Part shown: in pieces, positions 1 through 64,000 of the stretch
How the letters are laid out: each line of letters starts with the position of its first letter
How positions within the stretch are numbered: position 1 is the first letter of the stretch
NCBI GenBank assembly: GCA_022402445.1
Contig: JAKRSF010000007.1
Coordinates: 124,001 to 188,000 of the forward strand
From: Cyanobacteriota bacterium
GTDB lineage: Bacteria > Cyanobacteriota > Cyanobacteriia > CACIAM-69d
Length of the DNA stretch: 64,000 bases
Direction: 5' to 3'
The notes under the pieces: model-generated
Database searches by the model: none
Seen by the model: only the letters and a program-made list of their open reading frames with translations
Told to the model about the DNA's origin: nothing
Translations under genes and position numbers: made by a program

Positions 1-741
1 TCGAAATTGGTGCTCGATGGCATTGACCTCAAGCTCTATGCCAACCAGGCCGTCGCTTTCATTGGCCCGTCGGGCACGGGGAAATCGACGATTATGCGGA
101 TCATCAGCGGCCTGCTGGAGCCCGATGCGGGGGAGGTGTATGTGGCGGGCCAGCGGCGGCAGGGGCTCATGGGGGACACCCGGGAGCCGGAGGGGGTGGA
201 TCTGCGGCTGGTGTTTCAGCAGGCGGCCCTTTTTGATTCGTTGACGGTGGCGGAGAATGTGGGGTTTTCGCTGCTGCAACATTCGTCGTTGAGTGCGGCG
301 GAGATTTTGCCCCTGGTGGAGCGGGCGCTGGCGCGGGTGGGGTTGCCGGGGGTGGGCGATCGCTATCCGGCGGAGTTGTCCGGGGGGATGCGCAAGCGGG
401 TGAGTTTTGCGCGGGCCATCATCGAAAATCCCACCAGTGACGATACGCGCCCGGAACTGCTGCTCTACGATGAACCGACGGCGGGCTTGGATCCGATCGC
501 GTCGACGATCGTTGAAGATTTGATGCGGGATCTGAGCCGCCAGGTGGATAACTGTTCGACCTATGCGGTGGTGACCCACCAGGACAGCACGATTCGGCGG
601 ACGGCGGATCGGGTGGTGTTCCTTTATGGGGGGCAGATCCGCTGGGATGGGCCGGTGACGGAAATTGACCGCACGGACAATCCCTATGTGCGCCAATTTT
701 TCAGCAGTGCGGTGGATGGGCCGATCCGCGTGGCAGGCTAG
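1..741 (+). CDS. ABC transporter ATPase, MlaF/TGD3-like (5' truncated)
   Basis: ATP-binding subunit of an MCE-type lipid-trafficking ABC system (Mla in proteobacteria, TGD in plastids). The open frame runs to the left window edge, so the first residues are missing; an internal TTG at 7 is not a convincing start. Walker A (GPSGTGKST) is encoded near 64-93, the signature LSGGMRKR near 376-399, and Walker B (LLLYDEPTAGLD) near 458-493, followed by the switch histidine in VVTHQD. It lies 32 bases before an MCE-domain gene on the same strand, which assigns it to that system rather than a generic importer. The permease (MlaE-like) is not in view and may be upstream. Family is secure; the lipid substrate is inference. 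Confidence 0.9.
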   Translation, partial: SKLVLDGIDLKLYANQAVAFIGPSGTGKSTIMRIISGLLEPDAGEVYVAGQRRQGLMGDTREPEGVDLRLVFQQAALFDSLTVAENVGFSLLQHSSLSAAEILPLVERALARVGLPGVGDRYPAELSGGMRKRVSFARAIIENPTSDDTRPELLLYDEPTAGLDPIASTIVEDLMRDLSRQVDNCSTYAVVTHQDSTIRRTADRVVFLYGGQIRWDGPVTEIDRTDNPYVRQFFSSAVDGPIRVAG

Positions 742-773
742 ACAGGCGCAATTGTTGGACTGGGTGATGGGGG

Positions 774-2030
774 TTGACCGTGCGATCGCAAACCATGCGG
801 GAAGGGGCAGTGGGGCTGTTGGCGTTGGTCAGCCTTTCGGCGTTGGTGGCGCTGGTGGTGTGGCTGCGGGGGGTGGCCCTCACGCGCGATAGCTATCGGG
901 TGCGGGTGGAGTTTCCGTCCGCCGATGGGCTGGATGTGGGGACGGTGGTGACCTATCGCGGGGTGCCGGTGGGGCGTATCGAGCGGCTGGAGCCGGGATC
1001 GAATTTGGTGGCGGTGGTGGTGCGCATTTCGCCGGCGAGTCTCCGCATCCCGAGGCAGGTGGAGGTGGAGGTGGACCAGACGGGGTTGATTGGGGAGGCG
1101 GTGCTGTCGATTGTGCCGGAGGGGACGATCTCGGGGATTGAGCGGCTGCCGCTGCCGACGGATGAGGGCTGTTCGGCGGTGCGGGTGCTGCTGTGCGATG
1201 GCGATCGCGTGGCGGGCAATCCGCCGATTAATTATGGGTCGCTGATCCGGGCGATGGTGAAGGTGGCGGATCTGGTGACGGCTTCGGAGTTCCAAGATCG
1301 GATGGATGGGCTGCTGGACAGTGTGGAGGCGACGTCGCGGGAGATTCGGGGCCTGAGTCGCAATGGGGCGAGTTTGGCGCGATCGCTGGAGCGGGAGTTG
1401 CGGGTGTTTAGTGCGACGGCGCGATCGCTGACGAATACGTCGGAAACGGTGGGGGCGATCGCGCGATCGTCTGGTGGTGAAATTGCGCCCACGGCGGCGG
1501 CGATTCGCGGGGCATCGAACCAAACGGCGGCGACCCTCAGTACGCTCAATGGTTTGCTGGTGAATAATCGCACGTCCATTACGACGACCCTGGGCAGTAT
1601 TTCGCGCACGAGCGATAGCCTGCGGGAGGTGTTTCAGGAGGTGGCTCCCCTGCTGCGGAATATTAATGAAAGTGGGGTGCTAGCCAGTCTGGATGCGCTG
1701 GTGGATAATGCGGCAGCGGCGATCGGGAATTTGCGCCAGTTGACGGGGGCGGCGAGTGATCCGTCAATGATTTTGAATTTGCAGGAAACCCTAGATTCGG
1801 CGCGGACGGTGCTGCAAAATGTGGAGAAAATTACGGCGGATCTGGAAAGTTTGACGGGGGACGAAAAGTTTCGCGAAAGTCTCCGCAAGATTATTACGAC
1901 GCTCGGGGATTTGCTGTCGTCGGTGGAGGAGCTCGATCGTCAGGTTGCGATCGCGAAGCACCAGGCCGTTGAAATTCAAGCCGCCGCGATCGCCCGAGGA
2001 GAGCGCCCTAGACCGGTCACGGTTCCCTAG
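774..2030 (+). CDS. MlaD/MCE-family substrate-binding protein
   Basis: Membrane-anchored MCE-domain subunit that would form the lipid-binding ring of the transporter whose ATPase is encoded just upstream. One N-terminal transmembrane segment lies at about residues 11-30, then an MCE domain at about 35-115 containing the typical segment GLDVGTVVTYRGVPVGRIE. The remainder, roughly 150-418, is a long helical Ser/Thr/Ala-rich region, which is usual for cyanobacterial and plastid TGD2-like proteins. The start is TTG at 774; GTG at 780 or ATG at 795 are possible and would only shorten the cytoplasmic tail. Probably co-transcribed with the ATPase. Confidence 0.88.
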   Translation: MTVRSQTMREGAVGLLALVSLSALVALVVWLRGVALTRDSYRVRVEFPSADGLDVGTVVTYRGVPVGRIERLEPGSNLVAVVVRISPASLRIPRQVEVEVDQTGLIGEAVLSIVPEGTISGIERLPLPTDEGCSAVRVLLCDGDRVAGNPPINYGSLIRAMVKVADLVTASEFQDRMDGLLDSVEATSREIRGLSRNGASLARSLERELRVFSATARSLTNTSETVGAIARSSGGEIAPTAAAIRGASNQTAATLSTLNGLLVNNRTSITTTLGSISRTSDSLREVFQEVAPLLRNINESGVLASLDALVDNAAAAIGNLRQLTGAASDPSMILNLQETLDSARTVLQNVEKITADLESLTGDEKFRESLRKIITTLGDLLSSVEELDRQVAIAKHQAVEIQAAAIARGERPRPVTVP

Positions 2031-2058
2031 CCAATCTTGCCGTCCCGTGAGGTTTCCC

Positions 2059-2622
2059 ATGGTTCAATCCCCCAGCCGATCCATTAGCCTCGAAGAATTT
2101 TTGCAGCGGCCAGAAACCAAACCGGCCAGCGAATACCTAGGCGGAAAAATCATCCAAAAGCCGATGCCCCAAGGCAAGCACAGCACCCTGCAAACGGAAT
2201 TGGCGATCGCCATCAACGCCACCCTAAAACCGCAAAAAGTTGCCAGGGCCTTTTCAGAACTGCGCTGCACCTTTGGGGGCCGCTCCATCGTCCCGGATCT
2301 ATCGGTTTTTATGTGGGATCGGATTCCACGGGATGCCAGCGGGGAAGTTGCCAATACATTTCTGACTCCACCGGACTGGACCATTGAAATCCTATCCCCG
2401 GATCAAAGTCAGACGAAGGTCACTAAAAATATTCTCCACTGTCTCAATTTCGGAACACAAATGGGTTGGCTGGTGGACCCGGACGAAAAAACGATTTTTG
2501 TCCACCAACCCATGCGGCCCCTCGAAGTCTTTGATAGCCCCGATCAAGTCGTTCCAGTTCCAGACTTTGCCAGGGATCTCAGCCTGACGCTTGATTCAAT
2601 TTTTGCGTGGCTTTTGGAATGA
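2059..2622 (+). CDS. Uma2 family (DUF820) putative endonuclease
   Basis: Member of the Uma2/DUF820 family, very abundant in cyanobacteria, with a PD-(D/E)XK nuclease-like fold but no established cellular role. The start is ATG at 2059 (MVQSPSRSISLEEF), which gives the usual Uma2 N-terminus; the frame is open further upstream but that part overlaps the mlaD gene and does not look like protein. Recognisable positions are VPDLSVF (catalytic Asp region), WTIEILSPDQS (Glu region) and the following Lys-containing segment. About 188 residues, normal for the family. It ends 12 bases from the convergent DUF3288 gene. Confidence 0.82.
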   Translation: MVQSPSRSISLEEFLQRPETKPASEYLGGKIIQKPMPQGKHSTLQTELAIAINATLKPQKVARAFSELRCTFGGRSIVPDLSVFMWDRIPRDASGEVANTFLTPPDWTIEILSPDQSQTKVTKNILHCLNFGTQMGWLVDPDEKTIFVHQPMRPLEVFDSPDQVVPVPDFARDLSLTLDSIFAWLLE

Positions 2623-2634
2623 CGATCGCGGGGT

Positions 2635-2937
2635 CTAGCTCCAATCTTCTTCATTGCGCTTACTGCGGCCCCGCACCTCATAGAGATTGCCGATCGCGTG
2701 GATAGCGCGGGTTTTTTCAAAGAGTTCCGCCTCCGTCAGCCCCCAATTCGCGAGGGCCGCATCAAGATTGGCCTGGATCACCCGCGCCCCCGGAAAACCG
2801 CGATAGCGCACCCGCAACCGGGCCAGTTCCGCAAGGTTATAATCCGTTGGCGCTTCGGTCAGGAGCGATCGCGCGATCGCCCCATCACTCGCCTCCTGGG
2901 GATGAACCTGATCCTTAGTTGTATTGGAAGTTGCCAT
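2635..2937 (-). CDS. DUF3288 family protein
   Basis: Small conserved cyanobacterial protein of unknown function, recognised from the block TDYNLAELARLRVRYRGFPG, followed by GLTEAELFEKTR and the C-terminal ending NEEDWS, all typical of DUF3288. It is soluble, about 100 residues, with no signal peptide or membrane segment. It is convergent with the Uma2 gene and divergent from the GIY-YIG gene. The family call is confident; no function should be inferred. Confidence 0.8.
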   Translation of the reverse strand: MATSNTTKDQVHPQEASDGAIARSLLTEAPTDYNLAELARLRVRYRGFPGARVIQANLDAALANWGLTEAELFEKTRAIHAIGNLYEVRGRSKRNEEDWS

Positions 2938-3147
2938 GGTTATTGAGCGAGTAGAGAACCAGCGATCGCAAGCTGCATAGGGCCATCGCCTCTAGTTTGC
3001 AGCAAAAGGTTGAATTAATCTAACTTAAGCAAATTCTTGAACCAACAGAAAATTTAAGCAGGCGTATTTTCAATAGCCATCACCTTTGCCACAAAAACAC
3101 TGGAGCTCGGTATATCATTAAGAAAGAATGCAATCCCCGAATAATGG
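2938..3147. other. AT-richer intergenic region
   Basis: This divergent intergenic stretch between the DUF3288 and GIY-YIG genes is clearly richer in A+T than the surroundings, with one HIP1 copy near 2964. It must hold the promoter of the rightward gene; TATATC near 3113 could be a -10 element but I cannot identify a convincing -35. Confidence 0.4.
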
Positions 3148-4023
3148 GTGAGATATATGGCGCTTACGTCACAGCCATGGCAAAGATGGGATAGCGTTGA
3201 TTTTGCCAATCGTCAGTTACTGCCCGAATACTCCGGCATTTATGTCGTTGCTGATGCTGATGGGATTGTGTGGTACGTCGGCCAAGCCATCAACATCAAA
3301 TCCCGGTGGTCAGGCAAGGGCCATCATCGCTATCGACAACTTGCCTATCACCACATTAAAAAGCAGAGAAAAATTTATTGGCTTCCCGTCGAAAGTTCGT
3401 TGCTCGATGAACAAGAACGTCGTTTCATAGAGCTTTTCAAGCCTTCCTTAAATGGCAGTCGAGTTCGTAAGTCGATGCCCAAAAATCCAAAAGTACTTAG
3501 TGAAATAAAACGAATTCTGAAGACACTCAACCGATCAAATTTTCTTTATCCGCAAATTCGATCTCTAGTCTTTGGCGGCTATGAAGAGGAGGATCTACAG
3601 TGCATCATCGTTATCATCAATATGAATGATCTAAAAATCATCGACGGCTCGGCCTTTAAAAAGTACCAGCCAGCCATCAGGAGTGCCTGGAAAAATCTTG
3701 AAACTGAGTGCGGCAGATCAGAAGAGGAGTTTCATTTAGTTAGAATCCCTTGCTTCTTCATTGAAAATCTGTGCTTTGAGTTTGTTGCCGTCCCTGAAGT
3801 TATCCAATTTCTCTATGAAAATCCAGATTTGCATGATGTCTACTTGGGAACCACACAAATTTTTGGGATTGACGTAAAAGCGATCAAGAATTTAGGTCTA
3901 TTTGATCAAATCAATCTTAAGGAGGAAATTATCCATCCCTTCCTGTCAGGGAAGGGACGGTTAACCAACGCAGCCTACCTCATGTATCAGAAAGACGAGA
4001 TAGGATTGATGGCGTCTAATTAG
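3148..4023 (+). CDS. GIY-YIG nuclease-domain protein
   Basis: Protein with an N-terminal GIY-YIG nuclease domain. The GIY triad is at residues 30-32, YVG at 43-45, a conserved Arg at 53, the catalytic-type Glu among residues 88-90 (DEQE) and an Asn at 102 (KPSLN). Residues 120-291 form a separate domain that I do not recognise. It starts at GTG 3148, with ATG 3157 as alternative. Codon use is AT-richer than neighbours and the gene contains no HIP1 octamer, both suggestive of acquisition. No transposase or restriction partner lies beside it. DNA cleavage is inferred from the domain only. Confidence 0.78.
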   Translation: MRYMALTSQPWQRWDSVDFANRQLLPEYSGIYVVADADGIVWYVGQAINIKSRWSGKGHHRYRQLAYHHIKKQRKIYWLPVESSLLDEQERRFIELFKPSLNGSRVRKSMPKNPKVLSEIKRILKTLNRSNFLYPQIRSLVFGGYEEEDLQCIIVIINMNDLKIIDGSAFKKYQPAIRSAWKNLETECGRSEEEFHLVRIPCFFIENLCFEFVAVPEVIQFLYENPDLHDVYLGTTQIFGIDVKAIKNLGLFDQINLKEEIIHPFLSGKGRLTNAAYLMYQKDEIGLMASN

Positions 4024-4027
4024 AGGA

Positions 4028-4054
4028 GCTCTGTCTTTAGAAATCAAACAGAGC
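4028..4054. terminator. Inverted repeat between convergent genes
   Basis: GCTCTGT at 4028-4034 pairs with ACAGAGC at 4048-4054 around a 13-base loop. It sits directly after the GIY-YIG stop codon and just beyond the stop of the convergent GNAT-like gene. There is no strong T-run, so it is a possible rather than proven terminator. Confidence 0.4.
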
Positions 4055-4069
4055 CATGCATGTCTTTAA

Positions 4070-5230
4070 TTAGATTTCCTGTTCATAGATGCGATAGGTT
4101 TTCGTGATCGTGCCACCGATCGCCTCCACCAGCTTTCGCGACGGGTAATTATCCTCATAGATATAGCCCAACTCCGCCGTCCGGTAGGGATTTTTGATGT
4201 TTTGGACATTATTGAGGGCAATGTAGATCAACGCCAGTGGAATGCGCTTCGTAATATATTCCGGCAGGGAGCAGATCACCAAAACCCGCCCGCGATTGAT
4301 CTTCCGCCGCGCCCACAAAAACTTGAGAATACCCCAAAAATTCAGTCGCCCATTGGCCGCCCGCAGGGCAATGTTATAGTCCGGCAGCGCCATCAAAAAA
4401 CCCACCATTTCCCCATCAATTTCAGCGATCGGGAAAAAGTCAGGATTAACAATGGACTGGAGATCCTTAGCCTCCTCTAAAAAATCCGCCTCCGTTCGGG
4501 GGGTGGAGCTGTAATTTTCCTTGAAGGCTTGGGTGAAGAGCCGATAGATGGCTTTGGCGTCCTCCGTGAAGGCGTCCCCCTTGAGGTTGACGGGCCGGAA
4601 GCTGACGCCGGAGCGGGTGGCGACCCGGTGGGCGCGCTCGAAGATGGGATTGGCGACGATATTCGTGGGAATGGTGTAGGCGTAGGCGTCCTTGGCCTTT
4701 TCAAACCCCAGCTTTTCCATTAGGTGAGGATAGTACGGGGGGTTGTAGGGCATCATGATGTAGGGGGCATCCTCGAAGCCGTCCACCAGCATGAGGCAGC
4801 GGATGTGGGTGGACAGGTCGATGGGGCCGCGCAGGGCGACCATGCCGCGATCGCGGAGCCAGCCGATCGCGTGATCCAACAGCGCCCGTGCCACCAATAG
4901 ATCATCAATGCACTCGAAATAACCAAAGAGGCCCACGGCCCGATCTTCCTTGGCCACCAGGCGATCGTTCACCGCCGCCACGATGCGCCCCACCGGTTCG
5001 CTGCCCGTTGCTTCGTCCCGGTAGGCCACAAATGCCTGGAGGGTGCCATAGGTGCGGAAGGGATTTTCTGGCCCCAGTTCCTTGGCGATTTGGCTGCGCA
5101 GGGGGGGCACCCAGCGATCGTCGCCCCGGTAGACGCGGGCCGGTAGATTCAAGAAGGCATCTAGATCCCCATCGGTTTCGACGGGACGGACGGTGATGGG
5201 CTCAAGGCTGGGGGCTGCCGGGACGGTCAC
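4070..5230 (-). CDS. GNAT-superfamily acetyltransferase-like protein
   Basis: A 386-residue protein of a conserved bacterial family related to GNAT N-acetyltransferases. The N-terminal part has [13 protein letters not shown], the loop [10 protein letters not shown] and [10 protein letters not shown] followed by GLFGYFEC; a second acetyltransferase-like half contains [17 protein letters not shown] and ends near [12 protein letters not shown]. The acetyl-acceptor substrate is unknown. The start is GTG at 5230. It is divergent from pdxA, the two starts being about 147 bases apart. No membrane segment is visible. Confidence 0.65.
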
Positions 5231-5377
5231 GCGATCGCTCTCCTGGAAAATGGGCTACGGAGATGGGGTCGGCGGGCGGCCCCAAATCTCGCCCCTATCG
5301 TAATGCGACAATCGGGGACAATTGCGGGAAATTACGGGGAAATCCTGACGCAAAAACGGCGATCGCGAGGGGCGACC

Positions 5378-6529
5378 ATGGCAGAGCGGGCAAGGGGGGA
5401 AATGGGACAAACGGATGCGGGGCGTGCGCCTCGGCTGGTGATTCCCCTGGGGGATCCGGCGGGCATCGGGACGGAGGTGGTGCTCAAGGCCCTGGCGATG
5501 GATGGCCCTTGGGCGGGGGCGACGATCGCGCTGGTGGGCGATCGCGAGCTGCTGATGGGGCAATATGACCAGTTGCGGCGGGTGACGACGGCTCCTTTGG
5601 CGAATCCGGCGGACTGGCCGATCGTGGATGTGCCCGTGGCGGATCGGGGGGCGATCGCCTGGGGGCAGCCCAATGGGACAACCGGCGCAGCGGGGTTTGC
5701 GTGGCTGGACCGGGCGATCGCCGAAACCCTGGCGGGGCGCTTCGATGCGATCGTCACGGCCCCCATTGCCAAGGCGGCGTGGCACGCGGCGGGTCACCAC
5801 TACCCCGGCCAAACGGAGGTTTTAGCGCAACGGGCGGGCGCAAACCGGTTTGGCATGATGTTCGCCGCGCGATCGCCCCGCACCGGCTGGATTTTGCGAT
5901 CGCTCCTGGCCACAACCCACATCCCCCTAGCGACGGTGCCCGCCACCCTGACGCCGGACCTCTTGAATCAAAAGTTAGAGTTGCTCATCGACACCCTAGC
6001 GACGGACTTTGGCGTGGCGGCTCCCCACATCGCGATCGCGGGCCTGAATCCCCACAGCGGCGAGGGCGGCAAACTGGGCCACGAGGAGCGCGATTGGATG
6101 GATGACTGGCTCCGGGCCAGCCGCGATCGCCACCCCCAGGTCAAATTAGTGGGCCTCGTGCCGCCCGATACCCTCTGGGTTGGGGCCGGTCGCGCCTGGT
6201 TTGGGGATGACTCAGACATGGGTGAGGCAAAGGATCGCGATCGCGCGATCGCCCACCTCCCCGACGCCTACCTGGCCCTGTACCACGATCAGGGGCTCAT
6301 CCCCGTCAAACTCATGGCCTTTGACCGCGCCGTCAATCTCACCGTCGGCCTGCCCTTTGTACGCACCTCCCCCGACCACGGCACCGCCTTCGACATCGCC
6401 GGTCAAGGCATCGCCCGGGGCATCAGTTTCGCAGCAGCCCTCGACTGGGCGATCGCCCTCGTGCAGCGACGCCAGACAGCCCCACCCCAACCATCAACCC
6501 ATCCAACCCCCGCAAGACAAGGGGCTTAA
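5378..6529 (+). CDS. pdxA: 4-hydroxythreonine-4-phosphate dehydrogenase
   Basis: PdxA oxidises 4-phosphohydroxy-L-threonine in the DXP-dependent pathway to pyridoxal 5'-phosphate. Recognisable blocks are [13 protein letters not shown] near the N-terminus (most relatives have Pro where this has Thr), the metal-binding [21 protein letters not shown], and C-terminal [11 protein letters not shown] plus [19 protein letters not shown]. Start chosen at ATG 5378; ATG 5402 is also possible, and the more upstream ATG at 5303 would add unlike sequence. The stop codon lies inside the palindrome at 6518-6537. The family is certain; the possibility of a PdxA2-like sugar-acid role is less likely but not excluded. 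Confidence 0.93.
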
Positions 6530-6537
6530 GCCCCTTG
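6518..6537. repeat. CAAGGGGCTTAAGCCCCTTG palindrome, copy 1
   Basis: Perfect 20-base palindrome containing the pdxA stop codon (TAA at 6527-6529). The same element recurs at 23013, 34549 and, altered, at 37248 and 44001. It lies between convergent pdxA and the phosphatase gene and may act as a bidirectional 3'-end or terminator element. Confidence 0.75.
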
Positions 6538-6594
6538 CTTCCATCGGCTGTATTCAAGACACTGCAAAGGTTTTAGGCAGGTTGACAACAGTCC

Positions 6595-7125
6595 CTAAGC
6601 CCTGATGTCGCCCGTCTCCTGGAGCGATTCAATCAAGCCCCCACAGGCATCCAGCAGCAAATTAATCACCGTCCTAAAGCCCTCCGGCCCGCCATAGTAC
6701 GGATCCGGCACCTCCTGGGTGGAGTGGTGGCGGCAATAATCACACATCATCTTCACCTTGTCCCGGTAGCGCTGCTGGGGATCCCGCTTGAGGATATCCC
6801 AATAGTTCTCTCGATCCATCGCCAGGATGAGATCAAATTCCTCCAAATCCTCCTCCCTCAAGGGGCGCGCAGAGCCGGTCATGGTCAGATTCAGTTCCGC
6901 CAACGCCGCCGCCTGCATCCGGCGATCGGGCGGATTTCCCTCATGCCAGCCCCCCGTCCCAGCGGAATCACAGGTCACCTGATCCGTCAGCCCCCTCTCG
7001 GCCAAGAGGTGATTCATGATATTTTCCGCCGCTGGCGATCGGCAGATATTGCCCAGGCAAACGAACAGGATCCTGTAGGGCTGATCGCCAGTTGCGGGGT
7101 GATTGATCTCACGTCCATCGGTCAT
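6595..7125 (-). CDS. Low-molecular-weight protein-tyrosine phosphatase
   Basis: Small cysteine phosphatase of the LMW-PTP family, which includes bacterial Wzb-type enzymes that dephosphorylate tyrosine kinases of polysaccharide export. Taking ATG 7125 as start, the P-loop CLGNICRS places nucleophile Cys23 and Arg29 correctly, and the general-acid loop is seen in EVPDPYYGG. Upstream in-frame codons to 7143 would add six residues. It is about 176 residues, slightly above typical. The same-strand ybaB gene lies about 160 bases upstream, then a glycosyltransferase; coupling to polysaccharide synthesis is inference only. Confidence 0.92.
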   Translation of the reverse strand: MTDGREINHPATGDQPYRILFVCLGNICRSPAAENIMNHLLAERGLTDQVTCDSAGTGGWHEGNPPDRRMQAAALAELNLTMTGSARPLREEDLEEFDLILAMDRENYWDILKRDPQQRYRDKVKMMCDYCRHHSTQEVPDPYYGGPEGFRTVINLLLDACGGLIESLQETGDIRA

Positions 7126-7288
7126 GATCGCGCCGCCTCCCAAGCCGCTATGGTTTCAACACCGCTGGCCGCATCCCCAAAATGAGGCCAACCAAAAGGG
7201 GGCCACCGTCCCAAGGCCGTTGAGTCACTAGCCCCGCGCGATCGCCCCCCGTCTGCCCCCACGCCCCATGGCTGGGGGAAATTTCTAC

Positions 7289-7630
7289 CTACATACCGGG
7301 CAGTTGCAAACCCGCCGTCAGGGCCTCCATCCGCTCGCGCATGGTTTCCGTCGAGCTGCGGTAGGCATCCTGCATGGCCGCCAGCACCAGATCCGACAGC
7401 ACATCCGCCCCCTCATTGAGGGCCTCTGCGGAAATCTCGACCCCGCGCGGCTCCTGGTTACCGCTCATGGTGACCTTGACCATGCCGCCGCCGGCCTGCC
7501 CTTCGATGGTCATTTCCTCTAGCTCTTGCTGGAGGCGCTTGGCGTCCTCTTGCACCTGCTGAGCCTTCTGCACGGCTTGGGCAAGCTGCTTCATTTTGCC
7601 AAGCCCAAAGCCAAATCCTTTATCTGCCAT
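7289..7630 (-). CDS. YbaB/EbfC family nucleoid-associated protein
   Basis: DNA-binding nucleoid-associated protein. The Gly-rich start [13 protein letters not shown] leads into a Gln-rich helix ([19 protein letters not shown]), then the conserved [20 protein letters not shown] and the C-terminal [13 protein letters not shown]. Its length of 113 residues is normal. ATG at 7630 is the natural start. It lies between the glycosyltransferase gene upstream and the phosphatase gene downstream on the same strand. It is not next to dnaX or recR, the usual neighbours in many bacteria. Confidence 0.93.
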
Positions 7631-7731
7631 AGGTTATGTCGAACGGGGGTCGGTCTAGGTTAATCAATGACGGAAGTTGTGGACGGGCAACGTGGTGCGG
7701 TATTGCGACCCCAATGCGGTCCCTGCCCATG

Positions 7732-9489
7732 CTAGCACTCGGATGGACCCCCACTGTGCCCGCTGCGATCGCCCTCCACCGCCCCCCCGATCTCCCCCGG
7801 CCCGTCCCCTGAGGCTGCCCCTTTGGCCTCCCCCTGCCCATCCCCCGCCCCCTCAATCTCCAAATCCTCATCCGCGTCCAGCAGCACAAACCGCCGCACC
7901 GTCGAAGCGCCGGGTCGGGCCTGCCACCGCGATCGCCCCGACAGCAGCCACCACCAGGCCGCCAGGTTCACCCACGCCCGCCAGGACAGGCGCAGCGCCT
8001 CCCAGAGATGGCCCTGCCGCAGGGCTAAACAGGCCCAGCGCAGGCGGATATAGTCCCGAAAGTCCCGCAGGCGCGGCAGATCCCGCCGGCGATCGCTCGC
8101 CACCCGCTCATAGAGCCTCGCCGTATTCGCCAAATCCCAGTACAGCCATCGGGACAGGGACGGACGCGATCGCCCCGCCGGTCCCACCGCCGCCACCTGC
8201 GCCCCCCGCACCACCACCACGCGATCGCACAGCAGAGGCGAATAGCGCCGTTTCCGGGACACCAACACCTGGGACGACAGGGACGGCGGCGGCTGGCTCA
8301 CTCCCCCCAGCAGCAGCCCCACCCCCCAAGCCACGATCGCCACCCCCAACACCTGCAACGCCAACCGGGGATAGCCCTGGCGCAGCAACTGGCGACTCAA
8401 GCGCAACCGCAACTGAAACTGTAGCCAGCGCAGGTAGCGCCCCGTCAGCCCCGGCCGATCCGGCGAACTGCGTCGCAGCCACGCCCGATAATGGCGCTGC
8501 CACCGCACCCGCGTATCGCGATAGCGCCAGCCCAACCCATAGCGCCACCGCCCCACCCGCGCCCGCAACAGCAAATGCCACCCCCGCAGGGACAGCACCG
8601 CCCGCCCCGCCAAGGTCAGGGCATCGCGCCAGCGCCGCTGCTGCAACGCCACAATGCCCCAATGGAGCCGCAGATAGCTCTCGATCGTCTCGGCGCTGGG
8701 GGTCAAGGGGCGATGGCGCATCCCCACGTAGCGATGGATTTTGTTTTTGATCGAGCGGTTCGTGTCAAACCGTTCCTGGAGGGGAAATTTGCGGTTGAGA
8801 GCCCCCTCCCAAACGGTGCGGTAGCCCAGGCATTGATTGATAAAGATGGCGTCGCCAAAGCGGGCAATGCGGATCCAGGCATCGATGTCGTCGCAGTTGG
8901 TGTCGAGGGACGAGTCCCAGCCGTTGGACTGGAGAAAGGCTTCGCGCCGGAAGGCCACCTGGATGGGCGTCCCGAAGGGCACCACCTCCACCAACATGCC
9001 GAAATGCACGTCCTCCTGGGGGATATAAAACACTTTGCCGGGGCCGTGGCGGGCGGTGCGGCTCAGTTCGACGCCCCGGGAATCGACCTGGGCCGCTTGG
9101 CAGGAGCACAGGGCGGGGGGTGGGCGCAACTGGCCCCGGAAGTGCTCTTCGTGGGCGGCGATCGCGCGGGCCATGACGGCGATGCAGTTCGGGGCGAGAT
9201 AATCGTCGTCATCGAGGGGCTTGATCCAGTCGCCGCTGGCGATCGCCACCCCCCGGTTCACGGCGGCGGAATGGCCCGCATTGATGAGATTGCGGTAGTA
9301 GCGCAGGGGGCGATCGCCCGACGGCCCCAGGGTCTCCAGAAGCTGGCGCATGTAAGCCTCCGTGCCATCACTGGAGCAGTCATCCACCACAATCACTTCA
9401 CAGGGCTGGGTCTGGGCCAGGGCCGATGCGATCGCCCGCTTCAGCAACGACAGCCGGTTATAGGTGGTGATGACGATGCTGAACTGCAT
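7732..9489 (-). CDS. Family 2 glycosyltransferase with TPR-like C-terminal region
   Basis: GT-A inverting glycosyltransferase (GT2). Start chosen at ATG 9489 because MQFSIVITTYNRLSLLKRAI is the classical GT2 N-terminus; the open frame upstream to 9708 encodes unlike sequence. The catalytic domain covers about residues 1-250 with VVDDCSSDGT and the DDDD metal-binding segment in IKPLDDDDYLAPN. The remaining 330 residues are Arg/Trp/Leu-rich and contain three similar helical units at about 270-320, 350-395 and 478-525 (for example LRLHWGIVALQQRRWRDAL and IRLRWACLALRQGHLWEAL), resembling TPR-type repeats. The end is Gly/Glu-rich. The acceptor is unknown. Confidence 0.82.
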   Translation of the reverse strand: MQFSIVITTYNRLSLLKRAIASALAQTQPCEVIVVDDCSSDGTEAYMRQLLETLGPSGDRPLRYYRNLINAGHSAAVNRGVAIASGDWIKPLDDDDYLAPNCIAVMARAIAAHEEHFRGQLRPPPALCSCQAAQVDSRGVELSRTARHGPGKVFYIPQEDVHFGMLVEVVPFGTPIQVAFRREAFLQSNGWDSSLDTNCDDIDAWIRIARFGDAIFINQCLGYRTVWEGALNRKFPLQERFDTNRSIKNKIHRYVGMRHRPLTPSAETIESYLRLHWGIVALQQRRWRDALTLAGRAVLSLRGWHLLLRARVGRWRYGLGWRYRDTRVRWQRHYRAWLRRSSPDRPGLTGRYLRWLQFQLRLRLSRQLLRQGYPRLALQVLGVAIVAWGVGLLLGGVSQPPPSLSSQVLVSRKRRYSPLLCDRVVVVRGAQVAAVGPAGRSRPSLSRWLYWDLANTARLYERVASDRRRDLPRLRDFRDYIRLRWACLALRQGHLWEALRLSWRAWVNLAAWWWLLSGRSRWQARPGASTVRRFVLLDADEDLEIEGAGDGQGEAKGAASGDGPGEIGGAVEGDRSGHSGGPSEC

Positions 9490-9788
9490 GGTGTGGGCAA
9501 AGGGCAAATCCCCATGATTAGCCTTGGACCCCCGGCCACCGGAGTTCGGGGGCGCGGCAGGGATAGTCAGGGGCCGTAGCGCTAATCCTAGATTGCCCCA
9601 GGGAAAACCTCGGACCTCCTCAGCCAACCGTGGGGGGATCTTTAATACCTTAGGGGGTTGAACCTCCAGGGGCAAAGACCAAGCGTTCCCGATGGCCGTG
9701 GGGCACAATGGTAGTCTGAACGTAGGCTGGCCTAGGGCGGTGGTACCCAGGTGGCCCGCGATGTGGCGTCCTACATTTCGACTTCCCT
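9490..9788. other. Divergent intergenic region without clear features
   Basis: About 299 bases between the divergent glycosyltransferase and MORN genes. It must carry promoters for both, but I found no convincing -35/-10 pair, RNA or small gene. Confidence 0.3.
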
Positions 9789-10778
9789 ATGCTACTGAAC
9801 TCTGGGTTGATGCACCGACCATGTTTGGCGGCGGCCCCGCGATCGCAGCGGATGGCGACGGTGGTGGCGAGGGGGGCAACCCCGCTGCTGGCCCCCCTGG
9901 CGCTGGTGCTGACCCTAGGGAGTCCGATGGGGGCGATCGCGGCGGTCTACGGCCCAGGGGACACCACCGCCGGTCCCAAGCAGCAGCCAGCCACGATCGA
10001 TGCCCCCGCGTCCTGCCGGGACATTATTGAGGCGGCGACCTTCACGGGGCGGACCCGCTGTGTCTTTGAAAATGGCGATCGCTACGATGGCTCCTTTGCC
10101 GCAGGCCAGCTCACGGGCACCGGCCGCTACACCTACGGGGCGGGGGGCTACTACGAGGGGGAACTGCGGCGGGGCGTCTTCCAGGGGCGCGGCGTGTTTG
10201 AATCCGCCGAGGGCCACCGCTATGAGGGGGATTTTGTGGGCGGCCAGTTCCAGGGGCGCGGGGTTTATGTGACCGCTGGCGGCGATCGCTACGAAGGGCA
10301 GTTTTCTAACAATACGTTTGACGGCCAGGGCACCTATACCTACGCCGACGGGCGATCGCTCTCGGGCCGCTGGCAGGCGGGGCAACTGGTGGAACCGGCC
10401 ACGGACCCGAATCCGGAACCAGACCCGGAGACGGAGACCGCCACGGATAGCCCGACGGATCCGGGGGCGGCCACGGAGACCAACCCGGACGCGAATAACG
10501 CCAATACGGAAACGGATCCGAACCCAGACTCGACCCCGGACAGCGGCCCAGGGGCCAGCACTTCCACCCCCGAGGGCAGCGCCAACGGCGAGGACGCCAG
10601 CGAAGGGACTACCGACTCCGGGGAAGAGACCAGCGCGCTCCAGCCCACTTCCCGTGATCGCCTGGACAACCCTCGCGGAGCCGCCACCCTAGAAATCGCG
10701 GCAACCCCGACCACCGCAAGCCCCCGACGGCTCGATGTCCGCGCCGATGCCCTCAAGCCGCCCCTGGCCATGCCCTAG
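9789..10778 (+). CDS. Exported MORN-repeat protein
   Basis: Contains a run of four to five MORN units, each near the form YxGxFxxGxxxGxGxYxxxxG, at about residues 95-195 (YDGSFAAGQLTGTGRYTYG, YEGELRRGVFQGRGVF, YEGDFVGGQFQGRGVY, YEGQFSNNTFDGQGTY). An N-terminal hydrophobic segment ending AIAA suggests export; ATG at 9852 would give a more conventional signal peptide than ATG 9789. The C-terminal 130 residues are a disordered tail rich in Pro, Thr, Asp and Glu. MORN repeats typically bind lipid or protein partners. No operon partner is obvious; the specific role is unknown. Confidence 0.8.
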   Translation: MLLNSGLMHRPCLAAAPRSQRMATVVARGATPLLAPLALVLTLGSPMGAIAAVYGPGDTTAGPKQQPATIDAPASCRDIIEAATFTGRTRCVFENGDRYDGSFAAGQLTGTGRYTYGAGGYYEGELRRGVFQGRGVFESAEGHRYEGDFVGGQFQGRGVYVTAGGDRYEGQFSNNTFDGQGTYTYADGRSLSGRWQAGQLVEPATDPNPEPDPETETATDSPTDPGAATETNPDANNANTETDPNPDSTPDSGPGASTSTPEGSANGEDASEGTTDSGEETSALQPTSRDRLDNPRGAATLEIAATPTTASPRRLDVRADALKPPLAMP

Positions 10779-11208
10779 GGCCGCCCTTAGCCTTTCTCAA
10801 CCTTTCCCTCAGGGCGATCGCGCCGACGCCCCCATAACCCCAGCCTTGGCTTAACAAAAATTAAACTTATCTCGCCCTCCGGTCCTGGGCCTGGGGGATT
10901 TTTCCGTTGGACGGCCAGAACGGTTGTGGGCTAAAGGTTTCGTCGTTTTGGCTTGGCGGCTTGTGATCGCCATTGGCCCCCGCGATCGCCGCCACCATGG
11001 GGAAGGGTAGCAGCGGCAACGGATTGGAACGGGAAACTTGTCTTTACAATGCTTCCTGAGAGGAGCGTTAAGAAACTTGTCGATTCGTTGCCCCGCGTAA
11101 ATCCGCACCGGGTCGCGATCGCGGCTGCCCCGTCAGTCCCGCCGACAGGCGATCGATGCCCCTATCCCCGCACCCCATTCACCTCACGCTTGCTGGAGAA
11201 ACGTCACC
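10779..11208. other. 430-base intergenic region
   Basis: Holds an A/T-rich patch at about 10850-10870 and a predicted promoter at 11024-11050 for the following gene. No RNA gene or credible small reading frame was seen; the roughly 160-base stretch after the promoter would be an unusually long 5' leader. Confidence 0.4.
11024..11050 (+). promoter_or_regulatory. Predicted sigma-70-type promoter
   Basis: TTGGAA at 11024-11029 and TACAAT at 11045-11050 are separated by 15 bases and lie about 160 bases before the small gene at 11209. The -10 is good; the spacing is short, so this is tentative. Confidence 0.35.
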
Positions 11209-11577
11209 ATGGGTCTTAAGAATTTGCTGGGCGGCCAGAAGAAGGAAGCCTACTTCATCGACTTTAGCGATGGGGCTTCGACTCCCAATCCGCCCGCCCC
11301 CCCGAAGGCGGAAGCCCCCAAGCCGGAACCCAAGCCCGCAAAGGCTCCGAAGGCGGCCAAGGCCCCGAAAGCCCCTGAAGCGAAGGCTCCTGAAGCAAAA
11401 GCCCCTGAGGTGACTGCGCCTGTGGCCCCCGCGATCGCGCCGCCCGCCCCGAAACCGGCCCCGGTGCTGACCACGTTTGCGCCGGAGTATTTGATCCCCA
11501 CCGCCGGAGCGAGCCGCCGCCGTCCGGGGCCGAGCCTGACGATGTTTAAGGACATGGCCCGGTCCGTGGGGCGCTAG
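11209..11577 (+). CDS. Ala/Pro/Lys-rich small protein of unknown function
   Basis: A 122-residue protein with ordered-looking ends and a low-complexity middle. The N-terminus MGLKNLLGGQKKEAYFIDF and the C-terminal block FAPEYLIPTAGASRRRPGPS followed by LTMFKDMARSVGR look conserved; residues 25-90 are repeats of the type KAPEAKAPE. It has no signal peptide or membrane segment. The basic Arg/Pro C-terminus could contact a membrane or nucleic acid, but nothing shows this. It is preceded by a possible promoter. I do not recognise a named family. Confidence 0.65.
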   Translation: MGLKNLLGGQKKEAYFIDFSDGASTPNPPAPPKAEAPKPEPKPAKAPKAAKAPKAPEAKAPEAKAPEVTAPVAPAIAPPAPKPAPVLTTFAPEYLIPTAGASRRRPGPSLTMFKDMARSVGR

Positions 11578-11585
11578 GGAACCCC

Positions 11586-12722
11586 CTAGGAACCAGGCAT
11601 CTGGAGCGACCACCGGCCAAAGGCGATCGCGCTATAGAGCTGAAACGCAGAGTCCCACAGGGTTTCTTCCCGCCGGAAGAGATTGATGTGGGGCTTTATT
11701 TTGCTGAGTAATTCCGTTTCATCGAGGGCGCTGCTGGCGAAGCCATCAAAATCCTTGAGGTGGGGCGCGTCGGGGAGCTGCTGGGCCAGGTAGGCGACGA
11801 TCGCATTCCAGTGGGTGCGGCGGGTGGGGCGCAGTTGGGTGCTTTTTTCCGCCAGGAACGGCACGGGGGAGAATTGGACGCCGCGATCGAATTGGTAGCT
11901 GCTTTCGCAGAACCGCAGGATCGTGTTGCGTTTCGGCAGGTGTAGATCCATCAGCAGGGCATAGTCCTGGGTATTTTCCCGGCGCACCAGGTTGCCACGG
12001 GCGTCCGTATCGACGACGGATTCAAAAATGGGCACCTGGCCGCTCACCCGCTGGGCTACTTCGGACCATTGGAAGGCGATCGCCCCGAGGCGGCCATCGG
12101 CATTTTGGCAAACCACGGTGGGGCCAGGTTTGATGCCCCGCAAATATTGCACCCGAAACACTTGCGGGCTGTGGAGGGCCGCGATCGCCAGGGTAAAACA
12201 GGGGACATCGCTGCGATTGAGTTCTTCGCCATAGACCTGCAATTCCCCCAACGGCCCGAGGCGATAGAGCCGCCAATGGCGCGCGGGCAGGATCATCCGG
12301 GCGCTGTAGGGATCCAGGTTCAAAATGCGGGCGGCCTGTTGCGCGGCGGCCTTGCGATCGCGATCGCCCAGGGGTTCGAGGACCAAAAGACCGGGTTTTG
12401 CGTTTTGGGGCGTAGCGCGGGCCTGTTCGAGGGCCGCTTGGCGGGACTGTTTTTCCTGATTTTCGAGGCGCTGGAGTCCCTGGCGCGCTTGGCTGAGGAT
12501 TTTGGGGTTGGGATTTTGGGTATTGCGCAGCAGGGTGCGATAGATCGGCTCGGCGATGTGGCCCTTGCCGGACAGTTCATGGAGCCGCGCCGCATAGAGC
12601 TGCACCCACGGATCGTCCCCATGGGTCTTCAGCAGGGGATTTAGTAAGCGGGCCGCACTGCGATATTCCTTGCGCTGGAAGGCGGCGGCGATGCGATCGA
12701 GGTCCGGGGGGTTGGGGTTCAT
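11586..12722 (-). CDS. TPR-like cyanobacterial protein
   Basis: A 378-residue soluble protein. The N-terminal part (about residues 1-90) is helical with TPR-like spacing (AAFQRKEYRSAARLLNPLL, QLYAARLHELSGKGHIAEP, YRTLLRNTQNPNPKILSQA). The larger C-terminal region, from about 120 onward (GLLVLEPLGDRDRKAAAQQA, YSARMILPARHWRLYRLG), is a domain I do not recognise. Start ATG 12722 overlaps the rsmE stop by four bases, indicating translational coupling; longer in-frame starts would run into rsmE. It is the last gene of the six-gene minus-strand run. Confidence 0.65.
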   Translation of the reverse strand: MNPNPPDLDRIAAAFQRKEYRSAARLLNPLLKTHGDDPWVQLYAARLHELSGKGHIAEPIYRTLLRNTQNPNPKILSQARQGLQRLENQEKQSRQAALEQARATPQNAKPGLLVLEPLGDRDRKAAAQQAARILNLDPYSARMILPARHWRLYRLGPLGELQVYGEELNRSDVPCFTLAIAALHSPQVFRVQYLRGIKPGPTVVCQNADGRLGAIAFQWSEVAQRVSGQVPIFESVVDTDARGNLVRRENTQDYALLMDLHLPKRNTILRFCESSYQFDRGVQFSPVPFLAEKSTQLRPTRRTHWNAIVAYLAQQLPDAPHLKDFDGFASSALDETELLSKIKPHINLFRREETLWDSAFQLYSAIAFGRWSLQMPGS

Positions 12723-13537
12723 GGGGCTGACGGCGGTGGGGCGGACGGGGCGGACGGGGCAGAACAACTCCAGGCGGCGGCCACGAGGCTGAGCGCTACT
12801 AAAGGGGCGGTGGCGGCCCGCAGGATGCGATCGCCCAGATGAACGGGCACAAATCCGAAGTTGGTTTGAAAACAGTCCTTTTCGCGATCGCTCCAGCCCC
12901 CCTCCGGTCCAATGGCGATCGCGATCGCGGGAGGATGTTCAGGATTGGTTTCAGCCTTCGCGGCCCCGAGGGCCACCGTCAGCAGATGGTCCGGGCCACC
13001 GCGCGCGACGCACAGCCACCGGCACCAGGGGCGATCCTTTCCAAAGGGCAAATCCGCTAGACAATCCCCCACGCGATCGCTCGGGACGGGGGGCACAATC
13101 ACGGGTAAATCGGGCCGTTCGCACTGTTCCGTGGCCTCCAGGGCAATGCGCCGCCACCGTTCTAATTTGTTGTCGCTCGGTTGCACCAGGCCGCGATCGC
13201 TCAGGACCGGCACGATCCACCCAGTTCCCAGTTCCACCGCCTGCCGCACCACCTCATCGAAGGCGTTGCCCTTGGGGGGGGCGGCCAGGAGCACGATCGG
13301 CGGCAGGGGCGATCGCGGGGCCGGGGCGGGGCTGATCAGGTGGGCGATCGCGCGATCGGCCGGTTCCAATTCCGCAATCCACTGGCCCTGATCGGCGCGG
13401 GGCACCGTCAGCAGCGCCACAAAGCGATCGCCCCCCCGCAGCCGCAGCACCCGATAGAGATAGCGCCCCTGGGCCGGGGTCAGGGCGATCGCGCCGTCGG
13501 CGGTCAGTTGCTCGGGATCAATGGCTAGGCGTTGCAC
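12719..13537 (-). CDS. rsmE: 16S rRNA m3U1498 methyltransferase RsmE
   Basis: SPOUT-fold methyltransferase that makes N3-methyluridine 1498 in 16S rRNA. Start chosen at GTG 13537, giving the family N-terminus (M)QRLAIDPEQ; the frame is open upstream into the preceding gene. Diagnostic segments are RYLYRVLRLRGGDRF, the central AAPPKGNAFDEVVRQAVELG, EATEQCERPDLP, and the SAM-knot IAIGPEGGWSDREKDCF followed by HLGDRILRAATAPLVAL. The C-terminus carries an extra Ser/Ala/Pro tail encoded by a short GGGGCGGAC-like repeat near 12735-12760. It is the fifth gene of the putative operon. Confidence 0.92.
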   Translation of the reverse strand: MQRLAIDPEQLTADGAIALTPAQGRYLYRVLRLRGGDRFVALLTVPRADQGQWIAELEPADRAIAHLISPAPAPRSPLPPIVLLAAPPKGNAFDEVVRQAVELGTGWIVPVLSDRGLVQPSDNKLERWRRIALEATEQCERPDLPVIVPPVPSDRVGDCLADLPFGKDRPWCRWLCVARGGPDHLLTVALGAAKAETNPEHPPAIAIAIGPEGGWSDREKDCFQTNFGFVPVHLGDRILRAATAPLVALSLVAAAWSCSAPSAPSAPPPSAP

Positions 13538-13596
13538 GGGCGGGTTTGGGGACGGGGGGTGATCGATTGTTTCGCCGATTTTTTGGCTAATTTCCT

Positions 13597-15414
13597 CTAG
13601 GATGCCTGATCCGCCGCCGCGAGCAAACAGGCGGCCGACAGGACCACATGGCGATCGCTGGCAAACACCTGGCACGGTTCCACCCAAGCGGCCAATGCCG
13701 GAATTTCCCCCGCCGCGAGCCGCGATCGCGTCGCATCAAAGGCCGGTTGATATTGCCGCAGCCAATCGTCCGCCTCCAGGTAGGCCGCCGTCAGACCGCC
13801 GCGATCGAGCAGCCACAGATCCACGCCATAGGTGCGGATCACCTGGGCCACGGGCCGCAAATCCGGCGCGTATTGGGCCTCGATCAGGGCGAGAACGCGA
13901 TCGCGAAATTCCCGGTAATAGCCCCAGTGGTAAGGGATTGCCGCCTCGGCCCCCACCAAAACCGATCGCCGCGCGAAGGTGGGAATGTTATTGGCCTCAC
14001 CGGACAGGGACGCGATCAACGTTTCCGGCGGCTGCCCCTGCAAAAAGCGGTAGAGTTCCGGGGCGGTGCCGGTGACGTAGCTGGTTTTGGGGAATTTTGA
14101 CGAGGTGAGGGGCTCCACGGTCAGCCCCAGAATGAAGACAGCGGTTAACGTTGCGCCGATCGCGGCCCGCCCCCGAGGCCCCAGCCAGGTTGAACGTTTT
14201 AGGTGCTGCGCCGCCGCCGTCGCCAGGGTGAATAAAACCGCCGCCGCCGCGATCGCGATCGCAATCCGCAGACCGTGCTGGGTGTAGCGACTGGGCAAAT
14301 GCAGCCGAAACAGCAGCCCATGGGCCGTCCCAAAACACAGGAAGCACCCCAGCACCAATTTCGACAACAGCCCCCCCCGCGATCGCCACAGGGCCACCAT
14401 CGGCAGGCGATCGCGCCAGCGGCCCCACAGGAATTGCGGCAGCAGCAGGCCCAACACCATCAGCGGCGGCTCCAGGGGAATTTGAATGCCACTGCGGCCC
14501 CCCGACAGCCAAAAGCGCCCGAAATCGTCATAGAAAAACCGCGATCGCCCATCGGGCAAAAATTCCGGCAGGGTGCGCGCCAACTCCGCATCGATCGTGG
14601 GGCCAAAGGCGGACGAGTCTAGGGCAAAGGGAATCAGCACCACCGTGCAAGTAATCAAAACCCAGACGCTAAAGCTCAAATCGTGCCAGATTTGGGGAAT
14701 TTTGCCGGTTTTCCTTAAATTCCAGAAATGGCCGATGGCTTCCAGGACCGCGATCGCGGCGGTCACCAGCACATAGTGGGGATAGAACCAGCCCAGCAGC
14801 GCGATCGCCCCAACGATGAGAAAGCGTGATCGACGGCCATAGGCAATCAAAATCAGCAAAAAGAGGGGGTTTAAGAACGCCCGCGCCGTCCCAGAGGCCA
14901 AGTCGTCCCGCATCCAGAGATTTTGGGCAAACAGCATCGCCGCGCCGAATGCCGCCGCCGGAACGGGAAATAGGTCAAAACTCAGCACAAAACACAGGAC
15001 CGTCGCCACCGGCCCCAGCACCAGCGGCAGCCACCGGGCCACCGTCAGCGGCTCGATCCCCAGGCCCGCCGCCGCCCCATAGAGCGTCCGAAACCCCAGC
15101 GGGGCCACCGACTGGAAATAGTCCGCGATGCGATCGCCCGGAAACAGCCCCGGATCCAGATAGCGCGCCATCCAGAACAAATGCTGGCGGCCATCGTCCG
15201 GCACGACAAATTCACCATTGCCCCATCGGCCCACCGCGATCGCCGCCCACAGGAGCCCACTCGCCAGGGTCAGGGCCAGCCAAAAGATCCCCGGCCCCGT
15301 GCATAAACGCGGCTGCGGATCTAGCACCCACGCCCATAGGATTTGATCCGAGCCCTTGCGGGGGCGATCGCCGCGATCGCGCTCCTCAGATTGTGGAGAA
15401 AAATCACTAGCCAT
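13597..15414 (-). CDS. Polytopic membrane protein, GT-C-like, paralogue A
   Basis: A 605-residue multi-pass protein with roughly ten or more hydrophobic segments up to about residue 430 and a soluble C-terminal domain. It is paralogous to the product of 17284-19050: both carry an N-terminal loop of the pattern DDxRQHLFWMxRYLDPGLFPG followed by ADYFQSVAP, then MRDDLASGTARAF, and later LHLPSRYTQHGLR, NNIPTFARRSVL and IPYHWGYYREFRDR. The acidic pair in the first periplasmic loop and the topology resemble GT-C glycosyltransferases that use lipid-linked sugars; this is inference. It starts three bases after the GT39-type gene ends. Confidence 0.7.
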   Translation of the reverse strand: MASDFSPQSEERDRGDRPRKGSDQILWAWVLDPQPRLCTGPGIFWLALTLASGLLWAAIAVGRWGNGEFVVPDDGRQHLFWMARYLDPGLFPGDRIADYFQSVAPLGFRTLYGAAAGLGIEPLTVARWLPLVLGPVATVLCFVLSFDLFPVPAAAFGAAMLFAQNLWMRDDLASGTARAFLNPLFLLILIAYGRRSRFLIVGAIALLGWFYPHYVLVTAAIAVLEAIGHFWNLRKTGKIPQIWHDLSFSVWVLITCTVVLIPFALDSSAFGPTIDAELARTLPEFLPDGRSRFFYDDFGRFWLSGGRSGIQIPLEPPLMVLGLLLPQFLWGRWRDRLPMVALWRSRGGLLSKLVLGCFLCFGTAHGLLFRLHLPSRYTQHGLRIAIAIAAAAVLFTLATAAAQHLKRSTWLGPRGRAAIGATLTAVFILGLTVEPLTSSKFPKTSYVTGTAPELYRFLQGQPPETLIASLSGEANNIPTFARRSVLVGAEAAIPYHWGYYREFRDRVLALIEAQYAPDLRPVAQVIRTYGVDLWLLDRGGLTAAYLEADDWLRQYQPAFDATRSRLAAGEIPALAAWVEPCQVFASDRHVVLSAACLLAAADQAS

Positions 15415-15417
15415 GGC

Positions 15418-17178
15418 CTAGGCATCCCGCCGCAGCACTTCCACCAACTGCCCCGGCCCGTGGCGCACCTCCAGGGGCCAACCGGCGGCCTGCAACCCCT
15501 CCATCAACTCCCGATAGGGCTGATAGAGAAAAATGCGATCAAACCCCTCCGGAAACTGCTCCGGCACGTAGGGCTTTTCCAGCAGCAGAAAACGCACGCG
15601 ATCGCCCGATCCTTGCGATTTCCGGGAATTTCCCTGGGAGTTGGCCTGAGCATTGGCCGTTTTTTGCCCCTCCCTCGGGTACCGCAGCAGTTCCGCACTC
15701 AGGCCCATGAGCCGCGTCGCCTTATCCGTCGCCGCCAGGATCAAGGGTTGCTCAGCTTCCTGGACGATCGCCGCCACCTCCGGCTCATAGTAGCTGCTGT
15801 ATTTCGTCCAACTGGTGGCCGATCCATGGCCCGCGATCGCCGTCCCCAGCCCCGCGATCGCGATCGCCAGGGCCAGCAGCCCCCCCCAGGGCACCGAAAA
15901 TCCCCGCTGAATCCGCAGCGACGTCCCCGACAGATAGCGGCGATCGCCCGCCAGCCAATGGGCCACCGCAAACGCCACCAGCAGATATAGCCCCACATAG
16001 GCCGGCATCAGGAACCGCGCCACCGTCGCCCGCTGGCCCCCATCCACCAAATCCGGCAGCCACAGACACAGCCACGGCACCAGGGTCAGGCAAGTAATAA
16101 AAGGCCGCGCCACGCCGATCGCCCGGACCCACAGGCCAAAAAAGCTCAGGGCCACCAGCACCACCGTCGGCACCACCGCCAGCAGCCAGCCCCCCCACCC
16201 CAGGGCGATCGCATCGCGGCCCGTCTGCACATCCACCAGGCGATCGCCATAGAACGGCTGCAAATCAATAAACGGCACCGTCAGCACCAGCGCCCACCGC
16301 TGAAATAACGATCCCCATTCGGGCGATCGCGACAGCCACCCCATGCCATCGAAATGGAGCAAATACACCACAATCCACGGCACATAGGCCGCCAACGCCG
16401 CCGCGATCGCCACCAAAAACTGCGCGATCGCCGGGGTCCAGCGCAGGCCATTGACCCACACCATAAACACCCCATGGGCCAGCACCCCATAGGCAAACAG
16501 CGGATGCACATACAGCCCCACCGCCACCGACAGCCCATAGAGCCCCCAGGGCACCACCGCACTGCGCCACTTGCGCCGCCCCTCTAGCCGCACCGCCCGC
16601 AGCAGCAGCGCACTGGCCACCGCCACGGCCACCGTCAGCAGGCTATATTCCCGCGCCTCCTGGGCATACAAAATCTGCACCGGCGACACCGCCATCAACC
16701 CCGTCGCCACGATCGCCACCGGCAACGAATGGAACAGCTCCCACGCCAGCCACGCGATCGCCGGGAGGGCCAACAAACTCAGGGCCGCCGCCGTCCACCG
16801 GGCCGCCGCGATCGGATCCGGCCACACCGCCAGCACCGCCCGCGCCAGCAGGTAATAGGCCGGTGGATGCTGGGGATTGTCCGTCGCCAGGGCCACCACC
16901 ACGTCAACACCGCCAAGGGGGGCGCGATCGCGGCGGGGCTGCCAATAGGCCAACAGATCCGTCGGGCGCAGCAGATCCGGCGCACGGGGGGCCGAAACGC
17001 GATCGGTCAAGGCTTGGGTCACCTCTTCCTTGCCATAGCCCGCAATCCGCAGGGCACTGTGGACCTCATCGATCCAAAACACTTTTCCGTCCAGATGGGT
17101 CAGGCGCAGGGTGGACCCCACCGCCACCAGCACAATCAAAATGGGGATCGCCAGCCGAGACGCAAAGCGGGAAACCAT
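15418..17178 (-). CDS. GT39/ArnT-type membrane glycosyltransferase
   Basis: A 586-residue polytopic GT-C glycosyltransferase. The N-terminal segment LDGKVFWIDEVHSALRI has the catalytic acidic residues of the first periplasmic loop, and NPQHPPAYYLLARAVLAVW is the typical second-loop/HPP motif of this superfamily. Many transmembrane segments follow to about residue 450, then a small soluble C-terminal domain. Such enzymes transfer sugars from polyprenyl-phosphate donors to lipids or proteins on the outer face of the membrane. It lies between two paralogous GT-C-like genes with almost no spacing, so the three probably act together. The substrate is unknown. Confidence 0.78.
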   Translation of the reverse strand: MVSRFASRLAIPILIVLVAVGSTLRLTHLDGKVFWIDEVHSALRIAGYGKEEVTQALTDRVSAPRAPDLLRPTDLLAYWQPRRDRAPLGGVDVVVALATDNPQHPPAYYLLARAVLAVWPDPIAAARWTAAALSLLALPAIAWLAWELFHSLPVAIVATGLMAVSPVQILYAQEAREYSLLTVAVAVASALLLRAVRLEGRRKWRSAVVPWGLYGLSVAVGLYVHPLFAYGVLAHGVFMVWVNGLRWTPAIAQFLVAIAAALAAYVPWIVVYLLHFDGMGWLSRSPEWGSLFQRWALVLTVPFIDLQPFYGDRLVDVQTGRDAIALGWGGWLLAVVPTVVLVALSFFGLWVRAIGVARPFITCLTLVPWLCLWLPDLVDGGQRATVARFLMPAYVGLYLLVAFAVAHWLAGDRRYLSGTSLRIQRGFSVPWGGLLALAIAIAGLGTAIAGHGSATSWTKYSSYYEPEVAAIVQEAEQPLILAATDKATRLMGLSAELLRYPREGQKTANAQANSQGNSRKSQGSGDRVRFLLLEKPYVPEQFPEGFDRIFLYQPYRELMEGLQAAGWPLEVRHGPGQLVEVLRRDA

Positions 17179-17283
17179 AGCAGCAGCCGCCTGCGGACGG
17201 CACGAGGAGCAACGGAAAGGCCAAGGGAAACGTCGGGGGAAACGGACGCAGCCAGGGCACTAGCCTAGACCATCGCCACGGCC

Positions 17284-19050
17284 CTAGGGGGGTTGACCCT
17301 GGGGGGCCGCCGCCGCGAGTTGGGTGAGGCAGCTTCCGTCTAGGACTTGGAAACCGGAGCCCTGGAAGACGATGCAGGGGGCCGCGATCGCGTTCGCCAG
17401 GGTCGGACCGGGGGGCGTTTGGAGGTGGGCGATCGCGCGATCGAAGGCCGGTTGAAATTGGGCAAACCAGCGATTCTCGCGCATCCACGATCCCTCCGCC
17501 CGCAGGTAGGGCAAGGTGAAGGTTTCCGCGTCCAGCAGCCAAAAATCCACCCCATAGCGCTCCTGAAAGGCGGCCACGGCCCCGAGATCTGGGCTGTAGA
17601 GGGCTTCTAGGGTGGCGGCGACGCGATCGCGGAATTGTGCGTAATAGCCCCAATGGTAAGGAATGCCGTATTCCCGGGCGCTGAGGACCGAGCGGCGGGC
17701 AAAGGTGGGCACATTGTCCAGCTCATCGGACATGCCCGCGATCACCGCATCCTCCGGCAGGGCGGCCAAGAATTCATAGACCGCCGGGGCGCGCCCCCCC
17801 AGATATTGCCCATTGGGGAAGCGGCCCAGACTGAAGGGGTACAGCAGCACCGCCGCCGCCAGGAGCACCGGGAGCGATCGCGCCGCCCACCGCCACTTGC
17901 CCGCCGCCCGATGGCCCAGCATTTCCGCACCAACACCCCAGACCAACGCCGCCGCGATCGGCATCAGGATCATGGTGCCGTATTGGGTGTAGCGCCCCGG
18001 CAGGTGCAGCCGGAACAGGACCAGATGGGCCATGCCAAAACACAGCAGCGATCCTAAAATCCATTGCCCCAACAGGGCCAGCCCCGGTCCCGCCGTCGCC
18101 AGAATCGACCAGCGCCGCCGGGTGGCCGCGATCGCGGGGAGGACCACCGCCGCAATCAGGGTAACGGGGGTAAAAATCGCCTTGGGCAACAGACTACTGC
18201 GGTGACTCATGAGCCAATAGGCCGCCCAATCGTCCCGGAAAAAGACCGCCCGCCCGCCGCTGACAAACTCCGGCAGCGATCGCGCCTGCTCGACACTGAT
18301 CACGGGGCCGTAGGCGGACGACTGCGATTTGTAAAGGCACAGGGTCATCACCCCCAGGCCCACCCCCGCCAACGCCAGCCGCAGGGATTTCAGATTTTCG
18401 GGAGCGCGATCGCCCCGTCCATCGCCTCGATAGCGCCCATAGGCCAACATCGCCGCCCGCACCGTCAGGGTCGCCACCGCCACCAGCACATATTGCGGAT
18501 AGAACAGGCCCAACAGGGCGATCGCCCCGAGGGTCAGGGGCCAGGACGATCGCAGCACCCCATCGAGGAAGGCCAAAAATAGGGGAAAGACAAAGGCGCG
18601 GGGGGTGGCCGACGCCAGATCATCGCGGATCCACAGGCTGATATTGAGCTGCGTCGCCGCCAGAAACCCCAGCCACGGCACCGGCGCGATCGCGATCGCC
18701 ACCCGAAAGGCCAGCACCGTCGTGATCAGCCCCAGCAGCGCAGGCATCCACGCCCCCACCACCAGCGGATCGATGCCCACCTGCGCCGGGAGCCAATAGA
18801 GCAGTTGATAGCCCCAGGGAGCCACCGATTGAAAATAGTCCGCCAGCAGATCCCCCGGAAATAGGCCCGGATCCAGGTAGCGCCGCATCCAAAACAGGTG
18901 CTGCCGCGCATCGTCCTGGACCACGTAAGTTCCCGCCAGCGCCGCCGTCACCGAGGCCCAGCCGCACGCGATCGCGAAACCAACCGCCAGCCCCAGCCAG
19001 AGCCCCGTGGCCAGCCGCGATCGCCCCAGAAAGCGCCCCCTAGCTTCCAT
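17284..19050 (-). CDS. Polytopic membrane protein, GT-C-like, paralogue B
   Basis: A 588-residue relative of the protein encoded at 13597-15414. Shared blocks include DDARQHLFWMRRYLDPGLFP, ADYFQSVAPWGYQLLYWLP, IRDDLASATPRAF, GLFYPQYVL, LHLPGRYTQYG, NVPTFARRSVLSAREYGIPY and HWGYYAQFRDRV. About eleven hydrophobic segments precede a soluble C-terminal part ending near residue 580. The start at 19050 overlaps the end of the methyltransferase gene by 11 bases. The pair probably arose by duplication around, or before insertion of, the GT39-type gene. The catalytic role is inferred from topology only. Confidence 0.7.
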   Translation of the reverse strand: MEARGRFLGRSRLATGLWLGLAVGFAIACGWASVTAALAGTYVVQDDARQHLFWMRRYLDPGLFPGDLLADYFQSVAPWGYQLLYWLPAQVGIDPLVVGAWMPALLGLITTVLAFRVAIAIAPVPWLGFLAATQLNISLWIRDDLASATPRAFVFPLFLAFLDGVLRSSWPLTLGAIALLGLFYPQYVLVAVATLTVRAAMLAYGRYRGDGRGDRAPENLKSLRLALAGVGLGVMTLCLYKSQSSAYGPVISVEQARSLPEFVSGGRAVFFRDDWAAYWLMSHRSSLLPKAIFTPVTLIAAVVLPAIAATRRRWSILATAGPGLALLGQWILGSLLCFGMAHLVLFRLHLPGRYTQYGTMILMPIAAALVWGVGAEMLGHRAAGKWRWAARSLPVLLAAAVLLYPFSLGRFPNGQYLGGRAPAVYEFLAALPEDAVIAGMSDELDNVPTFARRSVLSAREYGIPYHWGYYAQFRDRVAATLEALYSPDLGAVAAFQERYGVDFWLLDAETFTLPYLRAEGSWMRENRWFAQFQPAFDRAIAHLQTPPGPTLANAIAAPCIVFQGSGFQVLDGSCLTQLAAAAPQGQPP

Positions 19051-20068
19051 GGGCGGCCCCGGTGCGGGCGATCAGCGTCCGGTGGCGCGGCGTATTGAAC
19101 TGCACCGTCGGCGTTTCAAACCCCGCCAGGGTAAAGGCTTTGGGCAAATCCAAACAAAAATATTCGTCCAGATAGGGCTCCGTGCTCTTGAGCAGCGTGA
19201 ACACGAAGGGGGGCATTTTGGCGATTGCGCCGGACTGGGGATTCATGTCCATGATGCTCAGGACGCCCCCCGGTTTGAGCAGCCGCCGCGCCTCTTGCAA
19301 CACCGCGATCGCGGCGGTCTGGGGCAACTCATGGAACACCAAACAAACGGACACCCAATCAAATTGGCCCGTGGGCAACCCCGTCGCCTCCGCCGCCCCG
19401 TGGACCCAGTGGGGGCGCGTTTGGTGGCGATTCATGGGGCTGTGGTGGGTGTTGTAGTCCGCGATCGCCAGGAAGTGGGGCGACAGATCCACGCCGGTTA
19501 ATTGCGCCTCGGGGAACGTGTCCTGGAGCGCAAAGGTGCTCATTCCCACCCCGCAGCCGAGATCCACCGCCGTGCGGATCGCCGTCGGGTCGATGCCCTG
19601 GGCCGTCAAATAATCGCGCACCAGATCGTGGTAGCTGCGGCGCAGTTGGTCATCCCCATCGAGGCGGGTGTCGCCCCAGATTTTGGCATGGACCGATCGC
19701 GCCGCCGCCTCCACCTCCACCGCAGGCGTCCAGCCCAGATTGCCCTCGTCGTAGGCGTGGAACGAGGTGAGGTAATAGGACGGATAGGTCAAGTTTGGAT
19801 TTTCTAGCCGCGATCGCGCCTCGGCGATCGCCCCCGTGCCCTCCGTTTGATCCTGTAGCTGGGTCGCCATCGTCCGCCAGGGCACCCCAATGGCTTCGGC
19901 GCGATCAACCATCATTTGCCGCGCCTTACCCTTAAACACTTTTGCCAACGGCGCGATCGCCAACAGACCATTAATCAACGTATTGAGCAGCGCCCCCCCC
20001 GAGCCCCCCTGGGCAATGGGCAGCGGCACGGTGGGAATCGCAACGGAGCCAGAAACGGGAGCGGCCAT
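19040..20068 (-). CDS. Class I SAM-dependent methyltransferase
   Basis: A 342-residue methyltransferase. SAM motif I is AVDLGCGVGMSTFAL at about residues 165-179, with LTGVDLSPHFLAIA and later FDWVSVCLVFHELP and LKPGGVLSIMDMNPQSG as further Rossmann blocks. The N-terminal 100 residues include a hydrophobic stretch (LLNTLINGLLAIAPLAKVF), perhaps a membrane association helix. ATG at 20068 is a clear start. It is the first gene of the run that continues through the three membrane glycosyltransferase-like genes. It could methylate a lipid or sugar product of that pathway, but this is inferred from position. Confidence 0.85.
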   Translation of the reverse strand: MAAPVSGSVAIPTVPLPIAQGGSGGALLNTLINGLLAIAPLAKVFKGKARQMMVDRAEAIGVPWRTMATQLQDQTEGTGAIAEARSRLENPNLTYPSYYLTSFHAYDEGNLGWTPAVEVEAAARSVHAKIWGDTRLDGDDQLRRSYHDLVRDYLTAQGIDPTAIRTAVDLGCGVGMSTFALQDTFPEAQLTGVDLSPHFLAIADYNTHHSPMNRHQTRPHWVHGAAEATGLPTGQFDWVSVCLVFHELPQTAAIAVLQEARRLLKPGGVLSIMDMNPQSGAIAKMPPFVFTLLKSTEPYLDEYFCLDLPKAFTLAGFETPTVQFNTPRHRTLIARTGAAHGS

Positions 20069-20275
20069 AGGTGCAACGTCAGTTCCAGAAATGGATTCGG
20101 CAAATCAATCGGGGAATCAATTGCGGCACGGAAGCCGCCGGTGGAAAACGGTAAAGTTTTATCAAAGGCCCAACAGGCCCCGCCATTCTACCAAGGTCCG
20201 TTTTTCTGGCCGGATCTTTGATTCGGAGGATGGGCGCGGGTTTCTGCTTTTGCTGTTCCCTTCATTGCGCTGCCC

Positions 20276-22993
20276 ATGTCTGGCTATTCCTACTTTTCCG
20301 TTGATGATGATGCCCCGACGCGATCGTTCGAGTTGCCCGGTGCCAAGCCCCACTATGTGCCCGATCGCCCTGGGCAGGTGCAGCATATTGCCCTGGATGT
20401 GGCCTTAGATTTCGAGCGGCAGCGGCTGGCGGGCACCTGCACCATTACCCTCAATCCCATCCGCGATCGCCTCGAACGGCTGACCCTGGACGCGGTGGAT
20501 TTGGCGATCGAAGCGGTGACGATCGCCGACGTGCCCCAGGACTTTGAGACCGATGGGGAACAGCTTTTTATTCACCTGGGTGAACCGACCGTCGCGGGCC
20601 GCGCGATCGCGATCGTCATCACCTACCACCTGGAACGGCCCCGGCGCGGGCTGTATTTTGTTGGCCCCAGCGAAGCGGACCCCGACAAACCCCTCCAAGC
20701 CTGGACCCAGGGGGAAGATGAGGATTCCCGCTTCTGGTTCCCCTGCTTTGACTATCCCGGCCAGCTCGCCACCTCGGAAATCCGCGTGCGTGTCCCCAAG
20801 GGCATGACGGCCCTCTCGAATGGCGTCCTGATCAGCACCCAACCCCACGGCAAAACCGCCACCACGTTCCATTGGAAACAGGAGCAGGTGCATCCGAGCT
20901 ATTTGATGACCCTGGCGGTCGGGGAATTTGTGGAGGTGCGCGACGAGTGGCGCGGCAAACCGGTGCTGTACTACACGGACGCTGCCCACGCGGACCACGC
21001 CCGCCGCACCATGGGCCAAACGCCGGAGATGATGGAATTCCTCAGCGAAAAGTTTGGCTACCCCTACCCCTTCCCCCAGTACGGCCAAGCCTGCGTGGCG
21101 GACTTTATTTTCGGCGGTATGGAAAACACGTCCATGACGCTGCTGACCGATCGCGCGGTGGTGGATGAGCGGGCCGCGATCGATAACCGCTTTTTCGAGT
21201 CATTAGTGGTCCATGAGCTGGCGCACCAGTGGTTTGGGGATTTGCTGGTGATTGAGCACTGGTCCCACGCCTGGATCAAAGAGGGCATGGCGACCTACTC
21301 GGAGGTGATGTGGATCGAGCGGGAATATGGCCCGCAGGCGGCGGCCTACTATCGCCTCGGGGAAATGCGGGCCTATCTGGCGGAGGATCGCGATCGCTAC
21401 CGCCGGCCCATCGTCACCCATGTCTACCGCGAGGCGATCGAACTCTACGATCGCCACACCTACGAAAAGGGCGGCTGTGTCTATCACATGCTGTGGGCGG
21501 AACTGGGGGATGACCTGTTCTGGAAGGCAATCCAACATTTCGTGAAAACCCACGCCCATCAAACGGTGGCGACGGTGGATCTGCTCCGGGCGATCGAGCG
21601 GGCCACGGGGCGCAATTTGACGTTCCTGTTCGATCAATATGTGTTCCGGGGCGGCCATCCTGACTACAAAGTCTCCTATAGCTGGGATGGGGAAAACAAT
21701 CTCGCCAAACTGACCGTGGTGCAGACCCAGGGGGACAGCGGCGATCGCAAGACCCTCTTTGACCTCAAGATTCCCGTGGCCTTTGGTTTTGTGGAGGCGG
21801 CGGACGCGGCGGCCTCCAATGGCACGAAGAAGGGCAAGGGGAAAGGTAAAGGGAAGGAAATGAACTCGGAGGCGGGGGCGACGCGATCGCCGGTGCGCTT
21901 CCAGACCGTGCCCCTGCAAATCAATGAAAAGGAGCATGTGTTCTACATTCCCCTGGCCCAGAAGCCGGATTTCGTCAGCTTCGATGCGGGCAACCACACG
22001 CTCAAAACGGTGGAACTGGACTATCCCCTAGGGGAACTGAAGCAGCAGCTTGCCCAGGATCCGGACCCGATCGCGCGGATTTTTGCGGCCCAGGCGATCG
22101 CCAAGAAGGGCACCCTGGAGGCATTCCGAGCCCTGGCGACGGCTCTGAAGGACGATGACTTCTGGGGCGTGCGCGTTGAAATTGCGGGTTTGCTGCCGGA
22201 TCTGGCGATCGCGGAAGTCCTCGATGCCCTCACGGCGGCCCTCAAGGATCCCAAGGCCCAGGTGCGGACGGCGGCGGTGAACGCGATCGCGCGGCTCAAA
22301 ACCCCCGAAGCCTACAAAGCCATTGAACCGATCGCCAAAAAGGGCGACGCCAGCTACCAAACCGAAGCGGCGGCCCTGCGGGCGATCGGCTCCATCGCAG
22401 CCGCCTGCCATGGCACCTATCCCAAACCCAAGCGCGAGAAGGCGATCGCCCTGCTGGAAACCGCCCTCAAACAGCGCCCAAGCTGGAATGAACTGATCCG
22501 CAGCGGCGCGATCGGTGGCCTAAGCGCGATGAACGACTGCCCCGAAGCGGCGGAATTGATCCTGGGCCACACCGCCCTAGGGACGCCCCAAGGGTCACGG
22601 CTGGCGGCCATCCGCGCCCTCGGTCCCGTATCGATCCACCAGGAAGCCGTCCTCGTTGAACGGATTCTGCGCCGGTTGGATGCCCTGAGCCGCGAGGAAT
22701 TTTTCCTCACCCAAATGGCCGCCATCTGGGGGTTACGCGCCATGAAAACCACCGGCGCGATCGCCCTCCTCGGTAGCCTCATGCAGCGCAGCCCCGATGG
22801 CCGCATCCGCCGCATGGCCGAAGAGGCGATCGCCGTGGTCCAGAAAAACGTCGGTCCCCAGCAGAACTTCACCCAACTGCGCCAGGAACTCGACCAACTC
22901 AAGCAGGACAACCGCACCCTCAAGGGCCGCCTAGAGGCGATCGAAGCCAAGGAGCAAGAGCAAGCCAAAGCCAAAGCGAACGGTTCCGACTAA
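20276..22993 (+). CDS. M1 family aminopeptidase with HEAT-like C-terminus
   Basis: Zinc aminopeptidase of the M1 (aminopeptidase N) family. The exopeptidase motif GGMEN is at residues 280-284 and the zinc site is HELAH at 313-317 with the third ligand Glu336 (WIKEGMATYSE). The N-terminal beta domain covers about 1-240. The region from about 590 to 870 contains HEAT-like repeats (ARIFAAQAIAKKGTLEAF, VEIAGLLPDLAIAEVLDAL) and ends in a Lys/Glu-rich coiled coil. A low-complexity Lys-Gly insertion is encoded at about 21828-21862. No signal peptide, so cytoplasmic. 905 residues is normal for the cyanobacterial form. Confidence 0.93.
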   Translation: MSGYSYFSVDDDAPTRSFELPGAKPHYVPDRPGQVQHIALDVALDFERQRLAGTCTITLNPIRDRLERLTLDAVDLAIEAVTIADVPQDFETDGEQLFIHLGEPTVAGRAIAIVITYHLERPRRGLYFVGPSEADPDKPLQAWTQGEDEDSRFWFPCFDYPGQLATSEIRVRVPKGMTALSNGVLISTQPHGKTATTFHWKQEQVHPSYLMTLAVGEFVEVRDEWRGKPVLYYTDAAHADHARRTMGQTPEMMEFLSEKFGYPYPFPQYGQACVADFIFGGMENTSMTLLTDRAVVDERAAIDNRFFESLVVHELAHQWFGDLLVIEHWSHAWIKEGMATYSEVMWIEREYGPQAAAYYRLGEMRAYLAEDRDRYRRPIVTHVYREAIELYDRHTYEKGGCVYHMLWAELGDDLFWKAIQHFVKTHAHQTVATVDLLRAIERATGRNLTFLFDQYVFRGGHPDYKVSYSWDGENNLAKLTVVQTQGDSGDRKTLFDLKIPVAFGFVEAADAAASNGTKKGKGKGKGKEMNSEAGATRSPVRFQTVPLQINEKEHVFYIPLAQKPDFVSFDAGNHTLKTVELDYPLGELKQQLAQDPDPIARIFAAQAIAKKGTLEAFRALATALKDDDFWGVRVEIAGLLPDLAIAEVLDALTAALKDPKAQVRTAAVNAIARLKTPEAYKAIEPIAKKGDASYQTEAAALRAIGSIAAACHGTYPKPKREKAIALLETALKQRPSWNELIRSGAIGGLSAMNDCPEAAELILGHTALGTPQGSRLAAIRALGPVSIHQEAVLVERILRRLDALSREEFFLTQMAAIWGLRAMKTTGAIALLGSLMQRSPDGRIRRMAEEAIAVVQKNVGPQQNFTQLRQELDQLKQDNRTLKGRLEAIEAKEQEQAKAKANGSD

Positions 22994-23012
22994 CCCCCAC
23001 AACCCGCACAGA

Positions 23013-23032
23013 CAAGGGGCTAAAGCCCCTTG
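23013..23032. repeat. CAAGGGGCT-type palindrome, copy 2
   Basis: CAAGGGGC at 23013-23020 and GCCCCTTG at 23025-23032 form an 8-bp stem with a TAAA loop, 20 bases after the aminopeptidase stop. It is nearly identical to the copy at 6518 and even shares some flanking bases (GACAAGG..., CTTGCT). Likely a transcript 3'-end element. Confidence 0.7.
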
Positions 23033-23130
23033 CTCCCACCGGGCCAACCCTTGAACCCATCGGGGTTTTAGCTCAATTGCCCCCGTCCGCCGCCCCGTTG
23101 TCCGTTGCCGTTTTCTCCCCCCTGTGACCT

Positions 23131-26100
23131 ATGGCCCTTGATCGCTTGCCGCCGGAACAACTCGACCGGGCCATCATCTACGATCCCCTCTGCGTGGCGG
23201 CGGACACCCCCCTGAGCATTGTGGTGGCCCGCATGAGCGCCCTGCGGGGGGTCTGCGCCCTGGAGGAATCCGCCGCGATCGCCTCGGGGGAGGGGGATCC
23301 CCCGGAACGGCAGCGGCAATATGCCCGCTCAAGCTGCGCCCTGGTGGTCGAAGGCGATCGCCTCATCGGCATTTTCACCGAGCGGGATCTCGTGCGCCTG
23401 AGTGCCCAGCGGTCCTATGACCCCACCTTGCCCGTGGCGGACGCCATGACCCACAACCCCACGGCGGTGAAGCGATCGCGCCTCGACAGCATCTTTCAGG
23501 TGCTCGCCGCCTTCCAAAATCACCACATCCGCCACCTGCCGGTCATCGACGATGACGGCCGCCCCATTGGCCTGCTGACGGCGACAGCCCTGCGGCAACT
23601 GCTCGATCCGTCGGACCTGCTCAAGGTGCGCCATGTGGGGGAAGTGGTGAACCTGGCGGTGCTGACCATTGACCCGGAAGCCTCGCTCCTGACGGCGGCC
23701 CAGCGGATGACCGAGGCCCACATTAGCTGCCTGGTGGTGGCGCGGGCCGCGCGATCGCGCCGCGATCGCCTCGAACCGTTGGGCATCATCACCGAAAGCG
23801 ACATCGTGCAATACCAAGCCCTCGATCTCGCCCTCGATCACATGCCCGTCGAAATGGCCATGAGCGCCCCCCTCTTCACCCTCAAGATGGAGGATTCCCT
23901 CTGGGCGGCCCACCAGCGGATGCAGCAGAAGCGGGTGCGGCGGCTGGTGGTGGTGGATGAACTGGGCTATTTGACCGGGCTGGTGACCCAATCGAGTTTA
24001 TTAAAAGCCCTCGATCCGGTGGAACTGTACCGTACGGTGCAGGCCCTCCAGAACCGCCTGCGCTATCTGGAAACGCCCCAGACCGGGGGAGACTGTCCGG
24101 TGCCCGAGGAGATGCAGCAGTTGCAGGCGCACCTGGAGCGATCGCAGCGGTTGGCGCGCCTCAACCACGACCTGCGCCACGCCAAGTTCAGTACGGCGGC
24201 CCTGGGGCTGCTGGCGGATAATGCTCCTTTTGTGTGGCGCTGCGATCGCGCGATCGTCCTGCGGTTTGATCGCCAGGGCCAGGGATTTTCGATCGCCGCC
24301 ACCTTCCCCAGCAGCGGCCCCATCGGCGCGGCCACCCTGGCGGACCACGGTTTGCGGACCTTTGCCCTGGCCCTCGAACGCCGCGCCATTATCCTGCGCA
24401 GTGGCGATCGCACCGCCGAATGCACCCTTGAGGAGGCCCTCGCCCGCACCGCCGACACCCCCAACCGGCCCAGCGACGGCGATCGCGGCGATCGCAACCT
24501 CGTGCCAGCGGACTGCTTCAGCCTCTACGATCGCTACAGCTTCCGCAGCGCCCTCTGGATCCCCCTTGTCAGCAGCACCCACCCCTGGGGATTTTTGATC
24601 CTGGGCCGTGGGGACGATCGCGATCGCTGGACCCCCACCGACCAGAGCCTAGGCAATCAACTGGCGGACGACGTGGCCGACGTCCTCGACGGCTTTGAAA
24701 AATACGAAGTCCTCGAACGGGAGCTAGAGCGCCACCGCCGCCACGCCGAACGCCTCGAAATCCAACACCGCCAGCAGCAGGCCCTCGTGCAACTCCACCA
24801 CCGGGCCTTGCGCACCAACGATCCCCAGAAGCTCCTGGCCGAGGCGGTGGATCTGGTGCAGCGGGTGTTGGAGGTTGATTATGTGGCCAGCTTCGAGCGA
24901 CAGCCCAACGGCCCCCTCCTGCAACTGCGGGCGGGCCACGGCTGGCCCAGCACCCTCGTGGGTCACGCCACCGTCAGCAGCGACCCCACGCGATCGCACG
25001 CCGGCCACGTCCTCCAGGCCCAAACCCCCATCGCCTTTGAAGACCTGCGCATCGAGCGGCGCTTTGGGGGCGAACCGCTTTTACATAACTGCCGCATCGT
25101 CAGCGGCCTCGGGGCTCCCATCCTCGACAACGACGGCACCCCCCTCGGCGTCCTGGGGGTCTACCGCCAAACCCCGAGCCATTTCACGGAGGACGACCAC
25201 TATTTCCTACAGATGGTGGCCCATGCGATCGCCCAGGTCATCCAGCGCCACCGGGCCTGCCTCGAACGGGACCATTTCTTTGCCCTCTGCCGCGATCTCC
25301 TCCTCATCACCGACGCCAGCGGCGAAATCCAACAGGTCAATCCCGCGATCGCCACCCTCCTAGGCCACCCGGTCGTTCGGATCCAGGGCACCCCCCTCCA
25401 GGCGCTGATCCACAGCAACGATCGCCCCCGGTTCCAGGAACTGCTCCAGCAGGTGCGCGACGGTCTGCCCCATGGGGAGGTGGAAGTGCGGCTCCGCAGC
25501 CAGCAGCAAACCTGGCCCTGGTTTTCCTTCCGGCTCGTGGCGGGGGAAGGGGGCCACCGGCTCTATGGCACCGCCCGGGAAATGGTCCATCCCGGCCAGG
25601 GATCTGCCGGGGGCGGTCCAGGGGGCGGTCCAGGGGGCGGCCCAGGGGGCGACAATAGCGACGACACCCAAATCACCGTGAGTCCCGAGGTGCGTCTGAA
25701 GGCCCAGCTTGAGGCCCTGCGCACCATGAATATCCAGCTTGAGGGGGAATTGCGCGATCGCCGCCGCGCCGAAGCCACCCGCCAGGAAAATGAACGCCGA
25801 CTGCTGGCCATCTTCGAGCAGCCCGCGATCGGCATCATCTACGCGGACCTCAACGGCAGTTGGCAGCAGATGAACCAGCGCATGACGGAGCTGTTGCGCT
25901 ATGACCCCATTGAACTGATGGGCCTAGACTGGGCGGCGGTGGTCCATCCCAATGACCTGAAACAGGTGCTCACTTACCTGACGGAAACCGCCGCCACCCA
26001 AAATCCCCTCGCCCCGATCGCGGTGCGGCTGCGGCGGCGCGATGGCCAGAGTTTACCGGTGCATTTGTCGGCGTCCTGCGTGCGGGGCAGCAGCGATCGC

Positions 26101-26142
26101 GCGGATGGTCTGGTGCTGTTGGTGCATCTGCGCGATCGCTAG
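23131..26142 (+). CDS. CBS-GAF-PAS sensor protein without output domain
   Basis: A 1003-residue soluble multi-sensor. Two CBS pairs occupy about residues 8-155 and 165-300 (RHLPVIDDDGRPIGLLTA, LGIITESDIV). A GAF-like domain follows at about 330-530 and a second at about 550-705 (GAPILDNDGTPLGVLGVYR). PAS domains lie at about 710-825 and 880-1000 (LFDQ-type motifs such as IFEQPAIGIIYADLNGSWQQ), joined by a Gly/Pro linker encoded by 12-base tandem repeats. The protein stops directly after the last PAS domain; no histidine kinase, GGDEF, EAL or helix-turn-helix is present. Either it acts through partners or an output domain has been lost. Confidence 0.82.
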   Translation: MALDRLPPEQLDRAIIYDPLCVAADTPLSIVVARMSALRGVCALEESAAIASGEGDPPERQRQYARSSCALVVEGDRLIGIFTERDLVRLSAQRSYDPTLPVADAMTHNPTAVKRSRLDSIFQVLAAFQNHHIRHLPVIDDDGRPIGLLTATALRQLLDPSDLLKVRHVGEVVNLAVLTIDPEASLLTAAQRMTEAHISCLVVARAARSRRDRLEPLGIITESDIVQYQALDLALDHMPVEMAMSAPLFTLKMEDSLWAAHQRMQQKRVRRLVVVDELGYLTGLVTQSSLLKALDPVELYRTVQALQNRLRYLETPQTGGDCPVPEEMQQLQAHLERSQRLARLNHDLRHAKFSTAALGLLADNAPFVWRCDRAIVLRFDRQGQGFSIAATFPSSGPIGAATLADHGLRTFALALERRAIILRSGDRTAECTLEEALARTADTPNRPSDGDRGDRNLVPADCFSLYDRYSFRSALWIPLVSSTHPWGFLILGRGDDRDRWTPTDQSLGNQLADDVADVLDGFEKYEVLERELERHRRHAERLEIQHRQQQALVQLHHRALRTNDPQKLLAEAVDLVQRVLEVDYVASFERQPNGPLLQLRAGHGWPSTLVGHATVSSDPTRSHAGHVLQAQTPIAFEDLRIERRFGGEPLLHNCRIVSGLGAPILDNDGTPLGVLGVYRQTPSHFTEDDHYFLQMVAHAIAQVIQRHRACLERDHFFALCRDLLLITDASGEIQQVNPAIATLLGHPVVRIQGTPLQALIHSNDRPRFQELLQQVRDGLPHGEVEVRLRSQQQTWPWFSFRLVAGEGGHRLYGTAREMVHPGQGSAGGGPGGGPGGGPGGDNSDDTQITVSPEVRLKAQLEALRTMNIQLEGELRDRRRAEATRQENERRLLAIFEQPAIGIIYADLNGSWQQMNQRMTELLRYDPIELMGLDWAAVVHPNDLKQVLTYLTETAATQNPLAPIAVRLRRRDGQSLPVHLSASCVRGSSDRADGLVLLVHLRDR
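25609..25651 (+). repeat. 12-base in-frame tandem repeat
   Basis: The unit GGGGGCGGTCCA is repeated at 25609-25620, 25621-25632 and, with one change, 25633-25644, with a partial fourth unit. It encodes repeated Gly-Gly-Gly-Pro in the linker between two PAS domains. Such repeats readily change copy number by slippage. Confidence 0.85.
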
Positions 26143-26171
26143 GATCTCCCCCGCTCCCGACAAAATGTCCC

Positions 26172-26939
26172 CTAGCGATCGCGGCGGCCCCGAAGCCCCA
26201 GACCCCCCAGACCCACCAACGCAAGGGCCACCGGCGCGATCGGCTCCGGCACCTCCTGCGGATCTAGCTCCGGACCCGGATCCACAATCTCCCCCGGATT
26301 CGGAGCCACCACCAGCCGCCCCACCAGGAACGCCGACGACGCCTTCAACTCCTCCGTCACAAACGAAGTCACCGGATTTAGGGAACCAATCGTACTGCTA
26401 AAGCCAAATAGCTCCAGCGTATAGGTCGAGTTATCCTTCGTGAAACTCGCCGAACTGAAGGGACTCGTGAAATCAATCTTGTCATCGCAGGGAACGCCGC
26501 TGATCTGAAACCCAGGGCAGGCCCCCGCCGTATTGTTCGTCTCATCAATCGTGAAACTGTAGCCAAAATTCTGCACCACCCCATCGATCGTCATCGCCAG
26601 GGCCAGATCCGCCCCCACGGCCTCCGTTCCTCCCCAGATCGGGAAATTGAGGTGGGTCAGTTGCCCCAGCACAAAAAAGGAGTCACTGGGGGTAATGATG
26701 TCATCGGCAGCCTCAAAGTTAAAACCACTTTGGCCCGCCAGGGTTGCGGCCTCACCCCAGCGAATACTGTCGGTGCCAATGCCGGAATAGTAGAAGGAAT
26801 TGCCGTCGATCGCGGTCCAGGTGCCGGTGATATCCGTGACCGTGAAGGAAGCCGCCGAGGCGGGCAGGGCCGCGCTCAGCAGGGCAGCGGCACCGCCCAC
26901 CAGTGCAGCGCAGGGGGTTTTCCAAGCTATAGAGGCCAT
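26172..26939 (-). CDS. PEP-CTERM surface protein, choice-of-anchor-like
   Basis: An exported 255-residue protein. An N-terminal signal peptide ends near ALPASAA at about residue 29. The C-terminus has the PEP-CTERM arrangement: VPEP, a hydrophobic helix (IAPVALALVGLGGLGL) and a basic RGRRDR tail, which directs processing by an exosortase. The middle is beta-rich, with LTHLNFPI resembling the choice-of-anchor K type. Two cysteines flank a short loop (ACPGFQISGVPC). It is convergent with the sensor gene, 29 bases apart. The exosortase gene itself is not in the window. Confidence 0.82.
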   Translation of the reverse strand: MASIAWKTPCAALVGGAAALLSAALPASAASFTVTDITGTWTAIDGNSFYYSGIGTDSIRWGEAATLAGQSGFNFEAADDIITPSDSFFVLGQLTHLNFPIWGGTEAVGADLALAMTIDGVVQNFGYSFTIDETNNTAGACPGFQISGVPCDDKIDFTSPFSSASFTKDNSTYTLELFGFSSTIGSLNPVTSFVTEELKASSAFLVGRLVVAPNPGEIVDPGPELDPQEVPEPIAPVALALVGLGGLGLRGRRDR

Positions 26940-27170
26940 AGTTAGTGAGGGAATTATCCCGAAGAGACATCCCTAGACTAACCTTGATTGTGTGCTGCGG
27001 CGATAGGGGACCAGGGTGATCCATCTAAAGATCACGTTTCCCTTAAGCTTTGAACTGGCTTTGACGTTCCCAAAGGGCTGATCTAGGGTTTGGGTGACAG
27101 GTGATGCGATCGCGATCGCCCTCCCCAGAGTTCCCCAAATCGCCGCGACTTTCCGCCCCAGAGCCCTGCC
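26940..27170. other. Intergenic region upstream of PEP-CTERM gene
   Basis: About 230 bases containing the leader of the PEP-CTERM gene and the 3' end of the unknown gene at 27171. Near 27030-27055 there is GATCACGTTTCCC followed by TTAAGCTTT, which only partly resembles the motif found before the tandem surface-protein genes. No RNA or small gene seen. Confidence 0.3.
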
Positions 27171-28061
27171 CTAGATCTCCGCAAAGGCCCGATCAATCAA
27201 CCGTTTCGCCGTAGTCTGAACCCCCGTGTGGTAGTAATAATTGGTCGTCATATCCAAAAACGCCCCCACATAATCCAGCTTGTCATCGGCAATATCGATC
27301 GCCCCCTGGAGATTCTTGACCACGTTCTGGGGCGTCAGCCCCCGCGACGCCACCAAATCACCCATCCACCCGGTCACCGCTTCATAGCTGCGCCCCACAA
27401 AGGCGAGTTTTGAGGCCGGATCACCACCGGGGATAAATTTCCGCAGGGATCCAAAGGCTTGGTTTTCCTCCAGGGCCTGGGGGCTGGCGTTGTTGAGGAT
27501 TTCCCCCACCCCTTTGATGAAGTTGGGGCCAAGGGGCACGAGGCCGTCGAGGCACACCAGGGCCGCCATGCGCATTTTCGCTTCGCCGCCATACTGCCCC
27601 AGGGCCTTGAGGAAGTCGCCGATGCTGTCGCCGGGGATGCCGTTCACTTGGCAGAAGGCCAGCAGTTCCACGACCACCTTGAGGGCCAGGTCGATCGCCT
27701 GGGCCTTTTCCGGCTTGGGGGTGATTTTGTCCAAAAAGCTGAGGAAGGGCACGTCTTGACCGATTTTGTTGGCCATGGCGGCGGTGCCGAGGGCGCTGGC
27801 GGCCTTATCGACGGTTTGATACATCCAGATGGCCCGCTGGTAGCCCTGGGATTCGTCGGCGTAGAGGTCCATGGCGCGATCGGTGATTTGCAGGATCAGG
27901 CCGGGGTCCGTTTCGCCCGTGACGGCCTTGACGGTGGCTTCAAAGCCGACGAGGTTTTGCCATTCGCCGGGGACTACGAAGTCAAGGGATTTGAGGACGG
28001 TGATGGTCATGCCGCTGGTGGGCAGTTCGTTGACCAGTTCGACGATGGATTTGTTGCTCAT
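27171..28061 (-). CDS. Conserved protein of unknown function
   Basis: A 296-residue, soluble, helix-rich protein with no signal peptide. Notable segments are IVELVNELPTSGMTITVLKS near the start, PGEWQNLVGFEATVKAVTGE, a central YQRAIWMYQTVDKAASALGT, and FLDMTTNYYYHTGVQTTAKR near the end. The even composition, clear start (ATG 28061) and normal codon use support a real gene. I do not recognise the family. The upstream neighbour is a divergent YdcF-like gene; the downstream neighbour is the PEP-CTERM gene on the same strand, 230 bases away. Confidence 0.65.
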   Translation of the reverse strand: MSNKSIVELVNELPTSGMTITVLKSLDFVVPGEWQNLVGFEATVKAVTGETDPGLILQITDRAMDLYADESQGYQRAIWMYQTVDKAASALGTAAMANKIGQDVPFLSFLDKITPKPEKAQAIDLALKVVVELLAFCQVNGIPGDSIGDFLKALGQYGGEAKMRMAALVCLDGLVPLGPNFIKGVGEILNNASPQALEENQAFGSLRKFIPGGDPASKLAFVGRSYEAVTGWMGDLVASRGLTPQNVVKNLQGAIDIADDKLDYVGAFLDMTTNYYYHTGVQTTAKRLIDRAFAEI

Positions 28062-28178
28062 GGTGTGCCTGTGCGGGTGTTTGCGGTGAGTGGCCTGGGA
28101 TGGGTTGGGTGGCCGGGGGAGGGCGAGTCAACGGTTTGTTTGCCATTCTAGGCGCAAGGATTTGGTGGGGGCGCAAAT

Positions 28179-28874
28179 ATGGGGCGGCGGCGGTTGAGAC
28201 GGACTGGGCGATCGCGATCGCGGCGATCGCGGCGGTGGCTGTGGGGAATCTTGGGGGCGGCGGTATTGGGGTTGGCCCTGTTGGTGGGGGGGCGGCTGGC
28301 GATCGCGGCGGAGGCTCCGGTGGGGGCGCAGTTGGTGTTGGGGGGCAGCATCCAGCGGGAGATCCGAGCGACGGCCTGGGCCATGCGGGAGCCGTCGGTG
28401 CCGATTTTGATTTCCCATGGCTCGGCGGCTCCGTGCATTCGGGCGCTGTTTGAACGGGCGGCGGTGGCGGGCGATCGCGTATGGCTGGAAGAGTGCGCCC
28501 GGTCTACGTTTGGCAATTTTGCCTATGCCCTGCCCCTGCTGCGGCGCTGGAAGGTGCGGCGGGTGCGGTTGATTACGTCGGAATCTCACTTGCCGCGTGC
28601 CCTGTGGCTGGGGCGAACGATGCTGGGGGTGGCGGGGATTTGGGTGGATCTCGATGCGGTGGCGGAAACGGGGAGGCCGGGGAACCGGGAGGCGGTCTGG
28701 AAAACGGGGCTGGATCTGGGGCGGGGGGCGTTCTGGGGGCTGGTGGGCTGGGCGATCGCGCCGACCTGCGATCGCGTGTATCCCCTGAGTTCGGTGGATC
28801 TCGATGACGCCTGTCGGGAGGGGTTTCGCTGTGAACACCAGGCCCAGCTACGAAACTACTGTGAGGAACGTTGA
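28179..28874 (+). CDS. YdcF/DUF218 family protein
   Basis: Membrane-anchored protein of the DUF218 family (ElyC/SanA/YdcF), members of which affect envelope integrity and cell-wall lipid carriers. A highly basic N-terminus (many Arg) precedes one transmembrane helix at about residues 20-38. The DUF218 core contains AQLVLGGSIQREIRA, then ECARSTFGNFAYALPLL and VRLITSESHLPRALWLGR, matching the conserved blocks including the Ser/His positions. Its 3' end overlaps the convergent recJ gene by 19 bases. Its enzymatic activity is unknown. Confidence 0.85.
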   Translation: MGRRRLRRTGRSRSRRSRRWLWGILGAAVLGLALLVGGRLAIAAEAPVGAQLVLGGSIQREIRATAWAMREPSVPILISHGSAAPCIRALFERAAVAGDRVWLEECARSTFGNFAYALPLLRRWKVRRVRLITSESHLPRALWLGRTMLGVAGIWVDLDAVAETGRPGNREAVWKTGLDLGRGAFWGLVGWAIAPTCDRVYPLSSVDLDDACREGFRCEHQAQLRNYCEER

Positions 28875-31300
28875 AGATCAGGCTGAGGGCTGGGCCGCTG
28901 AATCGCGATCGCGCGGTTGATGCCCTGGGTGAGGGTGGCGAGGGGCGCTTGCAGGAAAAAGCGCTGGCGGAAGCGGGTTTCGGCTACGGCGTCGAGGAAT
29001 TGGGCGATCGCGGGGGCCGGTTCAGGGGCGTTGGTTTCGGGGGCGTTGGTTTCGGTAGCCGTTTGGCAAATCCGCAGGCGGGGATTGGTGGGGGGCTCGC
29101 CGGGGGCCGGATCGAGATACTCCCCCAAAAATCCGGCGGCGGCGATCGCGGCGGGCAGCAGGGCCATGGGGCGATCGCCCAGCCCCAGACGGTCGGCCAG
29201 ATGCGATCGCCCGACGGTTTTCCCCGTGCGGGCCAGATATTTAGCAATGCCGATCAGTTCGGTCCAGGTGGCGATCGCGTCCGGCGGCGGCTCGCAGCCA
29301 TAGGCCAGGGCCAGGGATTGGCCGCCATTGCGCGCCCGTCGAGCCACGGCGATCAACTCATCCCAATCCTGGGGGCAGTGATCGAGGATCAGGGGATTTT
29401 GAGCCGCCGGATCCGGGGCCACGTCACCGCGATCGCGCCGCCAGTCCAGCACCGTCAGGCCCGCCACCGGCCTCGGATCCTCACCGGGGGGCGCGATCGC
29501 CAGCAGCCGAAACTCATAGGTACCCTGGCCGCCCTCGGAGCGAAAATCAAACTCCCCGATGACCGAACAGCGCCCCGACGGCAACTCCTGGGCATAGTGG
29601 CCCCACCACCGACCGGGCACCGCCCCCTGATCGCCCCCCTCCACCGACCCATCCCGCAGTTGGAACAGGGTGTAGATGTAGCGAATCGTTTGGTCGGCGC
29701 GATCGCGCAAATTCCGGTGGTACACCCCCTCGAACCAACAGTCATCAATCCGCAGACGCGGGGCCGGATTACCCATGCCGCAGGGTTCAATTAACTTCAA
29801 CTCCCTAAACAATTCCGGCGTCAGATCCGCCACCGTCACCGTCAAATCCGCCGTCGGCAGGGCCATCCCCGCCGGATCCCCCTCCCCAAACCGTTCCCGA
29901 AACCGCCGCGCGATCGCGATCGCAAACTCCCCCACATCCGCCGCCGGCAACATCAGCCCCGCCGCCTGGGGATGGCCCCCAAACCGCGTCAGCCAACGCC
30001 CCTCCGCCGCCAACAGCTCATAAAAATCAATCCCCGTCACCGATCGCGCCGAGCCCCGCGCCCAATCCCCCTCCACACTCAGCAGAATCGTGGGCCGATT
30101 AAACTCCCGCGCCACCTCCCCCGCCACCAGCCCCAGCACCCCCACCGGCCAGCCCACCTCCGCCAGCACCACAATCGGCGTCGTGGACAGATCCAGCCGC
30201 TTCAGCCGCGATCGCACCTGATCCGCCACCTGCCGCTGCAAACCCTTGCGCCGACTGTTCGCCAACTCCGCCCGGTGGGCCAACTGCCGCGCCCGGTCCC
30301 CATCGCGCGTCGTCAACAACTCCACACAAAAACTCGCATCCCCATACACCCGGCTCACCGCATTGATGCGCGGCCCCAAGCCAAAGGACACATCCGAAGG
30401 GCGATCGCCCGTCCGCTTGCAGGCATCCAACAGCGATCGCACCCCCGGCCGATCCGTCCCCTGCAAACGCTTCAGGCCCACCGCCGCCCAGTGGCGCGCA
30501 TCCCCCCGCAGTTCCACCAAATCCGCAATCAAACCGATCGCCACCAAATCCAGCAGCTCCTCCGGCGATCGCGCCCCATTCCCATTTCCCGTCCCATCTT
30601 CCTCCGGCGATCCCCAAGCCCCATGGAGCGCCAGGACCAGCAAATAGGCCACCGCCACCCCCGAAAGGGTCGCCGCCGGATGATCCGCCGGGAGCGATCG
30701 CGGATTAATCAACGCCACCACCGGCGGCCGCACCGGCAACAGGGCATGGTGATCCGTCACAATCACCGCCAGCCCCAGCTCCCGCGCCCGCTCCAGCTCC
30801 GGCAGATTCGTGCAGCCCGTATCGCAGGTCACCACAACGGAAACCCCCGCCGCCGCCAACTCCTCCAGCCCCGCCACGGTCAACCCATGGGACTCCCGCA
30901 GGCGATCAGGAATCACATAGCGCAGCCGCCCCGAAGGCCGGTCAAACCACGCCCCCAGCCCCTCCCACAGCACCGCCGTCGCCGTCACCCCATCCGCATC
31001 AAAATCCCCCCAAATCGCCACTCGCTCCCCGCGATCGCGCGCCACCGTCAGCCGCTCCACCGCCCAAGCCATCTCCGCCCCAAACGCCCCCGGCCCCGCA
31101 GGCACCACCGCCGTCGGCACCAGAAACGCCTCCAGGGCCGCGCGATCGCCCCCCGTCAACCCCGACGGCCCCCACCGCGATCGCCACCCCCGCTCCCACA
31201 GCAGCCGCGCCAGCATCGGCACCGGTCGCCCCAGCACCGCCGCCACCACCCCTTCAAACCCCGCCAGCCCCTCGATCTCCCCCGCGATCGCCAAACCCAT
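28856..31300 (-). CDS. recJ: Single-stranded-DNA-specific exonuclease RecJ
   Basis: 5'-3' single-strand DNA exonuclease of recombination and mismatch/base-excision repair. DHH-family motif I DFDADG is at residues 99-104 and motif III DHH at 183-185; GGHPQAAGL of the DHHA1 domain lies at about 435-443, followed by an OB-fold-like region and a cyanobacterial C-terminal extension. 814 residues is long compared with about 580 for E. coli RecJ but typical of cyanobacteria. The start is ATG 31300; the flavin reductase gene stops eight bases upstream on the same strand, so co-transcription is likely. Confidence 0.94.
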   Translation of the reverse strand: MGLAIAGEIEGLAGFEGVVAAVLGRPVPMLARLLWERGWRSRWGPSGLTGGDRAALEAFLVPTAVVPAGPGAFGAEMAWAVERLTVARDRGERVAIWGDFDADGVTATAVLWEGLGAWFDRPSGRLRYVIPDRLRESHGLTVAGLEELAAAGVSVVVTCDTGCTNLPELERARELGLAVIVTDHHALLPVRPPVVALINPRSLPADHPAATLSGVAVAYLLVLALHGAWGSPEEDGTGNGNGARSPEELLDLVAIGLIADLVELRGDARHWAAVGLKRLQGTDRPGVRSLLDACKRTGDRPSDVSFGLGPRINAVSRVYGDASFCVELLTTRDGDRARQLAHRAELANSRRKGLQRQVADQVRSRLKRLDLSTTPIVVLAEVGWPVGVLGLVAGEVAREFNRPTILLSVEGDWARGSARSVTGIDFYELLAAEGRWLTRFGGHPQAAGLMLPAADVGEFAIAIARRFRERFGEGDPAGMALPTADLTVTVADLTPELFRELKLIEPCGMGNPAPRLRIDDCWFEGVYHRNLRDRADQTIRYIYTLFQLRDGSVEGGDQGAVPGRWWGHYAQELPSGRCSVIGEFDFRSEGGQGTYEFRLLAIAPPGEDPRPVAGLTVLDWRRDRGDVAPDPAAQNPLILDHCPQDWDELIAVARRARNGGQSLALAYGCEPPPDAIATWTELIGIAKYLARTGKTVGRSHLADRLGLGDRPMALLPAAIAAAGFLGEYLDPAPGEPPTNPRLRICQTATETNAPETNAPEPAPAIAQFLDAVAETRFRQRFFLQAPLATLTQGINRAIAIQRPSPQPDLQRSSQ

Positions 31301-31307
31301 CAGCCCC

Positions 31308-31799
31308 CTAACCGCCGTAATTCCAGCCCGTACTCTCCAACGTCAGCGGCTCCCCCTCCCGGTGAACCCCCGCCCCAATCACCTCCCCCACAAACACCGT
31401 ATGGTCCCCCTGCTCCACCGAACCCGTCACCTTGCACTCCACATAGCCCAGGGAATCCGCCACAATCGGACAGCCCGTCGCCGCCCCCTCATAGCACTCC
31501 ACCTCCTCAAACTTATTCCCCACCCGCCGCCGAGGCTTAAAGAACTGGGCCGCCAACTCCTTCTGGCCCGCCTCCAAAACACTCAACGCAAACACTCCAC
31601 TCTCCACAATCATCGCGTGGGACACCGACTCGCGATTGACGCAATTAATCACCAGCGGCGGCTTAAACGACCCCTGCATCACCCAACTGGCCGTAAACCC
31701 ATTCATCTCCTCCCCCGCCTGGTCCCGCACCCCGCAAATGTACAAACCATGGGGAATCTTGCGCAGCATCGTCTTCTTCGCCTGTTCGTCCAGCACCAT
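31308..31799 (-). CDS. Flavin reductase (DIM6/NTAB) domain protein
   Basis: FMN-binding split-barrel protein of the flavin reductase-like family. Typical blocks are NGFTASWVMQGSFKPPLVIN, FALSVLEAGQKELAAQF and ECKVTGSVEQGDHTVFVGEV. Start ATG 31799 is fixed by a strong Shine-Dalgarno AAGGAGG at 31805-31811 placed five bases upstream; an ATG at 31826 lies before that site and is unlikely. About 163 residues. In cyanobacteria related domains also form the C-terminal module of flavodiiron proteins, but here it is stand-alone. The partner reductase or substrate is not visible. Confidence 0.88.
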   Translation of the reverse strand: MVLDEQAKKTMLRKIPHGLYICGVRDQAGEEMNGFTASWVMQGSFKPPLVINCVNRESVSHAMIVESGVFALSVLEAGQKELAAQFFKPRRRVGNKFEEVECYEGAATGCPIVADSLGYVECKVTGSVEQGDHTVFVGEVIGAGVHREGEPLTLESTGWNYGG

Positions 31800-31895
31800 C
31801 GGAACCTCCTTAGGAAACAACTCCATTCAACCGCTTCCATTACTCGTCAAATGTAACGGAATATTACAAAAATGCCGTCATGACGCCATGCCAGC

Positions 31896-31925
31896 TTGAC
31901 AGCCTTCGGGCAAAGCCGATACCTT
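31896..31925 (+). promoter_or_regulatory. Predicted promoter of the RHH-ycf46 genes
   Basis: A perfect TTGACA at 31896-31901 is followed after 18 bases by TACCTT at 31920-31925, 35 bases before the ATG at 31961. The -35 is excellent and the -10 partial. In the same intergenic region TGTAA (31853-31857) and TTACA (31865-31869) form a small inverted repeat that might bind a regulator. Confidence 0.45.
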
Positions 31926-31960
31926 GTCATCCATACCCGGGTAGCCCATTCGTAAGTCGT

Positions 31961-32320
31961 ATGCAAGAGAAGCAAAAGGTCACGCTCTATCTGCCGCAGC
32001 CCCTGCACCGCCAGCTCAAGATTCGCGCCGCAGTGGAAACGGAAGCCATGTCTTCCCTTGTGGAGCGGGCGGTGTCGTTTTATCTAAACCACTCGGATGT
32101 GGTGGATGAGTACGAAGCGCCCCATGGCCAAACCCACCGGGTTTATGCCTGTCCGGCCTGCCAGAGCCCGTCCACCATCTGTGATGGGGAGCTGGTTTCC
32201 CTCAACCAAAACCCGAGCATTTTGGATGATGGGGCCTTGGCGATCGAGCGTGCGGCGACCCTAACGGCCCCGTCCCCGTCTTCCCCGGAATCCCAGGGGG
32301 GTACGTTGATTCCCTGCTAG
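31961..32320 (+). CDS. Ribbon-helix-helix-like protein with CxxC motif
   Basis: A 119-residue protein. Residues 1-50 (VTLYLPQPLHRQLKIRAAVE, MSSLVERAVSFYLNH) match a CopG/RHH DNA-binding domain: a short strand followed by two helices. The next part has YACPACQSP and ICDGE, so a CxxC with a further Cys might bind metal. ATG 31961 is the natural start; the upstream ATG at 31880 would add unlike residues overlapping the promoter. It precedes ycf46 by 82 bases, and a comparable arrangement is known in Synechocystis (slr0373-slr0374), a stress-responsive operon. DNA binding is inferred. Confidence 0.72.
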   Translation: MQEKQKVTLYLPQPLHRQLKIRAAVETEAMSSLVERAVSFYLNHSDVVDEYEAPHGQTHRVYACPACQSPSTICDGELVSLNQNPSILDDGALAIERAATLTAPSPSSPESQGGTLIPC

Positions 32321-32402
32321 GGCATTCCCCCTTGTGCTTCGTCGCCGATCGCGGCCCCTTGCCCGTCGTCTCGCCCTGTCGTTTCGCGTAGGTCAACCGG
32401 CC

Positions 32403-33917
32403 ATGCAAGAAGAACTCAGTGTTCTCCTCAAAGCCCAATATCCGCTGATCTACCTCATGACCTATGAGGAGGAGCGCAGTGAGCAGGCGATCGCGCAGCT
32501 AGCCAAGGCGGACACGACCCAACCCCGTCGCCTCTATGTGTGGACGGTGACCCATGGGATGGTGGAGTACGGCCAAGCCCGGACGACGACCCAGCACAAT
32601 ACCATTTCCCCCGAGGCGGCCCTGGAGTGGATTGTTCGCCAGAAGGAGCCGGGAATTTATGTCCTCAAGGATTTTCATCCGTTCATTGATTCCCCTGGGG
32701 TGAAGCGGTGGTTGCGCGACGCGATCGCCACCTTCAAGGGCACCCACAAGGCCATCGTCCTGATGTCGCCGGTGCAGGAAATCCCCATCGAACTGGAAAA
32801 AGAGGTGGTGGTCCTTGACTTCCCCCTACCCCAGATGGCGGAAATCAACCGCGCCCTAGATCGTCAGCTAGAGCGCACCGGCAGCCGCAAGCTCAGCGCC
32901 GAAGCCCGCGAAAAGCTGGTCAAGGCCGCCCTGGGCCTCACCCTCGACGAAGCGGAAAAGGTTTATCGCAAGGCCCACGTCACCGCAGGCAAACTAACGG
33001 AATCGGAGGTGGAAATTGTCCTATCCGAAAAGAAACAGCTCATCCGCCGTAACGGCATCCTCGAATATATGGAGGAGGATGAAAGCTTTGAAAATATCGG
33101 CGGGCTTGAGGAATTAAAGCATTGGCTTCAGCAGCGCTCAGACGCCTTCACGGAACGGGCGCGGGGCTACGGCCTTCCCCAACCGAAGGGGATGCTGATT
33201 TTGGGGGTACCCGGTTGCGGTAAATCCCTGATTGCCAAAACCACGTCGCGCCTGTGGAGTTTGCCCCTGCTGCGGCTGGATGTGGGCCGAATTTATGACG
33301 GGTCCATGGTGGGTAAATCCGAGAAAAATTTGCGGAATGCCCTCAAAACCGCCGAATCGATCGCCCCGTCGATCCTGTTCATTGATGAATTGGATAAAGC
33401 CTTTGGGGGCAGCGCCGGTTCCGGCGACTCCGACGGCGGCACCTCTAGCCGAATTTTTGGCACCTTTTTGACCTGGTTACAGGAAAAAACTTCCCCGGTT
33501 TTTGTGATGGCAACGGCCAACCGCGTCGAGCGGCTGCCGGGGGAATTTCTGCGGAAGGGACGGTTTGACGAAATCTTTTTCGTGGACCTGCCCAACCTAG
33601 AGGAACGGTCTGAAATTTTCAAGATCCACCTTCATAAACGGCGGCGAGAGATTGACCGGTTTGATCTCGATCAGCTTGCGAAAATCTCCGATGGATTTTC
33701 CGGCGCTGAGATTGAACAGGCGATCATTGCGGCCATGTATGAAGCATTTGCCCAGGATCGAGAGTTTACGCAGCTCGATATTATCGCTTCAATTAAATCG
33801 ACGCTGCCCCTGTCGCGGACGATGACGGAGCAGGTGACAGCCCTGAGGGATTGGGCTCGCCAGCGCGCACGTCCGGCGGCGGCCTCCGTGGCGGAATATA
33901 TCCGCCAGGAGTGGTAA
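32403..33917 (+). CDS. ycf46: AAA ATPase Ycf46
   Basis: AAA-family ATPase conserved in cyanobacteria and red-lineage plastids. Residues 1-200 form the Ycf46 N-terminal domain (LIYLMTYEEERSEQAIAQL). The AAA module has Walker A GVPGCGKS at residues 268-275, Walker B ILFIDELDKAF near 325, sensor and arginine-finger region FVMATANRVERLPGEFLRKG, and the helical lid GFSGAEIEQAI. The start is ATG 32403. It follows the RHH gene and precedes ycf35 by about 170 bases. A link to inorganic carbon use or stress has been proposed for Ycf46; the exact substrate is unknown. Confidence 0.93.
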   Translation: MQEELSVLLKAQYPLIYLMTYEEERSEQAIAQLAKADTTQPRRLYVWTVTHGMVEYGQARTTTQHNTISPEAALEWIVRQKEPGIYVLKDFHPFIDSPGVKRWLRDAIATFKGTHKAIVLMSPVQEIPIELEKEVVVLDFPLPQMAEINRALDRQLERTGSRKLSAEAREKLVKAALGLTLDEAEKVYRKAHVTAGKLTESEVEIVLSEKKQLIRRNGILEYMEEDESFENIGGLEELKHWLQQRSDAFTERARGYGLPQPKGMLILGVPGCGKSLIAKTTSRLWSLPLLRLDVGRIYDGSMVGKSEKNLRNALKTAESIAPSILFIDELDKAFGGSAGSGDSDGGTSSRIFGTFLTWLQEKTSPVFVMATANRVERLPGEFLRKGRFDEIFFVDLPNLEERSEIFKIHLHKRRREIDRFDLDQLAKISDGFSGAEIEQAIIAAMYEAFAQDREFTQLDIIASIKSTLPLSRTMTEQVTALRDWARQRARPAAASVAEYIRQEW

Positions 33918-33924
33918 CAGGTTT

Positions 33925-33944
33925 CTCCGGTCTCCCAGCCGGAG
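33925..33944. repeat. Short inverted repeat after ycf46
   Basis: CTCCGG at 33925-33930 pairs with CCGGAG at 33939-33944 around an eight-base loop, eight bases after the ycf46 stop. No T-run follows on the plus strand, so it may be an attenuating or RNA-stabilising hairpin between ycf46 and ycf35. Confidence 0.35.
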
Positions 33945-34089
33945 GAAAAACGGGCCAGCAATGGCTAACTGCTGGTGCTTTGTCTGGTTTTGAAGCGATC
34001 GCGTCTGCGTCCTTCAAAGCGTCCGATGCTAACTGCTAACAACTGTTTGTCGATCACTCGATTTCGCACAAAACTCGGAGATACGATCT

Positions 34090-34443
34090 ATGTCTCACTT
34101 CAGCACCCTTCGCACCAAAATCACTGACGCTGCCATCCTGAAGAGCTCGCTGCAAGATCTGGGCATTCAGACCAAGACGAATACGGATGTGCGCGGCTAC
34201 AACGGCCAGCGGATCCGGGCGGACTTGGTGGCGGTCCTGGATGGGGAGTACGATCTGGGCTGGTCGCAGAATGCGGATGGCACCTATGATCTGATCGCCG
34301 ATCTGTGGGGCGTTGCGAAGAAGCACAATCAGACGGAGTTGATCAATTCGATCAACCAGAAGTACGCGGTGAATAAAACTCTGGCGGAGGTGCAGCGCTC
34401 GGGTCTGCAAAATGCCAACGTGAAGCTGGTGGTCCAAAAGTAA
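34090..34443 (+). CDS. ycf35: Ycf35 (DUF1257) protein
   Basis: A 117-residue conserved protein of cyanobacteria and algal plastids. Characteristic segments are MSHFSTLRTKITDAAILKSS, VRGYNGQRIRADLV, YDLGWSQNADGTYDLIADLW and INQKYAVNKTLAEVQ. It has no signal peptide or membrane segment. The start is ATG 34090 with a GGAGAT-type ribosome-binding site nearby. It is followed by a strong hairpin-T-run terminator at 34469-34503. Function is unknown; it is the third gene of a same-strand set with the RHH protein and ycf46. Confidence 0.93.
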   Translation: MSHFSTLRTKITDAAILKSSLQDLGIQTKTNTDVRGYNGQRIRADLVAVLDGEYDLGWSQNADGTYDLIADLWGVAKKHNQTELINSINQKYAVNKTLAEVQRSGLQNANVKLVVQK

Positions 34444-34468
34444 TTTTCCCTGCGTTCCTAAGCCTGCG

Positions 34469-34503
34469 GGCTGGCCGGTTGGTTCCGGTCAGCCTATTTT
34501 TTT
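34469..34503 (+). terminator. Intrinsic terminator of ycf35
   Basis: GGCTGGCCGG at 34469-34478 pairs with CCGGTCAGCC at 34485-34494 (one G-U pair), with a TATTTTTTT tract ending at 34503. Confidence 0.8.
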
Positions 34504-34548
34504 GCTTTTTATTTATTGTGCTATTCGTCGGAGTTTTGAGTGCTACAG

Positions 34549-34568
34549 CAAGGGGCTTAAGCCCCTTG
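34549..34568. repeat. CAAGGGGCTTAAGCCCCTTG palindrome, copy 3
   Basis: Perfect 20-base palindrome identical to that at 6518, lying between the convergent ycf35 and DHNA-CoA thioesterase genes. Confidence 0.75.
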
Positions 34569-34620
34569 TTTCTGCTAGTTGGTTGGTGGATTTTGCCCTT
34601 TGGTTTTTGAGTTGGTTTTT

Positions 34621-35070
34621 CTATTGATTTTCTGGGGGGAGCATGTTGAGCCAATGGAGAAGTTCTGGGGGGAAATCGAGGGGCGATCGCGTGGCGGCAT
34701 CGATACAAACGTGGCAGGTGCGGGCGTGGCCGACGGGGCGATCGCCGCGATCGCTCAGGAATAAATCGTAGGTAATTTCAAAGCGGTTCGGGGCGGTTTG
34801 TTGGGGGGTGAGGGTAATCGTGAGGCGATCGCCGCAAAACAAAGGCCGCAAAAATTTCACCTCCGCCTGGGCAATGGGGACGCCATACCCTTGGGCGCTG
34901 AAAAAGGTGCGTAGATCGAGGCCCGCTGCGGCGAGCGATCGCTCATAGGCTTCGTGGCAAAAGTCGAGGACGGCCCCGAAATACACCACACCGGCGGCGT
35001 CGGTGTCGCGGAATCGGACCACGCGATCGCAGCTAAAAGATCCTGGTTTTTGGGGAGGAGTTGGGGCCAT
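34621..35070 (-). CDS. Acyl-CoA thioesterase, probable DHNA-CoA hydrolase
   Basis: Hotdog-fold thioesterase of the 4-hydroxybenzoyl-CoA type; the cyanobacterial members hydrolyse 1,4-dihydroxy-2-naphthoyl-CoA in phylloquinone synthesis. The active-site segment RFRDTDAAGVVYFGAVLDF is at about residues 19-37, containing the acidic residues Asp22/Asp24, followed by CHEAYERSL. Its length of 149 residues is typical. It ends where the alpha/beta-hydrolase-like gene begins, five bases apart on the same strand, so they are likely co-transcribed. Specificity rests on resemblance to the cyanobacterial group; other menaquinone-pathway genes are not in the window. Confidence 0.86.
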   Translation of the reverse strand: MAPTPPQKPGSFSCDRVVRFRDTDAAGVVYFGAVLDFCHEAYERSLAAAGLDLRTFFSAQGYGVPIAQAEVKFLRPLFCGDRLTITLTPQQTAPNRFEITYDLFLSDRGDRPVGHARTCHVCIDAATRSPLDFPPELLHWLNMLPPENQ

Positions 35071-35075
35071 GGGAA

Positions 35076-36017
35076 CTAGGGCGCGATCGCGCGGACAAAG
35101 GCCAAAGTTTCCCGCAGGAAATCATCCGGCGCTTCATAGGGCAACACATTGCGGCCCGCGATAATCGCCCCGCGTCCATTGGGCAAATGATCGAGATATT
35201 GCCGGAGCCGCTCCTCGGGCGATTCCCCCTTGCCACTGCGGCTGATGCTCGACGCCGTGCGGCCAAACAGCGCCAAAACCGGTTCCTCTAGCTGGGCGAT
35301 CGCCTCCCCGTAGCCCCGCTTCCAGGCTTGGCTCAGGAACGCAAACACCGCATAGCGGCTGGCCATGTCCGCCGCCCCGCGATCGAGGGTATCGAGCCAC
35401 TCCCCATCCACCGCCTCCGCCGTCGCGAACAGTTGCTTCACGGAAAAATTCCTCAGGAACTCCCGGCGGCGCGCGTAGCGATAGAACCAATCCCCCACTG
35501 GCCCATCAAACAGCAAATTCCACAGGAGCCGCTGCCGCCACACCGGGGCCACCTCCACCATCGTGTTCCAGGCGGGCGGCCCCCCCAAAACTAAACCGGC
35601 GAGGGGAGTCCCCCGCGATCGCGCGATCGCCGCCAACTCAATCGCCACCGGAAACAGCGCCCCCTGCACCAACACGATCGCGGGCCGCCCCACCACCTGC
35701 TCCACAAAATCCGCCAACTGCGCCCCCCAGTCCGCCGGTTCGCAGAGCGCCCGAGGCATCGACGCTTCCCCACAGCCCAGCAGATCCGGCGCATAGAGAT
35801 CCAGCAGCGGCCCCCCCTCCCCCGTCAATTGCCAGCGGGCCGCAAAACGATCCCAAAACCGCCGCGACAGCCCCACCCCAATCGGATGGATCGCCACCAA
35901 CGCCGGTCGCCCCGCCGAGTTGGGGGCCACCCAATGGTCATAGGTACAGCGGTAGCCGCGCCATTCAAACACCTGCGGGACATCCGGCACCGCGCGATCG
36001 CCCAGGGCAGCCCCCAT
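35076..36017 (-). CDS. Alpha/beta-hydrolase-fold protein, atypical nucleophile
   Basis: A 313-residue alpha/beta-hydrolase-fold protein. The fold is evident from ALVAIHPIGVGLSRRFWDRF (oxyanion region), LYAPDLLGCGEAS and the late strand VLALFGRTASS. At the nucleophile elbow the sequence is IVLVQGALFPVAIEL, with no Ser, Cys or Asp in the GxSxG position, so normal hydrolysis is doubtful. The start is taken as ATG 36017 because the AGGAG Shine-Dalgarno overlaps the upstream ATG at 36035. It lies just upstream of the DHNA-CoA thioesterase gene. Some cyanobacterial relatives may share this elbow; that is not verified here. Confidence 0.72.
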   Translation of the reverse strand: MGAALGDRAVPDVPQVFEWRGYRCTYDHWVAPNSAGRPALVAIHPIGVGLSRRFWDRFAARWQLTGEGGPLLDLYAPDLLGCGEASMPRALCEPADWGAQLADFVEQVVGRPAIVLVQGALFPVAIELAAIARSRGTPLAGLVLGGPPAWNTMVEVAPVWRQRLLWNLLFDGPVGDWFYRYARRREFLRNFSVKQLFATAEAVDGEWLDTLDRGAADMASRYAVFAFLSQAWKRGYGEAIAQLEEPVLALFGRTASSISRSGKGESPEERLRQYLDHLPNGRGAIIAGRNVLPYEAPDDFLRETLAFVRAIAP

Positions 36018-36091
36018 AGGTCCTTTACTCCTCATTGCCCAAAATTACCCCCACCATCTTGCCACCCCGCCCGGTGCTGTAGGATATGGCG

Positions 36092-36110
36092 GCTAACCTT
36101 CACTTAACCC
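36092..36110 (+). promoter_or_regulatory. Possible Pho box
   Basis: GCTAACCT at 36092-36099 and CTTAACCC at 36103-36110 are spaced by three bases, giving the 11-base periodicity of cyanobacterial SphR/PhoB boxes (PyTTAAPyPyW repeated). Each unit has a mismatch and no third unit is clear. It is very close to the start codon of the binding protein, which is unusual and lowers confidence. Confidence 0.3.
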
Positions 36111-36115
36111 ATCGG

Positions 36116-37105
36116 ATGAAACCATCAATGGCCGCAGTTTTTACCAAAATGTTTGCCAAACCCCTCGCTGCGATCGCCCTCGCCGCGATCGCCCTCACCG
36201 CCTGCACCAGTCCGGGCACCCAAAACACCCCCGATAGCGCCGCCTCCCCCGAAGCCACCAGCACCACCGCCAACGCCACCGCCAGCGATCAAGTCCTCAC
36301 CCTCGGCGCAATCCCCGACCAGGATCCCGAACGGCTCCAGCGCCAGTACGAAAAACTCGTCGCCTACCTCGAAGCGGAACTGGGCATCGAAGTCGCCTAC
36401 AAACCCGTCGTAGACTACGCCGCCGCCGTCACCGCCTTCCAGGTGGGCGATCTCGAATTCGTTTGGTTCGGCGGCCTCACCGGCGTCCAAGCGCGCCTGC
36501 AAACCCCCGGAGCCACCGCGATCGCCCAGCGGGACGTGGACGAAAACTTCCGCAGCGTCTTCATCGCCAACCCCAGCGCCGGCCTCGCACCCTTCACCGA
36601 AATCACCGACCTCGCCCAACTCAAGGGCAAAACCTTCACCTTCGGCAGCGAATCCTCCACCTCCGGACGGCTCATGCCCCAATATTTCCTAGAGCAAGGG
36701 GGCGTCGCCCTCACCGACTTCCAAGGCCCCGCAGGCTTCTCCGGTGACCACGACAAAACCCTCGAACTGGTCCAGGCCGGAGCCTACCAAGTCGGAGCCC
36801 TCAACGAAAAAGTCTGGGAACAGCGCAGCGCCGAAGGCAAGGTCAACAACGACCAGGTGACCGTCATCTGGCGCACCCCCACCTACTACGACTACCACTG
36901 GGTGCTCCATCCCCAGATCGCCAGTGAATTTGGGGCCGACTTCCCCGAAAAACTGCGCGCCGCCCTCCTCAAGCTCTCCCCCGACAACCCCGACCACAAG
37001 GAAATCCTGGACCTGTTCAGCGCCGGGAAGTTCATCGAAACCAAGAACGAAAACTACGCCCAGATCGAAGCGATCGGTCGCAAAATCGGCAAAATCACCG
37101 ATTAG
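36116..37105 (+). CDS. PhnD-family phosphate/phosphonate-binding lipoprotein
   Basis: Periplasmic binding protein of the PhnD/PtxB family. A lipoprotein signal ends at the lipobox LTAC with the Cys at about residue 31. The core shows LTLGAIPDQDPERLQRQYEK, then LGIEVAYKPVVDYAAAVTAF, LEFVWFGGLTGVQARL, FTFGSESSTSGRLMPQYFL and FSGDHDKTLELVQAGAYQVG, all typical of the family. ATG 36116 is chosen; 36128 or 36149 would also leave a functional signal. No permease or ATPase gene adjoins it, so it is an orphan binding protein. Ligand (phosphate, phosphite or phosphonate) cannot be told from the sequence. Confidence 0.88.
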   Translation: MKPSMAAVFTKMFAKPLAAIALAAIALTACTSPGTQNTPDSAASPEATSTTANATASDQVLTLGAIPDQDPERLQRQYEKLVAYLEAELGIEVAYKPVVDYAAAVTAFQVGDLEFVWFGGLTGVQARLQTPGATAIAQRDVDENFRSVFIANPSAGLAPFTEITDLAQLKGKTFTFGSESSTSGRLMPQYFLEQGGVALTDFQGPAGFSGDHDKTLELVQAGAYQVGALNEKVWEQRSAEGKVNNDQVTVIWRTPTYYDYHWVLHPQIASEFGADFPEKLRAALLKLSPDNPDHKEILDLFSAGKFIETKNENYAQIEAIGRKIGKITD

Positions 37106-37167
37106 CTGATCCAATGGGCTGATTTGGGTCGCCCGCGATCGCGCCCCCCAGCAAAAACAATCACAGC

Positions 37168-37212
37168 AAAACCGGCCACACCCCATCCCGAAGGAGCAGG
37201 TTGGCCGGTTTT
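37168..37212. terminator. Bidirectional terminator between phnD-like gene and fba
   Basis: AAAACCGGCCA at 37168-37178 pairs with TGGCCGGTTTT at 37202-37212, followed by further T residues. The symmetric A/T ends allow it to work for both the rightward binding-protein gene and the leftward fba gene. Confidence 0.75.
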
Positions 37213-37247
37213 TGTAGCCTATGCAGTTGACGCCTTAGCCACTCAGA

Positions 37248-37267
37248 CAAAGGGCCTCAGCCCCCTG
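37248..37267. repeat. Degenerate member of the AAGGGGCT palindrome family
   Basis: CAAAGGGCCTCAGCCCCCTG is an imperfect version of the repeat found at 6518, 23013 and 34549, located 21 bases beyond the fba stop codon. Confidence 0.5.
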
Positions 37268-37287
37268 CCCCAAACGATCTTGGTAAC

Positions 37288-38367
37288 CTAGACCGCAACC
37301 GTCGTCTTGGTCGAAGCCGCCAAAGAGCCATTCGCATACAGACGAGCGAACTCATCGAGCGAAATTTGCTTGATCTTCGACGCATTGCCCGCCGTACCGA
37401 ACTGCTGGTAGCGCTCCAGGCACACCTGCTTCATGTACTTGATCGACGGCTTCATGAAGTGGCGCGGATCAAAGTTCTTCGGATCCTTCGCCGCCGCTTC
37501 GCGGATTGCCGCCGTGATCGCCAGACGGTTGTCCGTGTCGATGTTCACCTTGCGGACACCGCTCTTGATGCCCTTTTGGATTTCCTCAACCGGCACCCCG
37601 TAGGTTTCCGGAATCGCGCCGCCGTACTGGTTGATCATGTCCAACCACTCTTGAGGCACCGAGGACGACCCGTGCATCACCAGGTGGGTGTTGGGCAGGC
37701 GGCTGTGGATTTCTTCAATGCGGCTGATGGCCAGCACTTCGCCCGTGGGCTTGCGGGTGAACTTGTATGCGCCGTGGCTGGTGCCGATCGCAACGGCCAG
37801 GGCATCCACCTGGGTTTGCTCAACGAACTGCACCGCCTCATCGGGATCCGTCAGCAATTGATCCTTGCTCAAGGCCCCTTCAAAGCCGTGGCCGTCTTCC
37901 GCTTCACCCTTGCCCGTTTCCAGAGAACCGAGGCAGCCCAGTTCCCCTTCCACGCTCGCGCCGACCGAGTGGGCCACCTTGACCACCTCAGCGGTCACGG
38001 CCACGTTGTACTCGAACGAAGCGGGGGTTTTAGCATCAGCTTCCAGGGAGCCGTCCATCATCACGCTGGTGAAACCATTGCGGATGGCGGAATAGCAGGT
38101 GGCGGGGCTGTTGCCGTGGTCCTGGTGCATCACCACGGGGATGTGGGGGTAGGTTTCCACCGCCGCCAGCACCAGGTGCCGCAGGAAGTTTTCACCGGCA
38201 TAGCTCCGGGCACCACGGGAAGCCTGGAGGATCACCGGGCTGTCGGTTTCGTCCGCCGCCTGCATGATCGACAGGATCTGCTCCAGGTTGTTGACGTTGA
38301 AGGCCGGAATGCCGTAGCCATTCTCCGCCGCATGGTCGAGCAGAAGCCGCATGGGTACTAGCGCCAT
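37288..38367 (-). CDS. fba: Class II fructose-bisphosphate aldolase
   Basis: Zinc-dependent class IIB aldolase of the Calvin cycle and glycolysis, interconverting fructose 1,6-bisphosphate with the triose phosphates (also sedoheptulose 1,7-bisphosphate). Landmarks are [12 protein letters not shown], the zinc ligands in [55 protein letters not shown] and [14 protein letters not shown]. 359 residues, as in other cyanobacteria. The start ATG 38367 is supported by AGGAGG at 38377-38382. A predicted promoter and a perfect inverted repeat lie upstream (38433-38482). It reads toward the terminator at 37168-37212. Confidence 0.96.
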
Positions 38368-38432
38368 AGGATATTTCCTCCTGAGGTTTAGGATCTAGGA
38401 TCGATCGAAACGGACGGCTTTATAGGTCAGTT

Positions 38433-38462
38433 AGTCTATGCCTTGGCACAATCTTAAGACAA
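38433..38462 (-). promoter_or_regulatory. Predicted fba promoter
   Basis: On the minus strand TTGTCT (38462-38457) and TAGACT (38438-38433) are spaced by 18 bases, about 66 bases before the fba ATG. The -35 hexamer overlaps one arm of the inverted repeat at 38452-38482. Confidence 0.4.
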
Positions 38463-38482
38463 TTTCCGCCTTTGTCTTAAGA
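38452..38482. promoter_or_regulatory. Inverted repeat TCTTAAGAC upstream of fba
   Basis: TCTTAAGAC at 38452-38460 and its exact complement GTCTTAAGA at 38474-38482 are separated by 13 bases, overlapping the predicted -35 of fba. The spacing of centres, about 22 bases or two helical turns, suits a regulator dimer or dimer pair. The regulator is unknown. Confidence 0.4.
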
Positions 38483-38617
38483 GATTTTGCGCCGCGATCG
38501 CGCCCTACCCGCCCCGTCAGCAGCCAAAACGATGGACCTAAACCCCATCGGTCAACCCGCCCAAAGGCCCAAGGAATAACCGTTTGGGGCGATGACGGAA
38601 CTAGGACTTTGAAAAAA

Positions 38618-38689
38618 TGGGTCGCCTGGGATTCGAACCCAGAACTAGTCGGTTAAAAGCCGAATACTCTACCGTTGAGTTAGCGACCC
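38618..38689 (-). tRNA. trnK: tRNA-Lys (UUU)
   Basis: A 72-base cloverleaf reads leftward. The acceptor stem is GGGTCGC with GCGACCC and discriminator A; the D-arm is ACTC-loop-GAGT; the anticodon loop is CTTTTAA giving anticodon UUU; the T-arm is CTGGG-TTCGAAT-CCCAG. No CCA is encoded. A run of six T follows on the minus strand. It lies between fba and a glycosyltransferase gene with no other tRNA near. Confidence 0.95.
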
Positions 38690-38866
38690 AGGGCGTGCGG
38701 CAATCCCTTGCCAACCCGGGAAACCATAGTAGCGCGGCGATCGCGGTTTGTCAAACTTTTTGGCGGGGTTTTCTGGCGGATTTTTTGCGGATTGCTAGGT
38801 TGACCGCTGGCCTTGGGTTTCGAGCGTTATTTAATCTTTTTGTTTTTGATCTTTAGGATGGATGCC

Positions 38867-39889
38867 CTAGCGATCGCGGCCAGCCACCGGCCCCGCAGGG
38901 GGCGCAGAGCGATGGGCCAGGGTACTGCGGAGCCGTTGATAGCGACTGCGGGCCAGATCGGCGCGGCGGGCCCGTAGCTGGATTTCCTCCAGAAGTTTCC
39001 GGTTCACGGCGATCATGTCCCCCACCAACCCCAGGATCCAAAGCTGAATGCCCGCCAGCAGCAAAATCGCCGCCAGGATCAAACTGGGCACATGGGCGCG
39101 ATCGGTCCCCATGAAATACAGCAGCAGCCAGCGCACCGACAGCAGCATCCCGCAGCCAAAGGGCAACGACCCCAGCAGCAGAAAAAACCGCAGGGGTTTA
39201 TAGGCCATAAAAATCCGCAGGATCGTAAACATCGAGCGGCGCACATAGGCCGGAATGCTCTTGACCAGGCGCGAGGGCCGCAGGTAGCCGTTGGTGCGGA
39301 TGGGCACCCAGGTGATCGACAGGCCCTTTTGGCCCGCCTGGATGATGGTTTCTAGGGTGTAGGTGTACTCATTAAACACATTGAGCCGGAGGGCCGCGTG
39401 GTGGGTCATGGCCCGGAAACCGCTGGGGGCGTCGGGGATGGTGGTGCCGCTGGCGAGGCGCACGACGGAACTGCCGAGGGCCTGTAGGAGTTTTTTGGCG
39501 GGGGAAAAGTCCTGGATGTCCTGGATGGGCCGCGCGCCGATGACGATTTCCGCGTCGCCATCGAGGATGGGCTGGATCAGTTTGGGGATGTCGGCGGCGC
39601 AGTATTGGTTGTCGGCGTCGGTGTTGACAATGATGTCGGCCCCGGCGTGGAGGCAGGCGTCGAGGCCGGCCATGAATGCCCTGGCGAGCCCTTGGTTGTA
39701 GGGCAGACGGACGATGTGATCGACCCCGCAGGCTTTGGCGACTTCGGCGGTGCGATCGCGGCTGCCGTCATCAATCACGAGCCATTCCAGTTCATCAATG
39801 CCGGGGAGGCGGCGGGGCAGTTCCGCCAGGGTGATGCCGAGGGTGGCCTCTTCGTTGTAGCAGGGGATTTGGATAATCAGTTTGGTCAT
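38867..39889 (-). CDS. Family 2 glycosyltransferase, dolichyl/polyprenyl-phosphate sugar synthase type
   Basis: A 340-residue GT2 enzyme with the N-terminus IIQIPCYNEEATLGITLAEL, the nucleotide-binding LVIDDGSRDRTAEVA and the metal site VNTDADNQYCAADIP. Two hydrophobic segments at about residues 232-255 and 266-292 anchor the C-terminus. This layout resembles polyprenyl-phosphate mannose/glucose synthases (DPM1/GtrB type) that supply lipid-linked sugars to GT-C enzymes. Such enzymes could feed the membrane glycosyltransferases at 13597-19050, but this is speculative. The start is ATG 39889. Confidence 0.86.
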   Translation of the reverse strand: MTKLIIQIPCYNEEATLGITLAELPRRLPGIDELEWLVIDDGSRDRTAEVAKACGVDHIVRLPYNQGLARAFMAGLDACLHAGADIIVNTDADNQYCAADIPKLIQPILDGDAEIVIGARPIQDIQDFSPAKKLLQALGSSVVRLASGTTIPDAPSGFRAMTHHAALRLNVFNEYTYTLETIIQAGQKGLSITWVPIRTNGYLRPSRLVKSIPAYVRRSMFTILRIFMAYKPLRFFLLLGSLPFGCGMLLSVRWLLLYFMGTDRAHVPSLILAAILLLAGIQLWILGLVGDMIAVNRKLLEEIQLRARRADLARSRYQRLRSTLAHRSAPPAGPVAGRDR

Positions 39890-39960
39890 GCTCTCGTTTT
39901 ATGGCCTAGCCATGGGGGGGGTGAAGGTGGGGCCGCCGCGATCACGCAATAAATCGCGCA

Positions 39961-40527
39961 ATGTTAGAACAGGATGAGGACCAGAAGATACGACTGGAGT
40001 ATGCAGGGAACGGCATGGACGACGGCTCGGAAGACCAAAAAATCCCAGATGCGGTGGAATCGGGCAACGGCCTGCGGGGGTTTGTGGCCCTGGGGGAATT
40101 TTTGCAGGAGGACGGCTGGTACCCGGTCCGGGTGACCGATCGGCTGGCCTATCGCACCTTCTTTTCCGGTAAGAATGGGGAATTGCGGTGCTATACGCGG
40201 GTGCGCCCGGACATGGAGCAGGTGATTTTCTATGCCATCTCGCCGGTGCGGGTGCCGCCGGAAAAACGGCTGGCGGCGGCGGAATTCATCACCCGCGCGA
40301 ACTACGGCCTGCCCATGGGCAATTTTGAGATGGATATGGAGGATGGGGAGGTGCGCTTCAAGAGCAGCCTCGATTTTGAGGGGGAAATCCTCGGCCCTAA
40401 CCTCCTCCGCAATCTGATCTATCCGGCGGTGCAGACGCTGGATCTTTACCTGCCGGGGCTGTTGCAGTTGATCTATGGCGAGGTGACGCCCCTAGAGGCG
40501 ATCGCGGCGATCGAAGAAAAGGACTAG
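39961..40527 (+). CDS. YbjN-domain protein
   Basis: A 188-residue soluble protein of the YbjN family, which has a type III secretion chaperone-like fold and is linked to stress or motility regulation in some bacteria. Recognised from LGEFLQEDGWYPVRVTDRLA, VPPEKRLAAAEFITRANYGL and the following PMGNFEMDMEDGEVRFKSSL. The N-terminal 40 residues are acidic and variable. The start ATG 39961 is likely, with internal ATG 40015 possible. It is convergent with glmU. Confidence 0.78.
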   Translation: MLEQDEDQKIRLEYAGNGMDDGSEDQKIPDAVESGNGLRGFVALGEFLQEDGWYPVRVTDRLAYRTFFSGKNGELRCYTRVRPDMEQVIFYAISPVRVPPEKRLAAAEFITRANYGLPMGNFEMDMEDGEVRFKSSLDFEGEILGPNLLRNLIYPAVQTLDLYLPGLLQLIYGEVTPLEAIAAIEEKD

Positions 40528-40561
40528 GACGACGGCTAGACCCCCCACCTCAACCGCGTAG

Positions 40562-40580
40562 GGGCGGGGTTCCCCCGCCC
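40562..40580. terminator. GC hairpin between convergent genes
   Basis: GGGCGGGG at 40562-40569 and CCCCGCCC at 40573-40580 form an 8-bp stem with a three-base loop, preceded by GTAG. Similar GTAGGGGCGGG hairpins are frequent intergenic repeats in cyanobacteria. It lies between the YbjN gene and glmU ends; it lacks a T-run. Confidence 0.5.
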
Positions 40581-40618
40581 AGCCCCGCCCAGCCTCACCC
40601 CGCCAGCCCCGTCTTGCC

Positions 40619-42019
40619 CTAGGAGGACGCCGCGTCGCGCAGATATTTCGGTCGCCAGCCCGGATAGACCACCTGCTTCGATCGCGCCACCACCAGCGCA
40701 TCCCCCGCCACATCCTTGGTCACCACGGACCCGGCCCCGATGGTCACGTCATCACCGATCGCGATCGGAGCCACCAGAACGCTATTCGAGCCGGTTTTGA
40801 CGCGATCGCCCACCGTCGTCCGGTGCTTTTGATAGCCGTCATAGTTGGCCGTGATCGTCCCCGCCCCGAAATTGCAGCGATCGCCGACCGTCGCATCCCC
40901 CAGATAGGTCAGGTGGGCCGCATTCGTCGCCTCCCCGAGCTGGGCATTTTTCAACTCCACAAAATTACCGATGCGGCAGCGATCGCCCAGGGCCGTCCCC
41001 CCCCGCAGATGGGCATAGGGACCCACGCGGCCCCCCGCCCCCACCGCACTGTCCGCCACCACCGAATAGATCACCGTCGCCCCTTCGCCAATCTGGGCAT
41101 TTTCCAGCAGCGTCCCCGGCCCGATGCGCGCCCCCGCCGCCACCTTGGTTTTGCCCCGCAGGTGGGTTTGCGGCTCAATGATCGCATCCGGCGCAAGCTC
41201 CACCGTGTCGTCGATCGTCACGCTGTGGGGGTCAATAATCGTCACCCCCGCCTGCATCCACCGCCGCTTCGATCGCTCCTGCAACACCCCATAGGCCGCC
41301 GCGAGCTGGGCGCGATCGTTAATGCCCCAAATCTCCGACACATCCGCCACATCGATCGCCGCCGCCGGAGCCAACGCCTTGATCGCATCGGTCAAATAAT
41401 ATTCCTGCTGATCATTGTCCGCCCGCAGGTTCGGCAACATCGTCGCCAGGGCACCCCAGCGGAAGCAATAGATCCCCGCATTGATGCGCTTCTGCTGGCG
41501 CTGGGCATCGGAACAGTCGCGATGTTCAATGATTTCCTGCACCATCAGGCGATCGCCACTGATGCGCTCATTGCAAAACACCCGCCCATAGCCCGTCGGA
41601 TCCGCCAAGCAGGCCGTGAGGATCGTCGCCCCCTGATCCCCCGCCCGGTGTAGATCCAGCATTGCCTGCAAGGTCATGGGCCGCAGCAGGGGCACATCCC
41701 CATTGAGCACCAGCAGATCCCCCTCGAAGCCGACCAAATGGGGCAACAGTTGCTGCACCGCGTGGCCCGTGCCCAACTGCTCCAGTTGATCGACAAATTC
41801 CACCGGAGTGGATCCCACCGTGGCCCCGGCGAGGCGATCGCGCACCAGCTCCGCCCGGTGGCCCACAATCACGAAACAGCGATCAACCGGAATGCCCGCC
41901 AAACTTTCGAGCACCCGCTCCACCAGGGTTTTGCTGCCTAGGGTATGCAACACCTTGGGCAGATCCGACTTCATGCGAGTGCCCTTACCCGCCGCCAGGA
42001 TCGCGATCGCTAATGCCAT
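40619..42019 (-). CDS. glmU: Bifunctional GlmU
   Basis: Bifunctional N-acetylglucosamine-1-phosphate uridyltransferase and glucosamine-1-phosphate acetyltransferase, producing UDP-GlcNAc for peptidoglycan and envelope polysaccharides. The uridyltransferase domain (about 1-230) starts with [19 protein letters not shown] and contains [13 protein letters not shown] and [11 protein letters not shown] left-handed beta-helix of hexapeptide repeats follows, with the acetyltransferase site region [20 protein letters not shown] and [12 protein letters not shown]. The length of 466 residues is normal. The start is ATG 42019. No glmS or glmM gene is near. Confidence 0.95.
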
Positions 42020-42320
42020 GACTCTTCCTTCGCCTGCCTGCTAAAAACCTGTGGAACCCAAAATTCAGCGCAATGGTACCAAACTCCGTTACCGGCCTCT
42101 GGCTTGAGTTTGTGACCCAAGATTTGCCCCAAGAGCTGACCCAGGATCCCATCCAAAAAATGGACCCTAGGCCCGGTTCCGAGAACGGATCGCGGATGCC
42201 CCAGCGGCGATCGCGCGATCGCGGTCCCCATGCCCTGAACTGGACTTTTCAGCCATCCTCCCACCGCGTGCCGTATTGCTGATACTTTTTTCAGAGTTAC
42301 CCTCTAGGAGTTTGACCGTC
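42020..42320. other. Divergent glmU-ndk intergenic region
   Basis: About 300 bases between the starts of glmU and ndk. It contains a HIP1 cluster near 42208-42222 and the ndk ribosome-binding site (AGGAG at 42306-42310). I see no convincing promoter hexamers, small gene or RNA. Confidence 0.35.
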
Positions 42321-42770
42321 GTGGAACGCACATTTATTGCCATCAAGCCGGATGCCGTCCAGCGTGGGTTGATCGGCACCATCATCCAGCGCTTTGAAGC
42401 GAAGGGCTACAAACTGGTGGGGATGAAGTTTATGAACGTCAGCCGCGAGCTGGCGGAGCAGCACTACGCATCCTTGAGCGATAAGCCCTTTTTCCCCGGT
42501 TTGGTGGATTTCATCACCTCTAGCCCGGTGGTGGCTATGGCTTGGGAAGGGGACGGTGTGGTGACCGGTGCCCGGAAAATTATTGGGGCCACGAGTCCGG
42601 CGGCGGCGGATCTGGGCACGATTCGCGGCGACTTTGGCGTGACCGTGGGCCGTAACTTGATCCATGGCTCCGACGCGATCGAAACGGCGGAGCGGGAGCT
42701 GGGCCTGTGGTTTAAGGAAGGGGAATTGACGGATTGGAGTCCGGTGGCGACGGCGTGGCTCTACGAGTAG
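42321..42770 (+). CDS. ndk: Nucleoside diphosphate kinase
   Basis: Transfers the gamma-phosphate of NTPs onto NDPs through a phosphohistidine. The N-terminus [24 protein letters not shown]-type segment [15 protein letters not shown] and the active-site block [15 protein letters not shown] are diagnostic; the His in IHGSD is catalytic. The start is GTG 42321, positioned ten bases after AGGAG and matching the family N-terminus; longer starts at 42276 or 42312 are unlikely. 149 residues, as expected. A hairpin terminator follows at 42862-42901. Confidence 0.96.
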
Positions 42771-42861
42771 GGCTTGGCCTGTAGAACTTGGCCTGGTTTG
42801 GTGACGGGTCTTTGGCCCGTTGACCCTCCGTAATTAGGTCTCACTGAAACAGGTCTAGCTG

Positions 42862-42901
42862 AAATGGGATCGTCGTAGGGCGGTCCCATTTCGCTGTTTT
42901 T
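42862..42901 (+). terminator. Intrinsic terminator of ndk
   Basis: AAATGGGA at 42862-42869 pairs with TCCCATTT at 42884-42891, followed by CGCTG and a T-run at 42896-42901. Confidence 0.7.
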
Positions 42902-43039
42902 GTGGTGGTTTCTGTGGTTCGGGAGGTTGGGCAGGGGTGGGGGCGGTGGGCTAGAACCGTGGGGTGAATGGGTTTGAGTTGATTGGTTTTGATGTTTGGC
43001 TTCGCGATCGCGGCGGGCCGCCATGGGGGAATGGGAAAG

Positions 43040-44002
43040 ATGAAGGCAACGGTCAATCAAAAATCTCAGGGCGAGATGAATTCGGGGCGATCGCGCCCTC
43101 GGAAGATCCTGACCCTACCGCTGCTGGCCCTGTTGGGATCCACGGCGATCGCGGGGTGCGGCACCACCCAGCAGTCTGCCATCGTCCCGATGATGAAGGA
43201 GCAAGCCCCCCAGAACGCCGCGATCGCCGATCAATCGGCCCCCGCCCCACCAACGACGGCCAGCGGCACCGGTCCCGCCAATGCCGCCCCCAGGCCCACC
43301 CCCATGCTGATCCGCACCGCCCGCCTGACCCTGCGGGTGGATGATGTGGCCGCCGCGATCGGGTCCGTCCAGGCGATCGCCAGGGCCAAGGGCGGCGACT
43401 TATTAGACCTTCAGGACCTCGCCGATCCCAACAACCAACGGCAGGCCAATCTCATCCTGCGCGTCCCCCAGGGGCAACTCGACGGCACCCTCAACGACAT
43501 CGCGGCCCTCGGGCGACCCATCGAACGCCAGATCAGCGCCGAAGACGTGACCGATCAAATCGTCGATGCCGACGCCCGCCTACGGAACCTGCGCCGCAAA
43601 GAGCAAAGTTTTCTCGCCATCCTGGAGCGCGCCGGGGCCATCAAAGACGTCCTCGCCGTCACCGAGCAGGTGGAACGCACCCGCACCGAAATCGAAGTGC
43701 TCGACGCCCAACTCAAATCCCTGCGCGATCGCGTCGCCTACTCACAAATCACCCTTGAACTGCGCCAGAGCATCGCCAGCGGCAGCGACGCCAACCCCCT
43801 TTCCGCCCAGCTCCTCGACACCTGGGGCCAAGCCTCCAACTCCCTCGGCAGCCTCACCGTCGGACTCCTCAAACTCCTCCTGTGGCTGCTGGTCTACACT
43901 CCCTACTGGCTCGCGATCGCCGCCATCATCTGGGCGATCGCCCGACACATCCGGCGTCATCCCAGGGAAAATCGTCAAAGCGACCCAGGGCCAACAAAAT
44001 AA
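43040..44002 (+). CDS. DUF4349 lipoprotein
   Basis: Probable lipoprotein with a DUF4349 domain. The hydrophobic signal LTLPLLALLGSTAIAGC ends in a lipobox Cys. The core begins with LIRTARLTLRVDDVAAAIGS and includes ANLILRVPQGQLDGTLNDIA, ISAEDVTDQIVDADARLRNL, then a coiled coil (EQVERTRTEIEVLDAQLKSL). A transmembrane segment (LLKLLLWLLVYTPYWLAIAA) lies near the C-terminus with a basic tail. ATG 43040 is used; ATG 43076 would give a more compact signal peptide. The stop codon abuts the palindrome at 44001-44018. Function unknown. Confidence 0.82.
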   Translation: MKATVNQKSQGEMNSGRSRPRKILTLPLLALLGSTAIAGCGTTQQSAIVPMMKEQAPQNAAIADQSAPAPPTTASGTGPANAAPRPTPMLIRTARLTLRVDDVAAAIGSVQAIARAKGGDLLDLQDLADPNNQRQANLILRVPQGQLDGTLNDIAALGRPIERQISAEDVTDQIVDADARLRNLRRKEQSFLAILERAGAIKDVLAVTEQVERTRTEIEVLDAQLKSLRDRVAYSQITLELRQSIASGSDANPLSAQLLDTWGQASNSLGSLTVGLLKLLLWLLVYTPYWLAIAAIIWAIARHIRRHPRENRQSDPGPTK

Positions 44003-44018
44003 GGGGCTGACGCCCCTT
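44001..44018. repeat. AAGGGGC palindrome at the DUF4349 stop codon
   Basis: AAGGGGC at 44001-44007 and GCCCCTT at 44012-44018 form a stem with loop TGAC; the stop codon TAA (44000-44002) overlaps the first bases. Related to the elements at 6518, 23013 and 34549. Confidence 0.6.
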
Positions 44019-44075
44019 GCCCCCATCAGCCCCACCAAAAGGCCCTAGGAATTGCAGGTCAATTCACAGCGGATC

Positions 44076-44297
44076 CTAAACCACCTCTTCGTAATCCCCA
44101 AACGCCGAACCATTGCGCTCTAGCCATTCAAAAATCCGATCCAACTGCTGCAACGTCACCAATCCGTACTGCCACAGCACCATCGGTAACAGGGCCGGAT
44201 ACTGCGCCTGCCCCAGCGCCATCTGAATCGAATCCTCCGGAATCGCCAGATCGCGCCGCAGGAACCGGATCAAGCGTGCTTGCCGTTGTGCGCCCAT
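44076..44297 (-). CDS. DUF2949 family protein
   Basis: A 73-residue cyanobacterial protein recognised as DUF2949 from LIRFLRRDLAIPEDSIQMAL and PMVLWQYGLVTLQQLDRIFE. It is soluble, helical and of normal family length. The ATG at 44297 is a natural start. It is convergent with the DUF4349 lipoprotein gene and separated from tldD by a 545-base gap. Function is unknown. Confidence 0.8.
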   Translation of the reverse strand: MGAQRQARLIRFLRRDLAIPEDSIQMALGQAQYPALLPMVLWQYGLVTLQQLDRIFEWLERNGSAFGDYEEVV

Positions 44298-44690
44298 GGT
44301 CCGTTACCTCCCTCTTAAACTTGCGCGATTGAACCGTCGATCAGTCCCAGGCGGAACCCTTGGCAGCGTCGCGCGATGCAACCCCAACGCCACAGGGTTT
44401 TGATTTGTGTACAGTATATCCTGTCCCCCCAAGTCGTGCGCGATCGCGGGATCGCCGGGGGAATTGGCCTCGCCCTTGGGATCAAGCCATTGCCCGTTTC
44501 ATAGGTTGTATCGGAGGGCAATGGCTGTGCTTGGAAACACTGTGCCAATTTCATGTTCATCCTATCGATCGCGCCGCCCCCCGACAGCGATCGCGATCGC
44601 AAGCCCCTAGGATCTCAGACACCGGTCAACGGGACAGGGATCAACGGAATCCGCCGCCGCCGCCCCCCAGCCACCCCGGCCCACCCCACG

Positions 44691-44727
44691 AAAAACCCCC
44701 ACCGATCCATCATCAGCAGGGGTTTTT
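44691..44727. terminator. Bidirectional hairpin terminator downstream of tldD
   Basis: AAAAACCCC at 44691-44699 pairs with GGGGTTTTT at 44719-44727. The arms provide a T-run in either direction, so it can end the leftward tldD transcript, whose stop is about 116 bases upstream on that strand. Confidence 0.7.
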
Positions 44728-44739
44728 GTAGCCTCGTCA

Positions 44740-44765
44740 TCCCCCATACCAGGGGGACAGTTTTT
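44740..44765 (+). terminator. Second hairpin with T-run
   Basis: TCCCCC at 44740-44745 pairs with GGGGGA at 44752-44757, followed by CAG and TTTTT at 44761-44765, a plus-strand terminator arrangement although no plus-strand gene is seen immediately upstream. Confidence 0.5.
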
Positions 44766-44788
44766 GAATTGCTTGAATTATTTGATAC

Positions 44789-44830
44789 GGAGCGTTACGG
44801 ATCGCCTTCAACACATCTCCCTAACGCTCC
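44789..44830. repeat. Hairpin immediately after tldD stop
   Basis: GGAGCGTTA at 44789-44797 and TAACGCTCC at 44822-44830 are perfect complements with a 24-base loop, 12 bases beyond the tldD stop codon. No T-run, so it may stabilise the 3' end rather than terminate. Confidence 0.5.
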
Positions 44831-44842
44831 CCCGGCACTGCC

Positions 44843-46312
44843 CTAGCGGCCCCCCACCGTAATCGAATCCACCTTGATATGGGGCTGCCCCACCGTCACA
44901 TAGACACTGCCACTGACCGAACCGCAGAACCCCGCCGCCAACTCCAGATCATTCGACGACATGGAAATGCGCTGCATAATCTCCGTCGCCTCCCCGATCA
45001 GCGTCGCCCCCTTCAGCGGTTTGGTGAGCTCGCCATTCTCAATCAAATACGCCTCATCCACCCCGAAATTAAACTGGCCCGTCGCCCCGACGCTGCCGCC
45101 GCCCATCTTCTTGCAGTAAATCCCCCGCTCAATGGACCCAAACAGATCCGCCGTCGAGTACTCACCGGACGCAATGTAGGTGTTCCGCATCCGCGACGCC
45201 GCCGCAAACCCATAGCTCTGGCGACGCCCGCTGCCCGTCCGGGGATGGCCCGTCCGCACACTGCCCGCGCGATCGGAAATGAAATTCTTCAAAATGCCAT
45301 TCTCAATCAGCAGGGTCCGCTGCACCGGCATCCCCTCATCGTCCATATCCAGCGTGCCAAAGGCCCCATCCGACAGGCCCTCATCCCACGCCGTCAGGTT
45401 CTCATGGGCGATCTTTTCGCCCTTTTTGTCGATAAATGGCGTCGTGCCCCGCTCAATCTGCGTCGTCTCCAGCAGGTGGCCGCACGCCTCATGGAAAATC
45501 ACGCCGCCAAAGGCATTGGCCATCACCACCGGATAGGAACCCGATTCCACATAGTCGGCATAGAGCATCTTGCCCGCCGCTTCGGAAATTTCGTCGGCCA
45601 GGTCTTCATAGCTCCAGGTGCGCAGGAAGTCCGGCCCGCCGGTGTTGCCCACTCGCTTCCCGATGGACGACCGATTGGCCCCGTCGGCACAGAGCAGATT
45701 GGAGCCCACGGATTGGGTGAGGCGCACATCCCGCGCAAAGACCCCATCACTGGCGGCCACCAGCACCTCCTGCCAGTCGCGGAAGTAGACTGATCGCCGG
45801 GACTGGATGTGGCTGGCCTTGCGCTGAAGCGCCCCATTGGCCTCCAGGAGCACATCCCCCATTTCGCGCATGGGACTGAGTTGGGCCAGCCAGCTATCCT
45901 TGTTCCGCAGGGCACCGTAGTCCCGCAGGGGTTCGAGGTTGATGTCGGGGATGAAGGCGGCGGGGCCGGGGAGTTTGAGGCCCAGGATCGACAGGGCTTT
46001 TTCTAGGGATGCCTTGAGGCCGCTGAAGGACAGGTCATTGGTGCTGACGTAGCAGTCCTGCTTGCCGAGGAACAGGCGCACCCCGGCCCCGGTGGACAGG
46101 CGCGGCGACAGGCTGGTGATGGCTTCGTCCTCGGCGAGGCAACTGATGTAGTTGTCGCGCTCTAGGAAAAATTCTACGAAGTCGGCCCCGGCGGCGCGCC
46201 CAAGGCCCAGCAGGGTCGAGAGGGGTGCCCGCCAGCTTTCGTCGAAACGGGTGCCGGTGGGGGCATAGCTCAAGGTGGGCAGTTCCTTCGACAGCAGCAG
46301 GGTGGATGACAT
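44843..46312 (-). CDS. tldD: TldD family metalloprotease
   Basis: TldD is the zinc-metalloprotease partner of TldE/PmbA, which together degrade unfolded peptides and mature some modified peptides. The HExxxH site appears as [18 protein letters not shown], with downstream [20 protein letters not shown] and [17 protein letters not shown], all typical. Start ATG 46312 is preceded by an AGGAG ribosome-binding site at about 46320-46324; the ATG at 46372 is not supported. About 489 residues, normal. The partner TldE gene is not in the window. The 3' side carries three hairpins. Confidence 0.92.
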
Positions 46313-46365
46313 GGGCGCGACTCCTGGAGGATGGCGGTGGATGAACCTGAGTTTTATTAAACTTT

Positions 46366-46379
46366 GGTTCACGAAACTT
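46366..46379 (-). promoter_or_regulatory. GTTTCGTGAACC motif upstream of tldD
   Basis: AAGTTTCGTGAACC on the minus strand, ending 54 bases before the tldD ATG. The same core occurs upstream of both tandem surface-protein genes (52543-52558 and 54268-54283, there on the plus strand as written). Confidence 0.35.
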
Positions 46380-46628
46380 AAAGCGGGTCTGGTGTCAGTT
46401 TAGCAAAGGGACTGGGAGGGGAAGGGGGGTGGGGGCCGATCGCGGGCCGATCGCGGGGGACCGGTAGCGGGAACGACAGGGGCAGGGTCGAGATTGTGTA
46501 AACTTTCTTTAAGGAAATGGGACTAAGGGTTTTTAATTCATGGCGGGGGTTCGGCGCGATCGCGCGGCCCCTGGCCGGAGCCTGCCACCCGTTCCTAGAC
46601 CAGCCCCCATGATCAGGAGAAGCTAACC

Positions 46629-47789
46629 GTGGAGCCAACGATGGACCCGAGCGCCCCATCAAATCGTTTCGGCCAGGGGACGGGCCTCTACGGGCGTCTG
46701 CTGCTGATTTCGCCGTTTTTCCTGTGGGGGACGGCGATGGTGGCTATGAAGGGGATTTTGGACCGGACGGAGCCCCTGTTTTTGGGGGGGCTGCGGATTG
46801 TGCCGGCGGGGTTGCTGGTGCTGGCGATCGCGGCGGTGTTGGGCCGTCCCCAGCCCCGAAGTTGGCGGGCGTGGGGGTGGGTGCTGGCCTTTGCCCTGGT
46901 GGATGGGGCGATGTTTCAGGGGTTTTTGGCCCAGGGGCTGACGCGCACCACGGCGGGCCTCGGGTCCGTGACGATTGATTCCCAGCCACTGGCGGTGGCG
47001 CTGATGGCCCGCTGGCTCTATGGGGAATTGATCGGGCCGGTGGGCTGGCTGGGGCTGGCGTTGGGGATTTGTGGCATTGCTCTCGTTGGGCTGCCGGAGG
47101 GCTGGTGGTTGCAGGTGGGGGGGCTGCTGGAGTGGCGATCGCGGTTGGCCGATCTCGTTTCGGGCGGCGATGGCTGGAGTTTTGACCTGGATCACCTGGC
47201 CCAATTCTGGAGTGGCATTGCGGCAAACGGAGCCTGGTGGATGCTGTTGGCGGCTCTATCGATGGCCGTCGGCACCGTGATGATGCGGCCCCTGAGTCGC
47301 CAGGTGGATCCGATCGTGGCGACGGGCTGGCACATGATCCTGGGGGGAATGCCGCTCCTGGGCCTCTCGGCGGCGACGGAGTTGGAGCAATGGCAGCGGC
47401 TGGGGTTGGCGGACTGGGGCGCGATCGCCTATGCCACGGTCCTCGGGAGTGCGGCGTCCTATGGGGTCTTTTTCTACTTCGCCTCCAGGGGCAACCTCAC
47501 CAGCCTCAGCGCCCTGACCTTCCTGACGCCGATTTTTGCCCTGATCTTCGGCAATCTGTTCCTACAGGAAACCCTCAGTTCGGTCCAGGGGGCGGGGGTG
47601 CTGCTGACGCTCCTGAGCATTTATTTGGTGAACCAGCGCGAGGCGATCGCCGCCCGATTCCGCACCGGATTTCGTCCTCAGCCATCCGCCGCCCCCGTGG
47701 CCATGCCGTCCGTCGAAGCGGCCCCCGACCTGGCCAAGGCCCCCCCAGAGAGCGCCCCCAACCATTCCCCAGGGCATCCCCTAAGATAG
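46629..47789 (+). CDS. DMT superfamily (EamA) permease
   Basis: Drug/metabolite transporter with two EamA repeats and about ten transmembrane helices. The first repeat starts at LLLISPFFLWGTAMVAMKGI and includes GLTRTTAGLGSVTIDSQPLA; the second covers LAALSMAVGTVMMRPLSRQV to LIFGNLFLQETLSSVQGAGV. The C-terminal 50 residues are a Pro/Ala-rich cytoplasmic tail. Start GTG 46629 follows AGGAG at 46616-46620 by eight bases; ATG 46641 is possible. The substrate is unknown. The next same-strand gene, msrA, begins about 87 bases downstream. Confidence 0.88.
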   Translation: MEPTMDPSAPSNRFGQGTGLYGRLLLISPFFLWGTAMVAMKGILDRTEPLFLGGLRIVPAGLLVLAIAAVLGRPQPRSWRAWGWVLAFALVDGAMFQGFLAQGLTRTTAGLGSVTIDSQPLAVALMARWLYGELIGPVGWLGLALGICGIALVGLPEGWWLQVGGLLEWRSRLADLVSGGDGWSFDLDHLAQFWSGIAANGAWWMLLAALSMAVGTVMMRPLSRQVDPIVATGWHMILGGMPLLGLSAATELEQWQRLGLADWGAIAYATVLGSAASYGVFFYFASRGNLTSLSALTFLTPIFALIFGNLFLQETLSSVQGAGVLLTLLSIYLVNQREAIAARFRTGFRPQPSAAPVAMPSVEAAPDLAKAPPESAPNHSPGHPLR

Positions 47790-47876
47790 AAGCGACAAGA
47801 TAGAAGCAAACGAAACGACGAGCCGTTATCCGCACCGTACCATTCACCGTCGCAACCACTCGCCACCGCATTTCCT

Positions 47877-48530
47877 ATGTTTCTCTTTGGCCTCGGTAAA
47901 AAGCTCAACCTCCCCTCCCCCAGCGAAGCCCTGCCCGGTCGCCAGGAGGAGATGCAGTTCATCAATCGTCATTTTGTTAACGGCAATCCCCTCAAGGGGC
48001 CGTTCCCCGAGGGGCTAGAGACGGCGATGTTTGGTCTGGGGTGTTTCTGGGGGGCGGAGCGGCGCTTCTGGCAGCAGGAGGGGGTTTTTAGTACTTCCGT
48101 GGGCTATGCCGCTGGGATTACGCCCAATCCGACCTACCAGGAGGTGTGCTCGGGCATGACGGGCCACAATGAGGTGGTGTTGGTTGTGTTTGATCCGGCC
48201 CAGATTTCCTATGAGACGCTGCTGGCGGTGTTCTGGGAGGCCCATAACCCGACCCAGGGGATGCGCCAGGGGAATGATGTGGGCACCCAATACCGCTCGG
48301 GGATTTATACCTACGATGAGGCCCAGCGGGCGGCGGCGGTGGCGTCGCGCGATCGCTACCAGGCAGCCCTGAAGGCGGCAGGCCACGGGGAGATCACCAC
48401 GGAAATTTTGGATGCACCGCCGTTCTACTACGCTGAGGATTATCACCAGCAGTATTTGGCGAAAAATCCCAATGGCTACTGCGGCCTCGGGGGTCTCGGG
48501 GTGGCTTGCCCCAGCGGCGTTGGGGTTTAG
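47877..48530 (+). CDS. msrA: Peptide methionine sulfoxide reductase A
   Basis: Reduces methionine-S-sulfoxide in proteins and free methionine, an oxidative-damage repair enzyme. The catalytic motif is [20 protein letters not shown], with Cys at about residue 56, then [32 protein letters not shown] and [20 protein letters not shown] followed by YRSGIY. A C-terminal [11 protein letters not shown] is also typical, and the end has an additional Cys for recycling. 217 residues. ATG 47877 is the likely start; internal ATG 47952 would remove the N-terminal extension. Confidence 0.96.
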
Positions 48531-48646
48531 GGAACCCTAGCGGTGGCCCCACCCCCCTGACGGACTGGAAGGAAAGGAATTGAATGAACTGGTGCCGCGA
48601 TCGCCATCCGTCCTGCGGGTTGGCGGGGCGGCCCGTTTGTGTTGAT

Positions 48647-48661
48647 CATCACATTGTGATG
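48647..48661. promoter_or_regulatory. Inverted repeat CATCACA-T-TGTGATG
   Basis: A perfect 7-bp inverted repeat with one central base, 65 bases upstream of the channel-protein ATG. It looks like a possible operator but differs in orientation and spacing from the CRP/SyCRP1 site TGTGA-N6-TCACA. Confidence 0.3.
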
Positions 48662-48725
48662 GCAACTACAGCGATCGCCCCCTAGGCGCGAAACCATTGA
48701 AGGCAGATGCACGATCGGAGGGGCC

Positions 48726-50528
48726 ATGCCCAACACCGCCGCCATGGAACCGCGACCCAACCCATCCACAGATCCGCACCTCGATCCGCGTTTTGATCCG
48801 CGATCGGTGGGGCAACCGAAGATCATCATTTCAGGGCTCGGGCGGACGGGCTATCGGATTTTCTGCCTGTTGCGGCAACAGGGGGCGGCGGTGGTGGGCA
48901 TTAGCGATCGCCCCATCCCGGAGGATAGCGATCGCATTTTGGTGGGCAATCCGCAAACCACGGCGACGCTGATCGCGGCGGGCATCCGCACGGCCCAAAC
49001 CCTGATCTTGGCCGGATCGCGGGATTCGGAAAACCTCGCCATTTTGATGCAGGCGAAGATCCTCAATCCCAAAATTCGCATCATTAATCGCCTGTTCAAT
49101 AGCAATCTGGGGCGGCGGCTTGATCGCACCCTGTCGGCCCATGTGAGCATGAGCGTGTCGTCCCTGGCGGCTCCGGTGTTTGCCTTTGCGGCCCTGGGCA
49201 GCCGCGCGATCGGCCAGTTGCAACTGTTTGACCGCACCTGGCCGATCCATGAGGAGCTGATCCACGAGGGGCATCCGTGGCGGGGGCGGCCCCTGCGGGA
49301 TCTGTGGGATGACCTCAATACCCTCTCGATTTACTATTTGCCCGCCACGGGCCGCGATCGCGCCGACGCCGACCTGGTATCCGCCGTGTTGGGGGGCCGC
49401 ACCCTGGAGGTGGGCGATCGCCTGATCGTCGCCACCCAACCCAATGTCCGCAAAACCCACCGCACCCTGCGCCAGCGATTTAACCGTGCCGTGGCCTGGT
49501 GGCGTCCGTTCCAGCACTATGGCCGCTCCGCCGCCGTGGCACTGGGCCTGCTGCTGCTGGCGATCGCCCTGTCCTGCGCCACCTACCTATCCATGGGGGC
49601 CAACATTTCCCCCGTCGATGCCCTCTACTTTTCCGTGGGCATGATCACCGGCGCGGGGGGCCAAGAGCAAGTGGCGGAACAGGCCCCGGATGCCATCAAG
49701 GTGCTGACGGCGGTGATGATGATCATCGGCGCGGGCCTGATCGGCATTTGCTATGCCCTGCTCAATGATTTTGTTTTGGGCACCCGCTTTCGCCAGTTCT
49801 GGAACGTGGCCCGCGTGCCCCAAAGCCACCACTACGCCATCTGCGGCCTCGGCGGCGTCGGCATTCGCATTGCCCAGGTGCTCCGCGATCGCGGCTGCGA
49901 TGTGGTCGTCATCGAGCGGGATTCCAATAACCGCTTCCTCGCCACCGCCCAGGCCCTCAATATCCCCGTCATCCTGGCCGACGCCACCATGGAAGTGTCC
50001 CTCAAGGCGGCCAATGTCCATCGCGCCAGCGCCCTGCTCGCCGTCACCAGCGATGACATGATGAACCTGGAAATTGCCCTGAGCGCCCGGGCGATCGCCC
50101 CCCACCTGCCCACCATCGTCCGCAATGAAGACCCGCGATCGGCCCTGATGGTCCATCAAGTCTTCGAGTTCGATTCCGTCCTCAGCCCCATTGATCTCGC
50201 CGCCCCCACCTTCGCCGCCGCCGCGATCGGCGGGCGGATCCTCGGCAACGGCATGACCGCCGACATCCTCTGGGTCGCCCTGGGCACCCTCATCACCCCC
50301 CGCCACCCCTTCTGCGGCCAGCAGGTGCAAGATGTGGCCCGCGAAGCGGATTTTGTACCCCTCTACCTCGAAACTAGCGACGGCACCCTCCACGGCTGGG
50401 ATTTGTTAGAAGCGCGCCTCCAACTGGGCCACGTCCTCTACCTCTCCATTCCCGCCAAACGGCTCGACACCCTCTGGCGCGTCGCCCCTGATCGCGTCAT
50501 GGACCTCTCCAAGGGCAAACATTTCTAG
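48726..50528 (+). CDS. RCK-domain channel-like protein with atypical filter
   Basis: A 600-residue protein with TrkA-N/RCK domains on both sides of a two-helix pore module. The first NAD-binding fold begins at KIIISGLGRTGYRIFCLLRQ. Transmembrane helices lie at about residues 272-292 and 328-350 around a re-entrant segment. The second RCK starts at HHYAICGLGGVGIRIAQVL and is followed by a TrkA-C-like region. Where potassium channels have TVGYGD this protein has SVGMITGAGGQ at about residues 304-314, so potassium selectivity is doubtful. The start ATG 48726 is used; ATG 48744 is possible. Confidence 0.82.
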   Translation: MPNTAAMEPRPNPSTDPHLDPRFDPRSVGQPKIIISGLGRTGYRIFCLLRQQGAAVVGISDRPIPEDSDRILVGNPQTTATLIAAGIRTAQTLILAGSRDSENLAILMQAKILNPKIRIINRLFNSNLGRRLDRTLSAHVSMSVSSLAAPVFAFAALGSRAIGQLQLFDRTWPIHEELIHEGHPWRGRPLRDLWDDLNTLSIYYLPATGRDRADADLVSAVLGGRTLEVGDRLIVATQPNVRKTHRTLRQRFNRAVAWWRPFQHYGRSAAVALGLLLLAIALSCATYLSMGANISPVDALYFSVGMITGAGGQEQVAEQAPDAIKVLTAVMMIIGAGLIGICYALLNDFVLGTRFRQFWNVARVPQSHHYAICGLGGVGIRIAQVLRDRGCDVVVIERDSNNRFLATAQALNIPVILADATMEVSLKAANVHRASALLAVTSDDMMNLEIALSARAIAPHLPTIVRNEDPRSALMVHQVFEFDSVLSPIDLAAPTFAAAAIGGRILGNGMTADILWVALGTLITPRHPFCGQQVQDVAREADFVPLYLETSDGTLHGWDLLEARLQLGHVLYLSIPAKRLDTLWRVAPDRVMDLSKGKHF

Positions 50529-50589
50529 GCGCTTCAGCCCCTGAACAGTCCAAAACTTCCCTCAACCATTTCTCTATTTCTCTACCCCT

Positions 50590-51015
50590 TTAGCCCTGTC
50601 TCGTTTGCTCAGAGCGCCTCAACACCTCCTCCATAAACGTCTTAGCCCTCTCCATACCCCCAGCCCCAGAAATACACAGCACTTGGGCATTACCGCCACT
50701 GTGAATAATGAGGTATTGATACTTCAGAAAAAAGTAGAGAATCCAGAAAATAATCCCTAATCCATAGAGAAAAACCGTAAAAATCCCCAGCACCAGCAGC
50801 CAAGATATGCCATCTTCAATAATTTCCACAGAATCAATTTCAGACAAAAGAATCTCGCAATTTCGCGTCGCAATGATCTTCCGCGTACGCTCGACGACCC
50901 TACCTTTGCGAACCTGAAGGGTCGTCGTCCCAATCAACGCCGGGGACAGAAAACTGTAATAGCTATTGGCCGCTTTCCCAGTGATTTCTAGGACCGCGTT
51001 TCTGGAATTACTCAT
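50590..51015 (-). CDS. Small membrane protein of unknown function
   Basis: A 141-residue protein with a soluble beta-rich N-terminus (IGTTTLQVRKGRVVERTRKI), two close hydrophobic segments at about residues 70-100 (WLLVLGIFTVFLYGLGIIFW) and a C-terminal helix. The organisation recalls PH-like bacterial membrane proteins, but the match is weak. Base composition is AT-richer than the surroundings and no HIP1 octamer occurs inside. It is convergent with the RCK channel gene. I do not recognise a definite family. Confidence 0.6.
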   Translation of the reverse strand: MSNSRNAVLEITGKAANSYYSFLSPALIGTTTLQVRKGRVVERTRKIIATRNCEILLSEIDSVEIIEDGISWLLVLGIFTVFLYGLGIIFWILYFFLKYQYLIIHSGGNAQVLCISGAGGMERAKTFMEEVLRRSEQTRQG

Positions 51016-51434
51016 CAGGGCTCAACCTCGCCACAGACTCCGCCAGTTACAAGCCCAGGAAACCTAGCCATCTCCCAGACGCCGACCCTCCCCAAGACAC
51101 CACAGGTATCCAAGGGATTGAATGAAGTGATCCTATGGCAGAACTCAAGTACCCGTTTTTGCTTTTATGGTTTCTTAGGTATTCCATGCGCCTTTGGCAC
51201 CCCCTAGCAACTCCGACGGTCCGAGGGCTCACCCGCGATCGCCCGAGGGAGCCCTAGGGATTTGCATCGTTCCGAATCCCCACAACCACCCAACCTCAAA
51301 CCCCCAACACAAAGGAGCCGGATCGATCCCCATCGGATCAACCCGGCTCCCCAACCTCAGCCCGCAAGGCTTCAGATCATCAAACCGCGAACCTACTCTC
51401 AATTAACCTAGGTCATCAACCTAGGCCGTTAACC
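51016..51434. other. 419-base intergenic region
   Basis: Contains the leader of the small membrane-protein gene and the 3' region of the first tandem surface-protein gene, including a hairpin at 51314-51350. No other gene or RNA was identified. Confidence 0.35.
51314..51350 (-). terminator. Hairpin downstream of first surface-protein gene
   Basis: GGAGCCGG at 51314-51321 pairs with CCGGCTCC at 51343-51350, about 85 bases past the stop of the leftward gene; only a short T-run follows on the minus strand. Confidence 0.45.
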
Positions 51435-52427
51435 TTAGACCGTGCGGCGGCGGCGCACCCCCGTCATCGCCAAGCCCAGCGTCGCCAAGCCCAGAATCGT
51501 ACCCGGTTCCGGCACGCTCGCCTCTTCAACCACCGGCGGCGGCGTCGCCACACTTCCCATCAGGGCCACCCCATCGTTGATGCACTCAAACAGCAGCGTC
51601 GCCGTGAAATCCCCCACCATGTCCGCCGTGCGCTTCACGCTGAACACCGTCGTGTGGGTGCCCAACTTCGCCGTGTTCACACCGTTGAGGCCCAGGCTCG
51701 CTTGGGTAGCGTTCGGATTGTTGAGGTTCGTGATGCCCCGCGCCGCCGCATTCGCCGCCAAACCACCCTTGAAGTCGAGACCCAGGGACAGGATGTCGTC
51801 ATAGAAGGTCACGCCCCCTTGGAAGGTGCCCGTGGCGATGTTGGTCGGGGCGCTGCGGCTCTGGTTGTACCAGCTCAGGGTCGTCGGATCCACATCCCCA
51901 AAGGAGTTGCCGTAGGCGTTGCTGCCGCTGCCCACGAAGCTCGCCATGGTGGAGTAGCCGTCGTTCACCGCCGTCATGTCCTTGGTGGTGACGTTGGAAT
52001 AAAGACCATTCGCCAACGCCTGGGGACGATCCGCGCCGCCGACCTTTTTGCCATCGTTGACGCCAGAGTCATTGAGGCTAGCGAAGTTGATGCCGAAGGT
52101 GCCGCCATTGGCAAAGGACAGCATCAAATCCCCAAAGTTGATGTGACCGTCACCAGCCGTGGAGGCAGCGTTGCCGTGGCGGCTGGTGTTGGCGTTGACG
52201 GCAAAGAAAATTTCGTCACCCACCTGCTTGTAGGCCATGCCATACATTTCGTAGGCGTTGCCCCCACGGCCGCTGACGTCGGAGCCGTCGGTGAAGGAGT
52301 CGATTACATAGTTCCAGTCGCCGAAGAGGGTGCCGGCCTGGGCGGGGGCGGCGGTGGTGGCGATCGCGGAGCATAGGGCGATCGCGAGGCCAGTCAGCGG
52401 TGCGCGGTTGGTTAGTTTGGTAAACAT
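51435..52427 (-). CDS. PEP-CTERM exosortase-dependent surface protein, tandem copy 1
   Basis: An exported 330-residue protein. The signal peptide ends near ATTAAPAQA at about residue 31; mature sequence starts GTLFGDWNYVIDSFTDGSDV, as in the XDD-type exosortase-dependent surface proteins of cyanobacteria. The C-terminus has VPEPGTILGLATLGLAMTGV followed by basic RRRRTV, the PEP-CTERM sorting signal. ATG 52427 follows GGAG by eight bases. It shares 404 identical bases at its 3' end with the next gene upstream and a related leader region, showing recent duplication or gene conversion. No exosortase gene is in view. Function is unknown. Confidence 0.85.
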   Translation of the reverse strand: MFTKLTNRAPLTGLAIALCSAIATTAAPAQAGTLFGDWNYVIDSFTDGSDVSGRGGNAYEMYGMAYKQVGDEIFFAVNANTSRHGNAASTAGDGHINFGDLMLSFANGGTFGINFASLNDSGVNDGKKVGGADRPQALANGLYSNVTTKDMTAVNDGYSTMASFVGSGSNAYGNSFGDVDPTTLSWYNQSRSAPTNIATGTFQGGVTFYDDILSLGLDFKGGLAANAAARGITNLNNPNATQASLGLNGVNTAKLGTHTTVFSVKRTADMVGDFTATLLFECINDGVALMGSVATPPPVVEEASVPEPGTILGLATLGLAMTGVRRRRTV

Positions 52428-52953
52428 TTCGGGAGCTCCAAAAATCTTGCAGTGTGGGTCAGACGTGTCATGGCTGCACCTTCTACATTCAGACTATGGG
52501 CAAACTTCATGGGCAACCGAGAAGCTTGGGTGATTACTCCATAAAGGTTTCGTGAACCCTTGATGGCAGCTTCATATTTGACGACTCGTCTAAACTTGTC
52601 GCCTGAAAAACGCCCCCTAGGGTCCAAAAAAGTTTAAGAAAGCTGAAGAAAACCTGCGAAGTTTCAAGACCCTCCGCTGCGATTTTCCGTGGGGGGTGGG
52701 CTCCGCCGTAGGACGGTTCGGAACAGGAGGTGGGTGCCCCCGCGATCGCCCCTCGTCCCCGACCAGGTGCCCAATGATCCATGGGCCATCCTCGCCCTAG
52801 AGCGCATCGGTGGCCGCCCCTATCCCCCCAGGAAAAACACCCCCGTGGGAAAGGGGCCAGATTGAACCCCACGGCATCAACCTGACCCCCCGGCAAGCCA
52901 CCAAAACGTCCGATGCTAGATCCTCAGGCATCCCCCCCATGGGGGACCGGAGC
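52428..52953. other. 526-base gap between tandem surface-protein genes
   Basis: Carries two sequences also found upstream of the second copy: GACGTGTCATGGCTGCACC plus TTC at 52462-52483 (matched at 54187-54208 with one change), and AAAGGTTTCGTGAACC at 52543-52558. The remaining 390 bases are unlike those upstream of copy 2 and hold no recognisable gene or terminator. Confidence 0.5.
52543..52558 (+). promoter_or_regulatory. Conserved upstream motif, copy 1
   Basis: AAAGGTTTCGTGAACC lies 116 bases from the ATG of the first surface-protein gene; the related AAAGCTTCCGTGAACC lies 118 bases from the second. Equal placement suggests a regulatory site, although shared ancestry of the leaders could also explain it. 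Confidence 0.45.
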
Positions 52954-54150
52954 CTAGACCGTGCGGCGGCGGCGCACCCCCGTCATCGCCAAGCCCAGCG
53001 TCGCCAAGCCCAGAATCGTACCCGGTTCCGGCACGCTCGCCTCTTCAACCACCGGCGGCGGCGTCGCCACACTTCCCATCAGGGCCACCCCATCGTTGAT
53101 GCACTCAAACAGCAGCGTCGCCGTGAAATCCCCCACCATGTCCGCCGTGCGCTTCACGCTGAACACCGTCGTGTGGGTGCCCAACTTCGCCGTGTTCACA
53201 CCGTTGAGGCCCAGGCTCGCTTGGGTAGCGTTCGGATTGTTGAGGTTCGTGATGCCCCGCGCCGCCGCATTCGCCGCCAAACCACCCTTGAAGTCGAGAC
53301 CCAGGGACAGGATGTCGTCATAGAAGGTCACGCCCCCTTGGAAGGTGCCCGTGGCGATATTGGCCGGGGCGCTGCGCTTTTGGTTGTAGTAGCTCAGGGT
53401 CGTCGGATCCACATCCCCAAAGGAGTTCCGGTAGGCGTTGCTGCCGCTGCCCACAAATTGCGCCATGGTCTCGTAGCCATTGTTCACCGCCGTCATGTCC
53501 TTGGTGGTGACGTTGGAGTAGAGGCCGTTTTCCAACTGGGCGGGGCGATTTTCGTAGGTGGTCTTGTAGCCGGAAATGTAGGTCTCGGTCTCGGTGCGGT
53601 AGATTTTCTTGTAGCTAGAGATGTAGCGCTCGCGGGTCCGGGTGAGGGTCGGTCTGCCGTTGGCGTCATAGGTGGTGGTGGTCACCGTGCGGGTGCTGTA
53701 GACCGGCTCTTCGCGATCTAGAACCTTGATGTTTCGGGTCTTGTAGATGGGGGTTTTGACTTCCATCTTGAGGCCGTCGTCGCTGCCGGAGTCGTTGAGG
53801 CTGGCGAAGTTGATGCCGAAGGCGCTGCCGTTGGCGAAGGAGAGCATCAGGTCACCAAAACCGATGTGGCCATCCTTGGCGCTGGAGGCGGCGTTGCCAT
53901 CGCGGTTGGTGTTGGCGTTGACGGCAAAGAAGATTTCGTCGCCCACTTGCTTGTAGGCCATGCCGTACATTTCGTAGGCGTTGCCCCCACGGCCACTGAC
54001 GTCGGAGCCGTCGGTGAAGGAGTCGATTACATAGTTCCAGTCGCCGAAGAGGGTGCCGGCCTGGGCGGGGGCAGCGGTGGTGGCGATCGCGGAGCATAGG
54101 GCGATCGCGAGGCCGGTCAAGGGGGCGCGGTGGGTCAAGGCTTTCAGCAT
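52954..54150 (-). CDS. PEP-CTERM exosortase-dependent surface protein, tandem copy 2 with insertion
   Basis: Paralogue of the downstream gene, about 398 residues. Signal peptide, XDD-type start (GTLFGDWNYVIDSFTDGSDV) and PEP-CTERM tail are almost identical, and the last 404 coding bases match exactly (52955-53358). It differs by about 70 extra residues encoded around 53548-53766, rich in Tyr, Thr, Arg and Lys, with repeated YISSYKKIY and YISGYKTTY units. Start ATG 54150 with GGAG eight bases upstream; the more upstream ATG 54210 is unlikely. Exported and anchored or released by an exosortase; function unknown. Confidence 0.85.
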   Translation of the reverse strand: MLKALTHRAPLTGLAIALCSAIATTAAPAQAGTLFGDWNYVIDSFTDGSDVSGRGGNAYEMYGMAYKQVGDEIFFAVNANTNRDGNAASSAKDGHIGFGDLMLSFANGSAFGINFASLNDSGSDDGLKMEVKTPIYKTRNIKVLDREEPVYSTRTVTTTTYDANGRPTLTRTRERYISSYKKIYRTETETYISGYKTTYENRPAQLENGLYSNVTTKDMTAVNNGYETMAQFVGSGSNAYRNSFGDVDPTTLSYYNQKRSAPANIATGTFQGGVTFYDDILSLGLDFKGGLAANAAARGITNLNNPNATQASLGLNGVNTAKLGTHTTVFSVKRTADMVGDFTATLLFECINDGVALMGSVATPPPVVEEASVPEPGTILGLATLGLAMTGVRRRRTV

Positions 54151-54267
54151 GGTAGGGACTCCAGAAATCCTGCGGTCGAAGTTTGAGACGTGTCGTGGCT
54201 GCACCTTCAACTTCTACGTTAAGGGTGATCTTTGCTGGAGTCGGAAAAGTTTCTGCGATCGCTAATT

Positions 54268-54283
54268 AAAGCTTCCGTGAACC
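54268..54283 (+). promoter_or_regulatory. Conserved upstream motif, copy 2
   Basis: AAAGCTTCCGTGAACC, 118 bases from the ATG of the second surface-protein gene; differs from copy 1 at two positions within the 16-base window. Confidence 0.45.
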
Positions 54284-54448
54284 TTAGGGATGATCTTTAA
54301 AAGTTGACAGATTGTCGATTTTCTTTTGTAGGGCAAGGCTTACAGGAATTGGGATGGCACCCCAAAAACTCCATGAATAACAATGCCCCCTGGGGAGATA
54401 AAACTATCCGGATGTGATGTTTTTTGCTGGAATAGTTTAGGTTCCGGG

Positions 54449-54757
54449 CTAGGTTTTGGGGGTCGCGGCGCGGCTTTTCCAGAGTGCCCAGGCGGCGATG
54501 CAGAGGGTGGTGTTGCCCAGGACGGTGGTGGCGGCCTGGAGGGTGACGAGCCAATCGAGGGCGGGGGGGTTGTCGAACAGGTGCCAGGTGCAAGCACACA
54601 TGGCGCTGACGAGGGCGGGCAGCATGGCCCAGGCGAAACCGTACCAGGCGCGGTTGCCGGTGAGTTGGCCGTAGCGGCAGATTAGGAGGATGGCGGCGAT
54701 CCATTCAATGACGCTGGAGACGTGGACCATCCAGGTGGGGACGGAGAGGGCGTGCAT
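54449..54757 (-). CDS. DUF2499 membrane protein
   Basis: A 102-residue integral membrane protein of DUF2499, conserved in cyanobacteria and plants. The start MHALSVPTWMVHVSSVIEWI and LPALVSAMCACTWHLFDNPP are characteristic; about three hydrophobic helices are present. ATG 54757 is clear. It is divergent from the FAD oxidoreductase gene (82 bases between). Function is unknown, though family membership is confident. Confidence 0.88.
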   Translation of the reverse strand: MHALSVPTWMVHVSSVIEWIAAILLICRYGQLTGNRAWYGFAWAMLPALVSAMCACTWHLFDNPPALDWLVTLQAATTVLGNTTLCIAAWALWKSRAATPKT

Positions 54758-54839
54758 GGGGGGCTAGCTCCTGGGGCGGGGTCGGGTTTGGACCCCATGA
54801 TTGTGGACCTAACGGTACGGTGTTGGGGAGGGTTTGGGG

Positions 54840-56888
54840 ATGAAGAGGATGGGGGGCGATCGCGGTTTGAGGGGTGTTTTGGGTTCTGGGCTGGGGGCGA
54901 TCGCGGGGCTGTTGACCCTGCCGACTGGGGCGATCGCGGGGGATGGGGCGATCGCGGTGGCCCCCTGGGAAGCGCGGGAGGTGGGCTGCGACATTTTGAT
55001 TGTGGGGGGCGGCTTGGCGGGCACTGCGGCGGCCCAGGAGGGGTTGCGGGCGGGGCGGACCGTGTGCCTGACGGAGTTGACGGATTGGGTGGGGGGGCAG
55101 TTGTCGAGCCAGGGGACGGCGGCGCTGGATGAAACGTCGGTGCAGCGCCAAAATAATTCGTTTCCCCAGGGCTATCGGGCTTTTCGCGATCGCCTACGCC
55201 AGCGCTATGGGCGACTGAATCCGGGCAATTGTTGGGTAAGCGTGGCCTGTTTTTTGCCGGTTGATGGCCATCGGGAGTTGATTGCGCTGTTGGCGATCGC
55301 GGCGCGGCAGGGGGGCGGACAACTCCATTGGTTCCCCCATACGGTGCCGAAGGGGTTGACGCGATCGCCCGAGGGCCGCGAGGTGGTGGCGGTCCAGGGG
55401 ATTCGATCGCGCCCCGCCCCCGGCACGGGTCCGATCCACAGCGATCGCCTCTCGACGGTTTACGAGGATCTTTATAGTCCCCAGGATTCGCCCCGCCTCC
55501 AGAAGGCGATCGTCACCTTCCGGCCCAAGGGCGATCGCTGGATGGTCATTGAAGCGACGGAAACGGGGGAATTGCTGGCCCTGGCGGATTTGCCCTACCG
55601 GTTGGGGGTGGACCCGCGATCGCCCCTGGATCCGTCCGCTTCGAGTGTTACGGGCGATCGCGCCTGCCCCCAAGCCCTCACCTACACCTTCGCCATGGCG
55701 GCAACGGCCACACCCCAGGTCCACCCGGAACCGCCCTTCTACGCCGGTTTGGCCCCCCTCTACACCTACGACAAGCCCTATTTCGGCTACGGCAATGTCT
55801 TCACGTACCGGCGCATTTGGGCCACGCGCCCCGATGAACCCCTGCCGCCCATCCGCGATCAAAACCACCCGGTCCATCCGGGCGACATTTCCCTCCAGAA
55901 CTGGCACGGCGGCAATAATTACGCCCCCGGCACCCCCGCCACGGTGTGGATCGACGATCGCGATCGCCTCGAAGCCACCGGACAGCTTGAGGCAGGGGGC
56001 TGGCGCGGCGGCCTGCGGGTGAGCGCCCTGGCCCAGGCGGAAGAAGTGGCCCTGGGCTATTTCCATTGGATCGTGGCGGGGACCGGCGATCGCCTCCTGG
56101 GGGACGCCAGCAAAACCCCCAATCCCAACAACCGCCTCCTCACCGGCCCCGACTCCCCCATGGGCACCGGCCACGGCCTCTCGAAATTTCCCTACATTCG
56201 CGAGGGGCGGCGGCTGATCGGGCGGCCAAGCTGGGGCTATCCCCAGGGCTTCGCGATCGGTGAGGTGGATCTGTCGCGCCTGCAATTTAATGAAGAGGAC
56301 TATGGGCCACTCCTGGGCGATCGCGACTTTCGGCAACTGCGGCTGAATTTAGCGGGTACGGCCCTGCTGCCCGCCCTGATTGACGGCACCGCCCCCAGCG
56401 CCATCCCCAAACGCCGCCGCGCTTTTACCTATCCCGACACCGTGGGCATCGGCCACTATCCCATCGACTTTCACCCCTGCCGGGACGGGGATCCGGCGGT
56501 GGATCACCAGGCCCCCGAGCGGGCCGGAGAGCGCCGCGCCCACGGCCAGTCCTACCCGTTCCAGATTCCCCTGCGGGCGATGATTCCCCCCGATCTCGAC
56601 AATTTATTGGTGACCGGCAAGGCGATCGCCACGAGCCACATTGCCGCCGCCGCCTATCGGGTTCATCCCTTTGAATGGTCCGCCGGGGCCGCCGCCGGGG
56701 TTGTGGCCGATCGCGCGATTGCCCTGGGGGAAACGCCCGCCAGTTGGGTGGACGATCTGCCCCGCCCGGAACCGCGCCTCATCGCCCTCCAGCGCCATTT
56801 GGAAACCCTCGGCAATCCGATCCGTTTTCCGAATACCTCGATTTTTAACGAGCAAGGGGGCGATCGCGTCAATCCCACCCCGCCCTAG
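54840..56888 (+). CDS. Exported FAD-dependent oxidoreductase
   Basis: A FAD-binding oxidoreductase of about 682 residues, of the type with a GxGxxG fold in CDILIVGGGLAGTAAAQEGL at about residues 50-69 and the nearby TELTDWVGGQLSSQGTAALD. A hydrophobic N-terminus with several Ala/Gly residues suggests export or membrane association. The C-terminal part has HAHGQSYPF-like and LLVTGKAIATSHIAAAAYRV HP segments typical of the family's second FAD contact. ATG 54840 is used; a TTG two codons upstream is less likely. The substrate is unknown. A small membrane protein gene follows 69 bases later. Confidence 0.82.
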   Translation: MKRMGGDRGLRGVLGSGLGAIAGLLTLPTGAIAGDGAIAVAPWEAREVGCDILIVGGGLAGTAAAQEGLRAGRTVCLTELTDWVGGQLSSQGTAALDETSVQRQNNSFPQGYRAFRDRLRQRYGRLNPGNCWVSVACFLPVDGHRELIALLAIAARQGGGQLHWFPHTVPKGLTRSPEGREVVAVQGIRSRPAPGTGPIHSDRLSTVYEDLYSPQDSPRLQKAIVTFRPKGDRWMVIEATETGELLALADLPYRLGVDPRSPLDPSASSVTGDRACPQALTYTFAMAATATPQVHPEPPFYAGLAPLYTYDKPYFGYGNVFTYRRIWATRPDEPLPPIRDQNHPVHPGDISLQNWHGGNNYAPGTPATVWIDDRDRLEATGQLEAGGWRGGLRVSALAQAEEVALGYFHWIVAGTGDRLLGDASKTPNPNNRLLTGPDSPMGTGHGLSKFPYIREGRRLIGRPSWGYPQGFAIGEVDLSRLQFNEEDYGPLLGDRDFRQLRLNLAGTALLPALIDGTAPSAIPKRRRAFTYPDTVGIGHYPIDFHPCRDGDPAVDHQAPERAGERRAHGQSYPFQIPLRAMIPPDLDNLLVTGKAIATSHIAAAAYRVHPFEWSAGAAAGVVADRAIALGETPASWVDDLPRPEPRLIALQRHLETLGNPIRFPNTSIFNEQGGDRVNPTPP

Positions 56889-56957
56889 GCCAGAACCCGT
56901 CCGCCCATGGACAATGGAGGGGAAGTTATCTAGCTGACGTTCCCACGCCCCATCGCC

Positions 56958-57206
56958 ATGGCCCAAACGCCCCTGACCCGTTCTAAGCTCGTCGCGATCG
57001 CCACGGGAGCCATCTCGCTCCTGCTGGGGGTTGCCTATCTGCTGTTGGTGCAATTCCTCGACTTTCGCGGCGAAATGATCCCCGCCCCCATTGATCTAGA
57101 GGACAGTTCATCGATTCAATCTGACGCTACAAATTCACAGCAGCCGCCCGCGATCGCGGCCCCGGATCTGCCCTCTAATCCTTCCGAAACCTCGCCCTTA
57201 AACTAA
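56958..57206 (+). CDS. Small single-pass membrane protein
   Basis: An 82-residue protein with one transmembrane helix at about residues 13-31 (IATGAISLLLGVAYLLLVQF) and a Ser/Pro/Asp-rich, presumably disordered C-terminus. A short basic N-terminus (TRSKL) predicts the C-terminus outside or in the periplasm. The start is ATG 56958. It lies between the FAD oxidoreductase and a Uma2 gene on the same strand, 34 bases from the latter. I do not recognise the family. Confidence 0.6.
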   Translation: MAQTPLTRSKLVAIATGAISLLLGVAYLLLVQFLDFRGEMIPAPIDLEDSSSIQSDATNSQQPPAIAAPDLPSNPSETSPLN

Positions 57207-57240
57207 ACGAAAACCATCGTTTCCTCGGGACTTTTTCGCC

Positions 57241-58017
57241 ATGGTTGCCCAAATTCAATCCCTCGCGCCGCCACCGCCCATTTCACCACCGCCCCCGCGC
57301 GATCGCAGCTCCATTGAATATCCCAGCACCGACGGAGAACCCTTGGCCGAAAGTTTTCTGCATCTCTACGCCATCTTCTGCATTCTCGAAGTGTTGTTGC
57401 AATACCTCAACGGGCAACGGGCGGCGGTTCTCGCGAATCAGTTTTTGTACTACAGCGAAGGGTTTCCCAATCTCCGCGCAGCACCCGATGTGATGGTGAT
57501 TTTCAATGTAGAACCCGGCCCACGGGATCACTACAAAATCTGGGAAGAGGGAGAACCACCGGCAGTTGTTTTTGAGGTCACTTCCCCTTCCACAAAAAGC
57601 AATGACCTACAGGGAAAAAAAGTTCTTTACCATCAGCTTGGGGTACAGGAATATTGGCTTTTTGACCCCAAGGGTGAATGGATCAAGGGGCAGTTGAGGG
57701 GCTATCGCTTCGCAGAAGAGGGCTATGTTGATATCCCCGCCGACGAAGCCATTAGTCAAGTTTTGGGCTTGCGGCTCGTGGTGGAAGGGGCATTGCTGCT
57801 GTTTGAACGGTTGGATACGGGCGATCGCCTCCTGACCCCCCAGGAACTTCGGGCCAAGCTCGCCGATGTCCAAGAACAGATTGAAGCGGCGGCCCAGCGC
57901 GCCGAAGCCGAAGCTCAACGGGCAGCCGAAGCGGAGGCTAAAGCAGCAGCAGCAGAAGCCAAGGCTGAAGCCCTCGCGGCAAAACTGCGGGCTTTAGGCA
58001 TTGATCCGACGGTTTAA
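57241..58017 (+). CDS. Uma2 family protein with coiled-coil tail
   Basis: Second Uma2/DUF820 putative endonuclease in the window, about 258 residues. The core contains AAPDVMVIFNVEPGPRDHYK (Asp region), VVFEVTSPSTKSNDLQGKK (Glu and Lys region) and YHQLGVQEYWLFDPKGEW. The C-terminal 60 residues are an Ala/Glu/Gln/Lys heptad-like coiled coil (AQRAEAEAQRAAEAEAKAAA), common in long Uma2 proteins. An N-terminal Pro-rich stretch precedes the domain. ATG 57241 is the start. The next gene begins 13 bases later on the same strand. Biological role unknown. Confidence 0.85.
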   Translation: MVAQIQSLAPPPPISPPPPRDRSSIEYPSTDGEPLAESFLHLYAIFCILEVLLQYLNGQRAAVLANQFLYYSEGFPNLRAAPDVMVIFNVEPGPRDHYKIWEEGEPPAVVFEVTSPSTKSNDLQGKKVLYHQLGVQEYWLFDPKGEWIKGQLRGYRFAEEGYVDIPADEAISQVLGLRLVVEGALLLFERLDTGDRLLTPQELRAKLADVQEQIEAAAQRAEAEAQRAAEAEAKAAAAEAKAEALAAKLRALGIDPTV

Positions 58018-58030
58018 GCCAAATAACGCG

Positions 58031-59386
58031 ATGGTTATATATGAAACGCCCAAAAGCTTGAGTTTGGGCATTGATTTCGGCACGTCCGGCGTCCGGGCGA
58101 TCGCGGTGGAGCCGACCACGGGGGCGATCGCGGGCATAGCGCGGCTGTCCTTCGATGGCGATCGCGGGCCATCCCTGGCGACGGCGTGGCGATCGCTGCT
58201 CTTCGAGGCGATCACGGCCCTCGATCTGGACGTGCGGCGGGCGGTGGGGGCGATCGCGATCGATGGCACCTCGGGCACGTTGCTGTTGTGCGATCGCGGC
58301 GGCACGCCCCTCGATGAACCGATTCTGTATAACGACGATCGCGGCGGCGAATTTTTAGGCCAGATCCGGGCGATCGCCCCGGCCAGTTCCCCCGCCGCCA
58401 GCGCCAGCAGCGCCTTTGCCAGGGCCTGGTGGTGGCGTCAGACCCGCCTCGGGGGCGCATGGCCCAACCCTGCCGAAGGGCTCCAACTCCTGCACCAGGC
58501 GGACTGGCTAGCCGGAATCCTCCACGGGCAGCCCCGCCGCAGCGATTATCACAACGCCCTCAAGCTGGGCTACGACCCGGTGGCCCTGGCCTATCCCGAT
58601 TGGCTCGCGGGCCTCGATCTCGCCCCGGCCCTGCCCCAGGTGATGGCCCCCGGCGACGACATGGGGCCAATTTTGCCGGAATTGGCGCGATCGCTCGACC
58701 TATCCCCCACCTGCCGCATCAAAGCGGGCACCACCGACAGCATCGCCGCATTTTTAGCCGCAGGGTGCGATCGCCCCGGTCAAGCGGTCACCTCCCTCGG
58801 ATCGAGCCTCGCCCTGAAACTACTGAGCCGCCGCCCCCTCCAGGATCAGGCCACGGGGGTCTATAGCCATCGCTTCGGCCCGGATCTGTGGCTTGCCGGG
58901 GGCGCATCCAACACCGGTGGGGCCGTGCTGCGGCACCTCTTTCCGGGGGATGAATTGGACCAGCTAACCGCCCAACTCACGGCGCAATTTTTGCAACTAT
59001 CCCCAAAAACTCTCCCAGGGCCGCTCCCAGAGCCGATCGCGCCCTACTATCCCCTCCTGAAACCAGGAGAGCGCTTCCCCGTCAATGATCCCCACCTGCC
59101 CCCGAACCTAGAACCCCGCCCCCGCGATCGCGCCACCTTCCTCTACGGGGTTTTGGCCGCGATCGCGCGCATCGAAGGGGAAGGCTACGGCAAACTCATG
59201 GCCCTCGGGGGCGACCCACTCACGGAAGTCAGGAGCGCCGGGGGCGGGGCCGACAACCCCATTCAAACGGCCCTGCGCGCCCAAAGGTTAGGGGTACCGG
59301 TAACGCGATCGCCCCAAACCGAAGCCGCCTACGGCACCGCCCGCCTCGCCGCCCACGGCCTTTGCCCCATCACGCGCCAACCGTGA
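58031..59386 (+). CDS. FGGY-family sugar kinase, probable D-ribulokinase
   Basis: A 451-residue kinase of the FGGY family. The first phosphate motif is LGIDFGTSGVRAIAVEPTTG; the central AIAIDGTSGTLLLCDRGG and IKAGTTDSIAAFLAAG fit the xylulokinase/ribulokinase-like group, and the adenosine segment GGASNTGGAVLRHLF is present. It belongs near the short cyanobacterial/plant subgroup (SePSK, AtXK-1) reported to act on D-ribulose. Start ATG 58031 immediately follows the Uma2 gene; an upstream in-frame ATG at 58001 overlaps it. Specificity is inferred from subgroup resemblance. Confidence 0.85.
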   Translation: MVIYETPKSLSLGIDFGTSGVRAIAVEPTTGAIAGIARLSFDGDRGPSLATAWRSLLFEAITALDLDVRRAVGAIAIDGTSGTLLLCDRGGTPLDEPILYNDDRGGEFLGQIRAIAPASSPAASASSAFARAWWWRQTRLGGAWPNPAEGLQLLHQADWLAGILHGQPRRSDYHNALKLGYDPVALAYPDWLAGLDLAPALPQVMAPGDDMGPILPELARSLDLSPTCRIKAGTTDSIAAFLAAGCDRPGQAVTSLGSSLALKLLSRRPLQDQATGVYSHRFGPDLWLAGGASNTGGAVLRHLFPGDELDQLTAQLTAQFLQLSPKTLPGPLPEPIAPYYPLLKPGERFPVNDPHLPPNLEPRPRDRATFLYGVLAAIARIEGEGYGKLMALGGDPLTEVRSAGGGADNPIQTALRAQRLGVPVTRSPQTEAAYGTARLAAHGLCPITRQP

Positions 59387-59389
59387 TAC

Positions 59390-59785
59390 CTAGTGGTGCG
59401 TCCCCTCCACCAACCCATCGATCGCGGCGAAATACCCCTGGGCCTCCGTCAGCGCATCCCGAAACGACTGGGCGGGGCGATCGCTGGGCTCCACCTCACC
59501 TTCCCACAGGGCAAAGTAGTCCGCCACCACCTCCAGTGCCTCAATGGAAATGGCCGCCTCATCCATCCCCGCGCTCAAAAATTCATAGGTTTTCGACGAC
59601 ACGGCGCTCGCCACGCGGAAATCCTCCTCCCGCATTTGCAGCACATAGCGCTCATTCACCACGCGATCGCCCTCCAGCGGCGTCGCCTCCGGTTGATCCA
59701 TCAAAATCAAATCCGTTGGATCTAGGGCAATCGGATCCAAGGTGACATTCTCATTGACCGGGGGTTCATTGGCAGCATTAGCCAT
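59390..59785 (-). CDS. Acidic conserved protein of unknown function
   Basis: A 131-residue soluble acidic protein. It has an unstructured N-terminus (NEPPVNENVTLDPIALDPTD) and a helical core with YVLQMREEDFRVASAVSSKT and ALEVVADYFALWEGEVEPSD. ATG 59785 is preferred over 59860, because the extra upstream residues look unlike protein. It is convergent with the FGGY kinase gene, three bases apart, and the response-regulator gene ends about 90 bases upstream on the same strand. Family not recognised. Confidence 0.6.
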   Translation of the reverse strand: MANAANEPPVNENVTLDPIALDPTDLILMDQPEATPLEGDRVVNERYVLQMREEDFRVASAVSSKTYEFLSAGMDEAAISIEALEVVADYFALWEGEVEPSDRPAQSFRDALTEAQGYFAAIDGLVEGTHH

Positions 59786-59877
59786 GGTCCATCCTCTCGC
59801 GTCTTGCGTCTTATCAATGGGTGATCTGGCCGCAACGGCGGACCGAATCCCGTAGAACACCCTAGGACAAAAAACCC

Positions 59878-60618
59878 CTAGGACGGCCCGCCCCCCAAAC
59901 GATAGCCCTTTCCGTAGACCGTATGGATCAGTTGCTGCTCGCCCGGAGCTTCGATTTTGCGCCGCAGCAGCCGGATCTGGGCCGCGAGGGCGTTGCTGCT
60001 GGGCTTATCGTCCCCCGGCCACAGGTGCCGCGACAGATCCCCATGGGTCAGCAGCCGCTCCGGATGGCGCAGGAAATAGTCCAGCAGTTGCGTTTCCTTC
60101 TCCGATAGGTCGATCGCGCGATCGCCCCGGCGGGCCAGTTGATTCTCGCTCTCCAGGCTCAGATCCTCCCACCGCAGGGGTTCCCGCTTCGGTTGGGATG
60201 GGGCTTGATCGCGGTCCTCCGGGCGATCGCCCGCCGCCGCCGCCGCCGTTAACGTGAGCGATCGCCGCAAAAGTGCCCGCACCCGCGCCAGCAACTCCCG
60301 CAGTTCAAACGGCTTCACCAAATAATCATCCGCCCCCGCATCGAGCCCCCCCACCCGGTCATCGAGGGTATCCTTCGCCGTCAAAAACAGCACCGGCGTC
60401 TCATCCCCCCGCGATCGCAGCCAGCGGCACAGCTCCAGCCCACTCAACTCCGGCAGCATCCAATCCAAGATCAGCAAATCATAGGCATTCGCCTCCACCA
60501 ACCGCTGCCCCGCACGCCCATCCCCCACCACATCCAACCCATAGCCCTCCCGCCGCAGCAGATCCCCCAACGGCTGCGTCAGCGCCACCTCATCATCCAC
60601 CAACAAAATCCTTTGCAT
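59878..60618 (-). CDS. OmpR/PhoB-family response regulator
   Basis: A 246-residue two-component regulator. The receiver has acidic pocket VDDE, the phosphoacceptor Asp52 (LLILDWMLPELSG), Thr in LFLTAKD and Lys in DDYLVKPFEL. A long linker rich in Ala, Asp and Arg precedes the winged-helix DNA-binding domain (IDLSEKETQLLDYFLRHPER, LSRHLWPGDDKPSSNALAAQ, IRLLRRKIEAPGEQQLIHTV YGKGYRL). It resembles the RppA/ManR group of cyanobacterial regulators. No histidine kinase gene is adjacent, so it is an orphan here. It lies between an acidic unknown protein gene and a pentapeptide protein gene, all on one strand. Confidence 0.92.
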   Translation of the reverse strand: MQRILLVDDEVALTQPLGDLLRREGYGLDVVGDGRAGQRLVEANAYDLLILDWMLPELSGLELCRWLRSRGDETPVLFLTAKDTLDDRVGGLDAGADDYLVKPFELRELLARVRALLRRSLTLTAAAAAGDRPEDRDQAPSQPKREPLRWEDLSLESENQLARRGDRAIDLSEKETQLLDYFLRHPERLLTHGDLSRHLWPGDDKPSSNALAAQIRLLRRKIEAPGEQQLIHTVYGKGYRLGGGPS

Positions 60619-60652
60619 CCGCCCTCCACCAAGCCTTCACCCAGGCAGCCCC

Positions 60653-61993
60653 TCAGGAGCGCCGTTGCGCCATCGATCGCTGATCATCCGCCCCCAGCGC
60701 ATCCCCAGCCCCAGACTCCGGCAGCAGAGCGCCCCCCTCCCCCCCCGCGATCGCCGGAGCAAACGATCGCTCCGCCATCCAATCCACCATCGCCATCAGA
60801 TCCATCCCCATCAAGCGATACTCATCAATCTGCTCATCCGACAACCCCCGCTCCTGGCGGTACCACTGGGTCATCTCCTCAACCGCCCGATAATATTCCC
60901 GATGCAGCAGCGACGCCAGCACCTGCCGCTCGATCGCACTGCGCATCTCCACCCGCAGCACCAGCTTCCCCAACTGGCTACGCTCAAACGATCGCACCGC
61001 CAGCCGCAATTCCGGCCGCTGCCCCATAATCCTCTGCAACGCCAACCGCAGCGCCGCCCAATCCACCCCATCCAGCAGCAGTTCCACCGTCTGCACACTC
61101 TCGCGCACCAACTGCTCCAGCTCCCCCTCCCCAAACTCGCGCCCCACCTCCGGGTAGCGATCGAGATCCCCCGACCCCAAATACACAAACCCACAGCGCA
61201 CATCATTCAAGCGCGTATTGTCATCAATCTCCCAGCTACTCAGGCAAGCCCCCGTCAGCTTTGCCCCCGAAAACTTCGTCCCCCGCGCCTGCACCTGGGT
61301 CAAATTCGCCCGCTGCAAATTCGCCCGCACCAGATGGGCATTATTCAAACTCGCCCGACTCAGATCCGCCCCCACCAGGGAACTCTCGCTCAAATCCGCC
61401 CCCAAAAAATCTGCCCCCACCGCACTCGCCCCCGTCAGGCGGGCACGGCGCAAATCCGCCTCACTAAAATTAGCGCCCACCATCTTGGCCCGACTCAGAT
61501 CCGCCTCCCGCAGGATCGAATCCATGAAGCTGGCCCGACTGAGCTTGGCATCCACCAGCGTCGCCCGCAGCAGCACTGCCCCAATCAAGTCACATTCAAT
61601 CAACTTGGTCCGGGTCAAATCCGCCTGGGTAAAATTCGTCTCCACCAGCTTGGCCCAGATCAGATCCGCATCGGTCAGATCCGCCTGGGTCAAATTTGCG
61701 CCGCTGAGGTTGGCCTGCCCCAGATCCGCCCCGGCCAGGTTTGCGCCGCTGAGATCCGTGCCGCTCAGGTTCGTGCGGATGAGCTTGGTGCGGCTGAAGT
61801 CCACGCCGGACAGCGCTGCGCCGCTCAGATCTAGGCCGCTCAGATCCGGCGTGACGGTGCTGTTGGAGGCGCGCCAGTGGTTCCATTCCGTGACCCCCGC
61901 CTCCAGGTGGGTGCGATCGGTGTGGGAGGTGCGCCACTCCTGGCAGGCCGCAACAATTTTTCCGATCAGTGCGTTGCGCGAATCCCCGGTCAC
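60653..61993 (-). CDS. Pentapeptide-repeat protein
   Basis: About 446 residues. A short helical N-terminus (IGKIVAACQEWRTSHTDR) is followed by roughly 30 or more tandem pentapeptides of the A(D/N)LxX form from about residue 50 to 230 (GTDLSGANLAGADLGQANLS), predicted to form a right-handed quadrilateral beta-helix. The C-terminal 200 residues are helical (LRLALQRIMGQRPELRLAVR, MTQWYRQERGLSDEQIDEYR). Start is GTG 61993 supported by an AGGAG site nine bases upstream; the longer frame to 62254 is Pro/Arg-rich and unlike protein. Next to the orphan response regulator on the same strand. Confidence 0.85.
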   Translation of the reverse strand: MTGDSRNALIGKIVAACQEWRTSHTDRTHLEAGVTEWNHWRASNSTVTPDLSGLDLSGAALSGVDFSRTKLIRTNLSGTDLSGANLAGADLGQANLSGANLTQADLTDADLIWAKLVETNFTQADLTRTKLIECDLIGAVLLRATLVDAKLSRASFMDSILREADLSRAKMVGANFSEADLRRARLTGASAVGADFLGADLSESSLVGADLSRASLNNAHLVRANLQRANLTQVQARGTKFSGAKLTGACLSSWEIDDNTRLNDVRCGFVYLGSGDLDRYPEVGREFGEGELEQLVRESVQTVELLLDGVDWAALRLALQRIMGQRPELRLAVRSFERSQLGKLVLRVEMRSAIERQVLASLLHREYYRAVEEMTQWYRQERGLSDEQIDEYRLMGMDLMAMVDWMAERSFAPAIAGGEGGALLPESGAGDALGADDQRSMAQRRS

Positions 61994-62308
61994 AGGCTTG
62001 CTCTCCTGGCGTGGTAAGGCGGATGGGTTGGGTCCATTGGGGGGGGCGGGTGGCGACGGTGCGGGAGTGAGGATAGGGCGGGATCTGGGTCGGGTGCGGT
62101 GTGGGTCCAATCCGGGCCGTTGCCCTTGAAAATACCTAGAAGGTAACTTCCCCCGTGGGCGGTGATGATCGGCAAACTTCCCCCATGCCTTACGAAAATT
62201 ATAGGTTCGATGGTTGGGGATTCCTAAGGGGGAAGGGGGGCTAGGGGGCGGCATCCATCCAGGGGTTCAACGAAGGGACCAAGGGCTTCAAGCCTTGGGG
62301 AATTGGCC
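61994..62308. other. 315-base intergenic region
   Basis: Between the pentapeptide-protein start and the DUF1537 kinase stop, both on the minus strand. It contains GGAAGGGGGGCTAGGGGGCG, repeated AACTTCCCCC (62142-62151 region and 62175 region) and, at its right end, a partly palindromic element. No gene or RNA seen. Confidence 0.35.
62279..62298. repeat. Degenerate palindrome after DUF1537 kinase gene
   Basis: CCAAGGGCTTCAAGCCTTGG at 62279-62298 lies 11 bases past the stop of the leftward kinase gene. It resembles the CAAGGGGCTTAAGCCCCTTG family with several changes. Confidence 0.4.
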
Positions 62309-63673
62309 CTAGGATGGCCAACCGCTGAGGCGGGCGGTGGCGGTGGCGAGGCCCTGGCGATCGCCGACGTTGCCGGGGAAGAGGACGACGGGCAGGTGGG
62401 GGTAGCGATCGTGGTCGGGGTCGGTGCGCACGACGGAGACGCCGGGGAGGATTTGCCCCAACAGGCGGGCCGATCGCAGGGCGAGCCCTTGGCTGAGGGT
62501 GTCGTTGGAGGTGATGCCGCCTTTGCTGATCAGGAAGGCGATGTCGGTGGGGAGGCCCCGCAAAATGTCCATGAGTAGGGCGGAGACGGCGACGCCGAAG
62601 CTGAGGCGGCTTTCGATGCTGTCAAACTGCAATTCTTCGCGGCTGGTGTAGATGACGGGGGTTTGGCCGGCGCTCCAGCGATCGCGGACGGTGGTGAGGA
62701 TTTCTTGACAAAGGGTTTCGGCACTGTCCCCCTGGCGCAGGCGTTCGACGGCCACCTCGATCGCGGCGACCTGGGGCAGTTCTAAGAGGGCTTCTAGTTG
62801 CTCCGTGGTTTTACGGACATGGGAACCGACCAGGACGGCTCCGGGGCGATCGCTGCGGGCGAAGCGGGCCATGGCTTCGGGGGGGGTGGGCTGGGGGGGC
62901 AGGGCGGCGAGGGAGGTCAAAATACTGGCGGCGCTTCGGAACAAAAACCGTTTGCCCTGGGCGGTGGCGGCGATCGCGGCCTGGGCGAATCCATCGAGGT
63001 CCGTTTGCACTTCCCCATCGACGGCGACGCAGCGGTTTTCCGTCAGGGCCATCAGGCGCGGGGCGAGGCCCTCGGGCGATCGCAGATCCGCTAAGCTAAA
63101 CCGTTCTACGGCGTCGGCGGGGATGCGGCCCCCGGTTTTTTCCTCCACGTAGGCAGGAAGGAAACTGTGGCGGTAGCCGAAGACGGAATCCTTGGCAAAT
63201 TCCGTTTCGTGGACGGGCACATCGCGATCGCCCACCCGCAGGTAATGCACGCCGTCGCGGGTGATGCGGCCCCCTTCAAAAAAGGCCGGGATGGCGAAAT
63301 GGGCGTCAAAGGGGCCAAGCTCGTCCGCGATCGCATCCGTCTCGACCGGATAGTGGCCCCGCAGGGTGGAGTCGGAGCGGCTGACAATCAGAAAATCCGC
63401 GATCGCCTCCGCCGCCAGGGCCACCTTGAGGTTGCGGCACACTTCTCGGGTGGTGCGATCAGCCTGCTCCGGCGTCATCGCCCGCGTATTCGCCAGAATG
63501 AAAAAAATCGGTGCCTCATCCCGCAACCCCAGCCGCAGGGTGTCCACATCCCAACGCATCAGCAGCAGACAGCTATGGACCGTCTGGGAACCGGTGGGAT
63601 CGTCATCAATCACAATGATTTTCGGGCGGCGCAAATCGGTCACGGACTGCGTTGAAGCCATCATTGAAGCCAT
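62309..63673 (-). CDS. Four-carbon acid sugar kinase family (DUF1537) protein
   Basis: A 454-residue DUF1537/Otn kinase-like protein. The N-terminal domain starts KIIVIDDDPTGSQTVHSCLL with the conserved DDDPTG motif, then ANTRAM and SRSDSTLRGHYPVETDAI; the C-terminal nucleotide-binding domain has FLISKGGITSNDTLSQGLAL and the final VLFPGNVGD. Characterised relatives phosphorylate D-threonate, D-erythronate or 3-oxo-tetronate; the substrate here is unknown. Start ATG 63673 is used; ATG 63661 and a downstream one are alternatives. It is separated from the right-edge gene by about 100 bases. Confidence 0.88.
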   Translation of the reverse strand: MASMMASTQSVTDLRRPKIIVIDDDPTGSQTVHSCLLLMRWDVDTLRLGLRDEAPIFFILANTRAMTPEQADRTTREVCRNLKVALAAEAIADFLIVSRSDSTLRGHYPVETDAIADELGPFDAHFAIPAFFEGGRITRDGVHYLRVGDRDVPVHETEFAKDSVFGYRHSFLPAYVEEKTGGRIPADAVERFSLADLRSPEGLAPRLMALTENRCVAVDGEVQTDLDGFAQAAIAATAQGKRFLFRSAASILTSLAALPPQPTPPEAMARFARSDRPGAVLVGSHVRKTTEQLEALLELPQVAAIEVAVERLRQGDSAETLCQEILTTVRDRWSAGQTPVIYTSREELQFDSIESRLSFGVAVSALLMDILRGLPTDIAFLISKGGITSNDTLSQGLALRSARLLGQILPGVSVVRTDPDHDRYPHLPVVLFPGNVGDRQGLATATARLSGWPS

Positions 63674-63779
63674 GGTTTAGCACATCCTCAGGGCTAGGGC
63701 GTTGCGATCGCGGGGGCAGGATCTTTTAGCGTACCGCTTTCTCCCGGCCCCTCAGCGGTGGATCCCTCAACCCATTGCC

Positions 63780-64000
63780 CTAGGGCGCGATCGCGTCCCA
63801 GCAGGTGCCCGACTGAAATTCATTGCGCTCCAGGTGGGGCCATTCCTGCCGCAGGTAGCGCCACAGCCGTTCATTGTGGGGCTGAAAATAGGCTTGCAAT
63901 TGCATCCGCTGGCCCGGTTCCGGCGGCGCATAATCTCCTGCATTATGGGCTTCAAAGGGGCCAAACTCAAAAGGTTCTAGCCCTAGAAAACTCGTCACGC
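63780..64000 (-). CDS. Probable sulfotransferase, C-terminal fragment (truncated by window)
   Basis: A 73-residue visible C-terminus whose frame continues past the right edge, so its start is not in the window (the GTG at 63998 is probably internal). The pattern MQLQAYFQPHNERLWRYL resembles the C-terminal helix of sulfotransferases (FxPHNxRL), which contribute to PAPS-binding enzymes. The upstream part YAPPEPGQR fits the preceding loop. Its catalytic P-loop would lie outside the window. The call is tentative. Confidence 0.55.
   Translation of the reverse strand, partial: VTSFLGLEPFEFGPFEAHNAGDYAPPEPGQRMQLQAYFQPHNERLWRYLRQEWPHLERNEFQSGTCWDAIAP

Follow-up and report, generated by a model that had tools for sequence, protein, structure and literature searches.

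The window, a 64,000-nucleotide stretch of a cyanobacterial genome, contains a run of six open reading frames (ORFs) in which two related membrane proteins flank a GT39-type enzyme. What do these proteins do, and which of the genes around them share their task? The original prediction tied all six genes, together with a more distant GT2 enzyme, to a pathway for methylated surface glycans or glycolipids. The six ORFs lie on the minus strand at the positions first reported, and we refer to the genes as follows:

19040-20068, - strand: MT, class I SAM methyltransferase, upstream of A; linkage not conserved
17284-19050, - strand: paralogue A, polytopic protein of 588 aa with a predicted GT-C fold and an extracytoplasmic-type C-terminal domain (about residues 417-580)
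15418-17178, - strand: P, GT-C enzyme of the PMT_2 (GT39/GT83) type, between A and B
13597-15414, - strand: paralogue B, 605 aa, A family, 43% identity to A
12719-13687, - strand: rsmE, 16S rRNA (U1498-N3)-methyltransferase; linkage not conserved
11586-12767, - strand: TPR-like protein, a neighbour; linkage not conserved
38867-39889, - strand: GT2, DPM synthase/ArnC/GtrB-like, predicted polyprenyl-phosphate-sugar synthase

MT and A overlap by 11 bp, A and P are separated by 105 bp, and P and B by 3 bp. The rsmE and TPR overlaps are long because the ORF list used TTG starts. The rsmE ORF matched NCBIfam NF008697 (3.6e-58) with homology from residue 52 on, so the true start of rsmE is probably further downstream.

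A and B are old paralogues of a family outside Pfam and NCBIfam

Aligned over 586 columns, A and B were 43% identical (E 5e-132), and both carry all four of the long unusual motifs that had drawn attention to them (RYLDPGLFPGD, ADYFQSVAP, RRSVL and HWGYY). They are true paralogues, far above chance, and two more copies of the family are found in the same genome on contigs C11 and C13. When 147 sequences were placed in a FastTree phylogeny, A and B were not sisters: A fell among A-family genes from its own taxonomic family and from Limnothrix (support 0.985), and B grouped with others (0.96). We conclude that the pair did not arise by a recent tandem duplication and that the A-P-B arrangement is built of old paralogues.

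Neither A nor B matched a Pfam or NCBIfam family, which agrees with the claim that they lie outside any named family, and domain and structure searches produced no match to an established unrelated family. For the 59 members of alignment A1 (57 sequences left after filtering by 4-mer redundancy and length, together with A and B), the Pfam and NCBIfam families listed, 25 at most per table, were scattered matches such as Mannosyl_trans4 (E 0.025, 1/59). Searching the PDB by sequence with alignments A1 and A4 yielded no match, nor did phage records, and a viral fold library gave one match below 1e-3, to an unnamed entry. A literature search, with most subscription journals outside it, found no description of the A family or of the gene set discussed below, which is weak evidence of novelty.

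The family was present in 32 of 59 sampled genomes of relatives, and the genomes of this set that lack it are often small. In an even draw of 386 genomes from the phylum, at least 48 carried it; three candidates were scored per genome, so this count and the copy numbers are lower bounds. G002 and G004 had up to 9 match rows, some of which are pieces of one gene, and G398, a genome from a different class of the phylum, gave a weak match (4e-13). Named cyanobacterial genomes of the GTDB collection contributed 75 A loci, retrieved by exact peptides of paralogue A and hence biased to close relatives, from genera that include Okeania, Trichodesmium, Laspinema, Microcoleus, Kamptonema, Coleofasciculus, Leptolyngbya and Limnothrix. 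The single homologue seen outside the phylum is on a Phyllobacterium plasmid. That copy is split into two ORFs in different frames (L130:11911-13660), an apparent frameshift that could reflect a pseudogene or a sequencing error.

The predicted fold of A is that of GT-C glycosyltransferases

The AlphaFold2 model of A, made from 59 sequences, had a pLDDT of 93.5 and a pTM of 0.93, and contained 11 long helices as counted by hand, the first of which ends at residue 37. Foldseek matched the model to STT3 (E 3.9e-8). With VIA-align, STT3 (Z 19.9, 469 residues, rmsd 4.7) and Pmt4 (Z 19.8, 357 residues, rmsd 4.4) were the closest structures, and DPY19 (Z 17.1), AftA (16.9) and ArnT (14.8) also matched; identity to the solved GT-C enzymes was only about 8-17%. 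We counted structures within 1 Z as ties, and by this measure the fold cannot choose between STT3 and PMT for A. Residues 417-573 alone matched the soluble domain of AglB (3vu0; Z 9.5, rmsd 2.8, 128 aligned). The likeness to solved GT-C enzymes extends over most of the chain in both A and P, in line with the proposal that duplicated GT-C-like proteins surround a GT39-type enzyme.

GT-C enzymes carry their catalytic Asp between the first and second long helices. The corresponding stretch of A holds the RYLDPGLFPGD and ADYFQSVAP motifs, and its first extracytoplasmic loop, after TM1, contains D46 and D47. Across the family, D47 was conserved in 142/143 sequences and D46 in 136/143; R353 was Arg in 146/147, C559 was Cys in 143/144, and C574 was conserved in 142/143. 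R49, W54, D67 and P351 were also near-invariant across up to 147 sequences. Near-invariance of D47, R353, C559 and C574 is what one would expect if the enzyme is active and has an extracytoplasmic disulfide. D47, just after TM helix 1, is a candidate catalytic residue, and C559 and C574 would form the disulfide. Since the modelled fold is closest to STT3 and Pmt4, A and B are probably lipid-linked-sugar transferases that act outside the cytoplasm.

P is the most frequent neighbour of the A family

Against PMT_2 (PF13231), P scored 24.4 bits as an ORF, for a cut-off of 26.1, and 28.6 bits, above the cut-off, in the genome search, where the entire 4.08-Mb genome had 8 matches to this model. The predicted structure of P (pLDDT 86.4) has a GT-C fold, matching AglB (Z 28.9, rmsd 6.4, 423 aligned) and ArnT (Z 25.1). 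W35, D37 and E38 were invariant in the 27 aligned sequences (alignment A2, 26 neighbour proteins plus P). Profile comparison of A1 with P gave a probability of 7.6%, and no homology between them was found.

We clustered the ORFs of the 75 named loci and found P to be the sole family besides A in many of them (29); the next, F, occurred in 12. Linkage counts used 74 loci (L034-L107), leaving out the fragment L108. P was near A in 29 of the 74, in many genera and codirectionally as well as divergently: it was within 3 kb in 18 of the 40 loci with both flanks of at least 3 kb and in 11 of the 34 with short flanks. Other genes within 3 kb of A in the 40 full-flank loci were F (4), DUF6798 proteins (2) and a tandem A (7). 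No P, F, tandem A or scored DUF6798 type was nearby in 33 of the 74 loci, a count in which later-found DUF6798 variants are unscored. The A-P-A order recurs in G058, and relatives of P are also found without A, as on contig C9. Separately, 10 of the A loci compared had a protein of another PMT_2-type family than that of P (e.g. L175:5055-6587, L053:4607-6151, L058:2475-4016); in G040 it sits between F and A.

The original prediction named conservation of the gene order as a check; the order was kept for the A-P pair. The six-gene run was rejected as a conserved unit: relatives of MT, rsmE and the TPR-like gene (E 1e-15) were beside no other A-family member among the loci compared, many with flanks of about 1.5 to 8 kb, and matched solely in the window itself and in L001/L002, which are copies of it. 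Its sequence marks rsmE as a standard 16S rRNA methyltransferase. With no conserved linkage of MT to the family either, a methylation step in the pathway is not supported. As far as tested, the three genes look like bystanders.

Several A loci had further neighbours. Large DUF6798-type (PF20604) membrane proteins were observed beside F and P (L078:6240-7922, L058:525-2219, L090:4064-5743) and are a possible further membrane component. By hhalign, A and DUF6798 had a probability of 0.8% against a profile of 5 near-identical sequences, so there is no significant profile similarity. The model behind the linkage counts, from 5 near-identical proteins, misses variants found later; a DUF6798 search matched nothing in the window's genome or in the control genomes, which does not show absence. 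The A copy on contig C13 (L140:5967-10628, G000) is convergent with lptA/lptB/lptF-G-like LPS-export genes, and an lptF neighbour was seen at no other A locus compared. On a plasmid of Planktothrix agardhii NIES-204 (L129:1-15862), A and P homologues lie at the end of a polyketide-synthase cluster that also has a polyketide-cyclase-like protein, a GT4 and an aminotransferase. Each of these two contexts is a single case and gives a hint of an acceptor.

GT2, X and F co-occur with the A family

The Phyllobacterium plasmid carries, head to tail, a GT2, a protein of 528 aa (X), a protein with an LPG_synthase_TM domain (F) and the A homologue. Its GT2 is 58% identical over 314 residues to that of the window, which in the PDB is related to dolichol-phosphate mannose synthase, ArnC and sll0501, the last of which we take to be GtrB-like. 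F matches LPG_synthase_TM and TIGR00374 ("flippase-like") and had no match in the PDB. X, about 530 aa long, adjoins F in cyanobacteria and in Phyllobacterium (L158:1061-3797, L130:9390-11914). It belongs to no Pfam or NCBIfam family, with only weak matches to Pec_lyase (2/15) and the heparinase N-terminus (1/15) at E of about 0.03; a toroid lyase or epimerase would be our guess. The window's genome has X and F side by side on contig C13, with 68% and 69% identity to X and F of L078.

We then compared the 59 genomes with and without the A family. At E-value limits that we chose ourselves (X 1e-10, F 1e-10, GT2 1e-40), 23 of the 32 A-positive genomes had GT2, 22 had X and 24 had F, against 0 of the 27 A-negative genomes for each gene (Fisher, 2e-9, 8e-9 and 5e-10). 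These genomes are related and the counts are phylogenetically non-independent; counted by taxonomic family, the values were 7e-5 for GT2, 3e-4 for X and 7e-5 for F. Contiguous runs occurred as GT2-X-F-PMT_2-A in G040, GT2-F-A in G029 and G043, GT2-A with X-F further on in G017, and GT2-X-F in G020 and G036. The predicted synthase is encoded with the GT-C protein in G017, G029, G040, G043 and Phyllobacterium; in the window's genome GT2 is 19.8 kb from A and X-F is on a different contig.

In most genomes GT2, X, F and A are scattered. From coordinates, 12 of the 22 genomes with both X and F had the two within 5 kb of each other, and 7 of 23 had GT2 at most 5 kb from X or F; counted by eye, only 5 of 24 genomes had A that close to any of GT2, X and F. 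Eight of the 32 A-positive genomes had none of the three, which indicates that A can use another donor supplier or that the genes were missed. The suggestion that the GT2 at 38867 supplies the donor gains from its restriction to A-family genomes (23/32 vs 0/27) and from the operons in relatives, and we conclude that it is likely the donor supplier for the A family. With GT2, X and F the finding is wider than originally proposed; with the three bystander genes removed, it is narrower.

A proposed pathway and its alternatives

One published account (PMC11127046) describes three-component systems that attach side chains once polymerisation is complete, by means of a polyprenyl-phosphate-sugar synthase, a flippase and a GT-C enzyme. 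Systems of this GtrABC type, among them the GT136 pentofuranose systems covered there, resemble the present set in that synthase, putative flippase and GT-C enzyme are encoded together, and our GT2 belongs to the DPM/ArnC/GtrB kind. The present set differs in that its GT-C family has no Pfam or NCBIfam model, F is an LPG_synthase_TM/TIGR00374-type protein instead of a GtrA or MATE one, and there are an extra conserved protein, X, and a second GT-C enzyme, P. We favor the interpretation, with a probability of about 0.65, that A and B represent an undescribed GT-C family in an extracytoplasmic glycosylation pathway of this three-component type. By homology, GT2 would charge polyprenyl phosphate with a sugar taken from a nucleotide sugar at the cytoplasmic face, and the flippase-like F (contig C13) would help the lipid-linked sugar outward. 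A and B, through Asp47, and P, through its Asp-Glu motif, would then hand polyprenyl-P-linked sugars on to an acceptor at the opposite face of the membrane, presumably contributing to one product; for this step the fold comes from structure prediction and the transferase activity is what such a fold would suggest. The acceptor is most likely a surface polysaccharide or a glycolipid.

The nearest folds to A, including its C-terminal domain, are enzymes that modify proteins (STT3/AglB/PglB of GT66, and Pmt4), and several paralogues per genome could mean several acceptors. A and B could accordingly be OST/PMT-like glycosyltransferases of secreted or membrane proteins, for which we see a small but real chance. 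GT-C fold likeness, however, cannot tell acceptors apart. STT3/PglB/AglB enzymes have 13 helices and use WWDYG as the acceptor motif, whereas the model of A has 11 long helices, identity to them is about 11%, and WWDYG is absent from A, B and the A1 consensus. The STT3 family model was matched by neither A nor B, the Pfam families listed for the 59 A1 members did not include STT3, its model (PF02516) had no match in the window's genome, and no lipid-linked-oligosaccharide assembly cluster was seen. PMT/ArnT enzymes (GT39, GT83; PMT_2) have the GT-C fold in common with A, and P is of the PMT_2 kind, but PF13231 matched neither A nor B. That A and P instead glycosylate a membrane or polyketide-derived lipid is an unlikely reading; it would fit the Planktothrix plasmid, but the polyketide context was seen once and clustering revealed no lipid or polyketide family common to many A loci.

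Genome compaction could also have brought A, B and P together without any related function, with GT2, X and F co-occurring through shared ancestry among cyanobacteria with larger genomes. The often small size of family-less genomes, the non-independence of the counts and the lack of linkage of most A copies to GT2, X or F are in keeping with this. We nevertheless find it quite improbable, because 29 of 74 loci, from many genera, have P close to A, in both orientations, GT2-X-F-A stand together in Phyllobacterium, a member of another phylum, and the association holds when counted by taxonomic family. Several copies per genome and split ORFs in relatives (L078, L107, L130) might suggest that A and B are catalytically dead, serving as carrier-binding or regulatory subunits. 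Near-invariant D47, R49, D67, R353 and paired cysteines in up to 147 sequences make this very hard to credit.

Taken together, we return to A and B as transferases of a three-component-type pathway, in which the A/B GT-C family is probably what is new, the kind of pathway being already known and the function predicted. Tentatively, and at clearly less than even odds, GT2, X, the non-GtrA flippase-like F, an OST-like A family expanded into several paralogues, and P may form an unnamed machine. It would be common to many cyanobacteria of filamentous type and to at least one alphaproteobacterium, and would make a surface glycoconjugate to which genes have yet to be assigned, perhaps a glycoprotein modified by a bacterial branch of the STT3 kind.

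Implications for cyanobacterial surfaces

Sheaths, exopolysaccharides and surface glycoconjugates of cyanobacteria shape mats, blooms and gliding. To our knowledge, few late extracytoplasmic sugar-transfer steps in cyanobacteria have known genes. The analysis adds a GT-C family outside the Pfam and NCBIfam copies searched and, in X, an unclassified conserved partner. GT2, X, F, the A family and P would give cyanobacterial surface glycosylation a defined gene set with a testable Asp.

Follow-up and report, generated by a model that had tools for sequence, protein, structure and literature searches.

A tandem pair of XDD3-family surface-protein genes

We analysed a window of 64,000 nucleotides from a cyanobacterial genome. 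Two genes lie there in tandem, separated by 526 bases; both genes, and all the features of the pair given below, are on the minus strand. Gene A (51435–52427) encodes a protein of 330 residues. Its tandem paralogue, gene B (52954–54150), encodes 398 residues when read from the ATG, and an open upstream TTG is also present at 54210. We compared both products with the XDD3 family of exosortase-dependent surface proteins (NF041930, NCBIfam), and both exceeded its curated cut-off (80 bits; A, 121.6 bits; B, 127.3 bits). Both have signal peptide-like N-termini and PEP-CTERM tails, as the sequence-only reading had noted for the two products. The tails passed the cut-off of TIGR02595 and that of PF07589 (Pfam; A, 21.1 bits; B, 22.7 bits; cut-off, 20.7). 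Judged by the published list of PEP-CTERM features (PMC1569441), the proteins have the full architecture, with a PEP motif, a hydrophobic helix and a basic tail at the C-terminus, which ends VPEPGTILGLATLGLAMTGVRRRRTV. A and B are thus like other members of the family in score, N-terminus and tail, and B differs by a 68-residue insert that none of the 94 relatives compared has.

According to the PEP-CTERM/exosortase model, such proteins stay in the inner membrane, held there by their tails, until the exosortase processes them (PMC1569441). The same genome encodes an exosortase, detected as a single PF09721 match (174.2 bits, G000:C6). Motility, biofilm formation and polysaccharide adhesion depend on the exosortase CrtB in Nostoc punctiforme (PMC12188702). 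By this analogy, both products are probably exported and would connect the cell surface with the cell's own polysaccharide. We found no paper when we searched the literature for XDD3 together with exosortase, no significant match when we searched the PDB by sequence, and no further copy of A or B in the genome (4.08 Mb, 13 contigs).

The similarity of the two genes extends beyond their coding sequences. Upstream (promoter) regions are homologous over about 150 bases (52431–52582 for A and 54155–54308 for B; local alignment score 86, shuffle maximum 35). On the 3' side, strong hairpins lie 60–80 bases past both stop codons, at 51312–51352 for A (−34.3 kcal/mol, z −6.6) and at 52851–52891 for B (−28.5 kcal/mol, z −3.6); the former is the probable transcript end of A. 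The two hairpins are homologous as well, more weakly than the upstream regions (local score 61, shuffle maximum 43), and in the alignment, read by eye, two stem pairs have changed on both sides with pairing kept. A homologous upstream region combined with a homologous 3' hairpin indicates that the duplicated unit was the whole transcription unit. Because both flanks are homologous but diverged, the duplication must be older than the identity described below.

Identical 3' ends in a diverged gene pair

We compared the 3' ends of the two genes directly. Bases 51436–51839 in A (codons 197 to stop) and 52955–53358 in B (codons 265 to stop) were identical at 404 of 404 positions, exactly as first noticed, and the identity could not be extended on either side. 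The region contains no N bases. The outer edge of the block (51436/52955) falls inside the stop codon, which differs between the genes (A, TAA; B, TAG); identity would end there because the flanks had long diverged before the block was copied. Over the aligned coding sequences (993 sites), A and B show 93 differences. When the 993 sites were shuffled 20,000 times, the longest identical run was 129 bases, and an analytic bound puts the chance of a 404-base run at about 10^-20.5.

The identity extends to synonymous sites. None of the 107 synonymous sites in the block differed, and there were no amino-acid differences, whereas outside the block pS was 0.22 in codons 1–67, 0.51 in codons 68–128 (dS 0.84) and 0.26 in codons 136–195. 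The contrast between the block and the rest of the same pair is highly significant (Fisher p = 3e-13). The 95% upper bound on synonymous divergence in the block is about 0.028 per site, so the time since the two blocks last shared a sequence is within a few per cent of that over which the gene middle has diverged. Of the block's 134 codons, about 24 belong to the PEP-CTERM segment; the ectodomain makes up about four fifths of the block.

The upstream halves of the genes had been described as diverged. The gene middle does differ, but part of the apparent divergence was an artefact of comparing the genes at the fixed offset of 1519: a 204-base insert in B moves the register from offset 1519 to 1723. 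After re-alignment, identity per 25 codons was 77–99% in the N-terminal half, and between the insert and the block it was 80–91%. A second near-identical tract covers the signal peptide and the start of the mature protein (52273–52391 in A, 53996–54114 in B). It corresponds to nucleotides 37–155 of A and has one mismatch in 119 bases, with 41 identical bases on one side of it and 77 on the other; a run as long as the latter is itself unexpected outside the block (run-length shuffle test, p = 0.00015). Divergence peaks on both sides of the insert. Read from 5' to 3', the pair is a mosaic of a near-identical tract, a diverged centre around the insert and the 404-base block, a pattern that points to at least two events of different age.

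A predicted spike in the product of gene B

The insert in B (53557–53763, about 204 bases) contains a degenerate 45-bp tandem repeat, which suggests that it may have grown by internal duplication. AlphaFold, whose model of B has a mean pLDDT of 82.5, predicts that the insert folds as one long beta-hairpin, with strands at residues 129–161 and 167–200 (33 and 34 residues), that sticks out from a beta-rich core. Confidence over the predicted hairpin is high, with block pLDDT values of 85–91. In the model of A, the same loop is low-confidence and has no hairpin.

We sought homologues of the insert in 291 genomes of the class and found none in the 290 besides the source genome. Across 96 family members, the loop that carries the insert is 16–19 residues long in 91, 39–42 in three, 32 in A and 100 in B; the three loops of 39–42 residues are Thr-rich with a Gly/Asn turn. 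Shorter Thr-rich hairpin-like inserts were seen in the same loop in three distant relatives (L060:2039–2980, L067:3998–4945, L091:3941–4882), which suggests that the loop is a site of recurrent growth and loss.

A structure search with the model of B gave no match at E ≤ 0.001. Its weak matches were driven by the hairpin and included the stems of pore-forming toxins and the stalks of bovine ultralong antibodies (best VIA-align Z 4.7). We considered B as a pore-former and dropped the idea, because Thr and charged residues abound on both faces of the predicted strands. Of all the features of the gene pair, the predicted spike is the most unusual. It gives the XDD3 family, on which we found no study in the literature searched, a concrete and testable feature.

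Origin of the identical block

The relatives searched all belong to genera other than that of the source genome. Tandem XDD3 pairs also occur in the taxonomic family's other two genera (G001 and G003; G002 and G004, a Limnothrix-type genus), and a small number of other cyanobacteria have them too. An alignment search gave 80 loci, one of which identifies G004 as Limnothrix sp. CACIAM 69d. A and B group as sisters (support 100) in a tree of 96 proteins, in which the pairs from other genera form separate clades of their own. In G002/G004, 157 site patterns were of the orthologue type versus 1 of the concerted type; in G001/G003 the counts were 64 versus 16. These tandem pairs therefore give no sign of continuing homogenisation, and within the XDD3 family recent events of this kind are not the norm. 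In the last third of the gene, pS was 0.38–0.78 between other tandem paralogues and 0.67 between genera.

Taken together, these results make it by far the most probable that the identity arose by a recent and partial gene conversion between two tandem copies of older origin. Local identity, synonymous sites included, is far above that of the rest of the pair, and the flanks outside the tract are diverged. The synonymous test thus supports the recent conversion that the sequence-only reading had put forward. Its second suggestion, that the 3' end was partially duplicated very recently, is not a separate explanation: a copy that lies in frame, in the homologous place and between diverged flanks is the same event as conversion.

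A different matter is whether conversion maintains the sorting and anchoring part, as was also suggested. In its general form this idea holds that tandem XDD3 3' ends are repeatedly converted because the C-terminal half and the anchor must match. Synonymous divergence is indeed lower in the last third of the pairs of G002 (Fisher p = 0.003), G004 (p = 0.0001) and G003 (p = 0.002), and no such bias is seen between genera (p = 0.86), which together give a hint of an older, milder 3' bias in some tandem pairs. However, G002 and G004 have a common history, so that the bias reflects at most two events, and the pairs of G001 and G314 show none. The preponderance of orthologue-type sites in G002/G004 speaks against recurrent conversion, as does the position of the sole concerted patch in G001/G003, which is mid-gene and rests on 6 versus 5 sites. 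The anchor makes up only a small part of the block, and the second tract lies at the opposite end of the gene. The family's tandem pairs keep their paralogue identity up to the 3' end, even though three of the four have less synonymous divergence there. We therefore regard recurrent concerted evolution as unlikely, and our analysis of A and B does not support the view that conversion maintains the anchor.

A hybrid gene with a recently copied 3' end could also arise when misaligned copies cross over unequally, or when an expansion to three genes is followed by contraction. Such exchange typically acts on tandem direct repeats, the block sits at one end of the unit, and crossing-over followed by loss could produce part of the pattern. 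A single crossover, however, would have taken the 3' flank along, and here identity stops in the stop codon; with strongly diverged flanks and a second tract at the other end, this origin appears improbable. An assembly or polishing error that made both 3' ends alike deserves mention because 404 bases exceed a short read. Yet each copy is flanked by unique sequence on both sides, the stop codons differ, one copy is 204 bases longer than the other, both lie inside a 192-kb contig of the 13-contig assembly, and an assembler would not merge copies differing at 10–20% of sites; we consider such an error very improbable. Least credible of all, and close to negligible, is that strong selection on the protein, the RNA or an overlapping antisense frame froze the 3' ends. 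Antisense open frames do run across the block, but the block is not equally conserved in other species, and its lack of any synonymous difference contrasts with the last-third divergence of the other pairs and between genera. Protein constraint in particular is ruled out because it does not act on synonymous sites.

Gene conversion would fit the following sequence of events. An older tandem duplication of the whole transcription unit, comprising upstream region, gene and 3' hairpin, would have given rise to A and B. The copies would then have diverged, and their central loops would have come to differ by the 68-residue beta-hairpin spike. At least one earlier event would have made the signal-peptide ends alike. 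Very recently, homologous recombination would have replaced the final 404 bases of coding sequence in one copy with those of the other, most likely by RecA-dependent gene conversion between sister chromosomes, and one end of the tract would have halted at the end of homology, inside the stop codon. The central region with its 204-base heterology would have remained unconverted. In this scheme the identity, the mosaic and the synonymous contrast are demonstrated, and we infer the RecA dependence, the sister-chromosome template, the direction and the action of the insert as a barrier. A length difference of the insert's size is a recognised obstacle to strand exchange, and the divergence peak on both sides of the insert fits such an obstruction.

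In A and B (51435–54150), codon endings move from C to G towards the 3' end. We dropped third-base usage as a guide to the direction of conversion, since several other genes of the window show similar or opposite gradients.

A and B might also be a display pair, in which repeated conversion keeps the two ends of a secreted, anchored core similar and only one copy carries the spike in its central loop. This reading is speculative and rather doubtful. If it were true, the spike region would be protected from homogenisation by the very difference in length, and the spike could be exchanged or lost when the identical arms recombine.

The mechanism is ordinary and well known, bacterial precedents exist, and A and B are a clean example of it. 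The products of the tandem genes PE_PGRS17 and PE_PGRS18 of Mycobacterium tuberculosis are probably surface-associated. As in A and B, these tandem duplicates show a substitution block and an in-frame length difference that the copies share and that are read as gene conversion (PMC1762029). They belong to a protein family unrelated to XDD3, and strain panels show both states (PMC1762029), whereas A and B represent one genome with a fully identical tract of 404 bases. In cyanobacteria, the photosystem paralogues psbA and psbD were likewise made alike by conversion, recurrently and over very long times (PMC6053082). Unlike these genes, A and B show one recent partial tract, and their relatives are without lasting homogenisation. 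The pair would thus represent recent partial conversion in cyanobacterial tandem surface-protein genes, with a diverged centre at the length difference and homogenised ends.

An FGGY-type kinase gene (58001–59386, plus strand) lies 3.9 kb from A and B, and its homologue adjoins the tandem pair in G001 and G003. The arrangement in the window differs from theirs; the gene is possibly a remnant of an ancestral neighbourhood, a connection that is suggestive only.
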